Source of the DNA: Ruminococcus sp.
GTDB lineage: Bacteria; Bacillota; Clostridia; Oscillospirales; Acutalibacteraceae
Direction: 5' to 3'
DNA length: 64,000 bases
Assembly (NCBI GenBank): GCA_017403985.1
Contig: JAFRDE010000044.1
Coordinates: forward strand, 1-64,000
In this document: one piece after another, positions 1 through 64,000 of the stretch
Layout of the letters: each line of letters begins with the position of its first letter
Numbering within the stretch: position 1 is the first letter of the stretch
Program-made: the position numbers and the translations under genes
Notes under the pieces: generated by a model
Seen by the model: the letters and a program-made list of their open reading frames with translations, nothing else
What the model was told of the DNA's origin: nothing
The model's database searches: none

Positions 1-101
1 CTTTTTTCGTCGGGGTGAAAGGTAAAGGACTGCTGACCGTCGGCTTCACAATATTCCGTCAGCAGCTGATCCAAGCGTTCGTCACTGATCTTCTTCATCA
101 T
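1..101 (-). CDS. N-terminus of a protein encoded downstream of the ECF sigma factor (partial)
   Basis: Only the first 33 codons are inside the window. Two consecutive ATG codons (101 and 98) follow an AAGGAGG ribosome-binding site; the second ATG has the better spacing. The frame starts inside the 3' end of the sigma-factor gene, so the two are probably translationally coupled. The visible residues are polar (MMKKISDERLDQLL...) with no recognisable domain. By position this is where an anti-sigma factor or membrane partner of an ECF sigma factor is normally encoded, but nothing visible confirms that role. Confidence 0.6.
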   Translation of the reverse strand, partial: MMKKISDERLDQLLTEYCEADGQQSFTFHPDEK

Positions 102-582
102 AAAGCCTCCTTTTCAACAGTTTCTTTGCGGTATTCAGGCGCGACTTGACCGTGCCCTCGGGGATATCCAGCATCAGAGCGATTTCGCTCTGGCTGAACT
201 CGCGGAAGTAGTACAGCACGAGCACCAGCCGGTGCTTCTTCGGCAGTGAGAGCATTGCCGCGTGCAGGTCGAGATAAGCGTCGATATCCGTCTGGCGATC
301 CGGGATCGAGCGGATAAAGCGCTCCTTTTCCTCTTCGGACGCAAAAATCGCCCTGGACGTATTGTATTTGCGCTTTGCCGAATTTTTGAAAATGTTCGCG
401 CAGATCGCGAACAGCCAGCTTTTGAAGCTGAGCGCGGGATCGTATCGATCAAATTTGTCTACCGCGCGCGCCCATGTATCTTGAAACAAGTCTTCGGCGT
501 CATGTACGTTGCCGCACAGCTTCATGCAGAATCGCGTCAGCTCGGCGGAATATTCCGCGACATACCGCTCAAAATCGGTCAA
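82..582 (-). CDS. RNA polymerase sigma-70 factor, ECF subfamily
   Basis: The protein is 166 residues, typical for an ECF sigma factor. Region 2 occupies roughly residues 10-75 (DLFQDTWARAVDKFDRY) and region 4 roughly 105-160, with the helix-turn-helix segment SQSEIALMLDIPEGTVKSRL. The start is TTG at 582, preceded by a GGGGTGAAG ribosome-binding site six bases upstream; no better in-frame ATG exists. The gene overlaps the next one downstream, whose ATG lies before its stop, as in sigma/anti-sigma pairs. It should direct RNA polymerase to a small stress or envelope regulon; the target promoter is not known. Confidence 0.9.
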   Translation of the reverse strand: MTDFERYVAEYSAELTRFCMKLCGNVHDAEDLFQDTWARAVDKFDRYDPALSFKSWLFAICANIFKNSAKRKYNTSRAIFASEEEKERFIRSIPDRQTDIDAYLDLHAAMLSLPKKHRLVLVLYYFREFSQSEIALMLDIPEGTVKSRLNTAKKLLKRRLYDEEDQ

Positions 583-722
583 GTCTTCACCCCCCTGCTT
601 GACCTTTGCACCCTGTTATTCCGGACAAATACGGATGCTGCTGAAAGCCTTTCAACTCATATACAATTGAAGGCTTCAAAAGGTTCATTATTTTTTATAG
701 TATCACAGTTTTTTACATAATT

Positions 723-757
723 CAAAACGGAGATACCGATTTGGTATCTCCGTTTTG
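723..757 (-). terminator. Hairpin terminator downstream of tRNA-Arg
   Basis: A perfect 15-bp inverted repeat (CAAAACGGAGATACC and its complement) encloses a 5-base loop. It lies directly 3' of tRNA-Arg and ends in TTTTG on the minus strand. It could also act on the opposite strand. Confidence 0.75.
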
Positions 758-760
758 ATA

Positions 761-837
761 TGGCCCGCCCGAAGAGATTTGAACTCCCGTTCTCCGGAAT
801 CGGAATCCGTTGCGTTATCCAGCTGCGCCACGGGCGG
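761..837 (-). tRNA. tRNA-Arg (anticodon CCG)
   Basis: A full cloverleaf can be folded: 7-bp acceptor CCGCCCG/CGGGCGG, discriminator G, encoded CCA (761-763), and T-loop TTCAAAT. The anticodon loop TTCCGAT gives anticodon CCG, reading CGG. The anticodon stem has one mismatch at its top pair (A27/G43). Confidence 0.93.
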
Positions 838-930
838 ATGATATTATTTCGGCATACGCCGTAAATAATATTATACACTTTTCCTGCCGATTAATCAAGT
901 CCTGCGGCAAGAATTCTCAAAACGATCTCG

Positions 931-1281
931 TTATCCGCTGAATGACCGGATAACGAAATTCATGATGTGTATCACGCACAACGCGCAGTAAAGCGTCAGG
1001 ACAAAGGCGACAAAGCGATCTACAAGACGCAGTTCACGCGCCGATAAACAGCGGCACATGCGACACACGAGCGCTAACAGTAAAGCCGGAAATAATCCTT
1101 TGAAAAGCAATCCCGGCAGCGGCTCCCCTATCACCGGACGCATCAGCGGGTTCGCCTCATAAAAGCCGCCGGATCTCAGTAAAACGACCGTACAGATCCA
1201 GTCGGCAATATTCAGCGCATACAGCAGACACAGCTTGCGCGACAGCGAACGGATATCAATGATCTCTCCCGTAATACCACC
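931..1281 (-). CDS. Small membrane protein, DUF5658-like; start unclear
   Basis: The frame is open from 1281 to the stop at 931 (up to 116 codons). It encodes three or four hydrophobic segments and the motif NIADWICTVVLL...GGFYEANPLMRP, which resembles the DUF5658 signature (N-x-x-D near the first helix, then EANPLM). The first ATG (1143) lies inside that motif, so the true start must be further upstream, but the upstream frame contains only ATT, ATC or CTG candidates after an in-frame TGA. A GAGGTGG sequence precedes an ATT at 1275. Either a non-standard start is used or the 5' end is mutated. No function is known for the family. Confidence 0.6.
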   Translation of the reverse strand, partial: GGITGEIIDIRSLSRKLCLLYALNIADWICTVVLLRSGGFYEANPLMRPVIGEPLPGLLFKGLFPALLLALVCRMCRCLSARELRLVDRFVAFVLTLYCALCVIHIMNFVIRSFSG

Positions 1282-1379
1282 TCAATCATATCTTATCCGC
1301 CGCGAAAAGGATTATGAAAAGCTGCCGATGTTTTTTGTTTCGGCCAAAACGCAAGTCAAGAAAGTTTTTCAGAAAACTG

Positions 1380-1408
1380 TTGACAAAATACTCTTGTTAT
1401 GCTATTAT
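1380..1408 (+). promoter_or_regulatory. Sigma-70 type promoter of the tRNA-Thr/tRNA-Tyr unit
   Basis: TTGACA (1380-1385) and TATTAT (1403-1408) are separated by 17 bp and end about 30 bp upstream of tRNA-Thr. Confidence 0.75.
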
Positions 1409-1439
1409 ATCTTAGCACGAAAAAGGTGCCGGTTAAAAT

Positions 1440-1515
1440 GCTGGTGTAGCTCAGTTGGTAGAGCAGCTGATTTGTAATCAGCAGGTCGGGGGTTCGAGTC
1501 CGTCCACCAGCTCCA
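1440..1515 (+). tRNA. tRNA-Thr (anticodon TGT)
   Basis: Complete cloverleaf: acceptor GCTGGTG/CACCAGC, discriminator T, CCA encoded. The anticodon stem GCTGA/TCAGC holds loop TTTGTAA, giving anticodon TGT. It is followed after 9 bases by tRNA-Tyr and shares its promoter. Confidence 0.96.
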
Positions 1516-1524
1516 TAATAATAT

Positions 1525-1609
1525 GGGAGAGTTCCCGAGTGGCCAAAGGGGGCAGACTGTAAATCTGTTGTCAGTGACTTCGGTGGTTCGAATCCACCCT
1601 CTCCCACCA
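1525..1609 (+). tRNA. tRNA-Tyr (anticodon GTA)
   Basis: Acceptor GGGAGAG/CTCTCCC, discriminator A, encoded CCA, anticodon loop CTGTAAA and the long variable arm of a class II tRNA. Its 3' end (from 1596) is duplicated at 1924, and its T-arm sequence reappears inverted at 1660-1676. Confidence 0.96.
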
Positions 1610-1686
1610 TAAAGATGCACACAAGCTTTTAGCTTGTGTGTTTTCTTTTTCTTAAGGTAGAGAGGGTGGATTCGAAGGCGACTGTG
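1596..1686 (+). repeat. Direct repeat copy A: tRNA-Tyr 3' end, terminator and flank
   Basis: This 91-base segment holds the last 14 bases of tRNA-Tyr, the terminator and a following tract ending GGCGACTGTG. It is repeated with few differences at 1924-2015. Within copy A, 1660-1676 is the exact inverse complement of tRNA bases 1587-1603. Confidence 0.9.
1618..1650 (+). terminator. Terminator of the tRNA-Thr/tRNA-Tyr unit
   Basis: Stem ACACAAGCT/AGCTTGTGT with a short T loop, followed by TGTTTTCTTTTT. A near-identical copy lies at 1946-1980. Confidence 0.9.
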
Positions 1687-1923
1687 CCTCGTCGTCACTC
1701 GCCGTATTCGGCGGACGCATCCGGTTGGTGCGTCCTGACCTCATGTGGCGGTTCCTCCTCTCCCCAAAAAGCAGGGGCTTTTCGGGGACCCCGATTGAGC
1801 GTCAGCGCATGGCGAAGGTAAAATCAGTCCGGCGGACTGATTTTAAGGAGAGCGTAGATTACACTTCTGTTCAGGAGGTGTCGCTCCGAATACGGGGTAC
1901 CGCTTTACCGACTCATCAACACA

Positions 1924-2015
1924 ACCCTCTCCCACCATATAGATGCACACAAGCTTTTTAGCTTGTGTGTTTTCTTTTTCTTAAGTGAGAGAGGGTAGAT
2001 TCGAAGGCGACTGTG
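1924..2015 (+). repeat. Direct repeat copy B of the tRNA-Tyr 3' segment
   Basis: About 92 bases nearly identical to 1596-1686, including the tRNA-Tyr 3' terminal CCCTCTCCCACCA and the terminator. The remainder of the tRNA is absent. The 237 bases between the two copies (1687-1923) show no convincing gene. Such an arrangement fits an old site-specific insertion at the tRNA or an unequal duplication. Confidence 0.85.
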
Positions 2016-2238
2016 GCAAGGGTCGCATTCTGAAAAGGCCTGTGGTGAACGTGTTTGTCCGTGTCGGATCAAGAACATAAACTAATGCGTGCATCTCGCC
2101 GGGACCGGCAGGATCCTCTCCCTCCTCGGCGAACACCGTTAATTCAAAGGGCACGGCAAGGCTCACCATTACCGCGAGCACCAGCAACAGTGAAACCAAT
2201 CCTTTCGTTAACTTTTTCAACAATCCGAATCTGCGCAT
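1981..2238 (-). pseudogene. Truncated secreted-protein gene with signal peptide
   Basis: The ATG at 2238 has an AAAGGTGA ribosome-binding site. It opens a frame with a clear signal peptide (MRRFGLLKKLTKGLVSLLLV..., cleavage near FAEE), and then about 30 residues of mature protein. The last 15 or so codons run into copy B of the tRNA-Tyr repeat, so the natural 3' end has been replaced. The 85-residue product has no recognisable domain. It is best read as the 5' remnant of a surface or secreted protein interrupted by the event that made the repeat; a tiny secreted peptide is less likely. Confidence 0.65.
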
Positions 2239-2418
2239 AAAATCACCTTTATATCGTATTAAATCACATAATATACCAGTATAGTAATACATCATAACCA
2301 TAACGAAATCGGTATAATGAAACAATGAGCTTTTGCGACAAAAATATAAACGGTTTTTGTTCAATATGTTCAAGGTGAAATGCGCTTCCTTTGCCCAAAA
2401 AACGATTCAAAAGCAAAA

Positions 2419-2441
2419 GCAGGGAGCTTTCTGCCCCCTGC
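2419..2441 (-). terminator. Terminator of the sucrose operon
   Basis: Stem GCAGGG/CCCTGC followed on the minus strand by TTTTGCTTTTG, 30 bases after the stop of the GH13 gene. Confidence 0.75.
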
Positions 2442-2471
2442 CCTATTATCTTCGTTATTCTATCGGTCTGT

Positions 2472-4313
2472 TTATGACTTTTCCATCGCCCACAAAAAGC
2501 CGTAGGGCTTGAGGGTGACCGTATCTGTCGTATGCTTTTTACCGGTTGCCAGATCGGTATAGGATATCTCGGATTCAAAAGAAACCGTGCGCTCATATTC
2601 GCAGAAGTTGAACAGCGCCATCATCGCCTGTTCCTTGTACGCGCGGTAAAAGCCGAGGACATTTTGCGAGTCGGTATCAAACGTCGTGATCTTCGCCCAC
2701 TGCTTGAATACCCTGTTCTTCCCGCGGATCTCTCCGAGCTTTTTCAGTGTGGAGAATATCCTGCCCTGATAGCTTTCGGGATCGCTGCGCTTTTTGGCGA
2801 GCTTTCTGTCGAATTTGCCGCGGTGGAGATAGCGGCTGTCGAACTTCTTTTTGATATCCGCGTGATACCAGTAATCATTCAGCTGACCGACCTCGTCGCC
2901 GCTGTAGATGACGGGGATGCCGCTCAGTGTAAACATGAACGCGTGAAGCATGATGTCCGCGTCGACAGCGACGCCGAGCGCTTGATCATCCTTGTCCCAC
3001 AGCGCCGCTTCGATACCGCAAAGGCTCGCGGCGGTTCCGCACAGACGCGCGTCATGCGAGATCTGATCGTCGTTATACAGTTCTCCGCGCGCGGTACTGC
3101 CCTTGAATCTGCCCGTGAAATAATCGTTCAGGAATTTTTTATGCGGTATCTCCTCCATGCCGAAATGACGGAGGAAATCATAATCAAGCCCCCATCCGAT
3201 ATCATCGTGACAGCGCAGATAGTTGAGGAACACACAGTTCGGCGGCAGTTCGCCGACCTTGTCGATCTGTTTGCGCAGCAGACGAACGTCGCGCGTGGCA
3301 AACGTATTCCAGATGCTCGCCATCGTCGTGACATTGTATAAGATATGACACTCGGGCTTTTCCTCCGTTCCGAAATACGGGGCGACCTTAGAGGGCTCCA
3401 TCACAACCTCGCCGAGCAGCAGGACCGACGGACACACGATCTCACAGATGATGCGCATCATCCTCACGATATTGTGAACCTGCGGCAGATTGCGGCAGGA
3501 GGTGCCGAGCTGCTTCCAGATATACGGAACCGCGTCCAGACGGATCACGTCGATACCCGCGTTGGCGAGGAACAGCATATTGGCTGTCATATCGTTGAAC
3601 ACCATCGGGTTAGAGTAATTCAGATCCCACTGATACGGATAGAAGGTCGTCATCACGATCTCTCCGCTGTCGAGCTGCGTGAAGTTCCCCGGCGCGGTCG
3701 TCGGGAACACCTGCGGGACCGTTCTTTCATATTCGTCCGGCGTCTCCCAGCTGTCATAGAAGAAATAGTGGCTGCGGGCGTCCGGATCGCCCTGGCGCGC
3801 TGCTTTTGCCCATTCGTGCTCGTCGCTGGTGTGATTCATCACAAAATCCAGGCAGCAGTTGATGCCGCGCTCATGACAGAGAGCGGTCAGCTTTTTCAGA
3901 TCCTCCATCGTACCGAGCTTAGGCTGGACCTTGCGGAAATCTGATACCGCGTAACCGCCGTCGCTGTTTTCCTCGGGGCTGTCGAGCAGGGGCATCAGGT
4001 GGAGATAGTTGACGCCGCTCTCGGTAAAGTAATCGATATTTCTGATCACGCCGTTGAGATTACCGGCAAAATTATCCACATAGAGCATCATGCCGACGAT
4101 ATCGTTGCCCCGATACCAGTAGGTATCCTGTTCGCGCTCGCGGTCACGCTTTTTCAACGCCTCATCGCGCTCGGTATAATACTGTTTGATCAGCTTGCAG
4201 AGGTAATCAAAGCCCTGCTTATCTTCATGATACAGCTCATAATAGAGCCACTTCAATTCGTCATAACGTATTTTGAAGCGGATGCCGAGTTCATTGGTGA
4301 AATCCTTTTTCAT
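2472..4313 (-). CDS. Amylosucrase-like glycoside hydrolase (GH13, subfamily 4 type)
   Basis: The 613-residue length matches amylosucrases (about 630). It has an N-terminal helical region, then a (beta/alpha)8 barrel. Visible catalytic residues are the nucleophile near D260 (DVIRLDAVPYIW), the acid/base near E302 (LLLGEVVM) and the stabilising Asp near 370 (YLRCHDDIGW). The segment WKQLGTSCRNLPQVH closely resembles the family's WKQ-GTSCENLPQ. Amylosucrases transfer the glucosyl unit of sucrose to a glucan, releasing fructose, or hydrolyse it. No signal peptide, so cytosolic. It sits beside fructokinase at the end of the sucrose operon, which fits intracellular sucrose cleavage. A sucrose hydrolase activity cannot be excluded. 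Confidence 0.88.
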   Translation of the reverse strand: MKKDFTNELGIRFKIRYDELKWLYYELYHEDKQGFDYLCKLIKQYYTERDEALKKRDREREQDTYWYRGNDIVGMMLYVDNFAGNLNGVIRNIDYFTESGVNYLHLMPLLDSPEENSDGGYAVSDFRKVQPKLGTMEDLKKLTALCHERGINCCLDFVMNHTSDEHEWAKAARQGDPDARSHYFFYDSWETPDEYERTVPQVFPTTAPGNFTQLDSGEIVMTTFYPYQWDLNYSNPMVFNDMTANMLFLANAGIDVIRLDAVPYIWKQLGTSCRNLPQVHNIVRMMRIICEIVCPSVLLLGEVVMEPSKVAPYFGTEEKPECHILYNVTTMASIWNTFATRDVRLLRKQIDKVGELPPNCVFLNYLRCHDDIGWGLDYDFLRHFGMEEIPHKKFLNDYFTGRFKGSTARGELYNDDQISHDARLCGTAASLCGIEAALWDKDDQALGVAVDADIMLHAFMFTLSGIPVIYSGDEVGQLNDYWYHADIKKKFDSRYLHRGKFDRKLAKKRSDPESYQGRIFSTLKKLGEIRGKNRVFKQWAKITTFDTDSQNVLGFYRAYKEQAMMALFNFCEYERTVSFESEISYTDLATGKKHTTDTVTLKPYGFLWAMEKS

Positions 4314-4414
4314 GACTATCGTTCTCCCTGAAAAAGATTGTGTATGTATTGCATAAACCGAACGCGGCTGCGGTTCGGCTCCTGCCTTTTTATCTGTTCA
4401 AAAGATAAGAAGGC

Positions 4415-5383
4415 TCAGTTTTCAGACAGTATTTTTTCAACGTCGGCGCGGTCGGGCATCGAGCGGATCGCACCCTTCTTGGTGGTGACGAAATATGCCG
4501 CCGCGTTCGCAAAGCGAAGCATATTCGTAAGATCGCTTTCCGTCAGACCGTCAAGCCCGTTGTCCAAAACGAACGCCTGAACGCAGGCGCAGAAGGTGTC
4601 GCCAGCGCCGGTGGTCTCGATCGTTCCGCCGAGCTGAAAAGCGGGTACGAATACCTTTTGATCCTCATAATAGGAATAGCTTCCGTCGGGTCCGGCGGTG
4701 ATATTGAACAGGCGGATATTCGGGAAGTTCTTTTTCAGATAATCAGCGCCCTCGTCGAAGTCCGCGCTGCCGGACAGGAATTCGATCTCATTGTCGGCGA
4801 TCTTCAGAACGTCGCACTGTGACAGTCCCCACTCGATCTGCTCGCGCGCCGCGTCAAGGCTGCTCCACAGCGGAGGACGGAGGTTCGGGTCGAAGGAGAT
4901 CAGACAGCCGTTTTCCTTGGCGATACGCACCGCCTTCTTGGTCGCCTCGCGCACCGCGTCATGCGTCATCGACAGCGTTCCGAAGTGGAAGATCTTCGCG
5001 CTTTTGATCAAGTCCTCGTGGATCTCGTCAGCGGTAAGCATCATATCGGCGCCCGGATTGCGGTAGAAGGAAAAATCGCGGTCGCCGTTTTCAAAGGTCT
5101 GTACAAACGCGAGCGTCGTATTGACCGTCGGATCCAAAACCAGTGCGTCGATGTTGATCCCGCTCGAAGCGACGGTATCGCGCAGGCTCCTGCCGAAAAT
5201 ATCGTCGCCGACCTTGCCGATGAAAGCGCAGCGCTTATCGAGCTTGTTCAGCATGGCGAGCACGTTGCAGGGCGCGCCGCCGGGATTCGCTTCAAACAGC
5301 GGATTGCCCTGGTCGGACATTCCGTTCTGTGTAAAATCTATCAATAATTCGCCTAAGGCGACTACATCATATTCTTTGTTCAT
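4415..5383 (-). CDS. scrK: Fructokinase, PfkB/ribokinase family
   Basis: 322 residues with both PfkB signatures: an N-terminal GGAPCNVLAMLNKL near residue 35 and the C-terminal TTGAGDTFCACV near 255, whose Asp is the catalytic base. It phosphorylates fructose to fructose-6-phosphate using ATP. The product is the sink for fructose released by the neighbouring amylosucrase-like and GH32 enzymes. The start ATG at 5383 follows a GAGGGTAATGAA ribosome-binding site. The paralogue at 33265 is a 1-phosphofructokinase and lacks this sucrose context. Confidence 0.9.
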   Translation of the reverse strand: MNKEYDVVALGELLIDFTQNGMSDQGNPLFEANPGGAPCNVLAMLNKLDKRCAFIGKVGDDIFGRSLRDTVASSGINIDALVLDPTVNTTLAFVQTFENGDRDFSFYRNPGADMMLTADEIHEDLIKSAKIFHFGTLSMTHDAVREATKKAVRIAKENGCLISFDPNLRPPLWSSLDAAREQIEWGLSQCDVLKIADNEIEFLSGSADFDEGADYLKKNFPNIRLFNITAGPDGSYSYYEDQKVFVPAFQLGGTIETTGAGDTFCACVQAFVLDNGLDGLTESDLTNMLRFANAAAYFVTTKKGAIRSMPDRADVEKILSEN

Positions 5384-5554
5384 TTCATTACCCTCAAATC
5401 GATGTTAAGGCAATACCGCATGATTCGGGTGTGCGGATTGCGAAGTCATAATGCAAGCAAGGCGAGCACCGCAAGTAGTGCGGTGCAGCCTTAAACGTAT
5501 GCCGGACTGACTAAGCAGCCCGGCACATAATGAGAAAAGGAGCGAAATAGAAAA

Positions 5555-6703
5555 TCAATACCTGGCACACTCGGGCGCGTTGGCTTCTGCAGAAACCGGA
5601 TCATACCAAATCAGGTTGTTGCCGGATTCTTTATCGAACAGCTGGATCAGCTTGGGCTGGACGGTGAACTTGATGTTCGCGCCCATGGATACGTCGGTCT
5701 CGAGATCCATCGTGGGGATGACCATGACGACCTCGTCGTCGCCGGAACGTGCATGGAGGTTGAACTCGGTACCGAGCAGCTCGCTGACTTCGACCTTCGC
5801 GCTCAGCTCACCTTCACCGACGGTGATGTGCTGGGGACGGATGCCGCAGATGATCTCGCAGGGCTTCTGATCACGGGACTTGAGCGCCTTCTGCTGGAAG
5901 TCATCGAGTTCGAACTTGACGCCGCGAATCTCAGCGATATATTTGCCGTTCTCAAGCAGCAGCTTGCAGCCTGCGAAGAAGTTCATAACGGGCATTCCGA
6001 TGAAGCCTGCTACAAAGAGGTTGACGGGCTTGCCGAACAGCTCCTGAGGCGTACCGATCTGGTTGACATAGCCGTCTTTCATGATAACGATACGGTCACC
6101 GAGCGTCATCGCTTCGGTCTGGTCGTGCGTTACATACATGAAGGTGGTGTTGATACGGGAACGGAGCTTGATGATCTCGGCGCGCATCTGGTTTCTCAGC
6201 TTAGCGTCGAGGTTGGACAGCGGCTCGTCCATGAGGAATACTTTCGGATCACGGACCATCGCGCGGCCGATCGCAACACGCTGGCGCTGACCGCCGGAGA
6301 GAGCCTTCGGCTTACGGTCGAGATACTGGGTGATATCCAGTACGCGGGCGACCTCTTCGACCTTCTGCTTGATCTCAGCCTTCGGAACCTTCTTGAGCTT
6401 CAGCGCAAAGCCGAGGTTGTCGCGGACGGTCATATGCGGATAAAGCGCGTAGGACTGGAATACCATGGCGATATCGCGGTCTTTGGGCTCGACGTTGTTG
6501 CAGAGCTTGCCGTCGATATACAGCTCGCCGCCGGAGATATCCTCCAGACCGGCTACCATGCGGAGGGTGGTGGACTTACCGCAGCCGGAAGGACCGACCA
6601 GAACGATAAATTCCTTATCTTTGATGTGCAGGTTGACGTCGTGGACAGCTGTTACGTCGCCGTCGTATACCTTTTTGATTCCTTTTAATATAACTTCTGA
6701 CAT
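5555..6703 (-). CDS. msmK: Carbohydrate ABC transporter ATP-binding protein, MsmK/UgpC type
   Basis: 382 residues. Walker A GPSGCGKST at about 37-45, signature LSGGQRQRVAIGRAM, Walker B VFLMDEPLSNLD, the H-loop THDQTEA, and a C-terminal OB-like regulatory (TOBE) region from about 240. This architecture is typical of the shared ATPase that energises several CUT1 sugar importers. It is encoded within the sucrose locus whose permeases and binding protein lie at 9.2-12.3 kb and lack an ATPase of their own, so it most likely serves them, and perhaps other importers elsewhere. The ribosome-binding site is weak. Confidence 0.92.
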   Translation of the reverse strand: MSEVILKGIKKVYDGDVTAVHDVNLHIKDKEFIVLVGPSGCGKSTTLRMVAGLEDISGGELYIDGKLCNNVEPKDRDIAMVFQSYALYPHMTVRDNLGFALKLKKVPKAEIKQKVEEVARVLDITQYLDRKPKALSGGQRQRVAIGRAMVRDPKVFLMDEPLSNLDAKLRNQMRAEIIKLRSRINTTFMYVTHDQTEAMTLGDRIVIMKDGYVNQIGTPQELFGKPVNLFVAGFIGMPVMNFFAGCKLLLENGKYIAEIRGVKFELDDFQQKALKSRDQKPCEIICGIRPQHITVGEGELSAKVEVSELLGTEFNLHARSGDDEVVMVIPTMDLETDVSMGANIKFTVQPKLIQLFDKESGNNLIWYDPVSAEANAPECARY

Positions 6704-6918
6704 TTACATATGCTCTGACGGAAAGGACTCCTCCCAACCGCCTCGCGGCATTTTCATTGAAATGCACCGCATTACGACAGGTCTCCACGCTGCCGCACCG
6801 CAAGCTTACGGACATAATCCTCCTTCTTTATTGGTCGGACGCTCATATTGTGGAGTGACCGCCCGCCAATGGATTATATAAATAATAAAGGTTATTTGTT
6901 GAATCGGGATATCGTCAA

Positions 6919-8388
6919 TCAGATATCCAGTGTGTAATGTTCGATATCGATGAAGGCTTTGCCTTCGGTCTCAAAGCTGATTCCGTCAGCTTCTTGGGGT
7001 GAAAAGATTGCAAAGCTCGCCGCCTGTTCGCCGTCGTTGACAAAGAGCTCGAGACTGTATCGGTCCAGAATAAACCGCAGTTTGATCTCCCCTTTGCGGT
7101 CGCGTACCGCGAACTCGCGCCGGTTCAGAACCTCTTCAGGCCAGCCGGCTTTGCTTCTGTCCACAAGGACGGTACCCTTCTGAGGCGAATAGCGAACCGA
7201 GGTTACATAACCCTCTCCCTCGGCGACGTTGACGGTCGCGCTCTTATAAAGCGCCGTCTCATCCGGTCGGATGCGAAACGTCATATCGAGGCATCTCCCC
7301 TTCACGTCGGGGAACTCAGCCTTGCCGTTCACGGACACGTTCTCATAAGCGACCCGCTCTGTGCGATAGTTTTCCAGCTCCCTGACAGGACTTTGGATCA
7401 GTCTTCCGCCGCGGACGTTCAGCTCGCGCGGCAGGGTCATCTGACCGAAGAAGGGCAGTTCCTTGATCGGGCGGACCTCAACGCTGTTCCAATACTGCAT
7501 CCACGCGATCAGCACGCGGCGCCCGTCAGCTGTGAGAACCGTCTGGGGAGCGTAGAAATCGAGACCGTAGTCGATCGTTTGCTCCGCCTCTTTTTCAAGG
7601 CTGAAATCATCGCCGAGCTTGCCGATCAGGCACAGCGTCGTGTTGCCGTAGATGAACTCCATATCGTCGCCGCGCATCTCCTGCGGGCTGACGATCAGGA
7701 CGTCTTTGCCGTCCAGCTTGAACAGATCGGGACACTCCCACATCCTGCCGAAACGGTTATGCGAAGCAGCTACCGTTCCGACACGGCGCCAATGCAGCGC
7801 GTCATCGCTTTCAAAGAGAAGCACCGCGCCGCTGCCGTCGGAGGTCAGGTTGCCGGCTACAACATAGAATTTGTCGCCGTCCTGCCATATTTTCGGATCG
7901 CGGAAGTGGACGTGGCTGCCGCCTTCCGGGAGCAGTTCGGGACCGATCACGGGATTGTCACCGAATTTCTCATAATCCACTCCGTCGCCGAAAGCGAGAC
8001 ACTGCGTCTGGAACTCATCACCGTCGTCCGTCTTGCTTACCCCTGTATAAATCAGCAGGTGCCGTCCGTCCCGAAGCTCAACCGCGCTGCCCGAAAAGCA
8101 GCCGTCTTTATCATAGCTCTGATCGGGTGCCAGCGCGCAGGGCAGGCGTTCCCAGCGGATAAAATCACGGGTTTTGACATGACCCCAGTGCATGGAATTC
8201 CAGTGTACGTCGTAGGGATAGTACTGGTAAAACAAATGATACTCGCCCTTGTACAGCGAAAAGCCGTTCGGGTCGTTGATCCAGCCGACGCCGCCCGTCA
8301 CATGAAAGCGCGGGAGCTGTGAACCGGATATCGTTGATATGCGCTCGGTCTCATAATCGCGCGCACGGGAAAGAAGAACACTAAACAT
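6919..8388 (-). CDS. Beta-fructofuranosidase / sucrose-6-phosphate hydrolase, GH32
   Basis: 489 residues with a five-bladed propeller and a C-terminal beta-sandwich. The three GH32 acidic motifs are visible: WINDPNG (nucleophile D39), FRDPK (transition-state stabiliser) and WECPD (acid/base Glu). It hydrolyses terminal fructose from sucrose or short fructans. There is no signal peptide, so it acts on imported sugar. Transport here is by ABC system without phosphorylation, so free sucrose or kestose is a likelier substrate than sucrose-6-phosphate. The ATG at 8388 has a GAGGAAAGATC ribosome-binding site 13 bases after the upstream DUF624 gene. Confidence 0.9.
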   Translation of the reverse strand: MFSVLLSRARDYETERISTISGSQLPRFHVTGGVGWINDPNGFSLYKGEYHLFYQYYPYDVHWNSMHWGHVKTRDFIRWERLPCALAPDQSYDKDGCFSGSAVELRDGRHLLIYTGVSKTDDGDEFQTQCLAFGDGVDYEKFGDNPVIGPELLPEGGSHVHFRDPKIWQDGDKFYVVAGNLTSDGSGAVLLFESDDALHWRRVGTVAASHNRFGRMWECPDLFKLDGKDVLIVSPQEMRGDDMEFIYGNTTLCLIGKLGDDFSLEKEAEQTIDYGLDFYAPQTVLTADGRRVLIAWMQYWNSVEVRPIKELPFFGQMTLPRELNVRGGRLIQSPVRELENYRTERVAYENVSVNGKAEFPDVKGRCLDMTFRIRPDETALYKSATVNVAEGEGYVTSVRYSPQKGTVLVDRSKAGWPEEVLNRREFAVRDRKGEIKLRFILDRYSLELFVNDGEQAASFAIFSPQEADGISFETEGKAFIDIEHYTLDI

Positions 8389-8401
8389 GATCTTTCCTCA
8401 A

Positions 8402-9076
8402 TTATTTCGTCTTTCGATAGAAACTTTTCCAGAATTTACTGCCTTTTTCGTCGCCCTCTTCTTCGTCCTCTTCATCTCCGTCCAGCTTACGGAATACTCC
8501 GTTCAAAAGCAGAATGTTCACATAGCACGGAAGAGAAATGCCGAATAACAGCAGAACCGGTAATCCAATCTTATAAAAGTGGATGCAGACGACCCACAGA
8601 CCGACGGTGCAAATCACCATGAAGAGCGTGCGGGGAAAGAACCCCACCGCCAGCAAAGCGGCGTTTTTCAGCGTACCGCGGAAGGTGTTTTCATAGCGTG
8701 CAAGCATGCCGAACGCGTAAAACGCGATCGCCAGTATGATCAGACCGATCGCGATGATCGGCACCCGCATGATGGGGATAAGCGCCGTCGCCAACAGATA
8801 GTCGACATAAAGAACGGCAGCCGAAATCACAAGGATCAGGCTCATCAGCACGCCATGCTTGAAATTCGCTTTAAAGGATTGGAAATACGGTTTGACAGTG
8901 TAGCCTTCTTCTCCGCGAACGATGTGAATGACGATATCGTTCATGGCTGTGACGGCAGGCCCCATCGTGACCAGGGGCAGACTGAGCAACAAGGTCAGCA
9001 AATTGAGAATAAGAAGATCTGCCGCGATTGTCAGCGCCCTCATAACGGGACTGTCAGATCGGAATATTTTTTTCAT
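8402..9076 (-). CDS. DUF624 (YesL-like) membrane protein
   Basis: 224 residues with about five hydrophobic segments and an acidic C-terminus (DGDEEDEEEGDEKG). The N-terminal pattern, a short cytosolic stretch followed by a helix ending LPLVTMGPAVTAM, is typical of DUF624 proteins. These are commonly encoded next to CUT1 sugar ABC transporters in Bacillota; the molecular role is unproven. It lies between the permeases and GH32 in the same operon, with an AAGGAGG ribosome-binding site. Confidence 0.82.
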   Translation of the reverse strand: MKKIFRSDSPVMRALTIAADLLILNLLTLLLSLPLVTMGPAVTAMNDIVIHIVRGEEGYTVKPYFQSFKANFKHGVLMSLILVISAAVLYVDYLLATALIPIMRVPIIAIGLIILAIAFYAFGMLARYENTFRGTLKNAALLAVGFFPRTLFMVICTVGLWVVCIHFYKIGLPVLLLFGISLPCYVNILLLNGVFRKLDGDEEDEEEGDEKGSKFWKSFYRKTK

Positions 9077-9216
9077 CCGGCGAAACCTCCTTATCCGGGT
9101 TTGCTCTGTCTCTCCCCCGAGTACACGCCGATTTATTGACTTACGGAGTCAACGGGAACAGTTCCCGATCAATCGGCGTTACTCACAGGGGAAAGGAAAG
9201 CAGGAAAAAATGAATA

Positions 9217-10071
9217 TTATCCTTTGACAGCGCCGGAGGTAACGCCCTCAACGATGAAGCGCTGTAAGAATACATAAAGAATCAGAATCGGGAGCATGGC
9301 AAGCAGCAGGGCTGCCATGATCAGACCGATATCGGTGGAATAAGTGCCGTAGAACGCCTGCGTCGCGATCGGGATCGTATAAAGATCCTTCTTCTTGAGT
9401 ACCAGGCTGGGCAGCAGGTAGTCGTTCCAATATGCCATCGCGTTGATGATGCCGACGGTAGCGATGGTAGGCTTGAGCAGAGGGAATACGACCTTCCAGT
9501 AGGTCTTCCAGCGGTTACAGCCGTCGATCGTAGCCGCCTCCTCCAGCTCAAGCGGGATATTCGTCTTTATCGCTCCGTGGAACATAAACACCGCCATCGA
9601 CATCGAGAAACCGACATGCATCAGGATCAGGGTGATGCGGGAGTTCAGCACGGCGCCGTATACGGATACGAGCGGTACCATGAGAACCTGGAACGGTATG
9701 ACCATGGAAGCGATCATCAGCGAGAATACCAGCGTACATAGCTTCCACCTGCCGTTACGGACGATGACGAACGCCGTCATCGAAGAAAGAACGATGGTAA
9801 CGATCGTGGAGCATACGGTGACGATCAGGGAGTTTCCGAATACGGTCCAGAAGTTCATCTTCTTCATCGCTTCGGGGAAGTTCTCCAAGGTGAATCCGTG
9901 CGCGCCTATCAGCGAGAGCGGATCGGCTGTGATGTCTGCCTTTGTCTTGAACACGTTGATGACGACAAGGAAGAACGGGAAAATGAAGCACAGGAAGAGG
10001 ATGAGAAGCACAATCCACATGATCACATGAGCTATTTTCTTTCTGCGAGCAGCTTTTTCGTTATCAGTCAT
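9217..10071 (-). CDS. Sugar ABC transporter permease, MalG type
   Basis: 284 residues with six membrane segments and the EAA loop (ELEEAATIDGCNRWKTYWKVVFPLL) that contacts the ATPase. Its start codon overlaps the stop of the upstream permease gene by one base (TAATG), indicating coupled translation. With the 10071-10931 permease it forms the membrane channel of the importer fed by the lipoprotein encoded at 11058. Confidence 0.93.
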   Translation of the reverse strand: MTDNEKAARRKKIAHVIMWIVLLILFLCFIFPFFLVVINVFKTKADITADPLSLIGAHGFTLENFPEAMKKMNFWTVFGNSLIVTVCSTIVTIVLSSMTAFVIVRNGRWKLCTLVFSLMIASMVIPFQVLMVPLVSVYGAVLNSRITLILMHVGFSMSMAVFMFHGAIKTNIPLELEEAATIDGCNRWKTYWKVVFPLLKPTIATVGIINAMAYWNDYLLPSLVLKKKDLYTIPIATQAFYGTYSTDIGLIMAALLLAMLPILILYVFLQRFIVEGVTSGAVKG

Positions 10072-10931
10072 TACGCTTCAACCTCCCCTCGCTTACCGAT
10101 GAGAACCTGAGTCACGCCTACGATAGCGCAGACAGCGAAGAGGATAACCGCCTCGGACTGACCCAAGCCGTAGTTCTTATAGGTAAATGCCTGGTTGTAA
10201 ACGTGCATCGCCGCCATGACGGACGAGTTGAACGGTTCGCCGTTGGTCAAGGACAGGTTGACGTCGTATACAACGAAGCAGCGGGTGATGCTTAAGAAGA
10301 TGCACTGTACAAAGCTGGAGCGCATCAGCGGGATGGTAACGTTTCTCATCGCCTGGGCGGAAGTACAGCCGTCGATTCTCGACGCTTCTTCAACGTCCTT
10401 GGAAACGCTCATGAAGCCCGCTACATAGATCAGCATCATATAGCCCGCGTACTGCCAGACCGATACGAGGATCAGGCAGAACAAGGCTCCTTCCGTGCTG
10501 GAAAGCAGAGAGGTCGTGCCGAAGATCGCAACAAAAGCGCGGTTGAACACGAACTTCCATACATAACCGAGTACGATACCGCCGATCAGGTTCGGAACGA
10601 AGAAGCCGGCGCGGAAGAAGTTTTGTCCTTTGATGCCGCGCGTAACTAAGAACGCGAGGGCAAAGGATACGACATTAATCAGTACGACTGCGAATACGGA
10701 ATAGATAACTGTACGAAGCATCGCCTTCCAGTATTCCGCGTCGCTGAATGCCGAAGCAAAGTTTTGCAGTCCGACAAAGGTTTTGGTAGCGCTGACGCCG
10801 TCCCAGCTGGTCAGAGTAAGATAAAGACCGTAGATGAACGGGACAATAACTACCGCCAGAAACAGCGCAGTGCCGGGACCGCCGAATATCAGGTATTGCT
10901 GTATCTTATAGGATAGCTTATTTTGTTTCAT
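10071..10931 (-). CDS. Sugar ABC transporter permease, MalF type
   Basis: 286 residues from ATG 10931 (a TTG at 10937 is an alternative). It has six membrane segments and the EAA motif VEEASRIDGCTSAQAMRNV. It pairs with the MalG-type permease downstream. About 130 bases separate it from the binding-protein gene, and a GC-rich hairpin lies in that gap, as often seen where binding protein must exceed permease. Confidence 0.92.
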   Translation of the reverse strand: MKQNKLSYKIQQYLIFGGPGTALFLAVVIVPFIYGLYLTLTSWDGVSATKTFVGLQNFASAFSDAEYWKAMLRTVIYSVFAVVLINVVSFALAFLVTRGIKGQNFFRAGFFVPNLIGGIVLGYVWKFVFNRAFVAIFGTTSLLSSTEGALFCLILVSVWQYAGYMMLIYVAGFMSVSKDVEEASRIDGCTSAQAMRNVTIPLMRSSFVQCIFLSITRCFVVYDVNLSLTNGEPFNSSVMAAMHVYNQAFTYKNYGLGQSEAVILFAVCAIVGVTQVLIGKRGEVEA

Positions 10932-10978
10932 ACACAAAATTCATTCCAATCTGCCGCTTTGCTATGCGGGGAAATAAA

Positions 10979-11015
10979 GGGAGGGCGCCCCCAAGCGGCC
11001 TGTGGACGCCCCTCC
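10979..11015 (-). terminator. Attenuating hairpin between binding protein and permease genes
   Basis: On the minus strand GGAGGGGCG pairs with CGCCCTCC (one bulge), followed by CTTTATTT. A leaky terminator or RNA-stability hairpin would allow more binding protein than permease. Confidence 0.6.
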
Positions 11016-11057
11016 ATAATCATTAATGGAACGTCAGCAGCTAACGTCGGTCAGAGC

Positions 11058-12326
11058 TTAGTGCTCGCCGACCTCAGCGGTTGACCAATAATCAGTGATT
11101 TCCTGTGCAAATGCAGCACGGTCGATCTCGTCCGCCAGATACTTCTGGAAGATAGCGCCGCACTTCGCATAGTGATCGTCAGGCAGATAGTTGTAGTTGG
11201 GGATCAGAGCGCCTGCGTCGGCAAACTTCTTGACGGAAGCGCCGAGCGGATCCTGAACATCGAGAGTGATGTTGGAGTAAGCGGGAACCAGAGCGCACTT
11301 GTTGACGATGAAGTCCTGACCTTCCTCGTCGTAGACCAGCCAGTTCAGGAAGTCCTTCGCAGCCTGACGCTGATCGTCGGTGGTGTTGTCGGAGGAGTCG
11401 ATGAAGAAGTACTTGGAACCGCCGCCTACGAGCTTCTCGGAAGAACCGTCGTCTACGGAGTTGACAACGGGGATGATGCCCATGTTCTCGGAATACTCAT
11501 ATGCGTTGATTACGGACCAGTCCCAGTTACCGCCGAACATGAAGCCGATCTCGCCCTCGGCGAGCTTCTGCTCGGTTACTTCGCGCTCCGCAGAGATAGC
11601 GGAATCCTTCGCGTAGTTGTTCGCCTTGAGAACATCAAAGGTGTCCATCAGTGCGTTGAACTTCTCATCGTCGGCGAGCTTGATGGAGCCGTCTTTGATA
11701 CCTGCGATGAAAGCGTCGGGATCGTCATGCTGCTCATAAACTTCTGCGAGGTAGTGAGCCGCCAGCGACCAGTCTTCCTTCATAACGCCGGTGCCGGTCT
11801 TTTCAGCCAGAGCCTTGAAATCGTCGATGGTCTTAACGGAAGCGGGATCGAAATCTTCGCCGGTAGCCTTCTTTACCGCGTCAGCGTTGTAGATAATACC
11901 GCGCGCCTCGACGCATACGGGGAAGCCGTAGGTCTTGCCGTCGATAGCGATCGCCTGAGTGGTATCCTTGACCCAATCCTGATCGGAAAGATCGACCGCA
12001 TGATCGGCTGCGAGAGAGTAAACGTCCTTCGCGTCAACCATGGAGATGGTGTAGGGGTCGTTGGAAGCATAACGGGTGGACAGGTGAGCGGCAACTGTGT
12101 CGGAAGAATAGTAAACCTCGACGTCTACGCCCTTGTCAGCGGAATACTTGGTCGCCATTTCTTCCATCTGGCTTTGGATCTCCATTTTGGAGTTGAAGAT
12201 GGTGATCGCTACTTTACCGCCGGAGGAAGAACCTCCGTCGCCGCTGCCGCTGCCGCCGCAGGCTGTCAGGACCACTGTCAGAGCCAGTACGAGTACCAAC
12301 AGGATTGCTAAAACTCTTTTTTTCAT
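11058..12326 (-). CDS. Sugar ABC transporter substrate-binding lipoprotein
   Basis: The frame extends upstream, but ATG 12326 is preferred because the AGAAAGGA site is 8 bases from it. It yields a lipoprotein signal (MKKRVLAILL... with lipobox LTAC-GGSG), a Gly/Ser linker, then a cluster B-type binding protein of about 420 residues. It captures the sugar outside the membrane and delivers it to the permeases. Adjacent GH32, amylosucrase-like and fructokinase genes suggest sucrose or short fructo-oligosaccharides; the ligand is not shown by the sequence. Confidence 0.92.
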   Translation of the reverse strand: MKKRVLAILLVLVLALTVVLTACGGSGSGDGGSSSGGKVAITIFNSKMEIQSQMEEMATKYSADKGVDVEVYYSSDTVAAHLSTRYASNDPYTISMVDAKDVYSLAADHAVDLSDQDWVKDTTQAIAIDGKTYGFPVCVEARGIIYNADAVKKATGEDFDPASVKTIDDFKALAEKTGTGVMKEDWSLAAHYLAEVYEQHDDPDAFIAGIKDGSIKLADDEKFNALMDTFDVLKANNYAKDSAISAEREVTEQKLAEGEIGFMFGGNWDWSVINAYEYSENMGIIPVVNSVDDGSSEKLVGGGSKYFFIDSSDNTTDDQRQAAKDFLNWLVYDEEGQDFIVNKCALVPAYSNITLDVQDPLGASVKKFADAGALIPNYNYLPDDHYAKCGAIFQKYLADEIDRAAFAQEITDYWSTAEVGEH

Positions 12327-12416
12327 GTGCATTTTCCTTTCTGAATAAAAATTTTGTGTTTGTGTATCACGCCAACATCGCGTCACGCTCGTCAGATTCT
12401 GCCCGAAACAGCCATG

Positions 12417-12451
12417 TTAAACGTTTTACACAGAGTTACGTTTTAACGTAG
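12417..12451. promoter_or_regulatory. Two tandem LacI-family operators
   Basis: TTAAACGTTTTA (12418-12429) and TACGTTTTAACGTA (12437-12450) are near-palindromes with a central CG. They sit between the operon promoter and the binding-protein gene. A third similar site, TGAAACGTTTTACG (12571-12584), lies on the lacI side. The shape is typical for LacI-family regulators, so the divergent gene product is the probable ligand. Confidence 0.7.
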
Positions 12452-12455
12452 TTTA

Positions 12456-12484
12456 AGAATATCATAGTTCACAGGCACTGTCAA
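12456..12484 (-). promoter_or_regulatory. Promoter of the sucrose transport/utilisation operon
   Basis: On the minus strand TTGACA (12484-12479) and TATTCT (12461-12456) are spaced by 17 bp. Two palindromic sites lie immediately downstream, around the expected start of transcription. Confidence 0.75.
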
Positions 12485-12570
12485 CATATTCACAAGTTTT
12501 TTCCGTGCCGATGATGATTTTCGTAGTTTATCATAAAAAATATCGGTGTTTTTGTACATTTTAACGGATG

Positions 12571-12584
12571 TGAAACGTTTTACG
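12571..12584. promoter_or_regulatory. Third LacI-type operator
   Basis: TGAAACGTTTTACG shares the AAACGTTTTA core with the site at 12418. It lies about 50 bp upstream of the lacI promoter, so looping or autoregulation is possible. Confidence 0.6.
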
Positions 12585-12633
12585 AAATTTTTATATTTTC
12601 TTTATAAAAAGGCTTTATTTTTGAGCTTGTATT

Positions 12634-12642
12634 TGCTATAAT
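12634..12642 (+). promoter_or_regulatory. Extended -10 promoter of the lacI-type gene
   Basis: TGCTATAAT is a consensus extended -10 element 78 bases before the start codon; no good -35 hexamer is seen. Confidence 0.55.
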
Positions 12643-12719
12643 AAAATTGCAAATACCCCCTAACGCTATAAACGCATACCAATAAGTATGCAGAGTTATG
12701 CAGTTTTAGGAGAAAGAAC

Positions 12720-13706
12720 ATGAATAAAGGTTCCAAACCCACCATGAAGGACGTCGCGCACGAATGCGGACTCTCCCTCGCCACGGTATCCAAGGTCATC
12801 AACGGACTGCCCGTAGGAAAAGTCAGCCGCCAGAAGGTAGAGGCGGCGATCGACAAGCTGGGCTATCAGGTGAACACCTACGCGCGCGCGCTCAAAAGCA
12901 ATAAAACCTACAGCGTCGCGCTGGTCATGCCCTCGCTCAAGCACCCTTTCTTTGCCCATTTGACAGACGAGCTCATCGCCTGTCTGACGCGTGAGGGATA
13001 CCATTCGATTCTGATGATCACCAACTATGATCCCAAAACCGAACAGAAATGCTTCTCTCTGGTGAAGAGCAATCAGGCTGACGGCGTGATTGCCCTGACC
13101 TATAGCCCCGATCTGGAAGTGGATCAATCCATTCCCATCGTCACGATCGACCGTCACCTCGGCGAGGACATCCCCTGTGTTTCCTCCGATAACTACAGGG
13201 GCGGCGAGCTCGCCGCGAAGAAGCTGATCGAGCTGGGATGCAAAAAGCTCCTGTTCGTAAGGATCACCTCGAAGATCCAGGGAGAGCCCAACAAGAGACG
13301 CGCCGGCTTTGAAAGCGTCTGTCAGGCACAGGGCATCGCATACGATACGCTCCTTTTCAACGATGACGAACCCGAGGAGCCGATCTACCGTTTTCTGGAT
13401 GAGCATATCAGTGACGGACATATTGAATATGACGGCATTTTCTGCAACTCGGATATACTGGCAAAACAGGTGATCCTATTCCTCGGAGAGAAGAATATCA
13501 GCGTTCCAGATCAGGTGCAGATCATCGGCTACGACGGCATCATAGACCGCTTTACGAATCAGTATGTCTGCTCCACGATCGAACAGCCGATCGCACAGAT
13601 GGCTCAAGCCGCCGTGACACTCATGATGAATCCCGTAGAGACCACCGAAGGCATGAACGTGATGCTGTCGGTCAGATATGTTCCGGGAGGTACGACGAAG
13701 GATTAA
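12720..13706 (+). CDS. LacI-family transcriptional regulator of the sucrose operon
   Basis: 328 residues: an N-terminal LacI helix-turn-helix (TMKDVAHECGLSLATVSKVI, about residues 8-27) with hinge, then a periplasmic-binding-protein-like ligand domain to the C-terminus. It is divergent from the sucrose operon, and three similar palindromic operators lie in the shared intergenic region. It is therefore the likely repressor, with sucrose, fructose or a phosphorylated derivative as inducer. The start is set by an AGGAGAAAGAAC ribosome-binding site. Confidence 0.93.
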   Translation: MNKGSKPTMKDVAHECGLSLATVSKVINGLPVGKVSRQKVEAAIDKLGYQVNTYARALKSNKTYSVALVMPSLKHPFFAHLTDELIACLTREGYHSILMITNYDPKTEQKCFSLVKSNQADGVIALTYSPDLEVDQSIPIVTIDRHLGEDIPCVSSDNYRGGELAAKKLIELGCKKLLFVRITSKIQGEPNKRRAGFESVCQAQGIAYDTLLFNDDEPEEPIYRFLDEHISDGHIEYDGIFCNSDILAKQVILFLGEKNISVPDQVQIIGYDGIIDRFTNQYVCSTIEQPIAQMAQAAVTLMMNPVETTEGMNVMLSVRYVPGGTTKD

Positions 13707-13740
13707 TGCGCGTCCGGTAAGTCGATACTGCCGCACGGTC

Positions 13741-13764
13741 GGGAGGAGCAAGCCCCTCCCCTAC
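13741..13764. repeat. Intergenic palindromic repeat, type II
   Basis: GGGAGGAGCAAGCCCCTCCC followed by CTAC; almost identical to 28700-28724. A short noncoding dispersed repeat in the core region. Confidence 0.6.
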
Positions 13765-13774
13765 TTTTTCACAA

Positions 13775-13828
13775 AAAAACAACACCGCTGTTATGAAACG
13801 CTTGTTTCTTAACAGCGGTGTTGTTTTT
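13775..13828. terminator. Bidirectional terminator between lacI and the phosphoesterase gene
   Basis: Stem of 19 bp (AACAACACCGCTGTTA and complement) flanked by A-rich and T-rich tracts, serving the two convergent genes. Confidence 0.88.
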
Positions 13829-14414
13829 ACAAATCGATCACACAATATTCATATGCGTTGACGACCGTTGTATTTCCCTTTTGACAAACCTGCGGCAGAC
13901 GGAAATCATAATTGCGATGGATATGACCGTGCACAAAGTACTTCGGCTCATACTGTTCCAGCAGCGTGTTGAAGCATTCGAACCCCTTGTGAGGGATATC
14001 CTCAAAATCGTTCAAGCCCCGTGCCGGCGCATGCGTCAGCAGGATATCGAAGCCTCCGTGCTTTTTCAGTTGGAACCACAGCTTGCGGATACGGCTTTTC
14101 ATTTCTCTTTCCGTATACATATACTTGCCGTCGCGGTAATAATAGGAGCCTCCGAGCCCTAAGATCCGCAGACCGTTCACCTCAACGATCTTATCGTCCG
14201 CACAGATGCAGCCCTGCGGGTCGCGACCGTTCTGATCATCGTGGTTGCCGTGGACATAGACGAGCGGACAATGCGCCAAGGTCACAAAGAACTCCACATA
14301 CTCCGGCTTGAGGTCGCCGCAGGAGAGGATCAGGTCGAACTCGTCCAGCATGCCGGGCTTGTAATACTCATAGTATTTGTCGGACTTCACGTCGGATATC
14401 GCCAGTATCTTCAT
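13827..14414 (-). CDS. Calcineurin-like metallophosphoesterase with altered first motif
   Basis: 195 residues. Metal-binding motifs are visible: D8, GD at 33-34, GNHD at 56-59, THAP near H128 and HGHIH at 162-166. The first motif, normally D-x-H, is D-V-K here (K10), so one metal ligand is replaced. The start ATG overlaps the stop of the upstream BMP-like gene (ATGA), implying coupled translation. A paralogue with the same partner is encoded at 26074. A broad phosphodiesterase activity is expected, but the substrate is unknown and the missing His leaves catalysis uncertain. Confidence 0.85.
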   Translation of the reverse strand: MKILAISDVKSDKYYEYYKPGMLDEFDLILSCGDLKPEYVEFFVTLAHCPLVYVHGNHDDQNGRDPQGCICADDKIVEVNGLRILGLGGSYYYRDGKYMYTEREMKSRIRKLWFQLKKHGGFDILLTHAPARGLNDFEDIPHKGFECFNTLLEQYEPKYFVHGHIHRNYDFRLPQVCQKGNTTVVNAYEYCVIDL

Positions 14415-16363
14415 GACTGTTCACCCGACTTCTCGTCTTCTTTCAGTTTCGCTTTTTGCACGCCGACCGTGTCCACCGTCGCTTTGCCTACATCGGATAA
14501 CGCATCATAAGCGGGGATGCTGCCGACAACGTTATCGACCAGATAATCCATGTTGATGATCTGCTCGAGATTCAGCTCGTTCTGACGCGCGCCGACGATC
14601 TCGCCGCTCTGTGAATAAAACGGCGTGAGGAACGGTTTTCCCGCGCCGCTGATCAGGCTGCGGCGGAAGAAATCCGCGTATCGCCTCGAAGCGAGCGGTA
14701 AGGCGGGAGCGTACTCGATATCGACGACGCCCGCCGACATGCCCCAGTAATAATTCAGCGCGCGGGCGGTATTGACATATTCGCTCTTGATGGTCTTATC
14801 CAGCACGGAGCGCAGGAGCTTTTCGTAATAAACGCCCCACTTCCAGACGGGCACGGCAAGCAGATCGGTTTTATCGCTGCCGATATGCGAGAGCCCGAAG
14901 CTGGAGCGGTCGTCCTCCGAATAGCGGGCGGTATCCTGTGAAGAGATCAGATGGATATGCTGTCGGTTCAGCGAAAGCGCCGCCTCTTTGGCGCCCTTGA
15001 CCGAGGACCATTCCAGATAGACCTTCGAGCGCGGATTCGCCATCTGCGCGCCGAGGGCAAAGGCGTTGATGCCCGCGATCTGTCCGAAGATCGGATAATC
15101 GCAGACATAGCCGAGCCGACCGCTCTGCGTCAGTGAACCGGCTAAAATGCCGAGGATGAACTTCACCTCATACATTCTTGTATAATAGGTGCGTACATAG
15201 CGGTGGGAGGTGTTCAGCGAGCAGTTCATGATCACGACGTCGGGGTACTCCACCGCCGCGCGCAGAGACGCCTGCAGCATGCGCGGCGAGGTGGTGAAGA
15301 TCAGCCTACATCCCTCCCCTATCGCCTGTTCGAGCACATCGGGATAGTTGCTCTCGCCGCCGCAGATATACACTTCCGTTTCGACCTTATCGCCCAAAAC
15401 GGTCTGTGTATGCTTCCTGCCCATTTCATGGTCGCTGACCCATCCGGATTTTTCGGGCGGAACGTCATAGACGAACGCCGTCTTCAGCTTTTGGGGCTTC
15501 GCGATCGGCAGGACCTTGGCAATAACGGACTGCTTCTTTTCCTCGACAGGGACGGTCTTCAGCTCGATCGCTTCGTCCTCTTCCTTGAGCGCGATCTCCT
15601 CCCACATCTTTTTGAGGTTGATGCGGATCTGCGCCTCGCTCTCGTTCTGGAGTTGAGAATAGCCGTAGATCTGGATATAGCTGAGCATCGCGTCGCCGAC
15701 GGTCGTTTTCAGCTTGCCGCCGCCGCTCTCGTTATACGCCCTCTCAAAGAAGTAATACGTGCTCGAAAAGCGCTGCTGTTCGTCGATGCTCCAGTACTCG
15801 TCGAACGGCTTGCCCATGGCGCGGAGCAATTCACGATAACTGCCGCGCTTGGAGAATTCGATAAAATTGATCTTGCTGTATCGATTGAATTCCAGATACT
15901 CCAAGTACAGCTGTACTTCTTCACTGTCGGTCTTTTCGGGCATGATGCGCGTCACGTCGGCGGGGATGCTGTACGCGCCGCAGTATTTCAGCACGCTGAC
16001 GCGCTTGTTGCCCTCTTCCACATAATAGCGGTTGAGATATTCATAGACCTTGATCGACTCGCGGATACCCTCGGTCATATGCGAGCGGTAGAGCGACTCC
16101 CACTTAGCGGCAAACTCCGTACTCTCCGGCAGCAGCGGCATGAAGTTAGGCGCGAACGCATTGACCCTGCCGGCGGTCTTGGTGCCGACGATGAACCACA
16201 TCGGGATCTGGATCACGCCGAGGCTGACGCCTGACAGAGCCTGTTCGGGCGGGATCAGTTCATCCAGCACCGCCAAGCCTGTATTTTCGTTTTTCGCAGC
16301 TCTGGCGCGGACTTCTTTCTGCCCGAGCTTCAGCGCTTCTTTATAATTCAATTCCGGCTGCAT
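14411..16363 (-). CDS. Cytosolic BMP-family binding protein with N-terminal ParB-like domain
   Basis: 650 residues. The C-terminal half (about 295-590) is a BMP/PnrA-type periplasmic-binding fold (AFVYD...SGWVSDHEMGR, IFTTSPRM, GILAGSLTQSGRLGYV, WGMSAGVVD). There is no signal peptide or lipobox, so it is cytosolic. The N-terminal region includes YVEEGNKRVSVLKY near 115-130, which resembles a ParB/sulfiredoxin-fold segment; that assignment is tentative. It overlaps the metallophosphoesterase gene by 4 bases. BMP proteins usually bind nucleosides for ABC import; here no permease or ATPase is adjacent, so a sensing or regulatory role is more plausible. Confidence 0.75.
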   Translation of the reverse strand: MQPELNYKEALKLGQKEVRARAAKNENTGLAVLDELIPPEQALSGVSLGVIQIPMWFIVGTKTAGRVNAFAPNFMPLLPESTEFAAKWESLYRSHMTEGIRESIKVYEYLNRYYVEEGNKRVSVLKYCGAYSIPADVTRIMPEKTDSEEVQLYLEYLEFNRYSKINFIEFSKRGSYRELLRAMGKPFDEYWSIDEQQRFSSTYYFFERAYNESGGGKLKTTVGDAMLSYIQIYGYSQLQNESEAQIRINLKKMWEEIALKEEDEAIELKTVPVEEKKQSVIAKVLPIAKPQKLKTAFVYDVPPEKSGWVSDHEMGRKHTQTVLGDKVETEVYICGGESNYPDVLEQAIGEGCRLIFTTSPRMLQASLRAAVEYPDVVIMNCSLNTSHRYVRTYYTRMYEVKFILGILAGSLTQSGRLGYVCDYPIFGQIAGINAFALGAQMANPRSKVYLEWSSVKGAKEAALSLNRQHIHLISSQDTARYSEDDRSSFGLSHIGSDKTDLLAVPVWKWGVYYEKLLRSVLDKTIKSEYVNTARALNYYWGMSAGVVDIEYAPALPLASRRYADFFRRSLISGAGKPFLTPFYSQSGEIVGARQNELNLEQIINMDYLVDNVVGSIPAYDALSDVGKATVDTVGVQKAKLKEDEKSGEQS

Positions 16364-16450
16364 AAGCTGCTCCTTTCACATAAAAAGGCATTACAAAAAC
16401 AGTGTCATTGATACCGTTTGATATAACAAGCAAGCGACGCGCTGCTTTGT

Positions 16451-16484
16451 GGGATTGCCACGGGCTAAAGTTCTCGCAATGACA
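16451..16484. repeat. Intergenic palindromic repeat, type I (copy 1)
   Basis: GGGATTGCCACGGGC...CTCGCAATGACA. Related copies lie at 28823-28864 and 33200-33232, all intergenic. Confidence 0.65.
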
Positions 16485-16516
16485 GCAAATATGATAAGGG
16501 GGTTCGTTTCACCTGA

Positions 16517-18706
16517 TCACTTGATCCTGATAACATCCACCTGCATGGCGGGATAATCTCCCAGAAGCTGCGGGAAGGTATATCCTCCCTGCATCAGCGC
16601 CGAGCCGAGGATCTCGAACTCGCCGTTGACCGAATAGAGCGCTTCGGGGATCAAGCCCTTCAGCTTCACGTGAACCGGCGCGGAATTCGCCAGCGGATTG
16701 GTCACGACGATATTCAGCAGACTGCGGCTTTGATCGGGGCTGACATACTCCCATGCCATATAATGCGTGATGTCGCTTTTTTGGCTCAGGCGGTACAGCC
16801 TGCCGTTGTGGATGATCGGTTCGAGCTCCTTATATCGCTTGATCTGTTCTTTGATCTCATCGCATTCCTCATCGCTGAGCTTGGAGAGGTCGAGCTCATA
16901 ACCGAAGGTACCGGACATCGCGACGACGCCGCGCGTGTTCAGCGGCGTTTTTCTGCCAGTCTGGTGGTTCGGCGAGGCGCTGACATGCGCGCCGACGGTG
17001 CAGGACGGATAGCCGAACGAGGTGCCGTACTGGATCTTTAATCTGGCGATCGGGTCGGTGTTGTCGGAGCACCAGATCTGTGCGTTATACGCCAGCATGC
17101 CCGCGTCAAAGCGTCCGCCGCCGCCCGCACAGCCCTCGAACAGCACATGCGGGAATCGTGCGGTCAGCTTCTCATACAGCGCGTACAGGCTCAGATAATA
17201 GCGGTGAGCGACCTCGCCCTGCCGCGCCGAGGGTATGGCGTGGGAATAGATATCCGACAAAGCGCGGTTGAAATCCCACTTGATATAGGTGATGTTGTAT
17301 TTTTCGAGCAAATCCGAAATCTTGTGATACAGATACTCATGAACTTCCTTGCGCGAAAGGTCGAGCGCAAGCTGGTTGCGGCTCATCATCGGCGCACGGT
17401 TGGGAGCGGTCAGCGCCCAGTCGGGGTGCGCGCGGTAAAGGTCGCTGTCCTCGTTGACCATCTCCGGCTCGATCCACAGACCGAAGCGCAGCCCCATATC
17501 GTTGATCTTCTTGATCAGACCGTCTAAGCCGTTCGGGAGCTTCTCGGTATCGGGGATCCAGTCGCCCAGACCCGCGTTGTCGTCGTTGCGGTTTTGAAAC
17601 CAGCCGTCGTCGAGGACGAACATCTCGATCCCAAGCTCCTTCGCCTTTTCGGCAATGGCGAGCACCTTTTCCTCGGTGATATCGAAGTAGGTCGCCTCCC
17701 AGTTGTTGATCAGCACGGGACGGTGGCTGAGCTTGTATTCGCCTCGCACGACATTGTTGCGGATCGCGCGGTGATAGTTATACGACAGATTCGTCAGCCC
17801 CTCGGCGCAGGTCAGGATGACCTCGGGCGTATGGAAGGACGCTCCGGAAGAAAGCTCCCAGCGGAAGCGGTCGTCGCTCACGCCGGTCACGATGCGAACG
17901 CCGTCGAACTGGTCGCGCTCGATCTCGGTCTTGTGGTTGCCGGAATACATCAGCATCACGCCGTAACAGGCGCCGCTGTCCTCGGTCGCGCCGTGATCGC
18001 AGAGGATCACGAACGGATTGTGCTGATGACCGGACATGCCTCTGCCCGATACGATAGTATGGATACCGTGGAACAGCGGTACGCGCTCGGGCTGGCGCTC
18101 CATGCAGTGGCGGCCGTGGAAGTGGATCATATCCCACTTGCCGAAAGGCAGCTCGAGGCACATCGAACACGCCTTGCGAAGCCAGACGATCTCCGAGCCA
18201 GCGTTGATAATCTCGGCACAGCGGGTGATGATATCCAGCTCCTCAAACACGCCGTAATACAGCTTAATCTTAATGTTGGCAGGCTTGTCGATCAGGGTCA
18301 CGATCAGCGTCTGCACCGTATCGCCGTTATCATAGACAGACGGTAAGCCGGGGATGGAATACTTACCGTCGATTATCTCATGCTCCGCGTAGCGGAACTC
18401 GGCGCAGCGGCTGCCGTCCGAGCACGACGCGCGGATACTGGTCACCCTGAAATCGCCCACGCCGAAGGAAGTATACTCCTGCGCCATCGTATCCAGCGAA
18501 TATGCGCGGTTCTCACGCATATCATAGGGGTTTCCGGAAAAGCCGTGATCGTAATAGCGGAACGGGTAGGACATATCTTTCTGCCCGAGCTTTTTTCCGT
18601 AGTACAAATGCTGCAGATAACCCAGCTCGTCGATCTTCATCTGGTAGGCGGTGTTCGCGGTCTCCAGAATCAGCTGTTTTGTTTCTTCGATATAGCGGAT
18701 GCTCAT
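16517..18706 (-). CDS. Alpha-galactosidase, GH36
   Basis: 729 residues, the usual size for a bacterial GH36. An N-terminal beta-supersandwich (1-320) precedes the barrel. The nucleophile is the Asp of YIKWDFNRALSD (about residue 470) and the acid/base the Asp of CSDNTDPIARL (about 535); FVLDDGWF and GLWIEPEMV are further signatures. It removes alpha-1,6-galactose from raffinose-family sugars, yielding sucrose for the neighbouring regulon. ATG 18706 is chosen over an upstream ATG because AAGGAGAG lies seven bases before it. No signal peptide, so cytosolic. Confidence 0.93.
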   Translation of the reverse strand: MSIRYIEETKQLILETANTAYQMKIDELGYLQHLYYGKKLGQKDMSYPFRYYDHGFSGNPYDMRENRAYSLDTMAQEYTSFGVGDFRVTSIRASCSDGSRCAEFRYAEHEIIDGKYSIPGLPSVYDNGDTVQTLIVTLIDKPANIKIKLYYGVFEELDIITRCAEIINAGSEIVWLRKACSMCLELPFGKWDMIHFHGRHCMERQPERVPLFHGIHTIVSGRGMSGHQHNPFVILCDHGATEDSGACYGVMLMYSGNHKTEIERDQFDGVRIVTGVSDDRFRWELSSGASFHTPEVILTCAEGLTNLSYNYHRAIRNNVVRGEYKLSHRPVLINNWEATYFDITEEKVLAIAEKAKELGIEMFVLDDGWFQNRNDDNAGLGDWIPDTEKLPNGLDGLIKKINDMGLRFGLWIEPEMVNEDSDLYRAHPDWALTAPNRAPMMSRNQLALDLSRKEVHEYLYHKISDLLEKYNITYIKWDFNRALSDIYSHAIPSARQGEVAHRYYLSLYALYEKLTARFPHVLFEGCAGGGGRFDAGMLAYNAQIWCSDNTDPIARLKIQYGTSFGYPSCTVGAHVSASPNHQTGRKTPLNTRGVVAMSGTFGYELDLSKLSDEECDEIKEQIKRYKELEPIIHNGRLYRLSQKSDITHYMAWEYVSPDQSRSLLNIVVTNPLANSAPVHVKLKGLIPEALYSVNGEFEILGSALMQGGYTFPQLLGDYPAMQVDVIRIK

Positions 18707-18744
18707 CGGTGATCTCTCCTTCACAAAAGAGTATAGTTTTCATT

Positions 18745-18773
18745 ATCTTACCATGCTTTCAGCCCTTTGTCTA
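18745..18773 (-). promoter_or_regulatory. Promoter of the alpha-galactosidase gene
   Basis: TAGACA and TAAGAT with 17-bp spacing on the minus strand. The -35 lies in TTGTCTACA (18767-18775), inverted relative to TGTAGACAA at the esterase promoter. Confidence 0.6.
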
Positions 18774-18823
18774 CACAGTTTTCGCTTTTTCTTCGATAAC
18801 CTTTTCATTGCGGCAAAATTATG

Positions 18824-18852
18824 TAGACAAGCGGTATTCTTCCTGTTATAAT
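18824..18852 (+). promoter_or_regulatory. Promoter of the esterase gene
   Basis: TAGACA (18824-18829), 17 bp, TATAAT (18847-18852), ending 30 bases before the start codon. Confidence 0.75.
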
Positions 18853-18882
18853 AACGGCAAACAAATACAAGGAGATGATCAT

Positions 18883-19671
18883 ATGGCAAGCGGCAGAATG
18901 GAGTTTCGCGCGTTGTCCGTCATGCAGCATACGAACTTTGCTTTTGCGATCGCGAACGACGTGAAGATGGACGAGGTCAGGGATCTGAGACATTATGACA
19001 GAGAGCCTTACAACCTTATCCTGCTTCACGGGTTGACCGGCACCGACACCGACTGGATGTACGGCGGAATGGCGCAGGAGATGGCGATCCAGTACAACCT
19101 GAACATCTTCATGCCCACGGCAGGCAACACGTTCTATCTGGATAAGGGCTATGTCGGCGGCAACTGGTGCGAGTACATCGGCAGCGAGCTGCCCGCGTTT
19201 ATCCGAAAGACGTTCAACCTCGACATGAAGCGGGAGAACACCATGATCGGCGGGCTCTCGATGGGCGGCTACGGCGCGATCCACACCGCGCTTGCCTATC
19301 CCGAAACCTTCGGATATTGCATCGCCCTGTCATCGGCACTGATCATCCATGAGTACGCCGAGGAAACCTTTGAGGTGCCGGGCGTGATGCCGCGCGAAAT
19401 GGTCACGGAAATCTTCGGCGATCAGAAAACCGTCGAAGCCTCCGACAAGAACCCCGAGGTGCAGTATCTCGCGCTCAAAAACGACGGAAAAGCTATTCCG
19501 AAGATCTACTTTGCCTGCGGTACGGAGGATGATCTGATCGATCACAACCGCGCTTTTGCGTCATTCCTGAAAGAACAAGGGGCTGATTATGTCTTTGAGG
19601 AAGGTCCGGGCGTCCACAACTGGGCGTTCTGGAATCAGTATCTTAAAAAAGGGCTTGAACGGCTGCTGTAA
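18883..19671 (+). CDS. Esterase of the EstA/esterase D family (alpha/beta hydrolase)
   Basis: 262 residues from ATG 18883, which follows an AAGGAG site. The nucleophile elbow is GGLSMGGYGA (Ser near 126), the acid is in CGTEDDLIDHN, and the His in GPGVHNWAFW near the C-terminus. LLHGLTGTDTDW gives the oxyanion-hole strand. It should hydrolyse short acyl esters such as acetyl groups on sugars; no signal peptide. It is divergent from the alpha-galactosidase and their promoters share mirrored -35 sequences, so joint regulation and deacetylation of plant oligosaccharides is a reasonable inference. Confidence 0.85.
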   Translation: MASGRMEFRALSVMQHTNFAFAIANDVKMDEVRDLRHYDREPYNLILLHGLTGTDTDWMYGGMAQEMAIQYNLNIFMPTAGNTFYLDKGYVGGNWCEYIGSELPAFIRKTFNLDMKRENTMIGGLSMGGYGAIHTALAYPETFGYCIALSSALIIHEYAEETFEVPGVMPREMVTEIFGDQKTVEASDKNPEVQYLALKNDGKAIPKIYFACGTEDDLIDHNRAFASFLKEQGADYVFEEGPGVHNWAFWNQYLKKGLERLL

Positions 19672-19768
19672 ATTCCTCCGGCAAGAGTCGGACTCTTAAT
19701 CAAAGGCTCGGAATCGGCTTGCCTCTTCCCTGCCGAACACTCTCATAGCTCCTTATATGCTGACACGC

Positions 19769-19808
19769 AAAACCGGCGCCTCCGTATGACAGCGGAAGCG
19801 CCGGTTTT
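19769..19808. terminator. Terminator between the esterase and membrane-protein genes
   Basis: AACCGGCGC...GCGCCGGTT stem flanked by A and T tracts, serving convergent genes. Confidence 0.85.
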
Positions 19809-19824
19809 ATTATTATTCAGTTTC

Positions 19825-20466
19825 TTACAGACAGTACGCACACAAGCCGATAAAGCCCAGATAGAACACCGGACGCATCACCGCCGTTCTCAGCGGACTT
19901 GCCTCCAAGTTAACACCGTACGCCAAAAAGAGGACCATATCCATGATCAGGCTGACAAGGAACAGCACCATTGCGGTTACCGGAAGTGCGACAGACGCCT
20001 TCGGAAACATCAAAGGTCTTTTGCGGATCACTATAAAATAGATGATCAGGATCAGCATAGCCGCCAGCGTCATAAAATAGGCGGCGCCGTATAATAAGGT
20101 CTGCAGCATGGAAAACGCAAACGGTTCGCCGTAAACAAATACCGTCTGCAGTTCGGAAAAATCAACATATTCGACGACCCTGACGACCATACGCAGCTTG
20201 AGGGCAAATATCGCGATCAGGGCGATGATCAGCGCCGTCCTTCGCACCATGCGAAAGAAGCCTTTTTTTCGTTTCACCTTGGCTGTCCAAACATAAGCGG
20301 CAAGCACGGCGAACAGCAGCGCAACGATTATGCTGATCAATATTCCCTCAGAGGACAACGCGCCGCCGTCGCGGATGACGATAAAGACATTATAAGCGGA
20401 ATAAGCGGCAAACAGTAAGCCTGTCGCCGGAATAATCAACCTTTTTAATGTCAGCTTTTTTTCCAT
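19825..20466 (-). CDS. Integral membrane protein of unknown function
   Basis: 213 residues with about six hydrophobic segments (near 12-30, 40-60, 75-92, 110-145, 155-175, 190-210) and a basic loop KRKK between the second and third. I do not recognise a family. It is transcribed alone or with the locus upstream; the terminator at 19769 closes it. No signal for transport or catalysis is apparent. Confidence 0.7.
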   Translation of the reverse strand: MEKKLTLKRLIIPATGLLFAAYSAYNVFIVIRDGGALSSEGILISIIVALLFAVLAAYVWTAKVKRKKGFFRMVRRTALIIALIAIFALKLRMVVRVVEYVDFSELQTVFVYGEPFAFSMLQTLLYGAAYFMTLAAMLILIIYFIVIRKRPLMFPKASVALPVTAMVLFLVSLIMDMVLFLAYGVNLEASPLRTAVMRPVFYLGFIGLCAYCL

Positions 20467-20525
20467 AATACACTCCGAAATTCACAGCGGCGCCGGCATG
20501 TATCACAAACACCGCAGAAATAAAT

Positions 20526-20553
20526 AAGGGCGGTAACGAAAGACCGCCCTATT
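20526..20553 (-). terminator. Terminator of the dockerin/lipoprotein operon
   Basis: AGGGCGGT/ACCGCCCT stem followed on the minus strand by TATTTATTT. Confidence 0.8.
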
Positions 20554-20570
20554 CCTTATTATTGAAAACG

Positions 20571-20762
20571 TTAAAACCAACCGCCCGGCGGCGTTTTATT
20601 AAAGCTGCTGAATTTGCCGTAAGCGTTTTCTCTTTCAACTTTCTTGGTCACTTCTGTAGGATCGGGCAAAGGCGGACTGATTCCACCGGACGTAGCAATA
20701 ATGTCATCCGTACGGAACTCAGTGATTATTAAACTGGAGCGTTCATATACAGAACATTCTCC
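20571..20762 (-). pseudogene. Small YE...DDIIATSG-type protein without a usable start codon
   Basis: The frame ending at 20571 encodes ...VYERSSLIITEFRTDDIIATSGG followed by a Pro-rich tail ending PPGGWF. Short proteins with this YExP...(D/E)DVI-TSG pattern are common in Clostridia and have unknown roles. AAGGAG stands in front, but the frame has no ATG, GTG or TTG: the codon 8 bases after the site is GTA, and an ATG just after AAGGAG is one base out of frame. A lost start or a one-base insertion would explain this. It follows the dockerin gene in the same orientation. Confidence 0.5.
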
Positions 20763-20787
20763 TTAACATACTGCGGATAATCCTGCA

Positions 20788-21150
20788 TCAGGGACGATAA
20801 ATCTGGTTTCCCCATCCTTCGGCGTCTGTCGAGCTTTGAGTCGGAGCCGCGGTCGGCTGCACGCCGATCGGATACGGTGGATCTAATTCATTCAAATAAC
20901 GTTGAATATATGTGACGTCGATGCTCTCGATCCTGCCGTTTTTGTCAACATCGGCATTCTGTTCGAAAAAACCGGACACTGACTGATTGGCGAGTTTCAC
21001 TTGGACGGCGGTTGCATCAATAATAGTGACTTCTCCGTCGCCGTCGGCGTCTCCGAGGATATTACTCTCTGCGGCGGCAGCCGTTCCCGCGATCATCAAC
21101 ACGACGGCGGCGAACAGTATCGACGCAGCGATGCGCAGCCTAAAGGTCAT
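20788..21150 (-). CDS. Secreted small dockerin type I protein
   Basis: 120 residues: signal peptide (MTFRLRIAASILFAAVVLM...AAA), then a dockerin type I pair of calcium-binding repeats (DADGDGEVTIIDATAVQ about 35-52 and ADVDKNGRIESIDVTYIQ about 66-83), then a Pro/Thr/Ser tail. Dockerins bind cohesins to assemble cellulosome-like complexes; here the dockerin is the only domain. The gene starts inside the 3' end of the lipoprotein gene upstream, suggesting a two- or three-gene operon. A partner cohesin is not in the window. Confidence 0.85.
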   Translation of the reverse strand: MTFRLRIAASILFAAVVLMIAGTAAAAESNILGDADGDGEVTIIDATAVQVKLANQSVSGFFEQNADVDKNGRIESIDVTYIQRYLNELDPPYPIGVQPTAAPTQSSTDAEGWGNQIYRP

Positions 21151-21622
21151 TGATATTCACCTCGGCATTATCTTTCTCTTCCGGGATATCGGACTTGGGA
21201 GCAGTCGTGGGCGAAACGTCCGATTTCGAACTCTGAGGCGTATCCTTCTGATCGGTTTTGCTGCCCGAGCCGGACTTTCCGGTATCCTTCGATCCGGCAT
21301 TACCTGAACCGCTGTCACCGGAGCCGCCTTGCACAGATGCGCCGCTGCTGATCTGAGCGTCGTTATTCCCGGCGTTCTCAGCATCGGCTGTATCGCCGCT
21401 GTCGCTCCGGCTGGTTTTACCGTCTTTCTGTTCGGAGCTCTCCGAGCTGATTTTATCAGCCGAAGCCTCGGGCGCGGGAGATGTCTCCTGTACCTGAGAA
21501 GCGGACTGCTTTATGCTGCTTTGCGAAGGGGTGGCGCCGGTATCTTTACTTTCGCCGCAAGCCGATAAACACAGGACGAAAGCGATGAGTATGATCGCCG
21601 AAATAAAACTGATCTTGGACAA
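21140..21622 (-). CDS. Ser/Asp-rich lipoprotein of unknown function
   Basis: 160 residues with a lipoprotein signal (MSKISFISAIILIAFVLCLSAC) and a low-complexity mature part dominated by Ser, Gly, Lys and Asp. No folded domain is apparent, suggesting a flexible surface tether or a lipoprotein whose ordered part is missing. It overlaps the dockerin gene by 11 bases, so the two are likely translated together; an association of the pair at the cell surface is inference. Confidence 0.7.
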   Translation of the reverse strand: MSKISFISAIILIAFVLCLSACGESKDTGATPSQSSIKQSASQVQETSPAPEASADKISSESSEQKDGKTSRSDSGDTADAENAGNNDAQISSGASVQGGSGDSGSGNAGSKDTGKSGSGSKTDQKDTPQSSKSDVSPTTAPKSDIPEEKDNAEVNINDL

Positions 21623-21872
21623 ATTTTTTCACCTTTCAGTGTCGTTTTACCGCAAATATCAGAAGATACAGATATTTATTATATTCTATAACATCCGCTA
21701 AAAAATGTCAACAAAAAAAATATGAATTATTTCGGTAGGTTTTGCGGTGAAATCTAAAGCATTTTTATCTTAGTTACAAGATGCTGTAATTATCTCACAG
21801 AAAGACTTGCACAACCCCGCCCGAATATGGTATGCTTCTAAAGGATAACGATAACGGAAATGAGGTGATGTT

Positions 21873-22874
21873 TTGCAAAGGATCGCGCTGATACCCGCCT
21901 ACTGTCCCGAGGACAGGATGATACCCCTGCTGAAAGCGCTGTATGAGCTGGAGTTTTCCATCGTCGTCGTTGACGACGGCAGCGGCGCGGAATATGACGG
22001 GATCTTTGTCGAAGCATCTGCCTACGCCGACGTCAAACGCTATCAGCCCAACCGCGGCAAAGGCGAGGCGCTGAAGCATGGACTGCGCTGTATCAGGGAG
22101 CAGTTTCAGCCGCCGTACACCGTCGTGACCGCCGACGCGGACGGTCAGCACCGCGTCGAGGACATTGTCAAGGTCAGCGAAACGGCGGTACAGCATCCCG
22201 ACAGCCTCGTCCTCGGCAAACGTGACCTCGACAAAAGCACGCCCATCAAAAGCAGGATCGGCAACGGCATCTCCCGCGTGCTGTATCACCTGACCACCGG
22301 CAGAAAGATCTATGAGACGCAGACGGGACTGAGGGCTTTTTCCGACAGGCTCCTCCCCCGCTTTTTAAAGCTGCCGGGGCACCGCTACGAGTTCGAGATC
22401 GACATGATCCTCGACGCTTCCGACCTCGATATCATCGAGACCGGGATTGAGACCGTTTACTTCGACAACAACGCCGCCTCCCACTTCCGGCCTATCGAGG
22501 ACACCGTGTCGCTGGACAAGGAATTCTTCCGCTACAAGTTCCCGTCCATTATCGCGGGCGCGGCGGGTTATCTGCTGTTTGTCATTCTGGCGATCTTTAC
22601 GCGCGCTTGGCTGCTGCCGTGCGTCATCGCGCGGATGTTTGCCCTGCTGCTGAAGCTCATACTGAACAAGGCGATCCCCTTCTCCGAGAACGTCCCCGCC
22701 GGACGGTTCCTGCTCACCTCGCTGATCATTCTCCTGTGCGATACCGCGGCGATGTGGGGGCTCACGGCGCTCGGCATGAACATCTATGTCGCAAAGCTGA
22801 TCTCCTGCTTCCTGATGATATTCGTCAGCATCCTAATGCGGATGATGTTTATGAGAATCAAATACAAAAAATAA
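21873..22874 (+). CDS. Family 2 glycosyltransferase fused to a GtrA-like membrane domain
   Basis: 333 residues. The GT-A domain (about 1-210) shows VVDDGS, NRGKGEALKHGL and VTADADGQH (the DxD region). It resembles dolichol/undecaprenyl-phosphate sugar synthases (DPM1/GtrB). From about 220 four hydrophobic segments form a GtrA-like flippase domain. The fusion would make a lipid-linked sugar and move it across the membrane for wall or polymer glycosylation. The start is TTG at 21873, supported by GAGGTGATG. It stands alone between two terminators. Confidence 0.87.
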   Translation: MQRIALIPAYCPEDRMIPLLKALYELEFSIVVVDDGSGAEYDGIFVEASAYADVKRYQPNRGKGEALKHGLRCIREQFQPPYTVVTADADGQHRVEDIVKVSETAVQHPDSLVLGKRDLDKSTPIKSRIGNGISRVLYHLTTGRKIYETQTGLRAFSDRLLPRFLKLPGHRYEFEIDMILDASDLDIIETGIETVYFDNNAASHFRPIEDTVSLDKEFFRYKFPSIIAGAAGYLLFVILAIFTRAWLLPCVIARMFALLLKLILNKAIPFSENVPAGRFLLTSLIILLCDTAAMWGLTALGMNIYVAKLISCFLMIFVSILMRMMFMRIKYKK

Positions 22875-22900
22875 GGTGACGTGTCACCTTTTGACACACG

Positions 22901-22940
22901 AAAAGCGACTGCCGCAGAACAAACCTGCAGCAGTCGCTTT
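22901..22940. terminator. Terminator between the glycosyltransferase and beta-propeller genes
   Basis: AAAAGCGACTGC...GCAGTCGCTTT stem, usable by both convergent genes. Confidence 0.85.
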
Positions 22941-22957
22941 ATTAGTGTAATGTTGAA

Positions 22958-25009
22958 TTATTTATACGGTTCGCTGTCGATGTTCAGCGTGGTGTTATCA
23001 TAGTAGGTCATGTAGATATCGCTGCCGACGTAGACGCAGCGGTCCACCGCGTCATAATCCGCTTGGTAACGGCTGATCTCTTCGAGCTTATCGCCGTTCA
23101 CGCGGAAGTTCAGCACGCCGCCGCGGTACTCGTCCACATAGACGTATTCGCCCGTCTTTGCGTCGTAGTGTCCCCAGTTGGAATAGTTCAGCGGGATGAT
23201 GTAATCGTCACGGTCGGGGTTGTATACCAGCGCCTTTGGGTTGTACTGTACCGCGGAATCGCAGTAAACATAGGACACACTGTCGAGCACCTGCGGGTTC
23301 GCTTTATCGCTGACGTCGAAAAGCGCGAGCTTCAGGCCCTCCTGCACCTCCAGCGTCGTGTAGTCCTCATCCTCGGTGTGGTAGCCGATGCCGAGAATCT
23401 TATCGCCGCCGATCGGCACGAGCATCGTCGAGAAGCCGCTGATCTTTACCTCGCCTAAGATCGCGGGAGCGGTCGGGTCGCTCAGATCGATCACGAAGAG
23501 CGGATCCGTCTGTTCATAGGTGATGACGTACGCCGTATCGCCCATATAACGCACCGCCTTGATGCTCTCGTTATCGGCAAAGCCGGTCACGGAGCCGATC
23601 TCGTTCAGGTTTTCATCCAGAACAAACAGGTTATTGGTATCGATCCAGTCCTTGGACGAGGTCGTCGCGACGCGCAGGTTGCCGTTATACTCATCGAGCG
23701 CGTACTGATCGTCAATCGTGCCGCTGACCTCGGTGTAGGCGGTAAAGGCGATACCGTCGGTCAGATCCGCTTTCAGGATGCGGGAGTTGATCTGTGCGCT
23801 TTTTCCTGTCCAATAAGCGTCGTAGTCGTTGTTCTCCCAAGCGGTGGAGTAGATATACATGTGGTCCTCGTTGCAGTAGATATCGTCCACGCCGCCTAAG
23901 ATCGACTTGCTCTCGGTCTGTGAGGTATAGTCGAGCGTATCGTAGGCGCTGAGCACCAGAAAGCTGTCCGAATCATTATCGGCGAGCGAATAGATACAGT
24001 CGGCGGGAACCGCATCGGGCTCCTCTCCCCTGCCGCAGATGGGGATGATCCTGTTCTCATACGGGTAGTAGGAGCTGACGGTATAGAGCATGTCGCCGAT
24101 CATGCGGCTCGAGTCATAGCCGCCGCTCTGTCTCATGCTGTCGAGCAGGGTGATATGTTCAATATCACCGATGTCGTACACCTGAACGATCGTCCTCTCG
24201 CAGGAGTCTTCCCAATCATTACACAGCGCGATCAGTCGGTCGTCCTTCACATAAATTTCCTGAACTCCCGGACCGTAACCGTAGTAGCTTTCGTAGTTGA
24301 AATCCGCATCGTCTTCGGTCGCAGCTTTCTGCTTGGTGATATCGATCGCCGCGACGCGTGCGGAATCCTTGCCCTGTGCGGAAAAGATCAAGATCTTTTG
24401 CATATCGGAGCCGTCTACGCAGTAGATATATCTGCCGTCGGTCTTGATAATATCAGACTCGTTAACGCCCTCAACCTGCTCATAGGTCTCGCTGTGGCTC
24501 TGCGCGGGAGAGGAACCGGTCGCGGAGCTGCCGGAGTCCGATGCGGAACCCGGTGCGGAACCTGCGGAGTTTTCCTGTGCGGAGAGTTCCTCGTCCTCGA
24601 CGTAATACTCGGCGTAATCTCTGTCTGATCTGAATTTGCCCGTGAAATAATCCAAAACGCTGCTGCTTTGGTTTTTCTTGCGGATGCGGCTGACTTCATC
24701 ATTCACCTGGTCATAGCTGCTGTATTGTTTCAGCGCCAGACCGCCGGGAAGGTTCACGCTGTGCGTGCCGCCGAAAACGCCCGTGCTTTTCAGCACGATA
24801 CCCAGCACGATCGTCAGCACCAGCACCGCCGCCGTAGCGGACAGCGCGATCTTCCAGCCCCTGCGTTTGGGCTTTTCGCTGTTGACGGCGACCGGCTTGG
24901 GATAGACGTTCTCGATCGAATCCGCCACATACATTTCATCCATATCCGCGTGCGCATGAACGCCGCTGTTTTCCACTTTATCCTTGATAAAATCTAAATC
25001 TTTCTTCAT
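22958..25009 (-). CDS. Membrane-anchored protein with C-terminal beta-propeller (COG4880 type)
   Basis: 683 residues: cytosolic N-terminus (about 1-50), one membrane helix (WKIALSATAAVLVLTIVLGI), a Ser-rich linker, then about 500 extracellular residues matching the secreted beta-propeller family (VEGVNESDIIKTDGRYIYCV is its hallmark). ATG 25009 is preferred, with GGAG eight bases upstream; a GTG at 25018 would overlap the sigma stop. It follows the ECF sigma gene directly, so it probably acts as its membrane regulator, with the N-terminus as the sigma-binding part. That role is inferred from position. Confidence 0.85.
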   Translation of the reverse strand: MKKDLDFIKDKVENSGVHAHADMDEMYVADSIENVYPKPVAVNSEKPKRRGWKIALSATAAVLVLTIVLGIVLKSTGVFGGTHSVNLPGGLALKQYSSYDQVNDEVSRIRKKNQSSSVLDYFTGKFRSDRDYAEYYVEDEELSAQENSAGSAPGSASDSGSSATGSSPAQSHSETYEQVEGVNESDIIKTDGRYIYCVDGSDMQKILIFSAQGKDSARVAAIDITKQKAATEDDADFNYESYYGYGPGVQEIYVKDDRLIALCNDWEDSCERTIVQVYDIGDIEHITLLDSMRQSGGYDSSRMIGDMLYTVSSYYPYENRIIPICGRGEEPDAVPADCIYSLADNDSDSFLVLSAYDTLDYTSQTESKSILGGVDDIYCNEDHMYIYSTAWENNDYDAYWTGKSAQINSRILKADLTDGIAFTAYTEVSGTIDDQYALDEYNGNLRVATTSSKDWIDTNNLFVLDENLNEIGSVTGFADNESIKAVRYMGDTAYVITYEQTDPLFVIDLSDPTAPAILGEVKISGFSTMLVPIGGDKILGIGYHTEDEDYTTLEVQEGLKLALFDVSDKANPQVLDSVSYVYCDSAVQYNPKALVYNPDRDDYIIPLNYSNWGHYDAKTGEYVYVDEYRGGVLNFRVNGDKLEEISRYQADYDAVDRCVYVGSDIYMTYYDNTTLNIDSEPYK

Positions 25010-25014
25010 CACGA

Positions 25015-25521
25015 TCACTCCAAAAACTGTCTCATTTTCGCAAGCGCTCTTTTGAGCCGCGAGCGCACGGTCGAGGGCTTGAGCCCGGTCATATCGGCGA
25101 TCTCAAAGCTGCTGTAGCCGCCGATCACCGAGAGCAGGACGATATCTCTGTCGCAGGTGTTGAGGACGCCGAACGCCTCCTTGACCTCCGGAGAGATATG
25201 CTCGTTCCCAGCGGGCACGTTGTGCAGCTCTTCAGCGTCGGCGCGGTTGTTCCTGCTTTGATTCTGCTCCGTCATCAGACGGCAGCAGCAGCGGTAAAGG
25301 ATGCGGAAGATCCATGCTTTGAACGCGGAGGCGTTCCGTAAACCGAATATACTTTCATACGCCTCCACAATACACGCGGAAACCGCGTCGCGCGCATCCT
25401 CCTCGTTGCCGAGGCGGAAATAAGCATAACGGTACAAATCGTCCCGATAGCGCATATACAGCGCGGCAAACGCCTCTTTATCGCCTCCGGACGCTCTGCG
25501 CACCAGCGTTTTTTCATCCAT
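25015..25521 (-). CDS. RNA polymerase sigma-70 factor, ECF subfamily (second)
   Basis: 168 residues from ATG 25521 (AAGAGGTG six bases upstream; a GTG at 25530 is less likely). Region 2 spans about 10-75 (YMRYRDDLYRYAYFRLGNEEDARDAV) and region 4 about 105-165 (SFEIADMTGLKPSTVRSRLKRAL). It is cotranscribed with the membrane beta-propeller protein, which is its likely anti-sigma partner. A TGCAACA motif at about 25575-25581 on the minus strand could be the -35 element of an autoregulated promoter, but no convincing -10 is seen. Confidence 0.9.
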   Translation of the reverse strand: MDEKTLVRRASGGDKEAFAALYMRYRDDLYRYAYFRLGNEEDARDAVSACIVEAYESIFGLRNASAFKAWIFRILYRCCCRLMTEQNQSRNNRADAEELHNVPAGNEHISPEVKEAFGVLNTCDRDIVLLSVIGGYSSFEIADMTGLKPSTVRSRLKRALAKMRQFLE

Positions 25522-25729
25522 TTGTCTCACCTCTTACGACGTCGTTCACCTATATAGTGTAAATTCGGAGTGAAAGTGTTGCAGTTATTTGAAAAATATT
25601 TTATCACACAATCCTTTCGATTGCATTATTTATGAAAGAAATGTAACTTCATCATACAGATTCCGACAAAAATCTCGTCTTTTCCGTATTATGATGAGAA
25701 CGAAAAGTATAGGATAAAGAGGGATGACG

Positions 25730-26026
25730 ATGAAGATCAAGGAACTGAGAATACAAAAAGCCGACAATGCGGCTCTGAGTATTTCATGGACGCTATCGGA
25801 CGGACGACAGACCGCCTATGAGCTGTTTCTGATCCGGGAAGGCTGCGTCGTGGACGGCGTTAAAATGTCGTCCGGTCTGACAAGCTGTACCCTGCATACG
25901 ACGCCTGAATTGATGAAAGAGTATGACATATTGCTAACGGTTACCGCCGGCGCAAAGCTGACGACGGCAAGAGCAGGTTTTCGTATCGACAAAAAAGCAC
26001 AACTGTATCTTTGCGTCTCATATTAA
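25730..26026 (+). CDS. Small protein resembling an N-terminal rhamnosidase-type beta-domain
   Basis: 98 residues from ATG 25730 (AGAGGG six bases upstream). The stretch ISWTLSDGRQTAYELFLI resembles the fibronectin-III-like N-terminal module of alpha-L-rhamnosidases. It lacks any catalytic domain and a signal peptide. It could be a stand-alone beta-sandwich protein or the remnant of a larger enzyme; the terminator right after the stop argues that the short gene is a finished unit. Confidence 0.6.
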   Translation: MKIKELRIQKADNAALSISWTLSDGRQTAYELFLIREGCVVDGVKMSSGLTSCTLHTTPELMKEYDILLTVTAGAKLTTARAGFRIDKKAQLYLCVSY

Positions 26027-26034
26027 CGCAAAAC

Positions 26035-26060
26035 GCCGCCGCGAAAACGCGGCGGCATTT
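26035..26060. terminator. GC-rich terminator
   Basis: GCCGCCGCG/CGCGGCGGC stem with AAAA loop followed by ATTT; shared by convergent genes at 26026 and 26074. Confidence 0.85.
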
Positions 26061-26073
26061 ATCATATCGATGA

Positions 26074-26664
26074 TTAATCCAATTCGATCACGCAGTAATC
26101 ATACGCGTTCACGACCGTCGTCTCACCGCGCATACATTCCTGCGGGATGCGGTGGTTATAGGACAGGTGGACATGACCGTGCACGAACAGGCGCGGCTTG
26201 TACTTGTCGAGCAGATCATTAAAGCACTCGAAGCCCCTGTGCGGGACGGTCTCCAGATCGTTCAGATGGCGGGCGGGCGCATGGGTCACGAGGATATCGA
26301 AGCCCCCGTGCTTTTTGATAGAGAACCACTTTTTGCGGATGCGGTTCTCCATCTGCTTTTCGGTATACATATATTTTCCGTCGCGGTACTTGTAGGAGCC
26401 GCCGAAGCCGAGGATCCGCAGACCGTTGACCTCCACCAGCTTATCGTCCGCACAGATACAGCCGGTAGGGACACGCTTCTGATTCTCGTCGTGATTGCCG
26501 TGGATATAGACCAGCGGACAGTCCGCCATGGTCACGAGGAATTCCAGATACTCGACGCTCAGATCACCGGCGGCGATGATCAGATCAAAGCCGTCGAGCT
26601 TGCCGGGGCGGTAATAGTCGTACAGATATTTTGACTCCTCATCCGCGACCGCTAAGATTCTCAT
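26074..26664 (-). CDS. Metallophosphoesterase, paralogue of the 13827 gene
   Basis: 196 residues, colinear with the 13827 product along its length. Motifs GD (33-34), GNHD (56-59), THAP and HGHVH are kept. The first motif reads D-E-E instead of D-x-H (E10), so both paralogues lack the usual His, but by different substitutions. It overlaps the BMP-like gene upstream by 4 bases in the same way as its paralogue. Confidence 0.85.
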   Translation of the reverse strand: MRILAVADEESKYLYDYYRPGKLDGFDLIIAAGDLSVEYLEFLVTMADCPLVYIHGNHDENQKRVPTGCICADDKLVEVNGLRILGFGGSYKYRDGKYMYTEKQMENRIRKKWFSIKKHGGFDILVTHAPARHLNDLETVPHRGFECFNDLLDKYKPRLFVHGHVHLSYNHRIPQECMRGETTVVNAYDYCVIELD

Positions 26665-28631
26665 GACTCGTCACCGGCTTTCTTTTCAGCCTCCTTGACG
26701 ATATCGTTCTGAGCTTTTTCGACGCCGGCGGTATCGACCGTCGCCTTACCCATCGGGCTTAATTCTTCATAATTCGGGATCTCGCCGATCACGTTGTCCA
26801 CCAGATAATCCATCGTGATGATCTGGTCGAGCGTGAGGGATTTCTGATCCTCCCCTATCACCTTTCCGTCCTGAGTCTTCAGCGGCGTCAGGAACGGAAT
26901 ACAGATATTCTGCTTGATGCTCTCCTTCAAGAAGTCGATCAGCCTGCGCGTGGGCGCGCTGAGCGATTCACTGCACCACACGTCGACCACACCGGCGGAC
27001 ATGCCCCAGTAATAGTTCAGCGCCTTATTGCTCTTATCATACTCCGCCTGCAAAGATTTATCAAAATAGCGGTTGAGGATCTCTTCATAATACTTACCCC
27101 AGCACCAGACCGAATCGACCAGCACCTTTTTCAGCTCGCCGTCGACATAGGACAAGCCGTAGGTGTCGCGGTCGTCCTCCAGAAACTTCGCGGTGTCCTG
27201 CGACGAGATATAGTGGATGCCCCGATCGGCGAGCGCCTTGGCAGCTACGTCGGCGCCCTTGACGGACGACCATTCGAGATAGACGTGTGCGCGGGGATTG
27301 GTGAGCTGCGCGCCGAGGGCGAAAGCGTTGACGCCCGCGATCTGACCGAAGATCGGATAGTCGCAGACATAGCCGAGCTTGCCGCTGTCGGACAGCGAAC
27401 CCGCTACGGCGCCGAGGATGAACTTTGCCTCATACATGCGGGCGTAATACGTCAATATATAACGGTGGCTCAGGTTCAGCGAGCAGTTGAGGATCAGCAC
27501 GTCGGGATATTCCACCGCTGCCTTGACGCTCGCCTGTACCAGCCGCGGCGATGTGGTGAAGATCACCTTGCAGCCGTCCTCGATCGCCTTGACGATCACC
27601 TCGTACGGATCGCCGTCGAGCGCGTTGGGATAGGTCAGGGTGTCGATCTTATCCTCAAAGACCTTTTCGAGATACAGCCGTCCTTCCTCGTGCTCGTGTA
27701 CCCAGCCGGACTTGGCGGGAGTGCCGTCATAAACGAACGCGACCTGTAGCACCTCGTGATCGGCAGCCGCCAGCACGCGGGAGATCAGCCCCTGCTTGGG
27801 CGCCGCTTTCTCCTCGGGCGGGTCGGTCTTCAGCTCGATCGGCTCCTCCGCGTCGTTGAGTTTGACGTCTTCCCACATCTTGCTCAGATTCTTCTTGATA
27901 TCGGCGATATCGGCAGCGATCAGCTCCTCATAATCATAGATCTGCAGATAGCTGAGCATCGCGTCGCCGATGGTGGACTGGAGCTTCGCGCCGCCGCTTT
28001 GCATATACGCTTTCTCAAACTTATGATATGCCGCGGCAAAGGTGCGCTGTTCGTCTACCGACCATTCCTCGTCCACTTCTTTTCCCACCAGCTTCTGCAG
28101 TTCGGCATAACAGCCGCGCTTGGAGAACTCGATGAAATTGATCTTGCTGTACTGATAGAACGCGACAAATTCGTAGTATATCTCCACTTCCTCGCTGCCG
28201 TCGCGTTCGGGCATGATGCGGGTCACGACGCCTTCGATGGTGTCCGCACCGAAGAATTTCAGCACGCTGACGCGCTTGTTGCCCTCGAGGACATAGAAGC
28301 GGTTCATGTATTCAAACGCCTTGATCGGATCGTGGATACCCTCGGTGATATGCGCGTCGCACAGATGCTTCCACTTCACGGCGAATTCTGTATCCTCGTC
28401 GAAGATCGGCATGAAGTTCGCCGCGAACGCGGAGGAGCGTCCGCCGGTCTTAGTGCCGACAATTTGGCGTATGGGGATCGACACCAGACCGAGATTCACC
28501 ACGGTCGTGCTTTTGTCGGCAGGCAATATTTCATCCAGCACCGGCAGCAGCGTGGGTTCACCGTTCGCCTTTCGTGTTTGTACTTCTTTCAGTCCGAGCT
28601 TCAACGCGTCCTTATAATAGGTTTCCGCCAT
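26661..28631 (-). CDS. Cytosolic BMP-like protein, paralogue of the 14411 gene
   Basis: 656 residues from ATG 28631 (AGAAAGGATG upstream). It matches the 14411 product over its whole length: N-terminal NKRVSVLKFFGADTIEG segment, a helical middle with an acidic linker, and the BMP fold (FVYDGTPAKSGWVHEHEEGR, FTTSPRLVQASVKAAVEYPD). No signal peptide. The retention of two full copies, each paired with its own phosphoesterase, suggests that the pair is a functional unit with diverged ligand specificity. Confidence 0.75.
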   Translation of the reverse strand: MAETYYKDALKLGLKEVQTRKANGEPTLLPVLDEILPADKSTTVVNLGLVSIPIRQIVGTKTGGRSSAFAANFMPIFDEDTEFAVKWKHLCDAHITEGIHDPIKAFEYMNRFYVLEGNKRVSVLKFFGADTIEGVVTRIMPERDGSEEVEIYYEFVAFYQYSKINFIEFSKRGCYAELQKLVGKEVDEEWSVDEQRTFAAAYHKFEKAYMQSGGAKLQSTIGDAMLSYLQIYDYEELIAADIADIKKNLSKMWEDVKLNDAEEPIELKTDPPEEKAAPKQGLISRVLAAADHEVLQVAFVYDGTPAKSGWVHEHEEGRLYLEKVFEDKIDTLTYPNALDGDPYEVIVKAIEDGCKVIFTTSPRLVQASVKAAVEYPDVLILNCSLNLSHRYILTYYARMYEAKFILGAVAGSLSDSGKLGYVCDYPIFGQIAGVNAFALGAQLTNPRAHVYLEWSSVKGADVAAKALADRGIHYISSQDTAKFLEDDRDTYGLSYVDGELKKVLVDSVWCWGKYYEEILNRYFDKSLQAEYDKSNKALNYYWGMSAGVVDVWCSESLSAPTRRLIDFLKESIKQNICIPFLTPLKTQDGKVIGEDQKSLTLDQIITMDYLVDNVIGEIPNYEELSPMGKATVDTAGVEKAQNDIVKEAEKKAGDES

Positions 28632-28699
28632 CCGGATCATCCTTTCTGATGATAATATATCACAGTCAATCGCTTTGCCGTAATCATCATTGAATCAAA

Positions 28700-28724
28700 G
28701 GGAGGTGCAAGCCCCTCCCCTACT
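28700..28724. repeat. Intergenic palindromic repeat, type II (copy 2)
   Basis: GGGAGGTGCAAGCCCCTCCC then CTAC, matching 13741-13764. It lies in a 385-base gene-free stretch (28632-29016) that also holds a type I repeat and two hairpins. Confidence 0.6.
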
Positions 28725-28822
28725 GACTATCCAAAGTATAATACATTCGCCGGATAAAGTCTATTGTCTCTTTCAAAAAACAGGTAGAATTTATCGGTGA
28801 TTTTTTGTGCAAAAATCCACTC

Positions 28823-28864
28823 CTCATTGTGGGATTGCCGCGTCGCTTCGCTCCTCGCAATGAC
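28823..28864. repeat. Intergenic palindromic repeat, type I (copy 2)
   Basis: TCATTGTGGGATTGCCGCG...CTCGCAATGACA: an inverted repeat with arms ATTGCG-like at both ends, related to 16451 and 33200. Confidence 0.65.
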
Positions 28865-28887
28865 AGCGAGTTAATATAGCAAACGTA

Positions 28888-28913
28888 AAGGCGCGGGAGC
28901 GATCCCGCGCCTT
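28888..28913. other. Strong GC hairpin in intergenic region
   Basis: AAGGCGCGGGA/TCCCGCGCCTT perfect 11-bp stem with GCGA loop. No U tract follows, so it may stabilise RNA or be a relic repeat. Confidence 0.6.
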
Positions 28914-28987
28914 CATGAATAAATGGATACTCGCGTGAATCGTCACGCTCAAACATCTATACAATTCCTCAGTCACCATACGGTGAC

Positions 28988-29010
28988 AGCTCCCTTTCCC
29001 AAAGGGAGCC
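28988..29010 (-). terminator. Hairpin after ptsI
   Basis: GCTCCCTTT/AAAGGGAGC stem located 7 bases after the ptsI stop; no clear T tract on the minus strand. Confidence 0.5.
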
Positions 29011-29016
29011 TCTGCT

Positions 29017-30717
29017 TTAGATAACGGTCTTCAGATAATCCGTGATCTCCTTTTCCGTCGCCATCGCCATGACCTTGGCGGCTACCTCGTCAGCCTCCGC
29101 CTTTGTCCACTTCGCGATGTTCTTGCGAACCTTGAGGACGGATACCGCCGATACGGAGAACTCGGTCAGACCGAAGCTCATCAGCAGCGGGATCATCATC
29201 GGATTCGCCGCCGCCTCGCCGCACATACCGACAGGGATGCCCGCCTTGACGCCGTTCTCGATGATGCTCTTGATCAGGCGCAGAACGGACGGCTGGAACG
29301 GCGAATACAGATAGCCGACGTTGGAGTTGCCGCGGTCGCACGCCATCGTATAGCCGGTCAGGTCGTTGGTGCCGATGGAGAAGAAGTCCGCCTCCTTCGC
29401 CAGCAGATCCGCGATCACGCCGGACGCGGAGGTCTCGGTCATCACGCCGACGGGGATATTTTCATTGAACTCGATGCCGGACGCGCGCAGATCGGATTTT
29501 GCCTCCTCGACCAGCGCCTTGCCCTCGCGGAGTTCTTCTACCGCCGTGATCAGCGGGAACATGATGCGAACGTCGCCGAACGCGGACGCGCGCAGGATCG
29601 CCTTGATCTGCGATTTGAACATATCGCGGTTCTTCAGGCAATAGCGGATCGCGCGGAAGCCCATGAAGGGATTCTCTTCCTTCTCGAGTCCGAGATACGG
29701 GATCTCCTTATCGCCGCCGATATCCAGCGTACGGATGATCAGGGGCTTGCCCTTCAGGACAACGGCTGCCGTCTTATACGCGTCGAACTGCTCGTCCTCG
29801 GTGGGCAGTGTCGCGCGGTCCATAAACAGGAATTCGGTACGGAAGAGGCCTACGCCCTCGCCGTCCTTTTCCATCGCCTTGCCGGCGTCCTTGGGGGTGC
29901 CGATATTGCAGCACAGCTCATATACTTCGCCCGAAGCCGATACGGTCGGCTTGCCGCGGTAGAGCTCGAGCTCGCGCTTCTCTCTGAGATAGGTGTCGCG
30001 CTTGGCGGTATATTCCTCGATCACTTCCGGCGTAGGAGCGGTAACGACGTCGCCGTTAAAGCCGTCGACGATGACCTGCTCGCCGGTGCTCAGCTGCGCC
30101 AGCGCTTTCGGTACGCTCAGCACGGCGGGAATCTCCATCGCTCTCGCTAAAATAGCGGAATGGGAGGTCTGAGAGCCGGTCTCTGTGACGATACCGACGA
30201 TATTATCCTTTTTGATGCCCGCAGTCATAGAGGGCGTCAGTTCTTTGACGACCAAAACCGTACCGGCGGGCGCGTCGCTGATCTTGACCTCGTTGACGCC
30301 CAGCAGGATCGACAGCATACTGTCGCGCACGTCTCTGACGTCGGCGGCGCGCTGCATGGTCAGCTCATCGCCGGAAGCCATGAACATGTCGATGAACATC
30401 TGACACATCTGCTCGACCGCGCTCTCCGCGCACTGGTGAGCGCTGATCAGATTCTCGATTTCACCGCGCATAAAGTCGTCGTCGATGATGGAAATGTGAC
30501 CTTCCAGAATCTTAGCCTCTTTTTCACCCACGGTTTCGCGTACCGTCTGCGCCTGCGCCAGCGTTTCAGCCGTAAATGTCTTCACCGAGGCGCGAAAACG
30601 CTCCAGCTCGGCTTCGACGTCAGCGATCTCCTTCGGCGTATACTCGAGATTCTTTTCACTGATCAGCATCACTCTGCCGATGCCGTAGCCATCGGAGGCG
30701 CCTAAACCTTTCATCAT
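29017..30717 (-). CDS. ptsI: Phosphotransferase system enzyme I
   Basis: 566 residues from ATG 30717 (GAGGTG six bases before it). The N-terminal domain carries the phospho-accepting His in TETGSQTSHSAILARA (about residue 185); the barrel domain has the PEP-binding motifs GLFRTEFLFMDR and GTNDLTGYTMACDR, and the C-terminal Cys-containing GMCGEAAAN. It takes phosphate from PEP and passes it to HPr. It is the last gene of a fructose PTS operon, 100 bases after HPr. Whether it is the cell's only enzyme I is unknown. Confidence 0.95.
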   Translation of the reverse strand: MMKGLGASDGYGIGRVMLISEKNLEYTPKEIADVEAELERFRASVKTFTAETLAQAQTVRETVGEKEAKILEGHISIIDDDFMRGEIENLISAHQCAESAVEQMCQMFIDMFMASGDELTMQRAADVRDVRDSMLSILLGVNEVKISDAPAGTVLVVKELTPSMTAGIKKDNIVGIVTETGSQTSHSAILARAMEIPAVLSVPKALAQLSTGEQVIVDGFNGDVVTAPTPEVIEEYTAKRDTYLREKRELELYRGKPTVSASGEVYELCCNIGTPKDAGKAMEKDGEGVGLFRTEFLFMDRATLPTEDEQFDAYKTAAVVLKGKPLIIRTLDIGGDKEIPYLGLEKEENPFMGFRAIRYCLKNRDMFKSQIKAILRASAFGDVRIMFPLITAVEELREGKALVEEAKSDLRASGIEFNENIPVGVMTETSASGVIADLLAKEADFFSIGTNDLTGYTMACDRGNSNVGYLYSPFQPSVLRLIKSIIENGVKAGIPVGMCGEAAANPMMIPLLMSFGLTEFSVSAVSVLKVRKNIAKWTKAEADEVAAKVMAMATEKEITDYLKTVI

Positions 30718-30819
30718 AATTATCACCTCTTGTTTATCAGACCATTCAACCGGTCACTATAATGAACAGTCGCTGCGGGAGATATGAAGCCCCGCAGCGA
30801 CCGTAAGATAAATCAATAC

Positions 30820-31083
30820 TTATTCGCCGAAGCCGTTCTCGATCATGCCGGTGAGTTCAGCCAGCGCGGCTTCTTCTTCGGGACCGTCACAGATGATCTC
30901 AACCTCCTGACCGCATTTGATCGCAGAGGCGATGATGAACATCTTGTTCATCAGGTTAACGGATTTGCCGTTATGCATCATAGTCACCTTGCAGGGGAAC
31001 TTTTTGACGGCGTTGACGAAGTCGTCAGCCGGGCGCATATGGAAGCCCTGAGCATTGACCAGTGTTACTTTTTTCGATACCAT
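30820..31083 (-). CDS. HPr-like phosphocarrier protein lacking Ser46
   Basis: 87 residues with the active-site segment GFHMRPAD (H15, R17). Aligned with Bacillus HPr, the usual NLKSIMGVMSL reads NLMNKMFIIAS, so position 46 is Asn rather than Ser. It can relay phosphate from enzyme I to FruA but should not be a substrate for HPr kinase, and so should not work with CcpA. It lies between fruA and ptsI, suggesting a fructose-dedicated carrier. Confidence 0.92.
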   Translation of the reverse strand: MVSKKVTLVNAQGFHMRPADDFVNAVKKFPCKVTMMHNGKSVNLMNKMFIIASAIKCGQEVEIICDGPEEEAALAELTGMIENGFGE

Positions 31084-31138
31084 AGTGTTTCTCCTTTATT
31101 TGCAATTGACGATCAAAGACCGCGATATGATTAGGTTA

Positions 31139-33115
31139 TTATGCTTCCTGAGGCTTCTTCATCAGCAGGCCGAGCAGGATAGCGCCGAGGACAGCGCCGA
31201 TCACCAGCGCCAGCAGGTAGAGGTACCAGGTGCCCGCCATGGTAGCGAATACGAATACGCCGCCGTGAGGAGCCATCAGCTTACAGCCGAACAGCGCAGA
31301 CAGAGCGCCTGCCGTCGCAGAACCGACGATACAGCACGGAATGACCGGCCACGGATGACCTGCAGCGTAAGGAATCGCGCCCTCTGTGATGAACGAAAGA
31401 CCCATGATATAGTTGACGGGAGCGTTCTTTCTCTCTTCCGCAGTCCACTTGTTTCTGAAGATGTTGGTGGACAGAGCGATCGCGATCGGGGGAACCATAC
31501 CGCCGATCATAACGGCAGCCATGATCATGTAAGCGGCGTCAGTCTGGAACGAAAGCATACCGGTCGCGAATACATAAGCAGCCTTGTTGAAGGGACCGCC
31601 CATATCGATCGCCATCATGCCTGCGAGCAGTGCGCACAGCGGGATCATGAGACCTTCCTTCTCGGACATAGCGATCAGTACGTTGTTCATGCCGGTGTTG
31701 ATCCAGCCCATGATCGGGTTGATCGCACACATGATAACAGCGATACCGCCTAAACCGAGAAGCGGATAGACCAGTACGGGCTTGATGCCTTCGAGAGCGC
31801 GCGGGAAGTGAGAGCAGAGCTTCTCGATGCCGAGCATCATGTAACCGCCGATGAAGCCTGCGAGCAGACCGCCGAGGAAGCCGGAGGGAACGTCGCCGCC
31901 GGGGAGCACGAAGGTGGCGCCGGAGGTAGCGAGGAAGCCGCCTACCAGACCGACCAGCAGACCGGGACGGTCAGCGATAGACATCGCGATGAAGCCGGCA
32001 AGGATCGGGACCATCAGGTTGAAGGCGACGCCGCCGATGGTCTTGAAGAACGCCGCTGCGGGTGTGATGGAACCGAAGTCGCCCGCGCTGTAGCCCTGCG
32101 CGAGGAGTTCGGGAGAGTTAGCGATATTACCGAAACCGCAAATGGTATCGATAAGGAACGCGATAGCGATAAAGATACCGCCCGCGACAACGAACGGAAG
32201 CATATGGGATACGCCGTTCATCAGGTGCTTGTAAAGCTGTCTGCCGAAGCTCTCGTTTCCGGCGGAAGCGGTGCTTGCGGTCGCTTTCTTGTCACTGTAG
32301 AATACAGGAACTTCTTTGTTGACGATCTTGTTGATCAGTTCTTCGGGCTTGTGGATGCCGTCGGCAACCTTAGTGGAATAAACGGGCTTGCCGCTGAAAC
32401 GGGCCGTGTCAACGTTCTTGTCAGCCGCGATGATGATGCCGTCGCAGTTCGCGATCTCCTCAGCGGTGAGAACATTCTTCGCGCCGCCGGAGCCGTTGGT
32501 CTCGACCTTGATGGTGATACCCAGCTTGTCGCCCGCCTTCTGCAGGGCTTCCGCCGCCATGTAGGTGTGAGCGATACCGGTCGGGCAAGCGGTTACCGCG
32601 AGTACCTGATAGCCATCCTTCTTCGCTGCGGGAGCGGCGTCGGATACCTCGTCCGGGAACTGAGCCGTTTCCTGCGCGTCGATGATGTCCAGGAACTCCT
32701 GCGGAGTCTTCGCAGCCTTGAGCTTATCGGTGAAGTCCTCGTGCATGAGCATCTGCATCAGTCGCGCCAGCACGTCGAGGTGAACGTCGCCGTCCATGGT
32801 GGCCGCGATCATGAAGATCAGCTTGCTCATATCTCCCTCGGGCGAGCCGTAGTCTACGCCGTTCGCTACGGTGATCGCCGCGAGAGCCGGAGCTTTGACA
32901 GCAGGGCTCTTCGCATGAGGAATGGCAACCTCCATTCCGATGGCGGTAGTGCCTTCCTCTTCGCGCTTGAGGATGCCCGCTTTGTAAGCGGCGACGTCTT
33001 TAAGGTTGCCGCATTTATCATGCAGTGCTACCAGCGCGTCGATCGCTTCACTTTTTGTCGAAACCTTGGCATTCACCTGAATAGCCTGCAGCTTCAGCAA
33101 ATCAGTAATACGCAT
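31139..33115 (-). CDS. fruA: Fructose PTS transporter, EIIABC
   Basis: 658 residues in A-B-C order: EIIA (1-150, phospho-His near H67 in AIPHAKS), EIIB (about 170-268, phospho-Cys near C177 in TACPTGIAHTYMAAEAL) and the EIIC membrane domain (about 290-650). It imports fructose while phosphorylating it to fructose-1-phosphate, which the adjacent fruK product uses. AAAGGAGAGT precedes the ATG. It lies 150 bases downstream of fruK in the same orientation. Confidence 0.95.
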   Translation of the reverse strand: MRITDLLKLQAIQVNAKVSTKSEAIDALVALHDKCGNLKDVAAYKAGILKREEEGTTAIGMEVAIPHAKSPAVKAPALAAITVANGVDYGSPEGDMSKLIFMIAATMDGDVHLDVLARLMQMLMHEDFTDKLKAAKTPQEFLDIIDAQETAQFPDEVSDAAPAAKKDGYQVLAVTACPTGIAHTYMAAEALQKAGDKLGITIKVETNGSGGAKNVLTAEEIANCDGIIIAADKNVDTARFSGKPVYSTKVADGIHKPEELINKIVNKEVPVFYSDKKATASTASAGNESFGRQLYKHLMNGVSHMLPFVVAGGIFIAIAFLIDTICGFGNIANSPELLAQGYSAGDFGSITPAAAFFKTIGGVAFNLMVPILAGFIAMSIADRPGLLVGLVGGFLATSGATFVLPGGDVPSGFLGGLLAGFIGGYMMLGIEKLCSHFPRALEGIKPVLVYPLLGLGGIAVIMCAINPIMGWINTGMNNVLIAMSEKEGLMIPLCALLAGMMAIDMGGPFNKAAYVFATGMLSFQTDAAYMIMAAVMIGGMVPPIAIALSTNIFRNKWTAEERKNAPVNYIMGLSFITEGAIPYAAGHPWPVIPCCIVGSATAGALSALFGCKLMAPHGGVFVFATMAGTWYLYLLALVIGAVLGAILLGLLMKKPQEA

Positions 33116-33199
33116 AAATACTCTCCTTTCATATTTTATTATGTATCTAACATAAACTGATTACGTTTTTAACTTCCGCAATATGCGGAACAATCGGTT

Positions 33200-33232
33200 G
33201 AGATTGCCGCGGGCTTTGCCCTCGCAATGACA
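33200..33232. repeat. Intergenic palindromic repeat, type I (copy 3)
   Basis: GAGATTGCCGCGGGC...CTCGCAATGACA between fruK and fruA. It would form a hairpin in the operon transcript. Confidence 0.65.
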
Positions 33233-33264
33233 ATACCCAATATAACCGATCGCTGAATAAACCA

Positions 33265-34170
33265 TTACAGCTTAGCGAAAACTTCGTCGATCTTCGCTCT
33301 GGTGGCAAGACCGGGCAGGAAGGAGGTCGCGTTGCCGCAGGCGCTGCCGAGCTTTAAGGCGTAGCCGTAGTCGCCGGTTTTCTGGTAGCCCGCGATAAAG
33401 CCTGCTACCATGGAGTCGCCCGCGCCGACCGTATTGACGACGGTCTCTTTCAGAACGCCGCAGGAATGTGTCTCGCCATTCTCATCGAGGAGCAGCGCGC
33501 CCTTGCGTCCGAGGGATACGATAACGTTGCGCGCACCCATCTCCTGCAGCTTGCCGGCGTATTTGATGACGTCGTCCTGCGTCTCCACTTCCTTGTGGAA
33601 GATCTCGGAAAGCTCCAGACGGTTGGGCTTGATCAGGAACGGATGCATCGCCAGAGAATTGACCAGCAGCTGCTTGGTAGCGTCGACGGCGATCATGATA
33701 TTCTTGCCCTTGACGCGCTCGAGCATTCTCTCATAAATATCGTCGGGACAGGTCTTGGGGATGCTGCCGGCGAGCACCAGTGTGTCGCCGTCGCGGATCG
33801 CGTCGATCTTGCTCATGATCTCTTCGAGAGCGGATTCGGGGATATCGGGACCCTGACCGTTGATCTCCGTTTCGCCGCCGGCTTTGATCTTGATATTGAT
33901 ACGGGTGAAGCCTTCGTTCAGACGGATGAAGTCGGTGCGGATACGGCTGTTGCGGATACCCTTCTCGATCGCGTCTCCGGTAAAGCCCGCGATGAAGCCA
34001 AGGGCGGTGCTGTCCAGATCGAGCTCCGCGAGCACCTGAGAAACGTTGAGACCCTTACCGCCGAAATAGAATTCCTCGCTGTCGGTGCGGTTCGTAACGT
34101 TGAAGCGCATACCTGACGACATACGTACCACATAGTCGATTGACGGGCTGAGGGTTACGGTGTAAATCAT
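33265..34170 (-). CDS. fruK: 1-Phosphofructokinase
   Basis: 301 residues, PfkB family: GGKGLNVSQVLAEL near residue 40 and the C-terminal TVGAGDSMVAGF near 250 with the catalytic Asp. It converts fructose-1-phosphate to fructose-1,6-bisphosphate. Its start overlaps the fruR stop (ATGA). Confidence 0.95.
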   Translation of the reverse strand: MIYTVTLSPSIDYVVRMSSGMRFNVTNRTDSEEFYFGGKGLNVSQVLAELDLDSTALGFIAGFTGDAIEKGIRNSRIRTDFIRLNEGFTRINIKIKAGGETEINGQGPDIPESALEEIMSKIDAIRDGDTLVLAGSIPKTCPDDIYERMLERVKGKNIMIAVDATKQLLVNSLAMHPFLIKPNRLELSEIFHKEVETQDDVIKYAGKLQEMGARNVIVSLGRKGALLLDENGETHSCGVLKETVVNTVGAGDSMVAGFIAGYQKTGDYGYALKLGSACGNATSFLPGLATRAKIDEVFAKL

Positions 34171-34925
34171 TTGTTGACCTCCTTGATGTTGGTTTTCTCA
34201 TAATATTTGCTATCCGGGCAGGAGTCGGTGATGACGCTGCCGATCTTTAACGGTGCAAAGGTCACGGCGCAGACCTGTCGGAACTTACTGTGATCGGCGA
34301 GGACAAAGGTCCTGTAGCTGTGGCTGATCGCCGTTTCCTTGAGTCTTGCCTCATCGATATCCGGCGTCGTGAAGCCGGCGGTGAGGTCGATGCCGTTGGT
34401 GCCCATAAAGGCTTTGGTGAAATTCATGTTCTCGAGGCTCTTGACGCCCATCGTGCCGATGACCGCTTCCGTCAGCGGCTTGATCCTGCCGCCGATGATA
34501 TAGGCTACGAGCCCTTTCTGGATCAGCTTCTGTCCGTGGATGATGCCGTTGGTCACATAGGTCGCCTTGTTGTTGGCGATAAAGTCGATCAGCCGCAGGG
34601 TGGTGGTGCCCGCGTCGATGAAGACGAAATCATCGTCGCCGATCAGCGTCGCTGCGTATCGGGCGATAGCGGTCTTTTCCTCGCTCATTCTGTCGGCGCG
34701 GTTGGCGACATTGGTTTCATAAATGCCGGAGCTGCGGTTCAGCGCCGTCGCTCCGCCGAAAACCTTGTTGAGCTTGCCCATCTCGGCAAGGGCGTTCAGA
34801 TCGCGGCGGATCGTGGACTCGGAGATATCAAGCTGTTGGGAAAGTTCCGCTACGGTAACGGCGTTGCGGTCGTTCACGATCTGCAGAATCAGTTGATATC
34901 TTTCCTCTGTCAGCATATATTTCAC
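34167..34925 (-). CDS. fruR: DeoR-family regulator of the fructose operon
   Basis: 252 residues: a DeoR helix-turn-helix (VAELSQQLDISESTIRRDLNAL, about 18-40) and a sugar-phosphate isomerase-like sensor domain with FIDAGTTTLRLI. It is first in the operon fruR-fruK-fruA-HPr-ptsI. By family it is relieved by fructose-1-phosphate. An 11-bp inverted repeat brackets its own promoter, a likely autoregulatory operator. Confidence 0.93.
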   Translation of the reverse strand: MKYMLTEERYQLILQIVNDRNAVTVAELSQQLDISESTIRRDLNALAEMGKLNKVFGGATALNRSSGIYETNVANRADRMSEEKTAIARYAATLIGDDDFVFIDAGTTTLRLIDFIANNKATYVTNGIIHGQKLIQKGLVAYIIGGRIKPLTEAVIGTMGVKSLENMNFTKAFMGTNGIDLTAGFTTPDIDEARLKETAISHSYRTFVLADHSKFRQVCAVTFAPLKIGSVITDSCPDSKYYEKTNIKEVNK

Positions 34926-34929
34926 CCCT

Positions 34930-34979
34930 TTGATTGAATTATACCACTTGAGTAATCATAGTCAAGCAAATTCAATCAA
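34930..34979. promoter_or_regulatory. Inverted-repeat operator flanking the fruR promoter
   Basis: TTGATTGAATT (34930-34940) and AATTCAATCAA (34969-34979) are exact inverse complements, one overlapping the -10, the other just upstream of the -35. This spacing suits FruR binding to both halves and excluding polymerase. Bases 34981-35192 beyond it show no gene. Confidence 0.7.
34938..34965 (-). promoter_or_regulatory. Promoter of the fructose PTS operon
   Basis: Minus-strand TTGACT and TATAAT separated by 16 bp; GGGGTGAAATAT follows before the fruR ATG. Confidence 0.85.
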
Positions 34980-35192
34980 TTTCTTTCAAGAAATCGACGA
35001 TTTGTTTAATATCATTAAAACTATTAACTGTTTTTAGCAATAATGCACAAGCCATTTTTAAAGAGTATGCTCAAATTTGCTCATTTCAGTGTCAAAGCTC
35101 AATCATCCGAGCGTTTTGTACCGATTATAACAAAATATGCACGTTAACAAAACGAATACCGACAGGGCAAGAGAGATTTTTCCTCTGCACAC

Positions 35193-35221
35193 TTGACATT
35201 ACGGCGGCAAAAGGGTACAAT
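35193..35221 (+). promoter_or_regulatory. Promoter of tRNA-Val
   Basis: TTGACA (35193-35198), 17 bp, TACAAT (35216-35221), 18 bases before the tRNA. Confidence 0.85.
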
Positions 35222-35239
35222 AGTAAAGCAATCGAATAC

Positions 35240-35316
35240 GGAGGCTTAGCTCAGCTGGTGAGAGCGCCTGCTTCACACGCAGGAGGTCACTGGTTCAAGT
35301 CCAGCAGTCTCCACCA
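35240..35316 (+). tRNA. tRNA-Val (anticodon CAC); probable ICE attachment gene
   Basis: Acceptor GGAGGCT/AGTCTCC, discriminator A, encoded CCA. Anticodon stem CCTGC/GCAGG with loop TTCACAC gives CAC. The character of the DNA changes immediately after this gene, from core operons to AT-rich mobile-element genes, so its 3' end is a natural candidate for the attachment site. Confidence 0.95.
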
Positions 35317-35363
35317 TTGTATCAAGTTCGGTGTTACCTATAGTAGCACTGAGCTTGGTACAA
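35317..35363. other. 17-bp hairpin abutting the tRNA-Val 3' end
   Basis: Bases 35317-35333 can pair completely (with G-U pairs) with 35347-35363. It begins one base after the encoded CCA. No T tract follows, so it is not a normal terminator; an att-arm or recombination structure is possible. The rest of 35364-35725 shows no gene, apart from a TGTCCC palindrome (35382-35398) and a TCTCCCCGTTC tract (35423-35433) resembling the leader repeats further on. Confidence 0.55.
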
Positions 35364-35381
35364 CAATAACGTGTAATAAAT

Positions 35382-35398
35382 TGTCCCCCGAAGGGACA
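35382..35398. repeat. TGTCCC...GGGACA palindrome, copy 1
   Basis: TGTCCCCCGAAGGGACA. Related hairpins lie at 36288, 36736, 38952, 39551, 50958, 56071 and 60748, all in the ICE. Confidence 0.8.
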
Positions 35399-35725
35399 GT
35401 TTATGAAAAGCAGAACGCACCGTTCTCCCCGTTCTAACAGCGTCTACATAGTAGCACTATTACCCCGGACGTCTCCCGACGTGAAGGCTGAGCTGTGACG
35501 TAGTAACAAGACAAGGGCGCTTTATCATACTTAGCATACCTTGCAGGATGGTTTAAGTCCTTTCGCCTTTTTGTTGGATCTTATCAGACAACAGTATGTG
35601 CTGCGTCGCTTTCCTATGCTGCAACATAGGTTCCGGCTGCTAACGCGCCGGAGATCATCGCGGACTCTTCAAAGAACTGGCTGTATATTCGGTGCTGTCC
35701 CTATTCAATTTTTTATAATAAAAAA

Positions 35726-35762
35726 GTCAAGACCCACACCGAGCTACAGTACGGGTCTTGAC
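35726..35762 (-). terminator. Terminator of the candidate small RNA
   Basis: GTCAAGACCC pairs with GGGTCTTGAC, followed on the minus strand by TTTTTTATTAT. Confidence 0.85.
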
Positions 35763-35839
35763 AGAAAATCAAAAAGCGTTTACAATGAAACGCAGAATGA
35801 ACTCCACAAGTGTTGAGTACTCGCAATACTCGATGCGCA

Positions 35840-35889
35840 AGCGGTGTCGTTGCTTCCAACAACGGCGCCGCTGTGGGGCTTTATTTTTT
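35840..35889 (+). terminator. Plus-strand terminator-like hairpin
   Basis: AGCGG..CGTTG and CAACG..CCGCT pair around CTTCC, followed by TTTATTTTTTA on the plus strand. It overlaps the 5' part of the minus-strand small RNA. Confidence 0.5.
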
Positions 35890-35897
35890 ATAGTTTT

Positions 35898-35926
35898 ATT
35901 ATAAATCCTGTGGTTAAATTTGTCAA
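35898..35926 (-). promoter_or_regulatory. Consensus promoter of the candidate small RNA
   Basis: Perfect TTGACA (35926-35921) and TATAAT (35903-35898), 17-bp spacing. Confidence 0.85.
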
Positions 35927-35974
35927 TAGGATTTTTCTGCTGATAGTTCTAATACAATCATCTTACCCGACATC

Positions 35975-36003
35975 TTGACATTGCGACAATTATATTATAT
36001 AAT
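35975..36003 (+). promoter_or_regulatory. Promoter of the type I antitoxin RNA
   Basis: Perfect TTGACA (35975-35980) and TATAAT (35998-36003), 17-bp spacing, divergent from the small-RNA promoter. Confidence 0.85.
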
Positions 36004-36009
36004 GTGAAC

Positions 36010-36113
36010 GTAGAAAGACAGTTTTGACTGTTTTGCTCACCGAACCGCTTTGATTGCTTAAAATTGGCGATCATAACCGCTCTGTATCGCAACTACAGGG
36101 CGGTTATTTCTTT
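36010..36113 (+). ncRNA. Candidate type I antitoxin RNA
   Basis: Transcript predicted from the 35975 promoter to the hairpin AACCGCTCTGTA...TACAGGGCGGTT (36074-36106), which ends with ATTTCTTT. Its 3' end is antisense to the end of the small membrane-peptide mRNA on the other strand, with a shared terminator stem. This convergent arrangement is that of known type I systems such as Fst/RNA II and TxpA/RatA. Confidence 0.65.
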
Positions 36114-36184
36114 ATGTCCTCAATGACTTTAGCAAAAGCTACAAGGAGTAATACAAACGCTAATACGCTGTATAACTCAGTCAT
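36104..36184 (-). CDS. 26-residue membrane peptide, type I toxin candidate
   Basis: ATG 36184 opens a 26-codon frame: MTELYSV, a hydrophobic core LAFVLLLVAFA, then a charged end KVIEDIKK. One membrane helix with a charged tail is the form of Fst/TxpA and holin-like type I toxins. AAAGGGGG precedes the start but can be trapped in a hairpin (36195-36217). A promoter (36253-36281) lies upstream, and an antisense RNA is predicted over its 3' end. Family membership is by shape, not by sequence match. Confidence 0.68.
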   Translation of the reverse strand: MTELYSVLAFVLLLVAFAKVIEDIKK

Positions 36185-36194
36185 TGTCACAATC

Positions 36195-36217
36195 CCCCTT
36201 TCGTTCACATAAAGGGG
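36195..36217 (-). promoter_or_regulatory. Hairpin sequestering the toxin ribosome-binding site
   Basis: CCCCTTT pairs with AAAGGGG around an ATGTGAACG loop, covering the Shine-Dalgarno sequence. Occluded initiation is usual for type I toxin mRNAs. Confidence 0.65.
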
Positions 36218-36252
36218 AACAAAACAGCCGCCGCTGCCTTTCTACAAATATT

Positions 36253-36281
36253 ATTATAACATATTGTTTATAGAGTGTCCA
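36253..36281 (-). promoter_or_regulatory. Promoter of the type I toxin mRNA
   Basis: TGGACA and TATAAT, 17-bp spacing, on the minus strand; predicted 5' UTR about 60 bases. Confidence 0.7.
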
Positions 36282-36287
36282 GTAATA

Positions 36288-36306
36288 CTGTCCTTTCAAG
36301 GGACAC
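36288..36306. repeat. TGTCCC palindrome, copy 2
   Basis: CTGTCCTTTCAAGGGACAC, three bases 3' of the HicB-like gene stop. Confidence 0.8.
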
Positions 36307-36309
36307 TTA

Positions 36310-36708
36310 TTATTTCACTCCCAAATACTCCATCAAGGCAGTTTGAAAGATTTTGGAGCAGTTAACGCCGTCTTTATCCGCGAGATCGGCAAGCCACGCA
36401 GGGAGCGACAACGTCTTCTTCACAAAACGGTTGTTCAGCTTATCTCTGAACGTAGGCATAAATACGTCAATAACAGCAACCGCTTGATTCCTCTCACACT
36501 TCACCTGATCAAACGGCGTAGGCGCAGGCAGCTCTTCGCCGTCCTTTTCAAGTCCCCAGATATGAAGTCCGAGGGCTTCACGTGCATTTTCTATTGCCTC
36601 TTCGAGCGTGTCGGCACAAGGAAGGCATCCCGGAAGATCGGGAAACGAAATAGAAATGCCGTCATCTGCAATATCGAACAAGGCAACATAAGCGTATCTG
36701 TCTTTCAT
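36310..36708 (-). CDS. HicB-like antitoxin protein (no HicA partner seen)
   Basis: 132 residues from ATG 36708, with GGAGGATATT upstream. The N-terminal part is a HicB partial-RNase-H fold (DGISISFPDLPGCLPCADTLEEAIENAREAL); the C-terminal part is an RHH-like DNA-binding end (KKTLSLPAWLADLADKDGVNCSKIFQTAL). HicB normally neutralises the HicA mRNA interferase encoded next to it, but no small HicA gene is adjacent. It may be an orphan regulator. Confidence 0.85.
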   Translation of the reverse strand: MKDRYAYVALFDIADDGISISFPDLPGCLPCADTLEEAIENAREALGLHIWGLEKDGEELPAPTPFDQVKCERNQAVAVIDVFMPTFRDKLNNRFVKKTLSLPAWLADLADKDGVNCSKIFQTALMEYLGVK

Positions 36709-36735
36709 AATATCCTCCAATTAAAGCAGGAAGCA

Positions 36736-36760
36736 TAAGTGTCCCTCGGAGGGACACTTA
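36736..36760. repeat. TGTCCC palindrome, copy 3 (perfect)
   Basis: Twelve-base perfect arms TAAGTGTCCCTC / GAGGGACACTTA around a single base; it includes the relE stop codon. Confidence 0.9.
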
Positions 36761-37030
36761 TTTTTCATACACTTCTCTTCTGTGTCCAACGCTCAGAGCA
36801 AGGATAAGGAGCTGATCATCATGGATATGACATATCAATCTGTAATCTCCGATACGATATCTCCACTGTCCCTTTCTGTTTGCGGACAATGCTTTTCCGA
36901 TAACACGAGGATTCTCGCAGTTAATGAGATTTTTTTCGATCCATGACTTCAACATCTTCTGCGTATATCGGTCAAGCTTCTTAAACTCCTTATCAAATCG
37001 GGAAGTAGTTTCAACTGAGTACATTTTCAC
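36758..37030 (-). CDS. RelE/YafQ-type mRNA interferase toxin
   Basis: 90 residues from GTG 37030, which overlaps the antitoxin stop (GTGA) and has AAGGA nine bases upstream; ATG 37024 is an alternative. The sequence (TTSRFDKEFKKLDRYTQKML, GKALSANRKGQWRYRIGDYRLICHI) is a clear ParE/RelE fold with the basic residues of the active site. It would cleave mRNA at the ribosome unless bound by the antitoxin encoded before it. Confidence 0.88.
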   Translation of the reverse strand: MKMYSVETTSRFDKEFKKLDRYTQKMLKSWIEKNLINCENPRVIGKALSANRKGQWRYRIGDYRLICHIHDDQLLILALSVGHRREVYEK

Positions 37031-37248
37031 AGATCTAATTCCTTCCACAATTCAGATATGGGCTTGCTGCGATGACCGTCTTTCTCGTATTCCTTCATCG
37101 CGTCATTATAAACGACAAGGTCATATTCATCTTCAATACGATCGAACAATGCTCTCTTAAACGCTTCTCCTACAGACATGGAGTGCAATCTTGCATAGCT
37201 ATCAGCAAGCGCTTTTTCTTCAGCAGATAACCTAATGGAAAAACTCAT
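37027..37248 (-). CDS. RelB/DUF6290-type antitoxin
   Basis: 73 residues: a ribbon-helix-helix N-terminus (MSFSIRLSAEEKALADSYAR) for DNA binding and an acidic C-terminal tail (ISELWKELDL) to bind the toxin. It is the first gene of the pair. An imperfect palindrome (GTAATACATTGTACTAC, about 37268-37284) upstream is a likely autoregulatory operator. Confidence 0.85.
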   Translation of the reverse strand: MSFSIRLSAEEKALADSYARLHSMSVGEAFKRALFDRIEDEYDLVVYNDAMKEYEKDGHRSKPISELWKELDL

Positions 37249-37316
37249 GTAGTATCTCTCCTTTCTGTGTAATACATTGTACTACATAAATACAGAAATG
37301 TCAATACTATTCTGGC

Positions 37317-37904
37317 TTAATTCCCAAAATGAATACCCCCGATGTTATTTGTCATCGAGGGTACTTGATTAGGCAGCACCGGTTGCTGTGTGTTATTCTG
37401 TGTCGGAGCGTTTATATACTCCTGCGCCTTTTCCTCTAACAGAGTAAAATTGCAGCACCGTTTTTCGTGATTCGGGTATAGAGTCCCTTTTTTATGGTAA
37501 TGATAGAGATTTCTTGCTTTTTTGAGGATTATCTGCCGATTTTGTGATTGATTGCACCAAAACAGTTGGTTTTTCAATAGTTCTGAATATTCCCGATTAA
37601 TAATTGGAGCGTTTAAGTTAATCATCTTTGCAATTCCTTTGGGGACAGGGATCATATTATTTAGATTGATCACACCAAGCTTTCCCCCTTTTATCTTGAT
37701 AAAATCCACCGTTTCCTTCATTTTAATATGTTTCGGCTTCGGTGAGCTTAAAGGAGCCATATAATTGAATCCATCTATTTCAATGCCAACGCCGATGAAC
37801 GGACGTGTGATCTTATTAGATGAAGCAGCATATGGAACACGATTGTCAAACTGTTGCAGATAGCCGCAATAGTCCGGTTCAATTCTATATAGATTAAATC
37901 TCAT
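37317..37904 (-). CDS. Type III toxin endoribonuclease, ToxN/AbiQ family
   Basis: 195 residues. RPFIGVGIEIDGFNYMAPLSSPKPKH, FIKIKGGKLGVINLNNMIPVP and the C-terminal helices match the ToxN/AbiQ/CptN family, and the length is typical. It is an RNase that is held inactive by a repeat RNA, and such systems abort phage infection and stabilise mobile elements. It is preceded by a hairpin terminator and a promoter-driven noncoding stretch, exactly the toxI position. AGGAAGG lies before the ATG. Confidence 0.92.
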   Translation of the reverse strand: MRFNLYRIEPDYCGYLQQFDNRVPYAASSNKITRPFIGVGIEIDGFNYMAPLSSPKPKHIKMKETVDFIKIKGGKLGVINLNNMIPVPKGIAKMINLNAPIINREYSELLKNQLFWCNQSQNRQIILKKARNLYHYHKKGTLYPNHEKRCCNFTLLEEKAQEYINAPTQNNTQQPVLPNQVPSMTNNIGGIHFGN

Positions 37905-37925
37905 TTCTTTTTCCTTCCTAAACAG

Positions 37926-37955
37926 AAAAGGACTGAGCCGAAACTCAGTCCTTTT
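37926..37955 (-). terminator. Terminator between toxI RNA and toxN
   Basis: AAAAGGACTGAG/CTCAGTCCTTTT stem. A leaky terminator here is standard for type III systems, giving excess antitoxin RNA. Confidence 0.88.
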
Positions 37956-38029
37956 CTCCCATTTGACGGTTGGGCACCCTTCTTTTCATTAGCTCGCACT
38001 CGGTAGCGTACACCACAGAAATACTCTGT
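37956..38029 (-). ncRNA. Candidate ToxI-type antitoxin RNA
   Basis: Lies between a consensus promoter and the terminator before toxN. After a hairpin ACAGA/TCTGT come two degenerate units: one begins GGTGTACGCTACCG and runs to AATGAAAAG, the next begins GGTGCCCAACCG and runs to AATGGGAG. Units of about 30-36 bases fit toxI pseudoknot repeats. The repeats are weak, so only one may be functional. Confidence 0.65.
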
Positions 38030-38035
38030 ACTTTT

Positions 38036-38063
38036 ATTATATCCAATTATTCGGATTTGTCAA
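38036..38063 (-). promoter_or_regulatory. Promoter of the type III toxin-antitoxin unit
   Basis: Perfect TTGACA and TATAAT separated by 16 bp on the minus strand, just downstream of the ssb stop. Confidence 0.85.
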
Positions 38064-38068
38064 GTATT

Positions 38069-38473
38069 TTAAAAAGGCAAATCATCGTCCAAAGGCATAG
38101 CGGAATAATCCTCGGAATACATAGAAGGATCTTCACTCTCCCCCGACAGTTTTCTGCGCTCGCCGGTAAAGCTGACGTTTTCTGCAACAACTTCAATCAC
38201 CGTACGGGTCTGACCGTCCTTCGTCTGATAATTGCGGGACTGGAGCTGACCATCGACAGCGATCAATGATCCCTTTGCAAAATTACGACATACAAACTCC
38301 GCACAGCCGCGCCACACTACGACGTCAAAGAAATCTGTCTGACGTTCAGCGCCCGCTTTGACATAGCTTCGATCAACGGCAATCCGAAACGAAGTGACCG
38401 AAACACCGGAATTAGTTGTTTTGAGTTCGGGATCAGCCACAAGACGTCCCATTAAAACGATTCTATTAATCAT
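38069..38473 (-). CDS. ssb: Single-stranded DNA-binding protein
   Basis: 134 residues with an OB fold (MINRIVLMGRLVADPELKTT, TDFFDVVVWRGCAEFV, GSLIAVDGQLQSRNYQTKDG) and the acidic C-terminal tip DDDLPF used to recruit partners. It protects the transferred strand during conjugation and replication. It is translated from a start preceded by one of five similar leader repeats. Confidence 0.95.
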   Translation of the reverse strand: MINRIVLMGRLVADPELKTTNSGVSVTSFRIAVDRSYVKAGAERQTDFFDVVVWRGCAEFVCRNFAKGSLIAVDGQLQSRNYQTKDGQTRTVIEVVAENVSFTGERRKLSGESEDPSMYSEDYSAMPLDDDLPF

Positions 38474-38480
38474 AATATAA

Positions 38481-38511
38481 GCCTTTCTCCCCGTTCAGCC
38501 GTTAGGACAGC
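38481..38511 (-). promoter_or_regulatory. Leader repeat 1, before ssb
   Basis: Minus-strand AGCTGTCCTAACGGCT forms a 5-bp hairpin, followed by GAACGGGGAGAAAGG with the ribosome-binding site. Four other copies lie at 38911, 39249, 39509 and 40014. Confidence 0.8.
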
Positions 38512-38562
38512 TTTTTATCTGTAGTTTATATATTGTTTATTATCTGAGAAATCAGAATCATT

Positions 38563-38823
38563 TCATTTGCTATGTCTTTCCTCAGAACAAGTCATATTAT
38601 GATACTCTCCAAAAGCTATTCCATCTGCTCTGCAGCGGAGTATATCTCTCAATACCGAATCATCCTTTTGTATCCATGCTTCATATTCATCCTGCGTCAT
38701 ACCTAGATAATCCGAAAGTTTGAGATTTGATTGTCCATTATGCCACGCCTCAACATAGTCATCTATCTCCTCAATATCAGTCAGTCCGTACAAACAATTA
38801 TTAATAAAATTCATTTCATACAT
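38563..38823 (-). CDS. Small ICE protein of unknown function
   Basis: 86 residues from ATG 38823 (AAAGGGGGAG upstream). Acidic, with LSDYLGMTQDEYEAWIQKDDSVL as its most distinctive stretch, a pattern seen in small accessory proteins of Clostridia mobile elements. The 65 bases upstream (38836-38903) duplicate the 3' part of the 39579 gene, so a longer fused frame (start at 38874) exists but looks like a recombination artefact. Confidence 0.65.
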   Translation of the reverse strand: MYEMNFINNCLYGLTDIEEIDDYVEAWHNGQSNLKLSDYLGMTQDEYEAWIQKDDSVLRDILRCRADGIAFGEYHNMTCSEERHSK

Positions 38824-38835
38824 CAAGTCGTCTCC

Positions 38836-38903
38836 CCCTTTCCAGAACTTAGCATTTGCTTCTGCGTTTTTCATGGAGCCTTCTTTAGCTTGTTTCTCCC
38901 AGA
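38836..38903 (-). repeat. Partial duplication of the 39579 gene 3' end
   Basis: About 65 bases nearly identical to 39631-39697, coding (I)WEKQAKEGSMKNAEANAKFWK in both places. It has no start codon here. Confidence 0.85.
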
Positions 38904-38910
38904 TTGACTG

Positions 38911-38941
38911 TCCTTTCTCCCCGTCAAGCCGTTAGGACAGC
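38911..38941 (-). promoter_or_regulatory. Leader repeat 2
   Basis: Same AGCTG-TCCTAA-CGGCT hairpin followed by TGACGGGGAGAAAGGACAG. Here CTGTCCT can also pair with AGGACAG over the ribosome-binding site. Confidence 0.8.
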
Positions 38942-38951
38942 TATTATTAAA

Positions 38952-38972
38952 AATGTCCCTTTGAGGGACACT
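38952..38972. repeat. TGTCCC palindrome, copy 4
   Basis: AATGTCCCTTTGAGGGACACT, ending at the stop codon of the 38972 gene. Confidence 0.85.
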
Positions 38973-39241
38973 TAATTGTGTACACTATGCTTTACCCGAT
39001 CCATAACCTCGGCATACTTTGCGTCATTGAATCTATCGAGGTCACCAACGAGATACCCTGTAATACGTCTGATCCTTTCAATTCGAATAGAATCATATTC
39101 AAATTTTACGCTCACAAAATCACCGTCAAGTGTGATCTCAACCGCCTTAATATCCTTTTCAGGATTATTGCGCTTGATCTGATCGACATAAACATCGATC
39201 TCCTTTTGAGGAATAGATCCATTAGTACATTTGATCAACAT
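38972..39241 (-). CDS. Small protein resembling the C-terminal motif of anaerobic ribonucleotide reductase
   Basis: 89 residues. ERIRRITGYLVGDLDRFNDA and the following KYAEVMDRVKHS resemble the C-terminal signature of class III (NrdD) reductases (RITGYL...DRFN-xK-xE-xxDR-xxH). It is far too short to be a reductase and has no glycyl-radical site. Small stand-alone proteins of this kind occur on Clostridia mobile elements; the role is unknown. It is one of six small minus-strand genes separated by leader repeats. Confidence 0.7.
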   Translation of the reverse strand: MLIKCTNGSIPQKEIDVYVDQIKRNNPEKDIKAVEITLDGDFVSVKFEYDSIRIERIRRITGYLVGDLDRFNDAKYAEVMDRVKHSVHN

Positions 39242-39248
39242 TGTTACT

Positions 39249-39279
39249 TCCTTTCTCCCCGTTTCACCGTTAGGACAGC
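39249..39279 (-). promoter_or_regulatory. Leader repeat 3
   Basis: AGCTGTCCTAACGGTGAAAC then GGGGAGAAAGGA; the stem is weaker than in the other copies. It precedes the 38972 gene. Confidence 0.75.
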
Positions 39280-39504
39280 TTACATCAAATGCTCAACACG
39301 ATATTCTTGATCAGTTTTGGGGTCAGATAAAGTGAAGCAGAAAATAACATTGTCCTTGATAGGCGGTTTACTGCTTTCGCTCTGCACAACTCTCTTATCA
39401 TATAATTTGAGGTAAACCTCTTCTGCCTCGTAGATATTCTTGAAGCCACTGATTTTAATAAGGAGTTCACCATCTACATTCTTTAAGTTCAAATCATACA
39501 TCAT
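39280..39504 (-). CDS. Small ICE protein of unknown function
   Basis: 74 residues (MMYDLNLKNVDGELLIKISG...), mixed alpha/beta character, no recognised domain. Its start follows leader repeat 4, which supplies GAGAAAGGA. Confidence 0.65.
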   Translation of the reverse strand: MMYDLNLKNVDGELLIKISGFKNIYEAEEVYLKLYDKRVVQSESSKPPIKDNVIFCFTLSDPKTDQEYRVEHLM

Positions 39505-39508
39505 TGTT

Positions 39509-39540
39509 TCCTTTCTCCCCGTTCAGCCGGATAGGTCAGC
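39509..39540 (-). promoter_or_regulatory. Leader repeat 4
   Basis: AGCTG-ACCTATC-CGGCT hairpin followed by GAACGGGGAGAAAGGA, five bases before an ATG. Confidence 0.8.
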
Positions 39541-39550
39541 TTGATTTAAA

Positions 39551-39568
39551 ACGTCCCTTGAAGGGACA
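39551..39568. repeat. TGTCCC-type palindrome, copy 5
   Basis: ACGTCCCTTGAAGGGACA, 11 bases 3' of the stop of the 39579 gene. Confidence 0.8.
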
Positions 39569-39578
39569 ATATTTGCTA

Positions 39579-40007
39579 TTAGCTGTTTAGTATCTTTTGG
39601 GAAATCATCCACATTTCTTCTTTTATATCTTTCCAAAACTTTGCATTCGCTTCTGCGTTTTTCATTGAGCCTTCTTTAGCTTGTTTCTCCCAGATTTCTT
39701 GTGCTTCGTCGCAAAACTGCTTTGTAATTGCGACGTAGGTAGTAATAGCGTTCCACTGATCGTTGGTTAATGTTACGCTCCTTTCCTGCTTCTTCCATTC
39801 ATCAGTGGTCATTCGAACGGTCATATCGGAAGCGTTATACTGTTTGCAGTACCAATCCTTATGGCTGATGATCTTCTCACACTCTTGTCGCGTGAGATCT
39901 GTGGCAAACTGCTTGTCCGGTACAAAATCAAAACGATCACCTAATTTTCTGTAATAAGCTTTACGTCCGTCTTTTAACCCGTAAAGGTTGTGAATTACGA
40001 TATACAT
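39579..40007 (-). CDS. ICE protein of unknown function
   Basis: 142 residues (MYIVIHNLYGLKDGRKAYYRK...), with a segment RMTTDEWKKQERSVTLTNDQW suggestive of a small alpha/beta fold but no recognised family. Part of its 3' end is duplicated at 38836. Leader repeat 5 provides the ribosome-binding site. Confidence 0.7.
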   Translation of the reverse strand: MYIVIHNLYGLKDGRKAYYRKLGDRFDFVPDKQFATDLTRQECEKIISHKDWYCKQYNASDMTVRMTTDEWKKQERSVTLTNDQWNAITTYVAITKQFCDEAQEIWEKQAKEGSMKNAEANAKFWKDIKEEMWMISQKILNS

Positions 40008-40013
40008 TTTATG

Positions 40014-40044
40014 TCCTTTCTCCCCGTTCAGCCGATAGGTCAGC
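40014..40044 (-). promoter_or_regulatory. Leader repeat 5
   Basis: AGCTG-ACCTAT-CGGCT hairpin, then GAACGGGGAGAAAGGACAT before the 40007 start. Confidence 0.8.
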
Positions 40045-40051
40045 TTTGTGT

Positions 40052-40426
40052 TTAATTCAGTGAATCGACAAATTCCTTCAAAGTAGAGTAGAAGCTTTCA
40101 GAAACACATCCTGCAACGTAGTAATGGAGTTCACGAATCCACTGGTAGATGAATTCGTATTTGTCTTTGTAGTCATGCTCCCAATGCTCTTTGGTGAACG
40201 CTTTGAACTTTGAAAGGTTTTCTCTGATAAGCTTTGACCAATCACAGACAAGTGTACAACCATCGGTTTTCTGCTCGATCTCAACTTTCTTCAAAAGCCC
40301 CACAACAAAGAAGTCATAATCAGATTTAGGCTTATCAATCCAGTCGATCGTTACCGACCCATCAACGTCCGTGTCATAACAGTCATAACTACCTTTGTCA
40401 ATGGACAGCCAATCATATAGTTTCAT
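40052..40426 (-). CDS. ICE protein of unknown function, first gene of the small-gene operon
   Basis: 124 residues, acidic and aromatic-rich (DWIDKPKSDYDFFVVGLLKKV). No family recognised. Unlike the five genes after it, it has a plain AAGGAGG site and no leader repeat. A good promoter (40456-40484) lies upstream, so this is likely the start of the transcript that runs to ssb. Confidence 0.7.
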   Translation of the reverse strand: MKLYDWLSIDKGSYDCYDTDVDGSVTIDWIDKPKSDYDFFVVGLLKKVEIEQKTDGCTLVCDWSKLIRENLSKFKAFTKEHWEHDYKDKYEFIYQWIRELHYYVAGCVSESFYSTLKEFVDSLN

Positions 40427-40455
40427 GTTTTTCCTCCTTCATATCTTATGTATAT

Positions 40456-40484
40456 ATTATACACGACCTCACGTGAATATTCAA
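40456..40484 (-). promoter_or_regulatory. Promoter of the small-gene/ssb operon
   Basis: TTGAAT and TATAAT with 17-bp spacing on the minus strand. Two direct repeats (CACG...GTGAATATT at 40462-40482 and 40496-40515) overlap the region between this and the divergent HTH gene, and are candidate binding sites for its product. Confidence 0.7.
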
Positions 40485-40582
40485 TTGACAATATACACGA
40501 AATTGGGTGAATATTTTTATTCATTACGTACACTTGAAACCGTGTATAATATATGGTATTATTTCTTTGAGGTGATTTAGGT

Positions 40583-40801
40583 ATGCCTATGAGTTATAAA
40601 AAGCTCTTTAGACTATTTGAAGAAAAGGGTATTACTACTTATACAATAAGGAAAAACAATATCATGTCGCAGAGCGCGTTGACCAAAATGAAAAATGGCA
40701 CTGGTAGTATCGATACAAGGACTATAGAAAAGTTGTGTGCGATCCTTGATTGTCAGCCCGGCGACATAATGGAGTATGTTCCTGATGACGAGGGTAATTG
40801 A
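40583..40801 (+). CDS. Cro/CI-type helix-turn-helix regulator
   Basis: 72 residues, one XRE-type HTH (YTIRKNNIMSQSALTKMKNG, about 20-40) and the usual ending LCAILDCQPGDIMEYVPDDE of the YozG/DUF739-like group. GAGGTG lies before ATG 40583. It is divergent from the small-gene operon and probably regulates both its own gene and that operon through the repeats at 40462-40515. Confidence 0.88.
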   Translation: MPMSYKKLFRLFEEKGITTYTIRKNNIMSQSALTKMKNGTGSIDTRTIEKLCAILDCQPGDIMEYVPDDEGN

Positions 40802-40825
40802 TTTATTATTCTGCGTATAAATAAA

Positions 40826-40848
40826 AAAGCGGAAGTGGTTCCGCTTTG
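40826..40848 (+). terminator. Hairpin between the HTH gene and the zinc-ribbon gene
   Basis: AAAGCGGAA/TTCCGCTTT stem immediately before the GGAGGA site of the next gene. It could attenuate or expose that ribosome-binding site. Confidence 0.5.
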
Positions 40849-40858
40849 GAGGATAACT

Positions 40859-41626
40859 ATGAGCCAATCTGAATACGATAGCTTTTATTATGAAAAACAA
40901 ATTGTAGAGTTAGCTGACGCACTCGATGACTCACAAATGGATTTGTTGCCTTCTTATAAGAAAGATAAACTTTTTTGTCCCGAGTGTCATCTTGCAAAAC
41001 TTAGATTCACAAGAAAAACTGCTAAGCATAAACCCTATCTTGCGACTAAACAGCCATCTAAAGTTGACAGCAATTGTCATGACCTTAATTGCAGCCATTT
41101 TTATGATACCGCGACAAAAGAGCAAGCAAAGGCATACTACACGAGTTTAACATCTGCACAAATAGAAGATAAGCTAAACGCAGCTATTAATTTATACTTA
41201 AAGAGCAGACACTCGTTAAATCACCCTTCTATCCTTCCTCAGCCTGATGATAATCCCTCTTTGGCGAAAATCAATCATAACGGCGTAGTAGAATACAAAC
41301 GACTACCCAAACGAAGTATCTATACAATTTACAGTATTGAAGATGATTTACTGAATATCCCCATACTGTTGTATGGCGTTGTTCGCTTGGAGTCATGTAA
41401 AAGGACAGATTATCATGATAGACCTCCATACTATAAAATAAACGTACTAAATAGTAAGACCGGCAAAAAAATACGCTTTTTTTATCGTGCAAGAAATAAA
41501 GATAAAGTTAGCCCTAATCAGCGGTATTATTTTGCATGTATTGCAGTATTAAGATGGGACAAAGACTACGGGCTTAAAAGCGATTTATATAACCAGCAGT
41601 CAATTAAATATATACCTTATCAATAA
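40859..41626 (+). CDS. Putative zinc-ribbon protein of unknown function
   Basis: 255 residues from ATG 40859 (GGAGGATAACT). Residues about 40-85 hold a Cys/His cluster (LFCPECHLAKLRF ... NCHDLNCSHF), a possible zinc ribbon reminiscent of the N-terminus of CoiA-like proteins. The C-terminal part (about 160-255) is rich in beta-strand with basic residues and may be an OB-like nucleic-acid-binding domain. It is one of the very few plus-strand ICE genes, cotranscribed with the HTH regulator. The function is not known. Confidence 0.6.
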   Translation: MSQSEYDSFYYEKQIVELADALDDSQMDLLPSYKKDKLFCPECHLAKLRFTRKTAKHKPYLATKQPSKVDSNCHDLNCSHFYDTATKEQAKAYYTSLTSAQIEDKLNAAINLYLKSRHSLNHPSILPQPDDNPSLAKINHNGVVEYKRLPKRSIYTIYSIEDDLLNIPILLYGVVRLESCKRTDYHDRPPYYKINVLNSKTGKKIRFFYRARNKDKVSPNQRYYFACIAVLRWDKDYGLKSDLYNQQSIKYIPYQ

Positions 41627-41946
41627 TCGCATACTTTGCTATACGACAACATAGTTCCGTATTTATCCATTTCATCAAGAGTTTCAGGAAGAAATATCTC
41701 TTCCCAATCATTAATATAATCATCAGAAGTCACATCATCGAATTCAGGATCAACTAACGGTATTAAGTTATGCCGTTCAATACATTCATCGTATCGTTTT
41801 CGGGCTTCTTCTTCGTTGTTTGCTCGTATTATAATCTCTATGTCCCAATCTTCATGTTTAGATCCGGTTTTACCCGTATAATACCAATAATCAGTTCTCT
41901 TAGATTTCTTCTTTTGACTTGTTTTTGATTTTGTGTTGTGCTTCAT
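41620..41946 (-). CDS. Small acidic ICE protein of unknown function
   Basis: 108 residues from ATG 41946 (AAAGGAAAT upstream). A basic N-terminus (SKTSQKKKSKR) is followed by a DUF-like region DIEIIIRANNEEEARKRYDE. It converges on the zinc-ribbon gene with a 7-base overlap. No function can be given. Confidence 0.6.
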   Translation of the reverse strand: MKHNTKSKTSQKKKSKRTDYWYYTGKTGSKHEDWDIEIIIRANNEEEARKRYDECIERHNLIPLVDPEFDDVTSDDYINDWEEIFLPETLDEMDKYGTMLSYSKVCDY

Positions 41947-42028
41947 TTCAAAATTTCCTTTCAAAATATAATTCATAATTTAGATCTTACCTAAGCCGAT
42001 CGAAGCTTTATATCTTTGATTTACTCCA

Positions 42029-42058
42029 CAGCCCTTGAAACTACAAGGGCTGTTTTTT
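42029..42058 (+). terminator. Intrinsic terminator
   Basis: CAGCCCTT/AAGGGCTG stem with TTTTTT on the plus strand; it may close the plus-strand HTH/zinc-ribbon unit. Confidence 0.7.
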
Positions 42059-42071
42059 CCGTCTCAAAAAG

Positions 42072-42100
42072 GAATTCTTTTTTCTCGGTTTTAGGCGCAG
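42072..42100. repeat. Direct repeat in the 42.0-42.7 kb noncoding region (copy A)
   Basis: GAATTCTTTTTTCTCGGTTT followed by TAGGCGCAG; copy B is at 42216-42245. Confidence 0.75.
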
Positions 42101-42215
42101 CACTTTTCCGATCGGCTACTTCTGACCGTCAGAGCTATGATCTTGGTTCAGCGCGACAAGCTCTCTCTGATTACCAGTGCGGGCAACTGCCGAGCTGAAT
42201 CTTTAATCAAGAAAA

Positions 42216-42245
42216 GAATTCTTTTTTTCTCGGTTTTGGGCGCAG
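42216..42245. repeat. Direct repeat, copy B
   Basis: Matches 42072-42100 with one extra T and one base change; the two copies are 144 bases apart. Confidence 0.75.
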
Positions 42246-42485
42246 TCGTTCAGTCGACCGCGCCGGATCGGGTTCACCGCTGCGACGCAGCTTTGTCATA
42301 TTTGCGTCATAACCAAAAGACTTTGACCCCGTAGTCTTCTCGAAGATCAGGATATCCTATACCCCCTCTCCTATTCAAACCGTCACATTTCAAGAAACTG
42401 CACCGACTTTCCCACATAGAACATATGTGCGCATTATCCTAACGCTTTCGCTCCTATTGCGAGGTTACTACATTTGCAGGATAAA

Positions 42486-42513
42486 GGAGCGACGTCAAAA
42501 ACGACGTCGCTCC
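42486..42513. other. Strong hairpin, candidate oriT or origin structure
   Basis: GGAGCGACGTC/GACGTCGCTCC perfect 11-bp stem with AAAAAC loop, followed by the palindrome CCGACAGTGTCGG at 42525-42537. The surrounding 755 bases (41947-42701) hold no convincing gene, and hairpins of this type mark conjugative origins. The assignment is tentative because the relaxase gene is 5 kb away. Confidence 0.4.
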
Positions 42514-42701
42514 GCTTACAAAGCCCGACAGTGTCGGTCTTTTGGAGGCAGTCAAAAAAACAGTCACTTTATTTTACTTGATGTCACTTTAGCAGTCGGA
42601 ATAGCAATTTTATTAGTTAATTAGTAGGTTTTTGATGACGGCTAATGTGACGGCGCTCATTATTGAGTTCAAAAGAATAGTCAAAAAAAATAAATACGCA
42701 G

Positions 42702-44027
42702 CTAATCCATCCACCAATCATCATCAAAAGAGAAGTTTTCGATATGTTGGATTAGAAGGGTTTTTATATAGCTGCATGGGTCGTGAATTCGATACTTATT
42801 TTTGCAAATATCAAAGTGATACACCGTTTCATGGATGATCTCAGATACGTCTTCTCCGCTTAAGCCTGACAGCATAATTATCAATCGATCTCGATTCATC
42901 TCAGTGCCGCGATACACAAAAGGCGAAGCTTCCGATCGGAGAAGATCTTCAAGATATCGGCTGACTGCCAAAATGTTTTTCATAGCAACGATCGAACTTT
43001 TCACAAACGGATTTTCAGTTCCATCAGCTTCCTTGATTGTGCTTATGATATTTTCATAACCAATCCATGAATTGATCTTGGCTCTGATAATCACATCATC
43101 GTCAGCCGTCTGTATAGGAGTAGATACGATAGAATTAGCAGTACATTTCATAGAGTCTATGTTACTGTTATTTCTGATACTGTTATTAATGTCCTCATTT
43201 TTGAGACACGGTAATGTCTTCATTTTTAAGACACGGTGATCGGCTGTATTGTCTCTATTTTTGAGACACGGTGACGATCCGCAATCTGTGCCGTTTTTTG
43301 CATTGTCTTCATTTTTGAGACACGGTGATTCAGCAGTTACAATCGTCTCGGATTTGTTGATCTTTTCTTGATTGGGATTAGTGACCAGAGTATAGTCGTT
43401 GACAGTAAATCTACCTTTATTCTGTCGGCGCTGATGAACTTCTATATAGTTAAACTCGATAAGCTGATTAAGTGCTTTATAGTATGTATTCTTTGAGATT
43501 CCCAGAGAAACACATAGCGTCTCTCTGTGCGGATAAGCACAAGTGCCCGCCGCTGTTAATGAATACAGCAGGGCAATCAGCGCTTTGCTCTTCACCGAAA
43601 GACGAGGATCTATCATTATCAATTTAGGAATAAATCCGTAACCTTGCGCTGCAATGCCGTCTACTGTCAGCACACCTTCGGCGTCGTCACTGATGATCGG
43701 ACGAGTAACGACCTTGCTTGATACGTTATTTATCACATAAATATTTTTATTGATATATCCTTTTGCTTTACGGATAGAAATATAGCCGTTATCAATCAGC
43801 GGTCGTAGAGCCTTGTAATAGGCGTTTTTGGAAAGATTAAGATAATTCAATATAGTTTCACGTTTTGGAAAAACAAATGTGCCAGAGCCTAAATGTGAGC
43901 AAAGCAGAGCATATAACGTCTTACTGTTAATCGGTATGTCCATATCAAACATTACCGCTTGAAAGATCATGCCGAAGCCCTTTGCATTTACACCTTCATT
44001 TTCTAAAACGGTCTTTATATTATCCAT
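42702..44027 (-). CDS. Replication-initiator-like protein with duplicated winged-helix domain
   Basis: 441 residues. Two related halves (about 10-95 and 125-215) each follow the pattern NSKTLYALLCSHLGSG...FPKRETILNYLNLSKNAYYKAL, a winged-helix fold found in Rep and DnaD-like initiators. A linker contains four PCLKN/VLKM-type repeats (about 235-280) encoded by iteron-like DNA repeats. The C-terminal domain is helical and unassigned. It could initiate replication of the excised element. AAGGAG precedes the ATG. Confidence 0.72.
   Translation of the reverse strand: MDNIKTVLENEGVNAKGFGMIFQAVMFDMDIPINSKTLYALLCSHLGSGTFVFPKRETILNYLNLSKNAYYKALRPLIDNGYISIRKAKGYINKNIYVINNVSSKVVTRPIISDDAEGVLTVDGIAAQGYGFIPKLIMIDPRLSVKSKALIALLYSLTAAGTCAYPHRETLCVSLGISKNTYYKALNQLIEFNYIEVHQRRQNKGRFTVNDYTLVTNPNQEKINKSETIVTAESPCLKNEDNAKNGTDCGSSPCLKNRDNTADHRVLKMKTLPCLKNEDINNSIRNNSNIDSMKCTANSIVSTPIQTADDDVIIRAKINSWIGYENIISTIKEADGTENPFVKSSIVAMKNILAVSRYLEDLLRSEASPFVYRGTEMNRDRLIIMLSGLSGEDVSEIIHETVYHFDICKNKYRIHDPCSYIKTLLIQHIENFSFDDDWWMD
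43191..43328. repeat. Four iteron-like direct repeats inside the Rep-like gene
   Basis: GTCYTCATTTTTGAGACACG-type units start at 43191, 43216, 43251 and 43305, each about 22-24 bases with one or two changes. They encode the repeated PCLKNED peptide and, within themselves, GTCTC/GAGAC arms. Iterons inside rep genes are known in some plasmids. Confidence 0.8.
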
Positions 44028-44050
44028 TGTAACTCCTTAAAACAAAAAAA

Positions 44051-44087
44051 GCCCGCCAAGATATGAAGCATTCACATCTTGGCGGGC
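44051..44087 (-). terminator. Terminator after the conjugation operon
   Basis: GCCCGCCAAGAT/ATCTTGGCGGGC stem with TTTTTTTG on the minus strand, seven bases after the VirD4 stop. Confidence 0.88.
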
Positions 44088-44093
44088 AAGTAA

Positions 44094-45848
44094 TTATAAA
44101 TAATCAACAGATACTTGTTTCTTATCTGCATTAGAAGATTTGGCAGACTTAGCAGAATAATACTCTTGTATTTTTTCAAACAGTTCAGCGCGATCGGCAT
44201 ACTTAACCGTGCGAATCGCTTTAGGTTCAATTTTAAATTTCTCGCTAAACTCAACGCCCATCTCTCCGGCAGGAATGAGTTTCTGTTGAGAAGGATTCAT
44301 CCCCGATTTCATCAACACCCAATTTCCTTTAGGCATTCTTGTAATTCTTTCGGGAGACATAAGATTTTTCTTTGTCATGCTCTTTGTGATCGAGGAAGAT
44401 GACCGATTATTGCTTGTCTGCGAAGAAACCGATCCGACTTGAACAGTAGATGTACCGAGCGCTTTGGAAAATGTACTGGCGTCGGAGCTGCCGGAACTCA
44501 AATAAGAAAACATCGTGTTTTGGCAGTTTGATTTTATATTTGTGGCGTCATCTTTTCCATAAGACACATCGAGCTGAGAAAGATTTTGAATCGGCAATAC
44601 GGAAATGATATTTCTTGATCGTCCTGCCGACAGCATACGCGCAAGCCCATCAATTTTTCCAAATGTACCGCACTCGTCGAGGATCTGGTAGATACGGTGG
44701 GGCAAGCGAATATCTTGGTACTCTTCCGCTTTACGCAGAAGTTCGCCATATATCTGATTGAGGATCAGGTTAACCATAAAGTTTTTTGCTTTAGATTTTT
44801 CATCAATGATAAAGAAAATAAAGCTGTTACCCGCTGTGAAATCATCAATATTGAATCCATCGTCGAAGCAAAGGATCTGTTCCATTTCTTTATCAATAAA
44901 CTTCAAAAGAAGCGACATAGCCGTTGACATTACAGAAGCGATCGTTTTAAACTCAGTCGTTGCTGTTGGCGCCAACAGATTCTTTGCTGTATGATCCTCT
45001 GGCAGCATTAGATAAAGTTCAGTAATATATAATGTTGGCTGCTCATTTTTCTTGTTCAACGTAGAGGGGTCAACTTCCATGAGCTGCCTGATACATTTAA
45101 AAACAGAAGCAATGTGTCGTTCAGAAGGTTCACACAGTTCAGAAACCAACAGCGTAATCCCCGCTATAACTCCTTCGCCCGCTGTATAGAAAAACTGATT
45201 TTGACCCGCATTAGTCAGTCCATCCATATGAATGATAGCATAAGCCATATCTTTTGCGTAGTTTTCTGCAAGGGCGGCGCTTCCTAAATTCCCGGTTAGC
45301 TTATATGAATCATAATACTTATTAATCAAATATAAAAAGTTATAGGAATTAGAAGCTTGGGGATATCGTAAATCTATCAGATACGGTGTAATATGATAAT
45401 ACTTCCGCAGCACAGGCGCAAAATCCTGATAAATATTTCCTTTTGTGTCTGTGCTGAATACAGACATTCCGGCAGCAGCGCAGTATTCAATCATTGGCTC
45501 AACAAACGATGTTGTCTTTCCGCCGCCCGACGCCGATACGATAAGTGTATGATTATCAGAAGGATCAACCAAGATATAGTATTTCTTACCAATCTTTTCT
45601 GTTCCTATGATCGTCCCTTCTACTGTAGGCAGTTCAAGACCATTTCGCCACTGTTCCGGTTTAAACTCAATCCTAATAAAATGATCTTTTAGTTCCTTCT
45701 TTGACGCAAATTGCGCGTCGCCGTATTGTCCATCCCCTGTTTTTACGCCTTTTATTCTATTTAGATTCTTATTGTAATTCATAAAATATGGAACAAGCAG
45801 AACAATAATTATCAATAACGAAACCATAATTAATCCGGTAGAATTCAT
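44094..45848 (-). CDS. Type IV coupling protein, VirD4/TraG family
   Basis: 584 residues: an N-terminal membrane helix (GLIMVSLLIIIVLLVPYFM), Walker A near residue 108 (SASGGGKTT), Walker B region YQILDECGTFGK, and the all-alpha domain between. A Ser-rich stretch (SSQTSNNRSSSSITKS) lies before the C-terminus. It docks the relaxase-DNA complex to the secretion channel and pumps DNA. It starts inside the stop of the TOPRIM gene (ATGA), so it is translationally coupled. Confidence 0.93.
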   Translation of the reverse strand: MNSTGLIMVSLLIIIVLLVPYFMNYNKNLNRIKGVKTGDGQYGDAQFASKKELKDHFIRIEFKPEQWRNGLELPTVEGTIIGTEKIGKKYYILVDPSDNHTLIVSASGGGKTTSFVEPMIEYCAAAGMSVFSTDTKGNIYQDFAPVLRKYYHITPYLIDLRYPQASNSYNFLYLINKYYDSYKLTGNLGSAALAENYAKDMAYAIIHMDGLTNAGQNQFFYTAGEGVIAGITLLVSELCEPSERHIASVFKCIRQLMEVDPSTLNKKNEQPTLYITELYLMLPEDHTAKNLLAPTATTEFKTIASVMSTAMSLLLKFIDKEMEQILCFDDGFNIDDFTAGNSFIFFIIDEKSKAKNFMVNLILNQIYGELLRKAEEYQDIRLPHRIYQILDECGTFGKIDGLARMLSAGRSRNIISVLPIQNLSQLDVSYGKDDATNIKSNCQNTMFSYLSSGSSDASTFSKALGTSTVQVGSVSSQTSNNRSSSSITKSMTKKNLMSPERITRMPKGNWVLMKSGMNPSQQKLIPAGEMGVEFSEKFKIEPKAIRTVKYADRAELFEKIQEYYSAKSAKSSNADKKQVSVDYL

Positions 45849-46786
45849 AACGGTAACACAACCCCCAATTCAACTTTTAGATCCTCATTGAAATCTTTTC
45901 TCATAGGTGTATGAATCGAAACATCATAGCAGCTTTGCAATGAAATCTGTGTTTGTTTTGCGAATCTCTGTCCATGATTGATCCCGTCGGAGCTTAATGT
46001 ATCATTATCAGTACAAATAATGACCTTTTTTATATGACCGTAGCTTTCCAGAAGGTGTTTCAGCCTTTCGTATTTCAATCCGCCCATAGATAAGTAGTTA
46101 TAATCTTTCCAATTCTTATCCAATAAAAAGAGATCAATATAAGAGAACATATCAATAAAGGATTCAAAAACATATAGGATGTTGGAACCGCCAATATACT
46201 TAAACCCGTATTTTTTGTTCGGTGCTTTATACTCATTTTTGTATGTGCTAAAAGAAAGTGTACCCTCCTGATAAAGATATTTTACGTTTCCCCTCTTATC
46301 ATAACCAAGACAAACGATATTGTGGCGGTCGGCAGATTCATATATTAGCTTCTTGTCAACAAAATACTTGACCGTTGAATACTGAATCCCCCTGTAATTA
46401 CAAAGATATCCAAACAATCTATCGTTATTATCGTTTTTCGGAGGTAATATGATTTTTTCGCTTTTGTATTTTTTATCCGGCAAATCAGCATAGTCCATCG
46501 CAGTTGTATTTCGGCTCGCTCGATAGTCCCCCTTGAGAAGGTAGATCACAGCCTCTTGAAAGCTGTACCCGAAAAACTCTTGCAAAAAAGTTACAGCTGT
46601 ACCGGAAGTCCTTTCAGAAAAGCGATACCAAACAAATCCTCTTATCTTAACAGAATCGTGCTTGATCCATTCGTATTGTGATCCCGAAGGTCTTACTTTC
46701 TCTCCGAAAGATTCCAAAACGCTTTTTATATCAGAGTGGTGAGCGCGGTACAGCTCGTCCGGCGTAAAAGGTATGTATTTACTCAT
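45845..46786 (-). CDS. DUF3991/TOPRIM domain protein (primase-like)
   Basis: 313 residues from ATG 46786 (GAAAGGAAA upstream). A DUF3991-like N-terminal zinc-less domain (about 20-150) is followed by a TOPRIM fold with the Glu strand VFESFIDMFSYIDL and the DxD strand VIICTDNDTLSSDG. Such proteins are common in conjugative elements and probably prime replication of the transferred strand. It overlaps the sortase gene by 8 bases. Confidence 0.85.
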   Translation of the reverse strand: MSKYIPFTPDELYRAHHSDIKSVLESFGEKVRPSGSQYEWIKHDSVKIRGFVWYRFSERTSGTAVTFLQEFFGYSFQEAVIYLLKGDYRASRNTTAMDYADLPDKKYKSEKIILPPKNDNNDRLFGYLCNYRGIQYSTVKYFVDKKLIYESADRHNIVCLGYDKRGNVKYLYQEGTLSFSTYKNEYKAPNKKYGFKYIGGSNILYVFESFIDMFSYIDLFLLDKNWKDYNYLSMGGLKYERLKHLLESYGHIKKVIICTDNDTLSSDGINHGQRFAKQTQISLQSCYDVSIHTPMRKDFNEDLKVELGVVLPL

Positions 46787-47543
46787 GATCGGTTTTCCTT
46801 TCTGCAACAACCATATATCTTTTAGTTCCGCGAGCGGCGCAAGTCAACAGCGTTATTAAATCCTTATCGTGTTCGAGATAGCACTGATCCACGTTATCGC
46901 TGTCAATCACCGTACCGGAAATGACCTTATATCTCAAGGTTCCGAAATAGTTAGTTATAATTATCTCGTCCCCCTCGGACAGCTTCCCAAGATCATCAAA
47001 GAACACTTTGCCAAGAAACCCTGTGTGTCCACAGATAACACTATTTGTATCGGAGCCGCCGATCGGCAACGATGTACTGAAAAGATGTGTTGCTCCAAAC
47101 GACATATTATACTCGTTCGCACCTAAATAAATCGGCAAATTAAGATCAATTGACGGTATATTTATAATTGCATAGATTCCGCTTTGAATTCCGTAATCCT
47201 TCAAGTCAAAAGGTGCGTATTCAAAATCATCAACGTGCTGATACGACTTTAGCTTATCGTTATATTGAACGCTGTCCTGATATAGCCGATCAAGATCTTC
47301 TTGACACAGAATCGGCAGGGAAGATAATCGCCGTCCTTCCTCGTTAATCAGATATCCCTCATTGTCTGTCAAATAGTCATCTGATGAACCTTCATAGACA
47401 TCATCAAGCTGCTGAACATATTGATCCGCTATCGTTTGATTATTGTGATTAACAACGGTTTTTGATACAGAAGGATAGACAGCAAAGCTTATACTTGCTA
47501 TAAGTAAAGCTGCCACCAAAACAGAAACGCATTTTCTTTTCAT
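46779..47543 (-). CDS. Class C sortase (first)
   Basis: 254 residues: N-terminal signal anchor (MKRKCVSVLVAALLIASISFAVYP), then a sortase fold with the catalytic His in SVICGHTG, Cys in LITLLTC near residue 236, and Arg in AARGTKRYMVV. It should polymerise pilins or attach LPXTG proteins. It lies between the TOPRIM and relaxase genes, inside the transfer operon, far from the pilin genes. Confidence 0.88.
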   Translation of the reverse strand: MKRKCVSVLVAALLIASISFAVYPSVSKTVVNHNNQTIADQYVQQLDDVYEGSSDDYLTDNEGYLINEEGRRLSSLPILCQEDLDRLYQDSVQYNDKLKSYQHVDDFEYAPFDLKDYGIQSGIYAIINIPSIDLNLPIYLGANEYNMSFGATHLFSTSLPIGGSDTNSVICGHTGFLGKVFFDDLGKLSEGDEIIITNYFGTLRYKVISGTVIDSDNVDQCYLEHDKDLITLLTCAARGTKRYMVVAERKTDHE

Positions 47544-47577
47544 GAAGATATCTCCTTATCGTAGATAATACAACTAA

Positions 47578-50500
47578 TCATTCTTGTGAATAATCGTCGA
47601 TCGCTTGTCCCGCCTCAACCTTCAACTTCTTTTCTTGGCGGAGGATCTTCTTATCAGAGTGATGAATACGGCTTTGCGCCTTTGCAACAGTATCATTTTG
47701 AAACATTCTCCCTAAATGTGCTGCCGTGGTCGCTATAGACATCATAGCCAATGATTGCTCTTCTTGAAGCTCATTTACTTTATCCATTGATACGGAATAT
47801 CCCAATTCTTTGGCTTTAGTATAATACTCAATTGCTTTATCAATATCTCTTTCAACGCCCAGCCCATAATGATAGAATCTCCCTATCCTCAACGCTGTAT
47901 AGCCGTCATTTGGATCTTCATGATGATTATTTAGATACAATCGCAAAGAATCGGAAAAGTATTTTTGAGACAAGGATGGATTATAGTACGGACTTGAGCT
48001 GTCTCGATATATATAACCCAACTGATACATAGCGTCCGGACTACCAATGTCAGCCGCTTTAGAGTACCATTCTATGGATTTTTGTATATCAATATCTGTA
48101 CCAATGCCTTTTTGATACATATAACCAATACGATATGCGATAAACCCGTCTTCATGCTCAGAAAAATCCTTCTCAAAACCTTTTATCGCTTTTGCATAGT
48201 GGCTCTGCGCTTGTTCAGCATTCGATACTCCATATGTTTCAGACGAATAGATTTGCCCTAATTTATAGTCAGCATATGAAACATCACCTTCTGCTGCCTG
48301 TTTTAAATAAGAGACAGCTTTTTCTATATTTCCTTCCTCAAGATACATACTGCCTAATTTAAAACTGGCAAATGAATTTCCGTGATCAGACGATAGTTGA
48401 TAATACTTACGGGCAGTGTCCATATCCCGTAAAACGTATTGTCCTTTTTCATATATTTTCGCCAACTGATACGCTGCCGCTGAGTGATTATGAATTGCAG
48501 CTTGCTCCAACCAATAAATCGCTTTGTCCATGTTTATCCTGTCCCCGGTCAGACCATTCTGATACATTCTGGCAATTCTATACTCAGCATTTGCATTTGA
48601 GTTCTCTTTTTCTTGTCCAAGATAACCTTCCAATGCTTTTTGGTAATACTCCTGAGATAATTTTGTATTGTTTAAACTGTACTTATCAGACGAATACATA
48701 TATCCCAACTGATAATAAGCGTCAGGATTATCATGTAGAGAGGATTTTTTCAACCAGTCTATAGCTTTATCAACATCTACATCTGTTCCCTTACCCTCAA
48801 GATACAAACCCGCAATCCGCATTTCTGTAAAGCTATCTTGATACTTCTTCTCCTGATCTATCATTTGAATTAAAGAATCTTTGTATAGATCAAAGATTTC
48901 TTCGTTACCCTTTTGAAATATGTCCCGATTACTCTCATACAATCTTGCCAGTTCAAAACTTGCTGCTGCAACTTTGGATCTACATCTGAGTAGGCAATCT
49001 TCCGCTTTGATAAGATCAAGATCAACGCCTTCCCCTTTCATATACATCGACGCCATTCGGTAAAATCCGTAAGCATTCTCGGCTTTTTGATAATGGTGAA
49101 ATGCTTCTTTATAATCCTGCTCGACGCCCAGTCCATAATAGAATTGGTTGCCGATATAATAATTCGCAGTCTTATAACCGTTATGAGCAGCGAGCAAAAA
49201 AGAATACATGGAATTAGTGTAATTCTGAGGAATTCCTTCTCCCTTTAAATACATTTTTCCAATCAAAAATTCCTTATAAGCTTCTGATCGGCTGACGTCG
49301 TCGTAAACCGAAGAAGGATTAATCTGATCAATGTTGCCATGCTCTAATTTATCAAAATAATCAAAATTCTTAATACTCCATTTGAAAGAATAATAAGCTT
49401 GGCGACAATAGTCATTTCCAAGCTCTGTATTCTTTTCATAACCGGATAATCCATACAAATAGATTTGCCCTAATTTATAAGCCGATAATCCGTCATCGAG
49501 CTGATCGGCAGCTATTCCGTACCACATTACCGCCATATCAACATCTTCATAAGAGGGATCATATAAATAATAATCTGCTAACTTTCGTACAGAAAAAGCG
49601 TCTCTCAGGTTGATATCTTCCGCTTTAGACCTAATCATTTCAAAATCATCTATCTGTCGATTGTTTGTTTTGAATTGTTTACTGTCAGGATCAAAAGACT
49701 TAGTATAATAATCCATAGAGTTCTTTTCCGACAATTCAGACTGTATGCTGCTTATCTCACAACACTGACGAATAATCATATTTCGGAATAGGTTAAACTT
49801 TTCTCCCTGTTCATCAATTGGTACAGAGTTGGGATCTGTAATATAGATTTTTTCAATTGAAAACTGGTGTTCACACCATTGTTTATACAAATTTGAAAGA
49901 TGGTCATTATCATAAACTATGTGTCGAAGTATCTCATTTACTCGTTTCTTTAGATCAGGCTTTAAATATCCGTATTTAGTATTTGAGCCTCGAAGGGACG
50001 TTGAAAGATCCATCATTCTATTTATGATAAACTGCTTATCTTCGTCACTATAGCCGGACAAAGGGTTATCCAATAAGCTTTTTAGCTCATAATCCATACC
50101 GCTCTTAATTTCGTTAAATACGTCATCCTTAAGAACATATTCGTTATACATTTCATCGGCAAAAATATCATTTGCAAATGCAGATTTGCAACGAGTTATA
50201 GATTGATATTTTTTCTCAGAAAAGAAACCTTCATTAGGATCTTTTGACATTATAAAAAGGTGAATATGCGGATGATGGGATTCGTTGTGCATAGCCGCAT
50301 ACCACTCTAAATTTTCAATTTTTATATTATGTGCTTTTGCAAGCACATCGAGCTTAGACATCACCAAATCTCGCCACGGTTCAGCTGATTCATAGCCAAG
50401 CATATGTGCGTCTTCTCTTCTAAGAGAAACTATATGTGTCCAAATATTACCTTCGTGTGAAGATACACGATCTTTTATCAATTCGAGATCCACGGTCTCT

Positions 50501-50937
50501 TCTGATGAGAAGAGACCGTGAGACTGAATCATTTGTGCCCCGGGACGTTTTGCAGCATATTCTATAAGATTCGCTGTATACTCTTGACTGGCAGCTCCCG
50601 AGAAGCGTAACCGTTCTGAGAGATATGAAATATATTCGGAAGCTGTTCCTTTTGAAGAAAATTCTGTGTAGTCTCTGTATTCAAAGGATTCCTTATAGTC
50701 AATCCTCTGTTCAGAGAAGGCTTTCTCAAGCTCTCTTATTAAGCTTTCTTGCTTTTGTGTCGGAGGATCATTTAGGTGTTCATCGGCTATTCTCAAGGCT
50801 ACACCTTCGCGGCTTGCACAGTATTCAACCAAGTTAACAACCTCGGTGGCTGACTTAGCATACTTTGTTGACGATTCACCCGGTTTTGCTACATGGAAAT
50901 ATTGTGTATTCCATATAAAACGCGCTCCATTTGACAC
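47578..50937 (-). CDS. MobP/MobL-type relaxase fused to Sel1 repeats
   Basis: 1119 residues from GTG 50937 (GGAGAG upstream). The N-terminal relaxase domain (about 1-330) has GARFIWNTQYFHVAKPGE and the metal-binding three-His motif SHHPHIHLF (about 220-228); a nicking Tyr is not assigned. From about 440 to 1065 there are some fifteen Sel1-type repeats (YKLGQIYLYG, YRMASMYMKGEGVD, YQLGYMYSSD), giving a long alpha-solenoid. It cuts oriT and leads DNA into the recipient. The Sel1 arm is about half of the protein and probably binds proteins. Confidence 0.88.
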   Translation of the reverse strand: MSNGARFIWNTQYFHVAKPGESSTKYAKSATEVVNLVEYCASREGVALRIADEHLNDPPTQKQESLIRELEKAFSEQRIDYKESFEYRDYTEFSSKGTASEYISYLSERLRFSGAASQEYTANLIEYAAKRPGAQMIQSHGLFSSEETVDLELIKDRVSSHEGNIWTHIVSLRREDAHMLGYESAEPWRDLVMSKLDVLAKAHNIKIENLEWYAAMHNESHHPHIHLFIMSKDPNEGFFSEKKYQSITRCKSAFANDIFADEMYNEYVLKDDVFNEIKSGMDYELKSLLDNPLSGYSDEDKQFIINRMMDLSTSLRGSNTKYGYLKPDLKKRVNEILRHIVYDNDHLSNLYKQWCEHQFSIEKIYITDPNSVPIDEQGEKFNLFRNMIIRQCCEISSIQSELSEKNSMDYYTKSFDPDSKQFKTNNRQIDDFEMIRSKAEDINLRDAFSVRKLADYYLYDPSYEDVDMAVMWYGIAADQLDDGLSAYKLGQIYLYGLSGYEKNTELGNDYCRQAYYSFKWSIKNFDYFDKLEHGNIDQINPSSVYDDVSRSEAYKEFLIGKMYLKGEGIPQNYTNSMYSFLLAAHNGYKTANYYIGNQFYYGLGVEQDYKEAFHHYQKAENAYGFYRMASMYMKGEGVDLDLIKAEDCLLRCRSKVAAASFELARLYESNRDIFQKGNEEIFDLYKDSLIQMIDQEKKYQDSFTEMRIAGLYLEGKGTDVDVDKAIDWLKKSSLHDNPDAYYQLGYMYSSDKYSLNNTKLSQEYYQKALEGYLGQEKENSNANAEYRIARMYQNGLTGDRINMDKAIYWLEQAAIHNHSAAAYQLAKIYEKGQYVLRDMDTARKYYQLSSDHGNSFASFKLGSMYLEEGNIEKAVSYLKQAAEGDVSYADYKLGQIYSSETYGVSNAEQAQSHYAKAIKGFEKDFSEHEDGFIAYRIGYMYQKGIGTDIDIQKSIEWYSKAADIGSPDAMYQLGYIYRDSSSPYYNPSLSQKYFSDSLRLYLNNHHEDPNDGYTALRIGRFYHYGLGVERDIDKAIEYYTKAKELGYSVSMDKVNELQEEQSLAMMSIATTAAHLGRMFQNDTVAKAQSRIHHSDKKILRQEKKLKVEAGQAIDDYSQE

Positions 50938-50957
50938 CTAACAACTCTCCTTTAAAA

Positions 50958-50992
50958 AGGTGTAAGTGTCCCTTCAAGGGACGCTTACACCT
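50958..50992. repeat. TGTCCC palindrome, copy 6
   Basis: AGGTGTAAGTGTCCCTT pairs with the following AAGGGACGCTTACACCT with one G-U pair; it contains the stop of the RHH gene and lies 20 bases before the relaxase start. Confidence 0.9.
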
Positions 50993-51371
50993 GTGCTTCA
51001 TACGCAGATATAATACCTTTTGTACCTTTGGCGTCTTCAACTGCACGGCGGCGCAAGCTGTCATACTGATCTTTTGAGATATCAAGTTGAGACGCCAATA
51101 ATCTTGATACAATATTCATTTCAACCGCCAGTTTAAACAGATTACTATTGATTCGCTTTGTGCTGTTACCCACAACACCTTCAACCTTCTGCCCGTATAT
51201 GGAACAGAGAAAATCCTGAGAGATCTCTGAATTTTTATAACTGTAGTAAAAATCCACAGCTGCTTCGATAACAGCATTTCTGCTCCCCGCACTTTCCATC
51301 TTTTGCAATGCTTCCAGTTTTCGAAGTTTATCCGGCGTTATATGCACCGTTATTTTCTCCTTCTTTTCCAT
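50985..51371 (-). CDS. Ribbon-helix-helix relaxosome accessory protein (MobC-like)
   Basis: 128 residues: N-terminal RHH (EKITVHITPDKLRKLEALQKMESAGSRNAVIEAAV, about 5-40), then a helical C-terminus (LAVEMNIVSRLLASQLDIS...LRRRAVED). Small RHH proteins upstream of relaxase genes bind oriT and recruit the relaxase. GGAGGATGATGG precedes the ATG. It is directly before the relaxase gene in the operon. Confidence 0.8.
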   Translation of the reverse strand: MEKKEKITVHITPDKLRKLEALQKMESAGSRNAVIEAAVDFYYSYKNSEISQDFLCSIYGQKVEGVVGNSTKRINSNLFKLAVEMNIVSRLLASQLDISKDQYDSLRRRAVEDAKGTKGIISAYEAQV

Positions 51372-51374
51372 CCA

Positions 51375-51950
51375 TCATCCTCCTATCATGTCCCGATAGT
51401 TGTCAACTGAATCGATCAGCCAACCTCGATCGGGATCTTTCACGAGCTTAAAAACATAAAACGTACTGATAGTGCTTGAGGTTTCATTGATGACAGTGTT
51501 TTGAAAACATAAGCAAGCAACTTCCACTTGTTCCACTTGATCCGGGTTTTCGCTGAAATAAAGTTTATTAACAGCAACAGCTTGTGAATAGTCTTCGTCC
51601 TTTGAATAGTAGCCCATGATATTCTCAATGTTGCTACTGTATTCTTTAGTAATAAGATCCTTTATATCTTCAATATTATTAAGCGGAGAATCAGTAAAGG
51701 TTAGGAAACTCCCGCAAAATGAATTCACGACATCCCGGATCTGATCCATGTTGCCTGTAGCTACGGTAGCAGAATCCGGGGTAGACTTAGATACAAACAC
51801 TTTTACGGTTTCATCGGTATTATCTTCTTCGGTAGCATTAGACGCCAATAAATCACTTGAACCGAAGCTTCCTATTCCGTCGCTGCAACCACAGACAATA
51901 ACCGCAATCAGTATCGCTGCCATTATTACTAAAAAAAGATGATTTTTCAT
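51375..51950 (-). CDS. Lipoprotein of the transfer operon
   Basis: 191 residues with a lipoprotein signal (VIVCGC lipobox near 21) and a mature domain of about 130 residues (VVNSFCGSFLTFTD...) with the size and pattern of the NTF2-like VirB8/TcpC group. It may be a channel scaffold component on the cell surface. It sits between the CHAP hydrolase gene and the RHH gene in the operon. Confidence 0.72.
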   Translation of the reverse strand: MKNHLFLVIMAAILIAVIVCGCSDGIGSFGSSDLLASNATEEDNTDETVKVFVSKSTPDSATVATGNMDQIRDVVNSFCGSFLTFTDSPLNNIEDIKDLITKEYSSNIENIMGYYSKDEDYSQAVAVNKLYFSENPDQVEQVEVACLCFQNTVINETSSTISTFYVFKLVKDPDRGWLIDSVDNYRDMIGG

Positions 51951-51960
51951 AATTGCTCTC

Positions 51961-53250
51961 CTATAATTCTGTAAATTTATAATCCTTCACAATGTTATAC
52001 ACGGTTGTTCTGCGATTATAATAGTTATATCGCGAATCAGACCATCCTTTTTGGGAGTTATATATCTGATCAAGGCTCCAACTTCCATCAACGCCCTTTA
52101 AGCACCCCACATCAAAAGAATACAGTCCCCACTGATTTAGTATATCTGAGCAGTATGCTACTGCGCGAGGCTCTGTAACGCCATGTTCATTACACTTTTT
52201 TATGTAACTGTCAGCATATTCAAGGGACATTTCATCCTGCGCACTTTTTCCGTAAGGAGATAACAGTATAGCTTTAATGCAAGCCGCTTCTGTATCATTC
52301 GGGATATAAGAACCCCAATTATCGCCGCTTTGAATTGCCGATAGAATTCGTTGTCCGCTATAGCCATACGAATAACAAATACTGCTAACCACAGAAGTAT
52401 TTGAATGATATGCTCTTTGTAGTATCTCAAGTGCAGAATTGCTGTGCCATCCGAAGACACCCGCTGAAATTGCTCCAACGTCATTTGGCACTACTGTTCC
52501 ATACTCCGTAGTAACCTTGTCATACTCAATTCCTACCTCAAATCTGCATATTACATTTCTGATAAGGGAATTAAGTTCTGACGTCGCAACGCCTTCATCG
52601 ACTCCAACAGCACCATATAAAGCAATAGTATAGTCAGTCATGGAACGAGTGTACTTATTGATCCTTGAAGTCATCGCCCACGAGCTTTCAGAACCGCTTT
52701 CGTTTCCCGCGATAATGGTAATCTCATTGTTTTCGGGATCAACACCGACAACAACACCTATGTGATCCGTATGTCCGGTTCGATGATAGTCATCCCTTCC
52801 CCTATAATCAAAAATCACAACATTTCCGCGGCGCGGTTGATAGGTTTCCGGGTCTCTCAAACAATCCAAAGCAATCAAATTGTCTGTCCATACACCCGTA
52901 TTAGGCGAATACCCTATTTCAGATAGATCAATTCCGACTTTATCAGCACAATAACCCACAAAGTAACAGCACCAATCCGCACCCGGATCGTTAAAATGTC
53001 CGTTATATCTTTCTCCTTGACATGAAAGCCCCACCTCTTGAGGCGTGTGATTTTGCCAAAAGGCATATTCCGCTTCGGCTTGATCAGCTAACCCCGATCC
53101 TGTTCCTTGCTGATTGAAGGTTATTATGCAAATCACAAGAGTTGGAATGATAAGAAGGAGAATGAGAGGGATAATAAGAAGCACAATCAGAAAATGTCGA
53201 AAGCGCTTATCTTTCAGCTTTGTTAAGAACCATTTTTTTACAGCGGTCAT
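51961..53250 (-). CDS. CHAP-domain cell-wall hydrolase (VirB1-like)
   Basis: 429 residues: one membrane helix (FLIVLLIIPLILLLIIPTLV), then a CHAP domain with the catalytic Cys in GADWCCYFVGYC (near 95) and His in HTDHIGVVVGV (near 167). The C-terminal 200 residues are a separate, unassigned extracellular domain. It opens peptidoglycan for the secretion channel. Its ATG overlaps the VirB4 stop by one base (TAATG). Confidence 0.88.
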   Translation of the reverse strand: MTAVKKWFLTKLKDKRFRHFLIVLLIIPLILLLIIPTLVICIITFNQQGTGSGLADQAEAEYAFWQNHTPQEVGLSCQGERYNGHFNDPGADWCCYFVGYCADKVGIDLSEIGYSPNTGVWTDNLIALDCLRDPETYQPRRGNVVIFDYRGRDDYHRTGHTDHIGVVVGVDPENNEITIIAGNESGSESSWAMTSRINKYTRSMTDYTIALYGAVGVDEGVATSELNSLIRNVICRFEVGIEYDKVTTEYGTVVPNDVGAISAGVFGWHSNSALEILQRAYHSNTSVVSSICYSYGYSGQRILSAIQSGDNWGSYIPNDTEAACIKAILLSPYGKSAQDEMSLEYADSYIKKCNEHGVTEPRAVAYCSDILNQWGLYSFDVGCLKGVDGSWSLDQIYNSQKGWSDSRYNYYNRRTTVYNIVKDYKFTEL

Positions 53251-55793
53251 TAACGACCACCCGCCGTTCCAAACAATTCCGCTTTATGCTCAGGAGCAAT
53301 AACATGAAGATGATATCGTTCTTCACCACATGAATAAAGACAGAATCCTCTGTGCGGCGTTGAAATCAAGGAATATTCGCTGTCTGTGATATTCGTGATT
53401 CGCTTATACTTTTCAATATCTACCGTTCCGGGGAAGAACAGGAAACGATGTGTCGGAATTGAGAATAGCGGAGTAGTCAGCTCCACGATTCCGGGCAACA
53501 TTAAATCCTCTATGTTCTGTGAGGACGTTAGAATGTTACTGTCTCTTTTACGACCGCGCTTAACAAAAGAGCGGATATAGGAAACTACGATCATCGACTT
53601 GATGATCTCATGTATTTCATCACAAATAACTACTGTATTTCCCTGTGTGAAGTACTTATGCTGCATGAAAGAGAAAATGTTGAGATACATAGCGTTCTTC
53701 AAATTTTCATTTGTATTCAGCATTTCGTTGATATCAAAATTAATATGTTCAGCATTTGGGATATTTGTATAGCCGTTGAAATAAAGAGAATCGTTTCCGA
53801 CGCAGATACTATTGATCGAAAGTGCTAAGTCTCGGAGATTCTCTTTACTGTAAAGCATTTCCCGAGGGTTTTTCAAAGCTTTATCAGCATATTCATTCAA
53901 TTCCTCTTCAACCACTTTATAGAGGTCAGACAGAATAGGAAAGTCCTCTGCTGATAGCTTGAGCAAATTTGAATCATTGGTGATATTAAATTTTTCATAA
54001 GTCCTTACGAGCATGATCTCAAGGATATCCAGTTGAAGGCTTGTCAGTTCAGGCTTGTATACACTGAAAAAATCTCGCAGGAAGGCGATATGCTGTGCGA
54101 GCTGTGTATTTTTTTGAACAGCCGAAGGTGTGAATGTATCATAATCACTGGCGTCTTCTTCTATATCCTTTAATAGCTTTGGCTGTAGAACATTGATAAT
54201 ATATTTTCCCGACATCATATCTACGTTGGTACCGCCGAGGTTATCGGTGACGTCGTTGAACTCTGAATCGACGTCCAAAGAATAAAGAGATTTTTTCTTT
54301 TGTCTGAAAATACAGATGAACAGCTTTATGATCCATGACTTACCCTCACCGGAATTACCAAATACAGATATATGACCATTCGTTTTGTCAAAATCGCGGC
54401 GGTCGAAATCGGTAAGTATATAACCACCGTTAACGTCCTTGCCGAGAATAAACCCGCGAGGATCTGTTTTACCAGAATAAGAGAACGGGAAAAGATTAGC
54501 AGCAGATATTGAAGGCATGAAGCGATCAAATATTCTCTTGAAGGCTTTCTTTCCCCACGGCATAACCGAAGTAAAACCGTCCCGCTGCTGAAAATGAAGC
54601 TTATCACATACAAGTCGAAGACTGGTCAAAGTTTGTGCGATAGTATCATTGAGAGATTTGAGATCATCCAAGCTTTTCGCGGAAGTCTCAATAAAAACAG
54701 CAACCGCGAATAACGATTGATTCGAGGAACGCTTGTTTGTAATATACTTCTTTATATCATCTATGTCTTCAACACCGTCTACTTGTTCTCTTAGTTTCTT
54801 AGCACCGATAATTTTACTTTTACTGTTGATTTCAGAGTTATCTATAACCTTATTTGTTTCAACAGAGTTGAGCCTTCTTGCGTAGATATGTAATGTAACG
54901 CCTTCCTTCTCACCGAACTCTTTGAGGATCGCCCTCTGATCGGTAAGCGTCTGATATTCCCTCAGTGCAATGACTGAACGGAAAGTATTGCCGATCACGT
55001 AATAGTTTGGCTGCTTGAAAACAGCAACAGACGGACAAACAACATCTACGAAACCCTTATAGTATTCTTCGTTAATCTCAGAAGCATGAACATATTCTTC
55101 ACCATCGTAATCTGCAAAGTGATTTGAAAAAGGATTCTGTTCGAGATAAATAGCCGCCAACCGCTTTAGGTCTTCTTTTTTAACCAAAGTAACGCCTAAT
55201 TTATTCTCATTACAGATCTGAATAGTAGAGCTAAGAATATGCTTTTTATTGATAGGTGTTTCATTTTCAGAGATACGAAGCAGTAAATAGAACGCACGGC
55301 TCGTTGCTGTATTAATACGTATATTATCAAGATACTCTTCGTCTTTTATATTTAAGTCTCTGATATACGGATTGTTCTCTGTCTTAACTAACGTATTAAG
55401 ATATTGAAGATTATCTTCATAATTCTGAGCGCCGTCTGTACATACAAACTCAACACTCTCGGCTTGAATCATAATATTTGATATTGCTTCCACAAACCCA
55501 TCCTGTTCCGACTGCGATAAAACTGTTAAATTCTTAGGTGGGATATTGATATAATACAGTTCTTGTCCCTCAGTCGTAAGAATATGATCCTCTTCGATCG
55601 ACTTGATACCAAGCAGATTCTGAACACTGTCATTGTTCTTTTTTATCTGCTTATTTGTCTTTTTCTCTGCTGCCTTTGCAGAAGTTTTCTTTTTTGCAGT
55701 CTTCTTGCTGTTCCTTTTTATAAGATACATAACAAGAAAGGCGGCAGCGGTCGTGATACACATCACAATCGCTATAATCAGAAGTGTTATCAT
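53250..55793 (-). CDS. VirB4/TraE-type ATPase
   Basis: 847 residues from ATG 55793 (GGAGG five bases upstream; ATG 55805 is an alternative). An N-terminal membrane segment and Lys-rich stretch precede the VirB4 N-domain (100-400). Walker A is SVFGNSGEGKSW (about 458-470) and Walker B VVICDEIHEI. It is the main energiser of T4SS assembly and transfer. The first ~50 residues with the membrane helix are more than most VirB4 proteins have. Confidence 0.92.
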   Translation of the reverse strand: MITLLIIAIVMCITTAAAFLVMYLIKRNSKKTAKKKTSAKAAEKKTNKQIKKNNDSVQNLLGIKSIEEDHILTTEGQELYYINIPPKNLTVLSQSEQDGFVEAISNIMIQAESVEFVCTDGAQNYEDNLQYLNTLVKTENNPYIRDLNIKDEEYLDNIRINTATSRAFYLLLRISENETPINKKHILSSTIQICNENKLGVTLVKKEDLKRLAAIYLEQNPFSNHFADYDGEEYVHASEINEEYYKGFVDVVCPSVAVFKQPNYYVIGNTFRSVIALREYQTLTDQRAILKEFGEKEGVTLHIYARRLNSVETNKVIDNSEINSKSKIIGAKKLREQVDGVEDIDDIKKYITNKRSSNQSLFAVAVFIETSAKSLDDLKSLNDTIAQTLTSLRLVCDKLHFQQRDGFTSVMPWGKKAFKRIFDRFMPSISAANLFPFSYSGKTDPRGFILGKDVNGGYILTDFDRRDFDKTNGHISVFGNSGEGKSWIIKLFICIFRQKKKSLYSLDVDSEFNDVTDNLGGTNVDMMSGKYIINVLQPKLLKDIEEDASDYDTFTPSAVQKNTQLAQHIAFLRDFFSVYKPELTSLQLDILEIMLVRTYEKFNITNDSNLLKLSAEDFPILSDLYKVVEEELNEYADKALKNPREMLYSKENLRDLALSINSICVGNDSLYFNGYTNIPNAEHINFDINEMLNTNENLKNAMYLNIFSFMQHKYFTQGNTVVICDEIHEIIKSMIVVSYIRSFVKRGRKRDSNILTSSQNIEDLMLPGIVELTTPLFSIPTHRFLFFPGTVDIEKYKRITNITDSEYSLISTPHRGFCLYSCGEERYHLHVIAPEHKAELFGTAGGR

Positions 55794-55795
55794 CG

Positions 55796-56056
55796 TTACC
55801 TCCATTTAAAAATCAAGATATCCGTTATGAAAAATTTTATATATAAAACAATCAAACGCGACAGAGAATACCCGTTATACAACCTTGCAGTTAATATCGC
55901 GTAAGACAAAAAAACGAGCGCAACCCAGAATACCCTTAGGAAAAGGAAAGCAAGTACGGCTGCTATGAAGAGAATCAACATAACAGCCGCGTTCTTTCCG
56001 TTCCAGTGGTTGAACAGAATCGTTTCAGATGTAAGATTTTTAGGATAGTAATACAT
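55796..56056 (-). CDS. VirB3/TcpE-like small membrane protein
   Basis: 86 residues with two adjacent hydrophobic segments (AAVMLILFIAAVLAFLF and FWVALVFLSYAIL), preceding virB4 as VirB3 does in many systems. GGAAGGAGATACT lies before the ATG. It ends 3 bases before the VirB4 start. Confidence 0.75.
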   Translation of the reverse strand: MYYYPKNLTSETILFNHWNGKNAAVMLILFIAAVLAFLFLRVFWVALVFLSYAILTARLYNGYSLSRLIVLYIKFFITDILIFKWR

Positions 56057-56070
56057 AGTATCTCCTTCCC

Positions 56071-56093
56071 AACTGTCCCTTTGAGGGACAGTT
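56071..56093. repeat. TGTCCC palindrome, copy 7
   Basis: AACTGTCCCTTTGAGGGACAGTT, arms of 10 bases, just after the VirB6-like stop and 15 bases before the next start. Confidence 0.9.
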
Positions 56094-56097
56094 TTCT

Positions 56098-57003
56098 TTA
56101 GAATGAACGTACAATATTTGTGATACCGGACACAGCATATATCGCTTGGGTAGCATTGGATCTCACGGAGCTTTCCAAACCAAATTGCTGTAAAATTCTC
56201 GGAGCTTCCGAAGAAGCCAAAAGAATTCCAAGCGTTATCAGGAAATTTCTAAGTGAAAGACTGCCCGAATTTGCAAAAACAAGTATTGATAGAGCCAGTA
56301 AAAAATTCTGCACAAAAAAGGTTACACATTGTCCTACGACCTGTTTACACCAAGAATAGAATCCGTCCGTGTACCCTCTTGGTATGGAGAGAAGATGAAT
56401 AGGACAGATAGTAAGTAGAACTATCAGTATTCCACTTCTCTTAAAGTTTCCGAGCATAATTTTCACTATAAAAACAAACATCACGATACAGAATATAGAC
56501 CCAATAAACCAACCACCGCTTGCTGTCATAACCGTCTCGCCGGATGATTCTATTACACCTTCGGGCGTAGTGTTTTCAAGCGCTCGAAATTCAATTAGCG
56601 ACTGAAAGTTTTGACCTTCTAACGCAGAAGAAATACTGCCGCCTATTAAAGAGTTTGTCGCCTCTATTGTAAAGCGGAATAAGAGAATAGGTATGTTTAC
56701 GAAGCCAAAGCTTGCAAACAAGCCGACCGCGATATTCTTTAGCGTTCCTTTCACATCTGTACCGTTACCCTCGTTATAACTTGCTGCAAATTCCGCTAAA
56801 GCAAGTCCAACACCTATAATAAACATAACGCCGCCCCATGACGTTAGAAAATAGAAGTACGATCTCACAGAATTATCATTAAAGACGCCATCGAACGCAT
56901 ACAGCACATCTGACAGAAGCAATTGGATTAATCTTGCAGAAAAAGCACCGATCCATTTCATTAAGTTGGGAAACAACGCGATTAATATAGTAAAGATTGA
57001 CAA
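56098..57003 (-). CDS. VirB6/TrbL-like polytopic membrane protein
   Basis: 301 residues starting at TTG 57003 (GAGGTG upstream), with five or six membrane segments and an amphipathic N-terminus (MSIFTILIALFPNLMKWIG). The topology and the position between VirB2- and VirB3-like genes match the channel component VirB6/TrbL. Confidence 0.8.
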   Translation of the reverse strand: MSIFTILIALFPNLMKWIGAFSARLIQLLLSDVLYAFDGVFNDNSVRSYFYFLTSWGGVMFIIGVGLALAEFAASYNEGNGTDVKGTLKNIAVGLFASFGFVNIPILLFRFTIEATNSLIGGSISSALEGQNFQSLIEFRALENTTPEGVIESSGETVMTASGGWFIGSIFCIVMFVFIVKIMLGNFKRSGILIVLLTICPIHLLSIPRGYTDGFYSWCKQVVGQCVTFFVQNFLLALSILVFANSGSLSLRNFLITLGILLASSEAPRILQQFGLESSVRSNATQAIYAVSGITNIVRSF

Positions 57004-57040
57004 ATAATCTCACCTCTTTCTTAACAAAAATCCTGTATGA

Positions 57041-57316
57041 TTACACACCGAACCAAGAGAAGAAGGTTCCGGCAGATAACACGCCCGCGATAACGGCGCC
57101 GATTAGACAGCCAATACCGGGACCGAAATTGTAATCCTCGTTTCTGCTCCTTTTAGCAAAAGCCGTAACAACTTTAACCAGACCAACAACGAGAAGAATA
57201 ACGGTAGCTACAAGGAATATCGCTCCCGCAACCGCCTTCACCTGAGAGATCACTTCATTTGTAACCTCCTCAATACCGCCGCTTAAGTCAACATTTGCAT
57301 TGAAAATTGTTTTCAT
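57041..57316 (-). CDS. VirB2/TrbC-like small membrane protein
   Basis: 91 residues with two hydrophobic helices (AIFLVATVILLVVGLVKVV and IGCLIGAVIAGVLSAGTF), a short polar loop, and no clear cleavage site. By size, two-helix form and position before VirB6 it is the candidate transfer-pilin or Maff2-type protein. Confidence 0.75.
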   Translation of the reverse strand: MKTIFNANVDLSGGIEEVTNEVISQVKAVAGAIFLVATVILLVVGLVKVVTAFAKRSRNEDYNFGPGIGCLIGAVIAGVLSAGTFFSWFGV

Positions 57317-57359
57317 AATGATTTCCTTTCTTAAAATAAATCAGCGTATAAATGTACGC

Positions 57360-58199
57360 TTAGTTGATAGTAACTTTACATTTATATGTTTTATTCTTAT
57401 AGCTTGCTGTGATCACTGTGGTACCCGATGATTTTTGCGCTTTGAACAAGCACGAATTACCGGAAGGCTCTTTGATTTCAACCAGTTCATTCGAGGTCTC
57501 CCATTGTGTTCCGCTTCCTGCTCCAATCAGTGATATCGAGAAAGAATCTCCTTTATTGACCGAGATTGCGGAAGGATTCAATTTGATATCATCTTCCACT
57601 GTGCCACCGTTTTGAGGATGAACGACGTCATCTGCTTGATTGTATTCCAGAATGGACTGTTGTTCATGTTCCGGAGTTATATCCGCTTCTTGGGTATCGC
57701 TTCTCGCATTACTATTGTTTTTTTCATGGGAAGCAATAGTTTCTATAGAAGGACGTTGAGTTGGGCTTTGCGTTGGTAACGCCCTTGCCAATGTAGGAGA
57801 AGTTGTGCTATCCATCTGTTTAGGGCGTGTTTCTTCAACGGATGGCTCTTCGCTTGATAGTTTTATGATTTTTTGTATGGGAATGTTGTATAAAGTGCCT
57901 TCGTGAATCACTCGGATATATCCGTCATATTGAAGATAATGAATGTTATTCTTATCAAGCACTTTCCCAAGTTCTCCTATATGAAAACCATACATCTGAA
58001 TAATATCTTCATCGGAAAGAAGTGCTGACGTTTCCCATTCATAGTACCGACTATTTTCAGCGTCCACTTCGACATTAGCTTTTTCCAATGCTCCATAATG
58101 AAGGTTAACCAGAAGGACGATCATAAAGACAACCGCTATCAACAAAAAGACAGCAGATAAAATAAGGAATATCGGCTTAGTCCTTCGAAGTTGGGTCAT
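57360..58199 (-). CDS. Membrane-anchored protein with C-terminal Ig-like (BIG2) domain
   Basis: 279 residues: membrane helix near 11-35, a small folded part (about 45-110), a Ser/Thr/Pro/Gln-rich stalk (115-190), and an 80-residue BIG2-like domain (LNPSAISVNKGDSFSISLIG ... YKNKTYKCKV). It is probably displayed on the donor surface. Its start overlaps the 3' end of the sortase gene by 23 bases, so it is coupled to the sortase. Confidence 0.75.
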   Translation of the reverse strand: MTQLRRTKPIFLILSAVFLLIAVVFMIVLLVNLHYGALEKANVEVDAENSRYYEWETSALLSDEDIIQMYGFHIGELGKVLDKNNIHYLQYDGYIRVIHEGTLYNIPIQKIIKLSSEEPSVEETRPKQMDSTTSPTLARALPTQSPTQRPSIETIASHEKNNSNARSDTQEADITPEHEQQSILEYNQADDVVHPQNGGTVEDDIKLNPSAISVNKGDSFSISLIGAGSGTQWETSNELVEIKEPSGNSCLFKAQKSSGTTVITASYKNKTYKCKVTIN

Positions 58200-59019
58200 T
58201 TATACCACTCCCTTTCCTGCGCAATATAATCATAAACAACAGACCGATAATGAAACATATAATCACAATCAGAGGGGTAATATCAACATGATCAGATCCT
58301 TCTTTCTGTACATCAACAGTCGAATCGGATTCAAGAACCCTTTCCCCTCTCACCAAAAGTCTGTGAGTGTTTAAGGCGTATGGCGTACAAGTAACCAAAG
58401 TTACAAGATCCTTACCTTTCTCAATTCTCAATAAAGAGGAATCAGACGGAGGCACCACATTGATTTCGGTAACTTTGTAGGTGAGCCTCATACCGAGAAC
58501 GGTAATATAGAATTCATCACCAATATCAACGTCTGTCAGCTTATTAAAAAACTCTTTACCGGGATAAGCCGTATGAGCTGAGATTACAGCGTGAGTAGAA
58601 ACACCGCCGATCGGGAGTGAAGTAGACGCCATATGAACAGCCCCCTTTTCAAGTACCTTTTCAGACGTTCCGTGATAAATAGGCAACACACAATCAATGA
58701 TAGGAATTGTAATACTTCCAATCTGTCCGTCCTCGGTAACATTCAAGGTGTTAGCATATGATTCCTCAACATTAAACGCGTCAGGAGAGAACGAATCGGA
58801 AATAACATTGGTTAATCTGTCGTTGTAATTCCTTGCAGCAGTCAACATTTTCTCCTTTTCGACGTCAGAAAGAGTCGTCACTTGCCGATTATATTGTTCT
58901 ACAGTTCCTTTTGCATACAGATTATTGACAAATTCTGAAACGGTTGGATATAGAGCGGCAAATATAGAACAGAGAATCAAAAAACACACAGCAACAACTA
59001 TCAGCTTATTCTTTTTCAC
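58177..59019 (-). CDS. Class C pilin-polymerising sortase (second)
   Basis: 280 residues from GTG 59019. A signal anchor (LIVVAVCFLILCSIFAALYP), sortase core with His in VISAHTAYPG, Cys in LVTLVTCTPY and Arg in THRLLVRGER, and a C-terminal membrane helix ending RRKGSG, typical of SrtC. It lies immediately downstream of the LPQTG pilin and so is its probable polymerase. Confidence 0.92.
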   Translation of the reverse strand: MKKNKLIVVAVCFLILCSIFAALYPTVSEFVNNLYAKGTVEQYNRQVTTLSDVEKEKMLTAARNYNDRLTNVISDSFSPDAFNVEESYANTLNVTEDGQIGSITIPIIDCVLPIYHGTSEKVLEKGAVHMASTSLPIGGVSTHAVISAHTAYPGKEFFNKLTDVDIGDEFYITVLGMRLTYKVTEINVVPPSDSSLLRIEKGKDLVTLVTCTPYALNTHRLLVRGERVLESDSTVDVQKEGSDHVDITPLIVIICFIIGLLFMIILRRKGSGINDPTSKD

Positions 59020-59122
59020 TGATTCACTCTCATTTCTTTTTTTGATATCTAATAGGCGGCGAGTATTGTTCTCGCCGCCTACAACACATTAAGATGTGAT
59101 ACGTTTCAGAGAACCATCTGTC

Positions 59123-60658
59123 TTATTTGGTATCTGCGCTTTTCTTGCTTCTTCCTTTATTGAGAAGATAAACGCTTACCGTCATAAGTGCCAACAGTGC
59201 GAATACAACGGCAATAACATTGGGTAATGTATTGCCCTCACCGCCAGTTTGGGGAAGGATCGTCTTCGTATTTGTAACCGAAACAACAGCAACGCCGTTT
59301 TTGGGAGCGGAAGTAACATAGGTATTGTTGATAAAAGAATTGCCGTATGTTACATCGATCTTAACAGGATTATTGCCTGCGCCGATAATTTCTGTATAGC
59401 GATTATAGCCTGTAGGCGCTTTTGTTTCTTTGATAAAGTATCTTCCGCTCTGTAGCTTCATTTCTTCTTTATCAGAGTTGTAGAACTTAACAACGCCATC
59501 TTTATCCGAGGTTCCCGTTGCAATAGCGTTCTTTTCATCAGCGGCGTCAGCCTCAGTCTTATAAAGAGCAAAGTCAGCACCCGCGAGCGGCGCGCCCTTC
59601 TCGTCAAGCTTGTTGACTTGAAGACCATATGTATATACATATACCGTATTACCCTCTACAGTAGATGAAACGCCAGTCTTATTCGCATATGTGAGGGAAG
59701 TAGCTTCATTCGGATTACCCTCAATTGTCGTAACAGCATACTTGTTAAGAACCGCAGAGTAAGTCACTGAAACCTTAGACGCTTTATAAAAATCATCTTT
59801 CGCTAAGATAGCAGGGGTCAGTGAAACAGTGAAGAGTGTATCAGAGCCTTCGGAAGCGGTAATATCAACAGCGTAGTCATCTTTGGACTTCAACGCCGGA
59901 GAAGCAGTGCCGTCCTCACCGATCAGCTTAACTTCAAAGCTGTTGTTATCAAGGGTCAGACCCTTTGACATTTTATCGGAAATCACGTATGAAGACAGTT
60001 TAAAATCATGTGTTGCTACTTCCTGAGATAAGCCCATAGTATCGGTACGAATCTCAAAGTTGACCGTATCGCCAAGTGATACATCGGTGTAATTTACGTT
60101 ACCCTGCGTACTGTTTGTAATGATCTTTTCAATTCCCGGCTCGGATTCATTTACTTTTGCGGCAAGAGCGATTGTATCGCCGAGTTCATAAACCCAACCA
60201 TCTTCCGATGTATAATACGGAAGAGCAAAGACAGAATTTGTAACAGACTTTACATTTGCGGGATAGTTAGTTGCTCTAACGTAATAAATTCCCTGTGACA
60301 AATCTGTGAAGACTTTTTGAGCGCCGTCATTGGCAACTTTGTAAGTACCGGCAGACGAAGCGCCCGCAAGAGAAGAATCCGCGTCTAACGCCGTTAAAAG
60401 CGCTTCTGTATCGCCCGCAGTAACAGCGTCGGAAATGCTTGTCACCAGACTGTTATACTTTGTCTGATAAGGCGAAGTGGTCGTTACAAGGTCTGCGACC
60501 TTGTAAACTGTGAATTCGTAGCCGGGTTTTGAACACGCGACAGTGAACGAGACCTTCTGAGCGGTATCAAGTGCAGTGTTTGCCGCAGACACCGCAGGGA
60601 TGGAGGCTGCCAGAATCATAACAATAACAAGCAGCATGGCGAATAATTTCTTCTTCAT
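59123..60658 (-). CDS. LPXTG major pilin, SpaH/EbpB-like
   Basis: 511 residues from ATG 60658. Signal peptide (MKKKLFAMLLVIVMILAAS...SAA), three Ig-like CnaA/CnaB-type domains with an E-box (YFIKETKAPTGY, near 440), and a sorting signal LPQTG followed by a membrane helix and basic tail. It should form isopeptide-stabilised pili assembled by the neighbouring sortase. It gives the ICE donor an adhesive surface. Confidence 0.92.
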   Translation of the reverse strand: MKKKLFAMLLVIVMILAASIPAVSAANTALDTAQKVSFTVACSKPGYEFTVYKVADLVTTTSPYQTKYNSLVTSISDAVTAGDTEALLTALDADSSLAGASSAGTYKVANDGAQKVFTDLSQGIYYVRATNYPANVKSVTNSVFALPYYTSEDGWVYELGDTIALAAKVNESEPGIEKIITNSTQGNVNYTDVSLGDTVNFEIRTDTMGLSQEVATHDFKLSSYVISDKMSKGLTLDNNSFEVKLIGEDGTASPALKSKDDYAVDITASEGSDTLFTVSLTPAILAKDDFYKASKVSVTYSAVLNKYAVTTIEGNPNEATSLTYANKTGVSSTVEGNTVYVYTYGLQVNKLDEKGAPLAGADFALYKTEADAADEKNAIATGTSDKDGVVKFYNSDKEEMKLQSGRYFIKETKAPTGYNRYTEIIGAGNNPVKIDVTYGNSFINNTYVTSAPKNGVAVVSVTNTKTILPQTGGEGNTLPNVIAVVFALLALMTVSVYLLNKGRSKKSADTK

Positions 60659-60747
60659 TTTAATAATCATCCTTTCATAAAATTATTTTCTTCTGAATAT
60701 AAAAAACACCGCAGTACTTAAGCACTACGGCGCATGAAGAAGCGAAT

Positions 60748-60766
60748 GTGTCCCTTCGGGGGACAA
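60748..60766. repeat. TGTCCC-type palindrome, copy 8
   Basis: TGTGTCCCTTCGGGGGACA, between the pilin and lipoprotein genes, 66 bases after the lipoprotein stop. Confidence 0.75.
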
Positions 60767-60831
60767 ATTAAAAGCAGAGATCCATCTACATAAATCTCTG
60801 CTTAGTTATAATACGGTTTCTGTTTTACAAA

Positions 60832-61638
60832 TTAATAATAGCCCGCTTCACGAATGACTTTCTTTTCCGTCCACGCTTCTTTGATCACAATGGTCTCCCA
60901 GTGACCTTTCTCGGGAACGTCAACGGTATGGCTACCGATTTGAACTTTTTTAGTTGTATTGCGGTAGCTCCAACAAGTATCTTCGTTCGCTTTAAAATGA
61001 TCCATAAGGTTATATGTAATATCCGCACCGCACTGGTTGCAGATCGTAATGCTTTGGTATTCGAAATCCGGTACCTCATACGAATAGGCTTCCTCTATGA
61101 CCCACTCTTCTTTTGTTTCGGCGGGATGTTCGATAAACTCATATTCAGCCTCATGCCAAGTCTTAGAGGCTGTAGAGCCCGAGGGCTTAGAGGAAGAAGA
61201 ACCACCGGAGGAACGAGAATAAGCGGAACCGCCAGAAGGCTGGGAAGAAATGGAACTGCCGGAAGAACGGGAAGACGAAGATCCGCCGGAGGATGTGGAA
61301 GAAGCGGAACCGCTATTAGAGCTGCCCGATCTGTCTGTCTTGGCTTCTGTAGCAGCAGTGTTTGTCTTCCCTGTGTTCTTCTCTGTTGGAGAAGAATTGT
61401 TGTCAACTTCGGTAGGTGCGGTTTCTTGTTTCTCGGTACCGTTAGGATGATCTTTACTCAAGGTCTCAGACGGAAGCGTGGAATCGGTCGTTTGTGCGGA
61501 ATCCGGTGTTGCAGAAACGACAACCGCTTCATCGTCTGTAGCCGTTTCCTTATCGTTTCCGCAGCCCGTCAACAGGATGACAGAGAGTAATAATGATAAG
61601 GCTAATAATAATCCGAGCAATCTTTTACTGGTTTTCAT
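60832..61638 (-). CDS. Lipoprotein with Ser-rich stalk and Cys/His C-terminal domain
   Basis: 268 residues: lipobox LLTGCG near 25, a long Ser/Gly/Thr-rich stalk (about 40-160), then a folded C-terminus with ITICNQCGADITYNLMDHF and DTCWSY, a possible four-ligand metal site, followed by a repeated W-E-x-I-V-I-K-E-A-W motif. An extracellular zinc-finger-like head on a flexible tether is unusual. Its place between adhesin and pilin genes suggests a role in contact with recipient cells. Confidence 0.72.
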   Translation of the reverse strand: MKTSKRLLGLLLALSLLLSVILLTGCGNDKETATDDEAVVVSATPDSAQTTDSTLPSETLSKDHPNGTEKQETAPTEVDNNSSPTEKNTGKTNTAATEAKTDRSGSSNSGSASSTSSGGSSSSRSSGSSISSQPSGGSAYSRSSGGSSSSKPSGSTASKTWHEAEYEFIEHPAETKEEWVIEEAYSYEVPDFEYQSITICNQCGADITYNLMDHFKANEDTCWSYRNTTKKVQIGSHTVDVPEKGHWETIVIKEAWTEKKVIREAGYY

Positions 61639-61863
61639 GTAATCTTTTCCTTTCTTAGCAAATAGCTGTTATCTTTCGGCTAACAAAACAAAATGAAGCC
61701 AAAAACCAACTTCACTTTGACAATTTAGGGTTAGCTTGCTTTCATTATATCGGAACATCATACCCATAAACGGGACTTTGAACACTTGGGCGTAAACATT
61801 TAATTATTTTAAATCCATTTATATGAATTGTCAACGATATCAAATTTGTTTACACTCCTGTCA

Positions 61864-61901
61864 GCAGAGAGGGTTCACGGCTTTTACCGTGCCCTCTCTG
61901 C
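61864..61901. other. Strong hairpin between adhesin and lipoprotein genes
   Basis: GCAGAGAGGG pairs with CCCTCTCTGC and CACGG with CCGTG inside. No U tract on the minus strand; it may be an RNA processing or stability element. Confidence 0.6.
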
Positions 61902-61925
61902 AAAAGGATTGAAAATACAGCAATT

Positions 61926-64000
61926 TTATTCTTGTTTCTTCTGCTTTCTCTTTTTCGAGACAACTACCGCAAGTATGATCGCCACAGCTACGACGGCAGT
62001 TCCTATCGCAATCGCATAGAACACTGTATTGCCGACGCCGCCAGTATTATACATCACGGCTCTGTGATTACTGACAGACACAAGCTGTTCGGAAATAACG
62101 TCATCTTCCTCGATCAGTGAGAAAGGAATCGGATCGGAATAAGGCATATAGCCTTCGGCGGTTTCCAGTTCCTCAAACACATAATCTCCAACAGGCAGTC
62201 CTTCAATTTGTATGAGTCCATCAACGTCGGTTACATACTCAACCTCGTTCCCATCAGGATCAAAAACATATGTACCGTCAATCAAGCTGCACGTGATCAG
62301 CATTTCATCCGATTCACGGTACAGCTTGAATTTTACGTTAGCAAGCGGCTGTCCGGTTTCATCAACCTTGCTCATAGTAACTTTGCCCGTCTTCAATACG
62401 TTAATCACAGAGAAATACGGGATCGAATCACCGGGCTGGGTGTTCTCCGATATTGTACTGGTATAGTTGTTTACATCTGTTTCGAGAACAGAGTATTTGA
62501 TCAACTTACCATGATCATAATACTTATTAAGATTTTCGAAAGAAAACTTCCAATTCTTAGAAGCGTCTGTTTTGACCGTCCGATACGATGTGCCGTTCAT
62601 CAATAAGGTGATAGTGATTTCTCCCGGACGAAGACCAAATTGATCGTCATAGTCATCCCATATTTTCTTTCCGTCAATCGTAATCTTCTCGGGAGTAGAT
62701 GTATTGGTAAACTTGACCTCATAGTTGTGAGTAGTTACATTCCACTCGTCTGTTTCGGTAGAAACTTCAACCAGATCGCCCCCTGTTGACTTGTAACCGG
62801 GTACGTTACTTTCTTTGACAGAATAGGTGTAATAGTGAATATCATTATCCGCAAGAAGATCACCGTAACCCTCAGGCAAATTGAGGAACTCAAAACGCCA
62901 GTCCTGCGTTTCATCGGTAACATAGCTGTCGATAACTTCACCATTTCTCAAGAGATCAATTGTGAGGCTTTTGGGACGCTTACCGTCTCGATCGTCATCA
63001 TCTTCCCATTTCTTGACGCCGGAGATATTCACGATACCCGCTCTCGGTTCACGGATAACAGGAGCGTTATAGGTATCAACCTTGTCAAGATCGCCTTCGG
63101 ACGTGATCTGCTGAATATAAGCGTCGGTACTGAGCTTGTACCCGATCGGCGCTTTTGATTCCTTGATATAAACAGTTCCAAGCGGCAATACCGGATTTGG
63201 GTTGCCGAGGCTGTCATAATAGAATTCATCACCGGAAACTAAATAGTCATCCAACAATCCAGTGTAGCCGTCCGCGTCTGTTCTGACTACCCAAGTTCTA
63301 TCCGGCTGAGAAGAAAGACATTCCTCTTCTGTTGAGAAATAATCTCGGTAGTATTTTACAGTAAATTCTGCGCCTTCAATCCGCTTTCCGACAGCTCCCG
63401 TCTGCTCGTCTTCTTTTTTCAGAAGGATTCGCACAGGGTCGTTCTGCGGGGGGTTGAACATTTCTACCATGTTGACTGCTTCTTCATCGGCGCTGACATT
63501 CAACTCGCCGATTTCATCCGACAGCGCATAACCGGAAGGAGCAACAATCTCACGGACATAGTATGTTTTACCGGATTCACCCGGATCTGGCAGATCGGAA
63601 ATATACGCTACGCCGTTTTCGTCTGTTTCGAGATTCGTCATAAACGGATTAATATCGTTAACTGCGTCCGCTTCGTTCTCATACAGATTGAATTTTGCTC
63701 CTTGAAGCGTGTAGCAACTGTTGCCGTCCGTCATTTCGGGATCAGAAGATTTCTTGATGATTCTCGCGCTGACCGTACCCTCAGGTTCGTCAAAAACACG
63801 CAGAATGAAAGGATCATCCCGAGTGTTATCCTTAGTCAAGTTGACTGTATAAACTGTTTCATCCAATTTATAGCCGCTTTGTTCCAGTTCCTCGTTGTTA
63901 AACTCCTTGACATAATAGGTACCGATACCGAGATTACGGATAGTCTCATTAGATCCATCATAGGAGAAACCTGTTCCGTCTTCGCTCAGTTCAATATAAC
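61926..64000 (-). CDS. Large CnaB-repeat surface adhesin (5' end outside window)
   Basis: At least 691 residues; the frame stays open to the right edge, so the N-terminus and signal peptide are not seen. It has at least five SpaA/CnaB-type repeats (e.g. VKKWEDDDDRDGKRPKSLTI, IDGKKIWDDYDDQFGLRP, VDETGQPLANVKFKLY), with E-box segments YYVREIVAPSGY and YIKESKAPIGY. The C-terminus has the sorting-like stretch MYNTGGVGN, a membrane helix and KKRKQKK. This is MYNTG rather than LPXTG. It is the largest surface protein of the element and probably a minor or tip pilin, or a wall-anchored adhesin. Confidence 0.88.
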   Translation of the reverse strand, partial: YIELSEDGTGFSYDGSNETIRNLGIGTYYVKEFNNEELEQSGYKLDETVYTVNLTKDNTRDDPFILRVFDEPEGTVSARIIKKSSDPEMTDGNSCYTLQGAKFNLYENEADAVNDINPFMTNLETDENGVAYISDLPDPGESGKTYYVREIVAPSGYALSDEIGELNVSADEEAVNMVEMFNPPQNDPVRILLKKEDEQTGAVGKRIEGAEFTVKYYRDYFSTEEECLSSQPDRTWVVRTDADGYTGLLDDYLVSGDEFYYDSLGNPNPVLPLGTVYIKESKAPIGYKLSTDAYIQQITSEGDLDKVDTYNAPVIREPRAGIVNISGVKKWEDDDDRDGKRPKSLTIDLLRNGEVIDSYVTDETQDWRFEFLNLPEGYGDLLADNDIHYYTYSVKESNVPGYKSTGGDLVEVSTETDEWNVTTHNYEVKFTNTSTPEKITIDGKKIWDDYDDQFGLRPGEITITLLMNGTSYRTVKTDASKNWKFSFENLNKYYDHGKLIKYSVLETDVNNYTSTISENTQPGDSIPYFSVINVLKTGKVTMSKVDETGQPLANVKFKLYRESDEMLITCSLIDGTYVFDPDGNEVEYVTDVDGLIQIEGLPVGDYVFEELETAEGYMPYSDPIPFSLIEEDDVISEQLVSVSNHRAVMYNTGGVGNTVFYAIAIGTAVVAVAIILAVVVSKKRKQKKQE

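Follow-up and report, generated by a model that had tools for sequence, protein, structure and literature searches.

An apparently unlisted RNA family with unusually clean covariation, comprising at least 508 copies across double-stranded DNA phages, filamentous phages and conjugative elements, is represented by five copies in the 64,000-nucleotide stretch of Ruminococcus sp. DNA analysed here (the window). The element is a compact H-type mRNA pseudoknot of 24 nt, and it is virtually certain that this is a real pseudoknot RNA. Covariation on both stems strongly supports an RNA fold that is conserved ahead of mobile-element genes and contains a loop-tail pseudoknot. The core reads X1 X2 CUG N CCYA N CGG Y2 Y1 NN ACGGGG, behind which a Shine-Dalgarno (SD) sequence and a start codon usually lie. 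Stem 1 contains five base pairs (1–16, 2–15, 3–14, U4–G13 and 5–12), the outermost of which is often lost to leave four, and stem 2 contains three (7–24, 8–23 and 9–22), formed between loop bases 7–9 and the GGG of ACGGGG. The hundreds of copies in phages and mobile elements point to a portable control element for gene expression.

The five window copies lie on the minus strand between 40045 and 38482, ahead of four small ORFs and ssb. In order of transcription the features of this cluster are as follows.

40052 to 40426, minus strand: ORF of 124 aa, first in the cluster and without an element; no Pfam match
40022 to 40045, minus strand: pseudoknot copy 1, AGCTGACCTATCGGCTGAACGGGG; SD AGAAAGGA at 40021–40014, ATG at 40007
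39579 to 40007, minus strand: ORF of 142 aa behind copy 1; no Pfam match, member of a BLAST cluster of 3
39517 to 39541, minus strand: pseudoknot copy 2, AGCTGACCTATCCGGCTGAACGGGG, with a 7-base loop; SD at 39516–39509, ATG at 39504
39280 to 39504, minus strand: ORF of 74 aa behind copy 2; no Pfam match
39257 to 39280, minus strand: pseudoknot copy 3, AGCTGTCCTAACGGTGAAACGGGG, with an imperfect outer stem; SD at 39256–39249, ATG at 39241
38972 to 39241, minus strand: ORF of 89 aa behind copy 3; its C terminus weakly matches anaerobic NrdD
38919 to 38942, minus strand: pseudoknot copy 4, AGCTGTCCTAACGGCTTGACGGGG; SD at 38918–38911, next in-frame ATG at 38874
38563 to 38874, minus strand: ORF of 103 aa behind copy 4; its start region is a duplicate of 142-aa gene sequence
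38489 to 38512, minus strand: pseudoknot copy 5, AGCTGTCCTAACGGCTGAACGGGG; SD AGAAAGG at 38488–38482, ssb ATG at 38473
38069 to 38473, minus strand: ssb behind copy 5; Pfam SSB, E=2.8e-31

The full copies span 40045–40015, 39541–39510, 39280–39250, 38942–38912 and 38512–38482, and the string ACGGGGAGAAAGG has five exact occurrences in the window, every one inside these copies. The full gapped pattern matched three of the five and gave no match in 100 dinucleotide shuffles, so the window copies are not chance occurrences. The leader form is AGCTG-NCCTAN-CGGCT-NN-ACGGGG-AGAAAGG, with small departures in two of the five copies. The hairpin AGCTG-NCCTAN-CGGCT given in a preliminary description of this DNA holds exactly for three copies; the loop of the one at 39541 is 7 bases long, and the one at 39280 carries CGGTG, which gives one G-U pair and loses the outer pair. 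The same description had five repeats ahead of small genes and ssb, all of which were located, and no repeat before the first gene (40426–40052), which is correct; ssb, which it placed ahead of the small genes, is the last of the five genes in transcription order.

The spacing from the upstream stop codon to the knot is 6, 37, -1, 29 and 50 nt for the five copies: copy 1 starts 6 nt past the stop codon of the ORF at 40426–40052, and copy 3 begins on the final A of the upstream TAA. Copy 4 is followed by a duplicated fragment (78 nt) of the 39579–40007 gene, and the next in-frame ATG, at 38874, is 36 nt past its SD. The match of the 89-aa ORF to Pfam NRDD has an E-value of 1.8e-06 across 32 residues. 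A T4SS coupling protein, a MobL relaxase and a sortase adjoin the window copies, which makes "conjugative element" a fair label for the region. A sixth copy in the same genome is found on another contig (C21:9283–9313), where an ATG follows base 24 at a distance of 14 nt.

The evidence for the two stems was taken from scans of positions 7/24 and 8/23 and from loci found by patterns that leave X2 and Y2 free, and pair counts in the set of 508 were left unused because that set is selected for pairing. Pooled locus counts mix patterns, and where a pattern fixed a base the subset with that base free is given. With X2 and Y2 both free, 359 of 370 copies were paired at X2–Y2, 354 as Watson-Crick pairs (GC, CG, AT or TA) and 5 as G-U; several of the 11 unpaired cases resemble chance matches in coding sequence. 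An alignment of 101 sequences, in which the three inner stem 1 pairs were fixed by the search patterns and hence could not vary, gave a stem 1 covariation score of 0.291, above all 500 shuffles and slid versions (≤0.069), while the counts of double-change pairs and pair types in the same alignment were not distinguishable from shuffles (491/500 and 21/500). The U4–G13 pair was present in 127 of 131 copies, which favours RNA over single-stranded DNA.

Stem 2 was examined using a mismatch-tolerant scan, which revealed that C7 and G24 change jointly. When C7 and G24 were excluded and pairing was not required, positions 7/24 were GC in 85 matches, TA in 8, AT in 2 and TC in 1, giving 95 of 96 paired compared to a shuffle mean of 77.0/96 and a maximum of 85 in 20000 shuffles. 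The single mismatch (L520) sits in a clear leader context. Of the eight T-A cases, L503, L519 and L533 are without leader context and may be chance. In the companion scan of 8/23 six of nine matches were paired; leader context was clear for three, L584 (twice) and L590, all of them A-T or G-C. The loop was NCCYAN in 195/195 distinct matches to patterns that left it free, including 34/34 in loci new to the scan. With positions 10, 11 and 16–21 left free, the unpaired bases A10 (159/159), A19 (157/159), C20 (158/159) and G21 (159/159) were nearly invariant, and remained so in loci new to that scan (29/29, 27/29, 29/29 and 29/29), unlike positions 11, 16, 17 and 18, which are variable.

These data change the fold as it had first been drawn. 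A pseudoknot involving the loop had been proposed, and covariation confirms one between loop and tail, with the GGG at 22–24 as partner instead of the AAGGA SD. The loop-SD pairing was rejected, as loop base 6 varies freely and covariation ties 7–8 to 24–23; the SD normally lies outside the knot and overlaps it in 25/437 copies. The stem had been thought to be kept while the loop varied, and across relatives the reverse is seen: the CCYA loop is fixed and the outer pairs of the stem undergo compensatory change. The structural conservation expected in homologous elements was borne out by many relatives with covariation in both stems.

The paired-core scan covered 5.37 Mb and gave at least 508 distinct copies, with none in the same DNA reversed; the totals are lower bounds, and the samples of viral contigs and species genomes follow database order. 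Among 388 exact-core matches 17 lacked a Watson-Crick X2–Y2 pair, and the set of 508 keeps only Watson-Crick or G-U at this position. Matches dropped on this ground, among them L264, L266 and L320, resemble chance hits within coding sequence, and the set of 508 still includes chance-like copies (L283, L312, L315, L342, L585 and L588). A hairpin-only pattern gave 107 distinct matches with ACGGGG 1–4 nt downstream in 49, and most of the others look like chance.

Copies occur in Clostridia phages and in conjugative elements, as well as in filamentous phages and two phages of cyanobacteria. The carriers include Ruminococcus phage RG-TP1, Dorea phage DO134P1 and Dulem virus 39, the inoviruses bajarodino 4 and bajarodino 76, and PA-SR01 and Pam2 as the two cyanobacterial phages. 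The 80 genome stretches listed out of at least 116 are mostly from Oscillospiraceae, Lachnospiraceae and other Clostridia, and copies also occur on contigs labelled Smithella, Deltaproteobacteria, Omnitrophota and Paludibacteraceae, which are metagenome bins whose labels may be wrong. The element is common in phage contigs, viral collections being also the most heavily scanned, and its initial assignment to conjugative elements only was too narrow. The exact core was found in one of 249 genomes drawn from the phylum, the window's own, making the element rare per genome, and a stricter pattern was found in two of 200 family genomes, the window's own included; a role as a host core gene was rejected on these counts.

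A single copy was present in 362 of 423 loci. Of 29 viral records searched whole, 27 had one or two copies and one had six, counts which are lower bounds as the model was built on the commoner stem 2 class. The 436 downstream ORFs fall into 346 BLAST clusters and the 409 upstream ORFs into 288. One or two copies in 27 of the 29 viral records and downstream genes that are mostly unrelated lend little support to the shared switch for a whole gene cluster that had been suggested.

A profile scan of 96 of the 346 downstream clusters, using one protein each hand-picked from the first 150 listed, gave 35 Pfam families and 80 PHROGs, and the names that follow are drawn from the 25 listed of each. The downstream products include repressors, antirepressors, a DNA methylase, RecT, ParA, RadC, SprT, BRO-N, an ArdC N-terminal domain, a DarA C-terminal domain, a phi29-type SSB and gamma-glutamyl cyclotransferase. 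One downstream protein resembles a portal protein and many are nameless. The common theme of the nameable genes, many though not all of them, appears to be early, accessory, DNA-handling or anti-restriction function, and the many early, DNA-handling or anti-restriction genes among them would make the element a handle for finding new counter-defence genes.

No protein family was common to seven carriers compared by BLAST (E 1e-3, ATG ORFs ≥35 aa), a comparison that remote homologues could escape and in which the window covers just a portion of its element. The widest cluster was a helix-turn-helix protein present in 5/7. The common trans-acting gene put forward as the trigger was thus not found among these carriers, and a carrier-encoded trans-acting protein was rejected as an explanation. 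A link to the neighbouring ToxN system was also rejected: in a test for a Type III antitoxin (ToxI), tblastn of the fetched loci found ToxN-like sequence only in the window's own DNA.

The position of the knot relative to translation signals is regular. An open-frame start codon lies within 60 nt downstream in 459 of 508 copies, and in 340 of these 459 it is 13–17 nt after base 24. An SD match of at least 4 nt was present in 437 copies; it overlaps the knot in 25, is more than 10 nt off in 23 and begins at base 25 in 311, the last figure being inflated as several patterns themselves demanded AGAAAG after base 24. With patterns that did not demand it, AGAAAG directly follows base 24 in 17/39, 60/95 and 69/108 element genes. 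AGAAAGG was found in 10/39, 55/95 and 55/108 element genes compared to 234/5243 other ORF starts in the same loci, these control starts, like the control gene boundaries below, being mechanically called and uncurated. AGAAAGG is the complement of the very 3′ end of 16S rRNA in Firmicutes; a search of the window's own genome with one 16S rRNA pattern for that 3′ end gave no match. In PA-SR01 the SD is approximately 22 nt past the knot, and direct stacking on the SD helix therefore does not hold for every copy.

An upstream ORF was present in 464 of 495 assessed copies, meaning that the knot usually lies between two genes. The upstream stop codon is 5–9 nt ahead of the knot in 246/416 and less than 5 nt ahead in only 14/416, while at ordinary boundaries in the same loci the stop-to-SD gap is less than 5 nt in 2276/3903. 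The class with other 7/24 pairs, which was found without a context condition, has the stop codon at 5–9 nt in 60/95 and at less than 5 nt in 1. In the other 31 of the 495 copies a mechanical test found no ORF of at least 40 codons whose end lies in the 150 nt upstream. Seven of these copies form one repeated class behind promoter-like sequence, and some have shorter upstream ORFs (at L591 an annotated upstream gene ends within the knot). Several knots have no nearby start codon and lie ahead of structured-looking non-coding stretches (L392, L400, L421, L423, L401, L428 and L396), tRNA-Gln (L443) or promoter-like sequence (L198), and a pure translation role does not explain these copies. At some loci the sequence changes abruptly directly past ACGGGG.

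We infer, with a probability of about 0.6, that the pseudoknot acts on the translation initiation of the gene behind it. The observations on which this draws are the pseudoknot itself, its place relative to the stop codon, SD and start codon, the diversity of the genes and the spread of the element; the 30S subunit would be the partner and initiation the target, with an effect that might be boosting, insulating or repressing. A ribosome-loading reading best suits a knot that is clear of the terminating ribosome and near an unusual SD, ahead of unrelated genes and without a common carrier-encoded partner. In its specific version, which is tentative and falls somewhat short of even odds, the element would be a self-contained pseudoknot-plus-SD landing module for the 30S subunit on mobile genes. 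The knot and SD would travel as one module, with the SD in Clostridia often starting from base 25. The knot would fold in the gap after the stop codon or in the 5′ leader, beyond the reach of the terminating ribosome, and stem 2 would directly adjoin the SD/anti-SD helix. The 30S subunit would then meet a preformed landing module and not random upstream mRNA, and newly acquired mobile genes would gain a translation start that is functional in many hosts. If the knot loads ribosomes alone, it would amount to a translation module that is ready to use and independent of the host.

The fixed unpaired bases would be just as fitting in a binding pocket and leave room for a switch, in which a small molecule or host protein binds the pseudoknot and decides whether the adjacent SD is open. 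The small preQ1-I and SAM-II pseudoknot riboswitches and the S15/rpsO leader are analogues for such a switch, which is possible although less probable than the landing module. The near invariance of A10, A19, C20 and G21 is consistent with it, as is a knot that often abuts the SD and in 25/437 copies overlaps it, and the absence of a carrier-encoded partner common to the seven carriers is expected for a metabolite or universal host factor. However, the downstream genes have no evident common pathway, the position between genes of 464/495 copies is unlike that of most riboswitches, the SD of PA-SR01 is distant, and Rfam riboswitches gave no match at the element. If the knot is a switch, it would reveal what mobile elements sense. 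In an extended form, which is improbable, the 24-nt pseudoknot would be among the smallest natural aptamers, used by phages and conjugative elements of several phyla to sense a common intracellular signal of host state or defence and, through it, gate early genes for anti-restriction, DNA handling and takeover.

Because some copies precede non-coding RNA, there is room for a barrier to 5′-to-3′ decay (RNase J type) that preserves the RNA behind the knot once the part upstream is degraded, a role like that of viral exonuclease-resistant RNAs. Such a barrier would account for the copies before non-coding stretches and tRNA, for the 5′-leader copies with no clear upstream ORF (31/495) and for the position outside translated sequence, but it leaves the unusual SD directly behind the knot unexplained and the knot is short, making this an unlikely function. 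One 33-nt blastn query gave no match in E. coli, which, set beside the distribution of RNase J, is weak support. The stop codon 5–9 nt upstream in 246/416 copies is a spacing typical of ribosome-stalling pseudoknots, and would fit a termination-reinitiation or coupling device acting on a ribosome parked at the upstream stop codon. This is doubtful, as 31/495 copies, including the seven-copy class behind promoter-like sequence, have no ORF of at least 40 codons within 150 nt, and the window stop spacings are 6, 37, -1, 29 and 50 nt. From the stop codon to the following ATG the three frames occur almost at random (67/78/81), and only in 28/226 would a read-through fusion be open. A read-through product therefore does not seem to be intended, and readthrough or frameshifting beyond the upstream stop was rejected as unsupported. 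The least probable reading, and a very improbable one, is that the element is only a recombination boundary, a DNA repeat for gene-cassette exchange with no RNA function. Near-identical leaders before different genes, the duplicated gene fragment behind copy 4 and the abrupt sequence change past ACGGGG in some loci are all compatible with exchange. Nevertheless, compensatory changes in both stems, the stem 1 U-G pair in 127/131 and the fixed orientation and SD/ATG spacing indicate that a folded RNA is needed.

The element was rated as a new RNA family within the cis-acting mRNA pseudoknots. With gathering cut-offs, no Rfam 15 family matched at the element in the window or any of 15 loci, and permissive E-values likewise gave nothing there in the window cluster, L189, L321 and L329. 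No description of the element was found in the literature searched (motif letters, phage RNA motifs, pseudoknots and STAXI), most subscription papers being outside its scope, nor in the passages covered of a large human-microbiome RNA screen (PMC8040213). By context the nearest described motif is STAXI (RF01728), which, as far as its published description was covered, is a pseudoknot RNA of unknown function near single-strand binding, antirestriction and integrase genes, and consists of two, usually three, repeated pseudoknots with frequent UUCG loops (PMC2864571). Both are pseudoknots near ssb and antirestriction genes. In contrast to STAXI, whose Rfam model has 153 positions, the element places a single 24-nt knot at each gene boundary, with NCCYAN as its loop and in most cases an SD attached. 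Neither the tandem repetition of STAXI (one copy in 362/423 loci, with the window copies separated by genes) nor its UUCG loops (195/195 element loops being NCCYAN) were seen, and the STAXI covariance model gave no match at the element in the window, L189, L321, L329 or the window's own genome. That genome contains four sub-threshold STAXI matches, all on other contigs.

The preQ1-I riboswitch is likewise a very small H-type pseudoknot beside an SD, with conserved loop bases. The element shares these features, but its genes are unrelated to queuosine and its position is mostly intergenic, and neither preQ1-I nor any other Rfam riboswitch model matched at the element in the window and the loci scanned. 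The leader pseudoknots of rpsO/S15 are mRNA pseudoknots that affect 30S loading and are tied to one gene family. The tisB standby pseudoknot also affects 30S loading and, as described in the portion of the source covered, serves a single gene family (PMC7708055). Compared to both, the element places one knot before hundreds of unrelated mobile genes. The PeSL cassettes of T4-type phages are a further likeness, being a repeated regulatory stem-loop that lies at gene-shuffling boundaries and carries a promoter. The element differs from PeSL in that it carries a pseudoknot and SD and is common to unrelated phages and conjugative elements.

The genes flanking the pseudoknot copies were grouped by BLAST clusters. 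The most frequent upstream gene, which we take to be amidoligase-like, accounted for 31 of the 409 upstream ORFs, while the most frequent downstream gene (15 of 436 downstream ORFs) was labelled gamma-glutamyl cyclotransferase-like from a Pfam GGACT match on the protein of L022; loci L412, L236 and L022 serve as examples. At loci fetched by the pattern scans, the following features lie 3' of the pseudoknot:

L392:8955-9188, L400, L421 and L423, minus strand: conserved, structured-looking non-coding sequence of ~200 nt
L396, L401, L428, L433, L148 and L181: distinct second conserved, structured-looking leader
L443:2401-2475, plus strand: tRNA-Gln, anticodon TTG, on a phage contig

The first of these stretches, found directly behind the pseudoknot on four contigs, is also present in Blautia phage Montmirail (ON453898:15552-15758). 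The gene behind the L396 leader shares a BLAST cluster with the BRO-N protein of L144. The pseudoknot preceding the tRNA occupies positions 2308-2331 of L443.

The window itself contains further repeats and genes:

36286-36312, 36737-36763, 38951-38977 and 39549-39575, between genes: second repeat family, GTCCCTT-N-AAGGGAC hairpins
38838-38915 and 39629-39706: 78-nt duplication, 90% identical
37317-38068, minus strand: ToxN-type toxin gene (Pfam ToxN_toxin, E = 6.7e-45)
47578-50937, minus strand: MobL relaxase fused to Sel1 repeats

Two of the four hairpins lie immediately 5' of pseudoknot copies 4 and 2. The duplication has positioned a gene fragment 3' of copy 4 and is a trace of gene shuffling at this leader. 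The ToxN-type gene appears to belong to a type III toxin-antitoxin system with an RNA antitoxin; an Rfam search with the candidate antitoxin gave no convincing match. The toxin gene is preceded by a promoter-like sequence and by a short segment that closes with a terminator-like hairpin.
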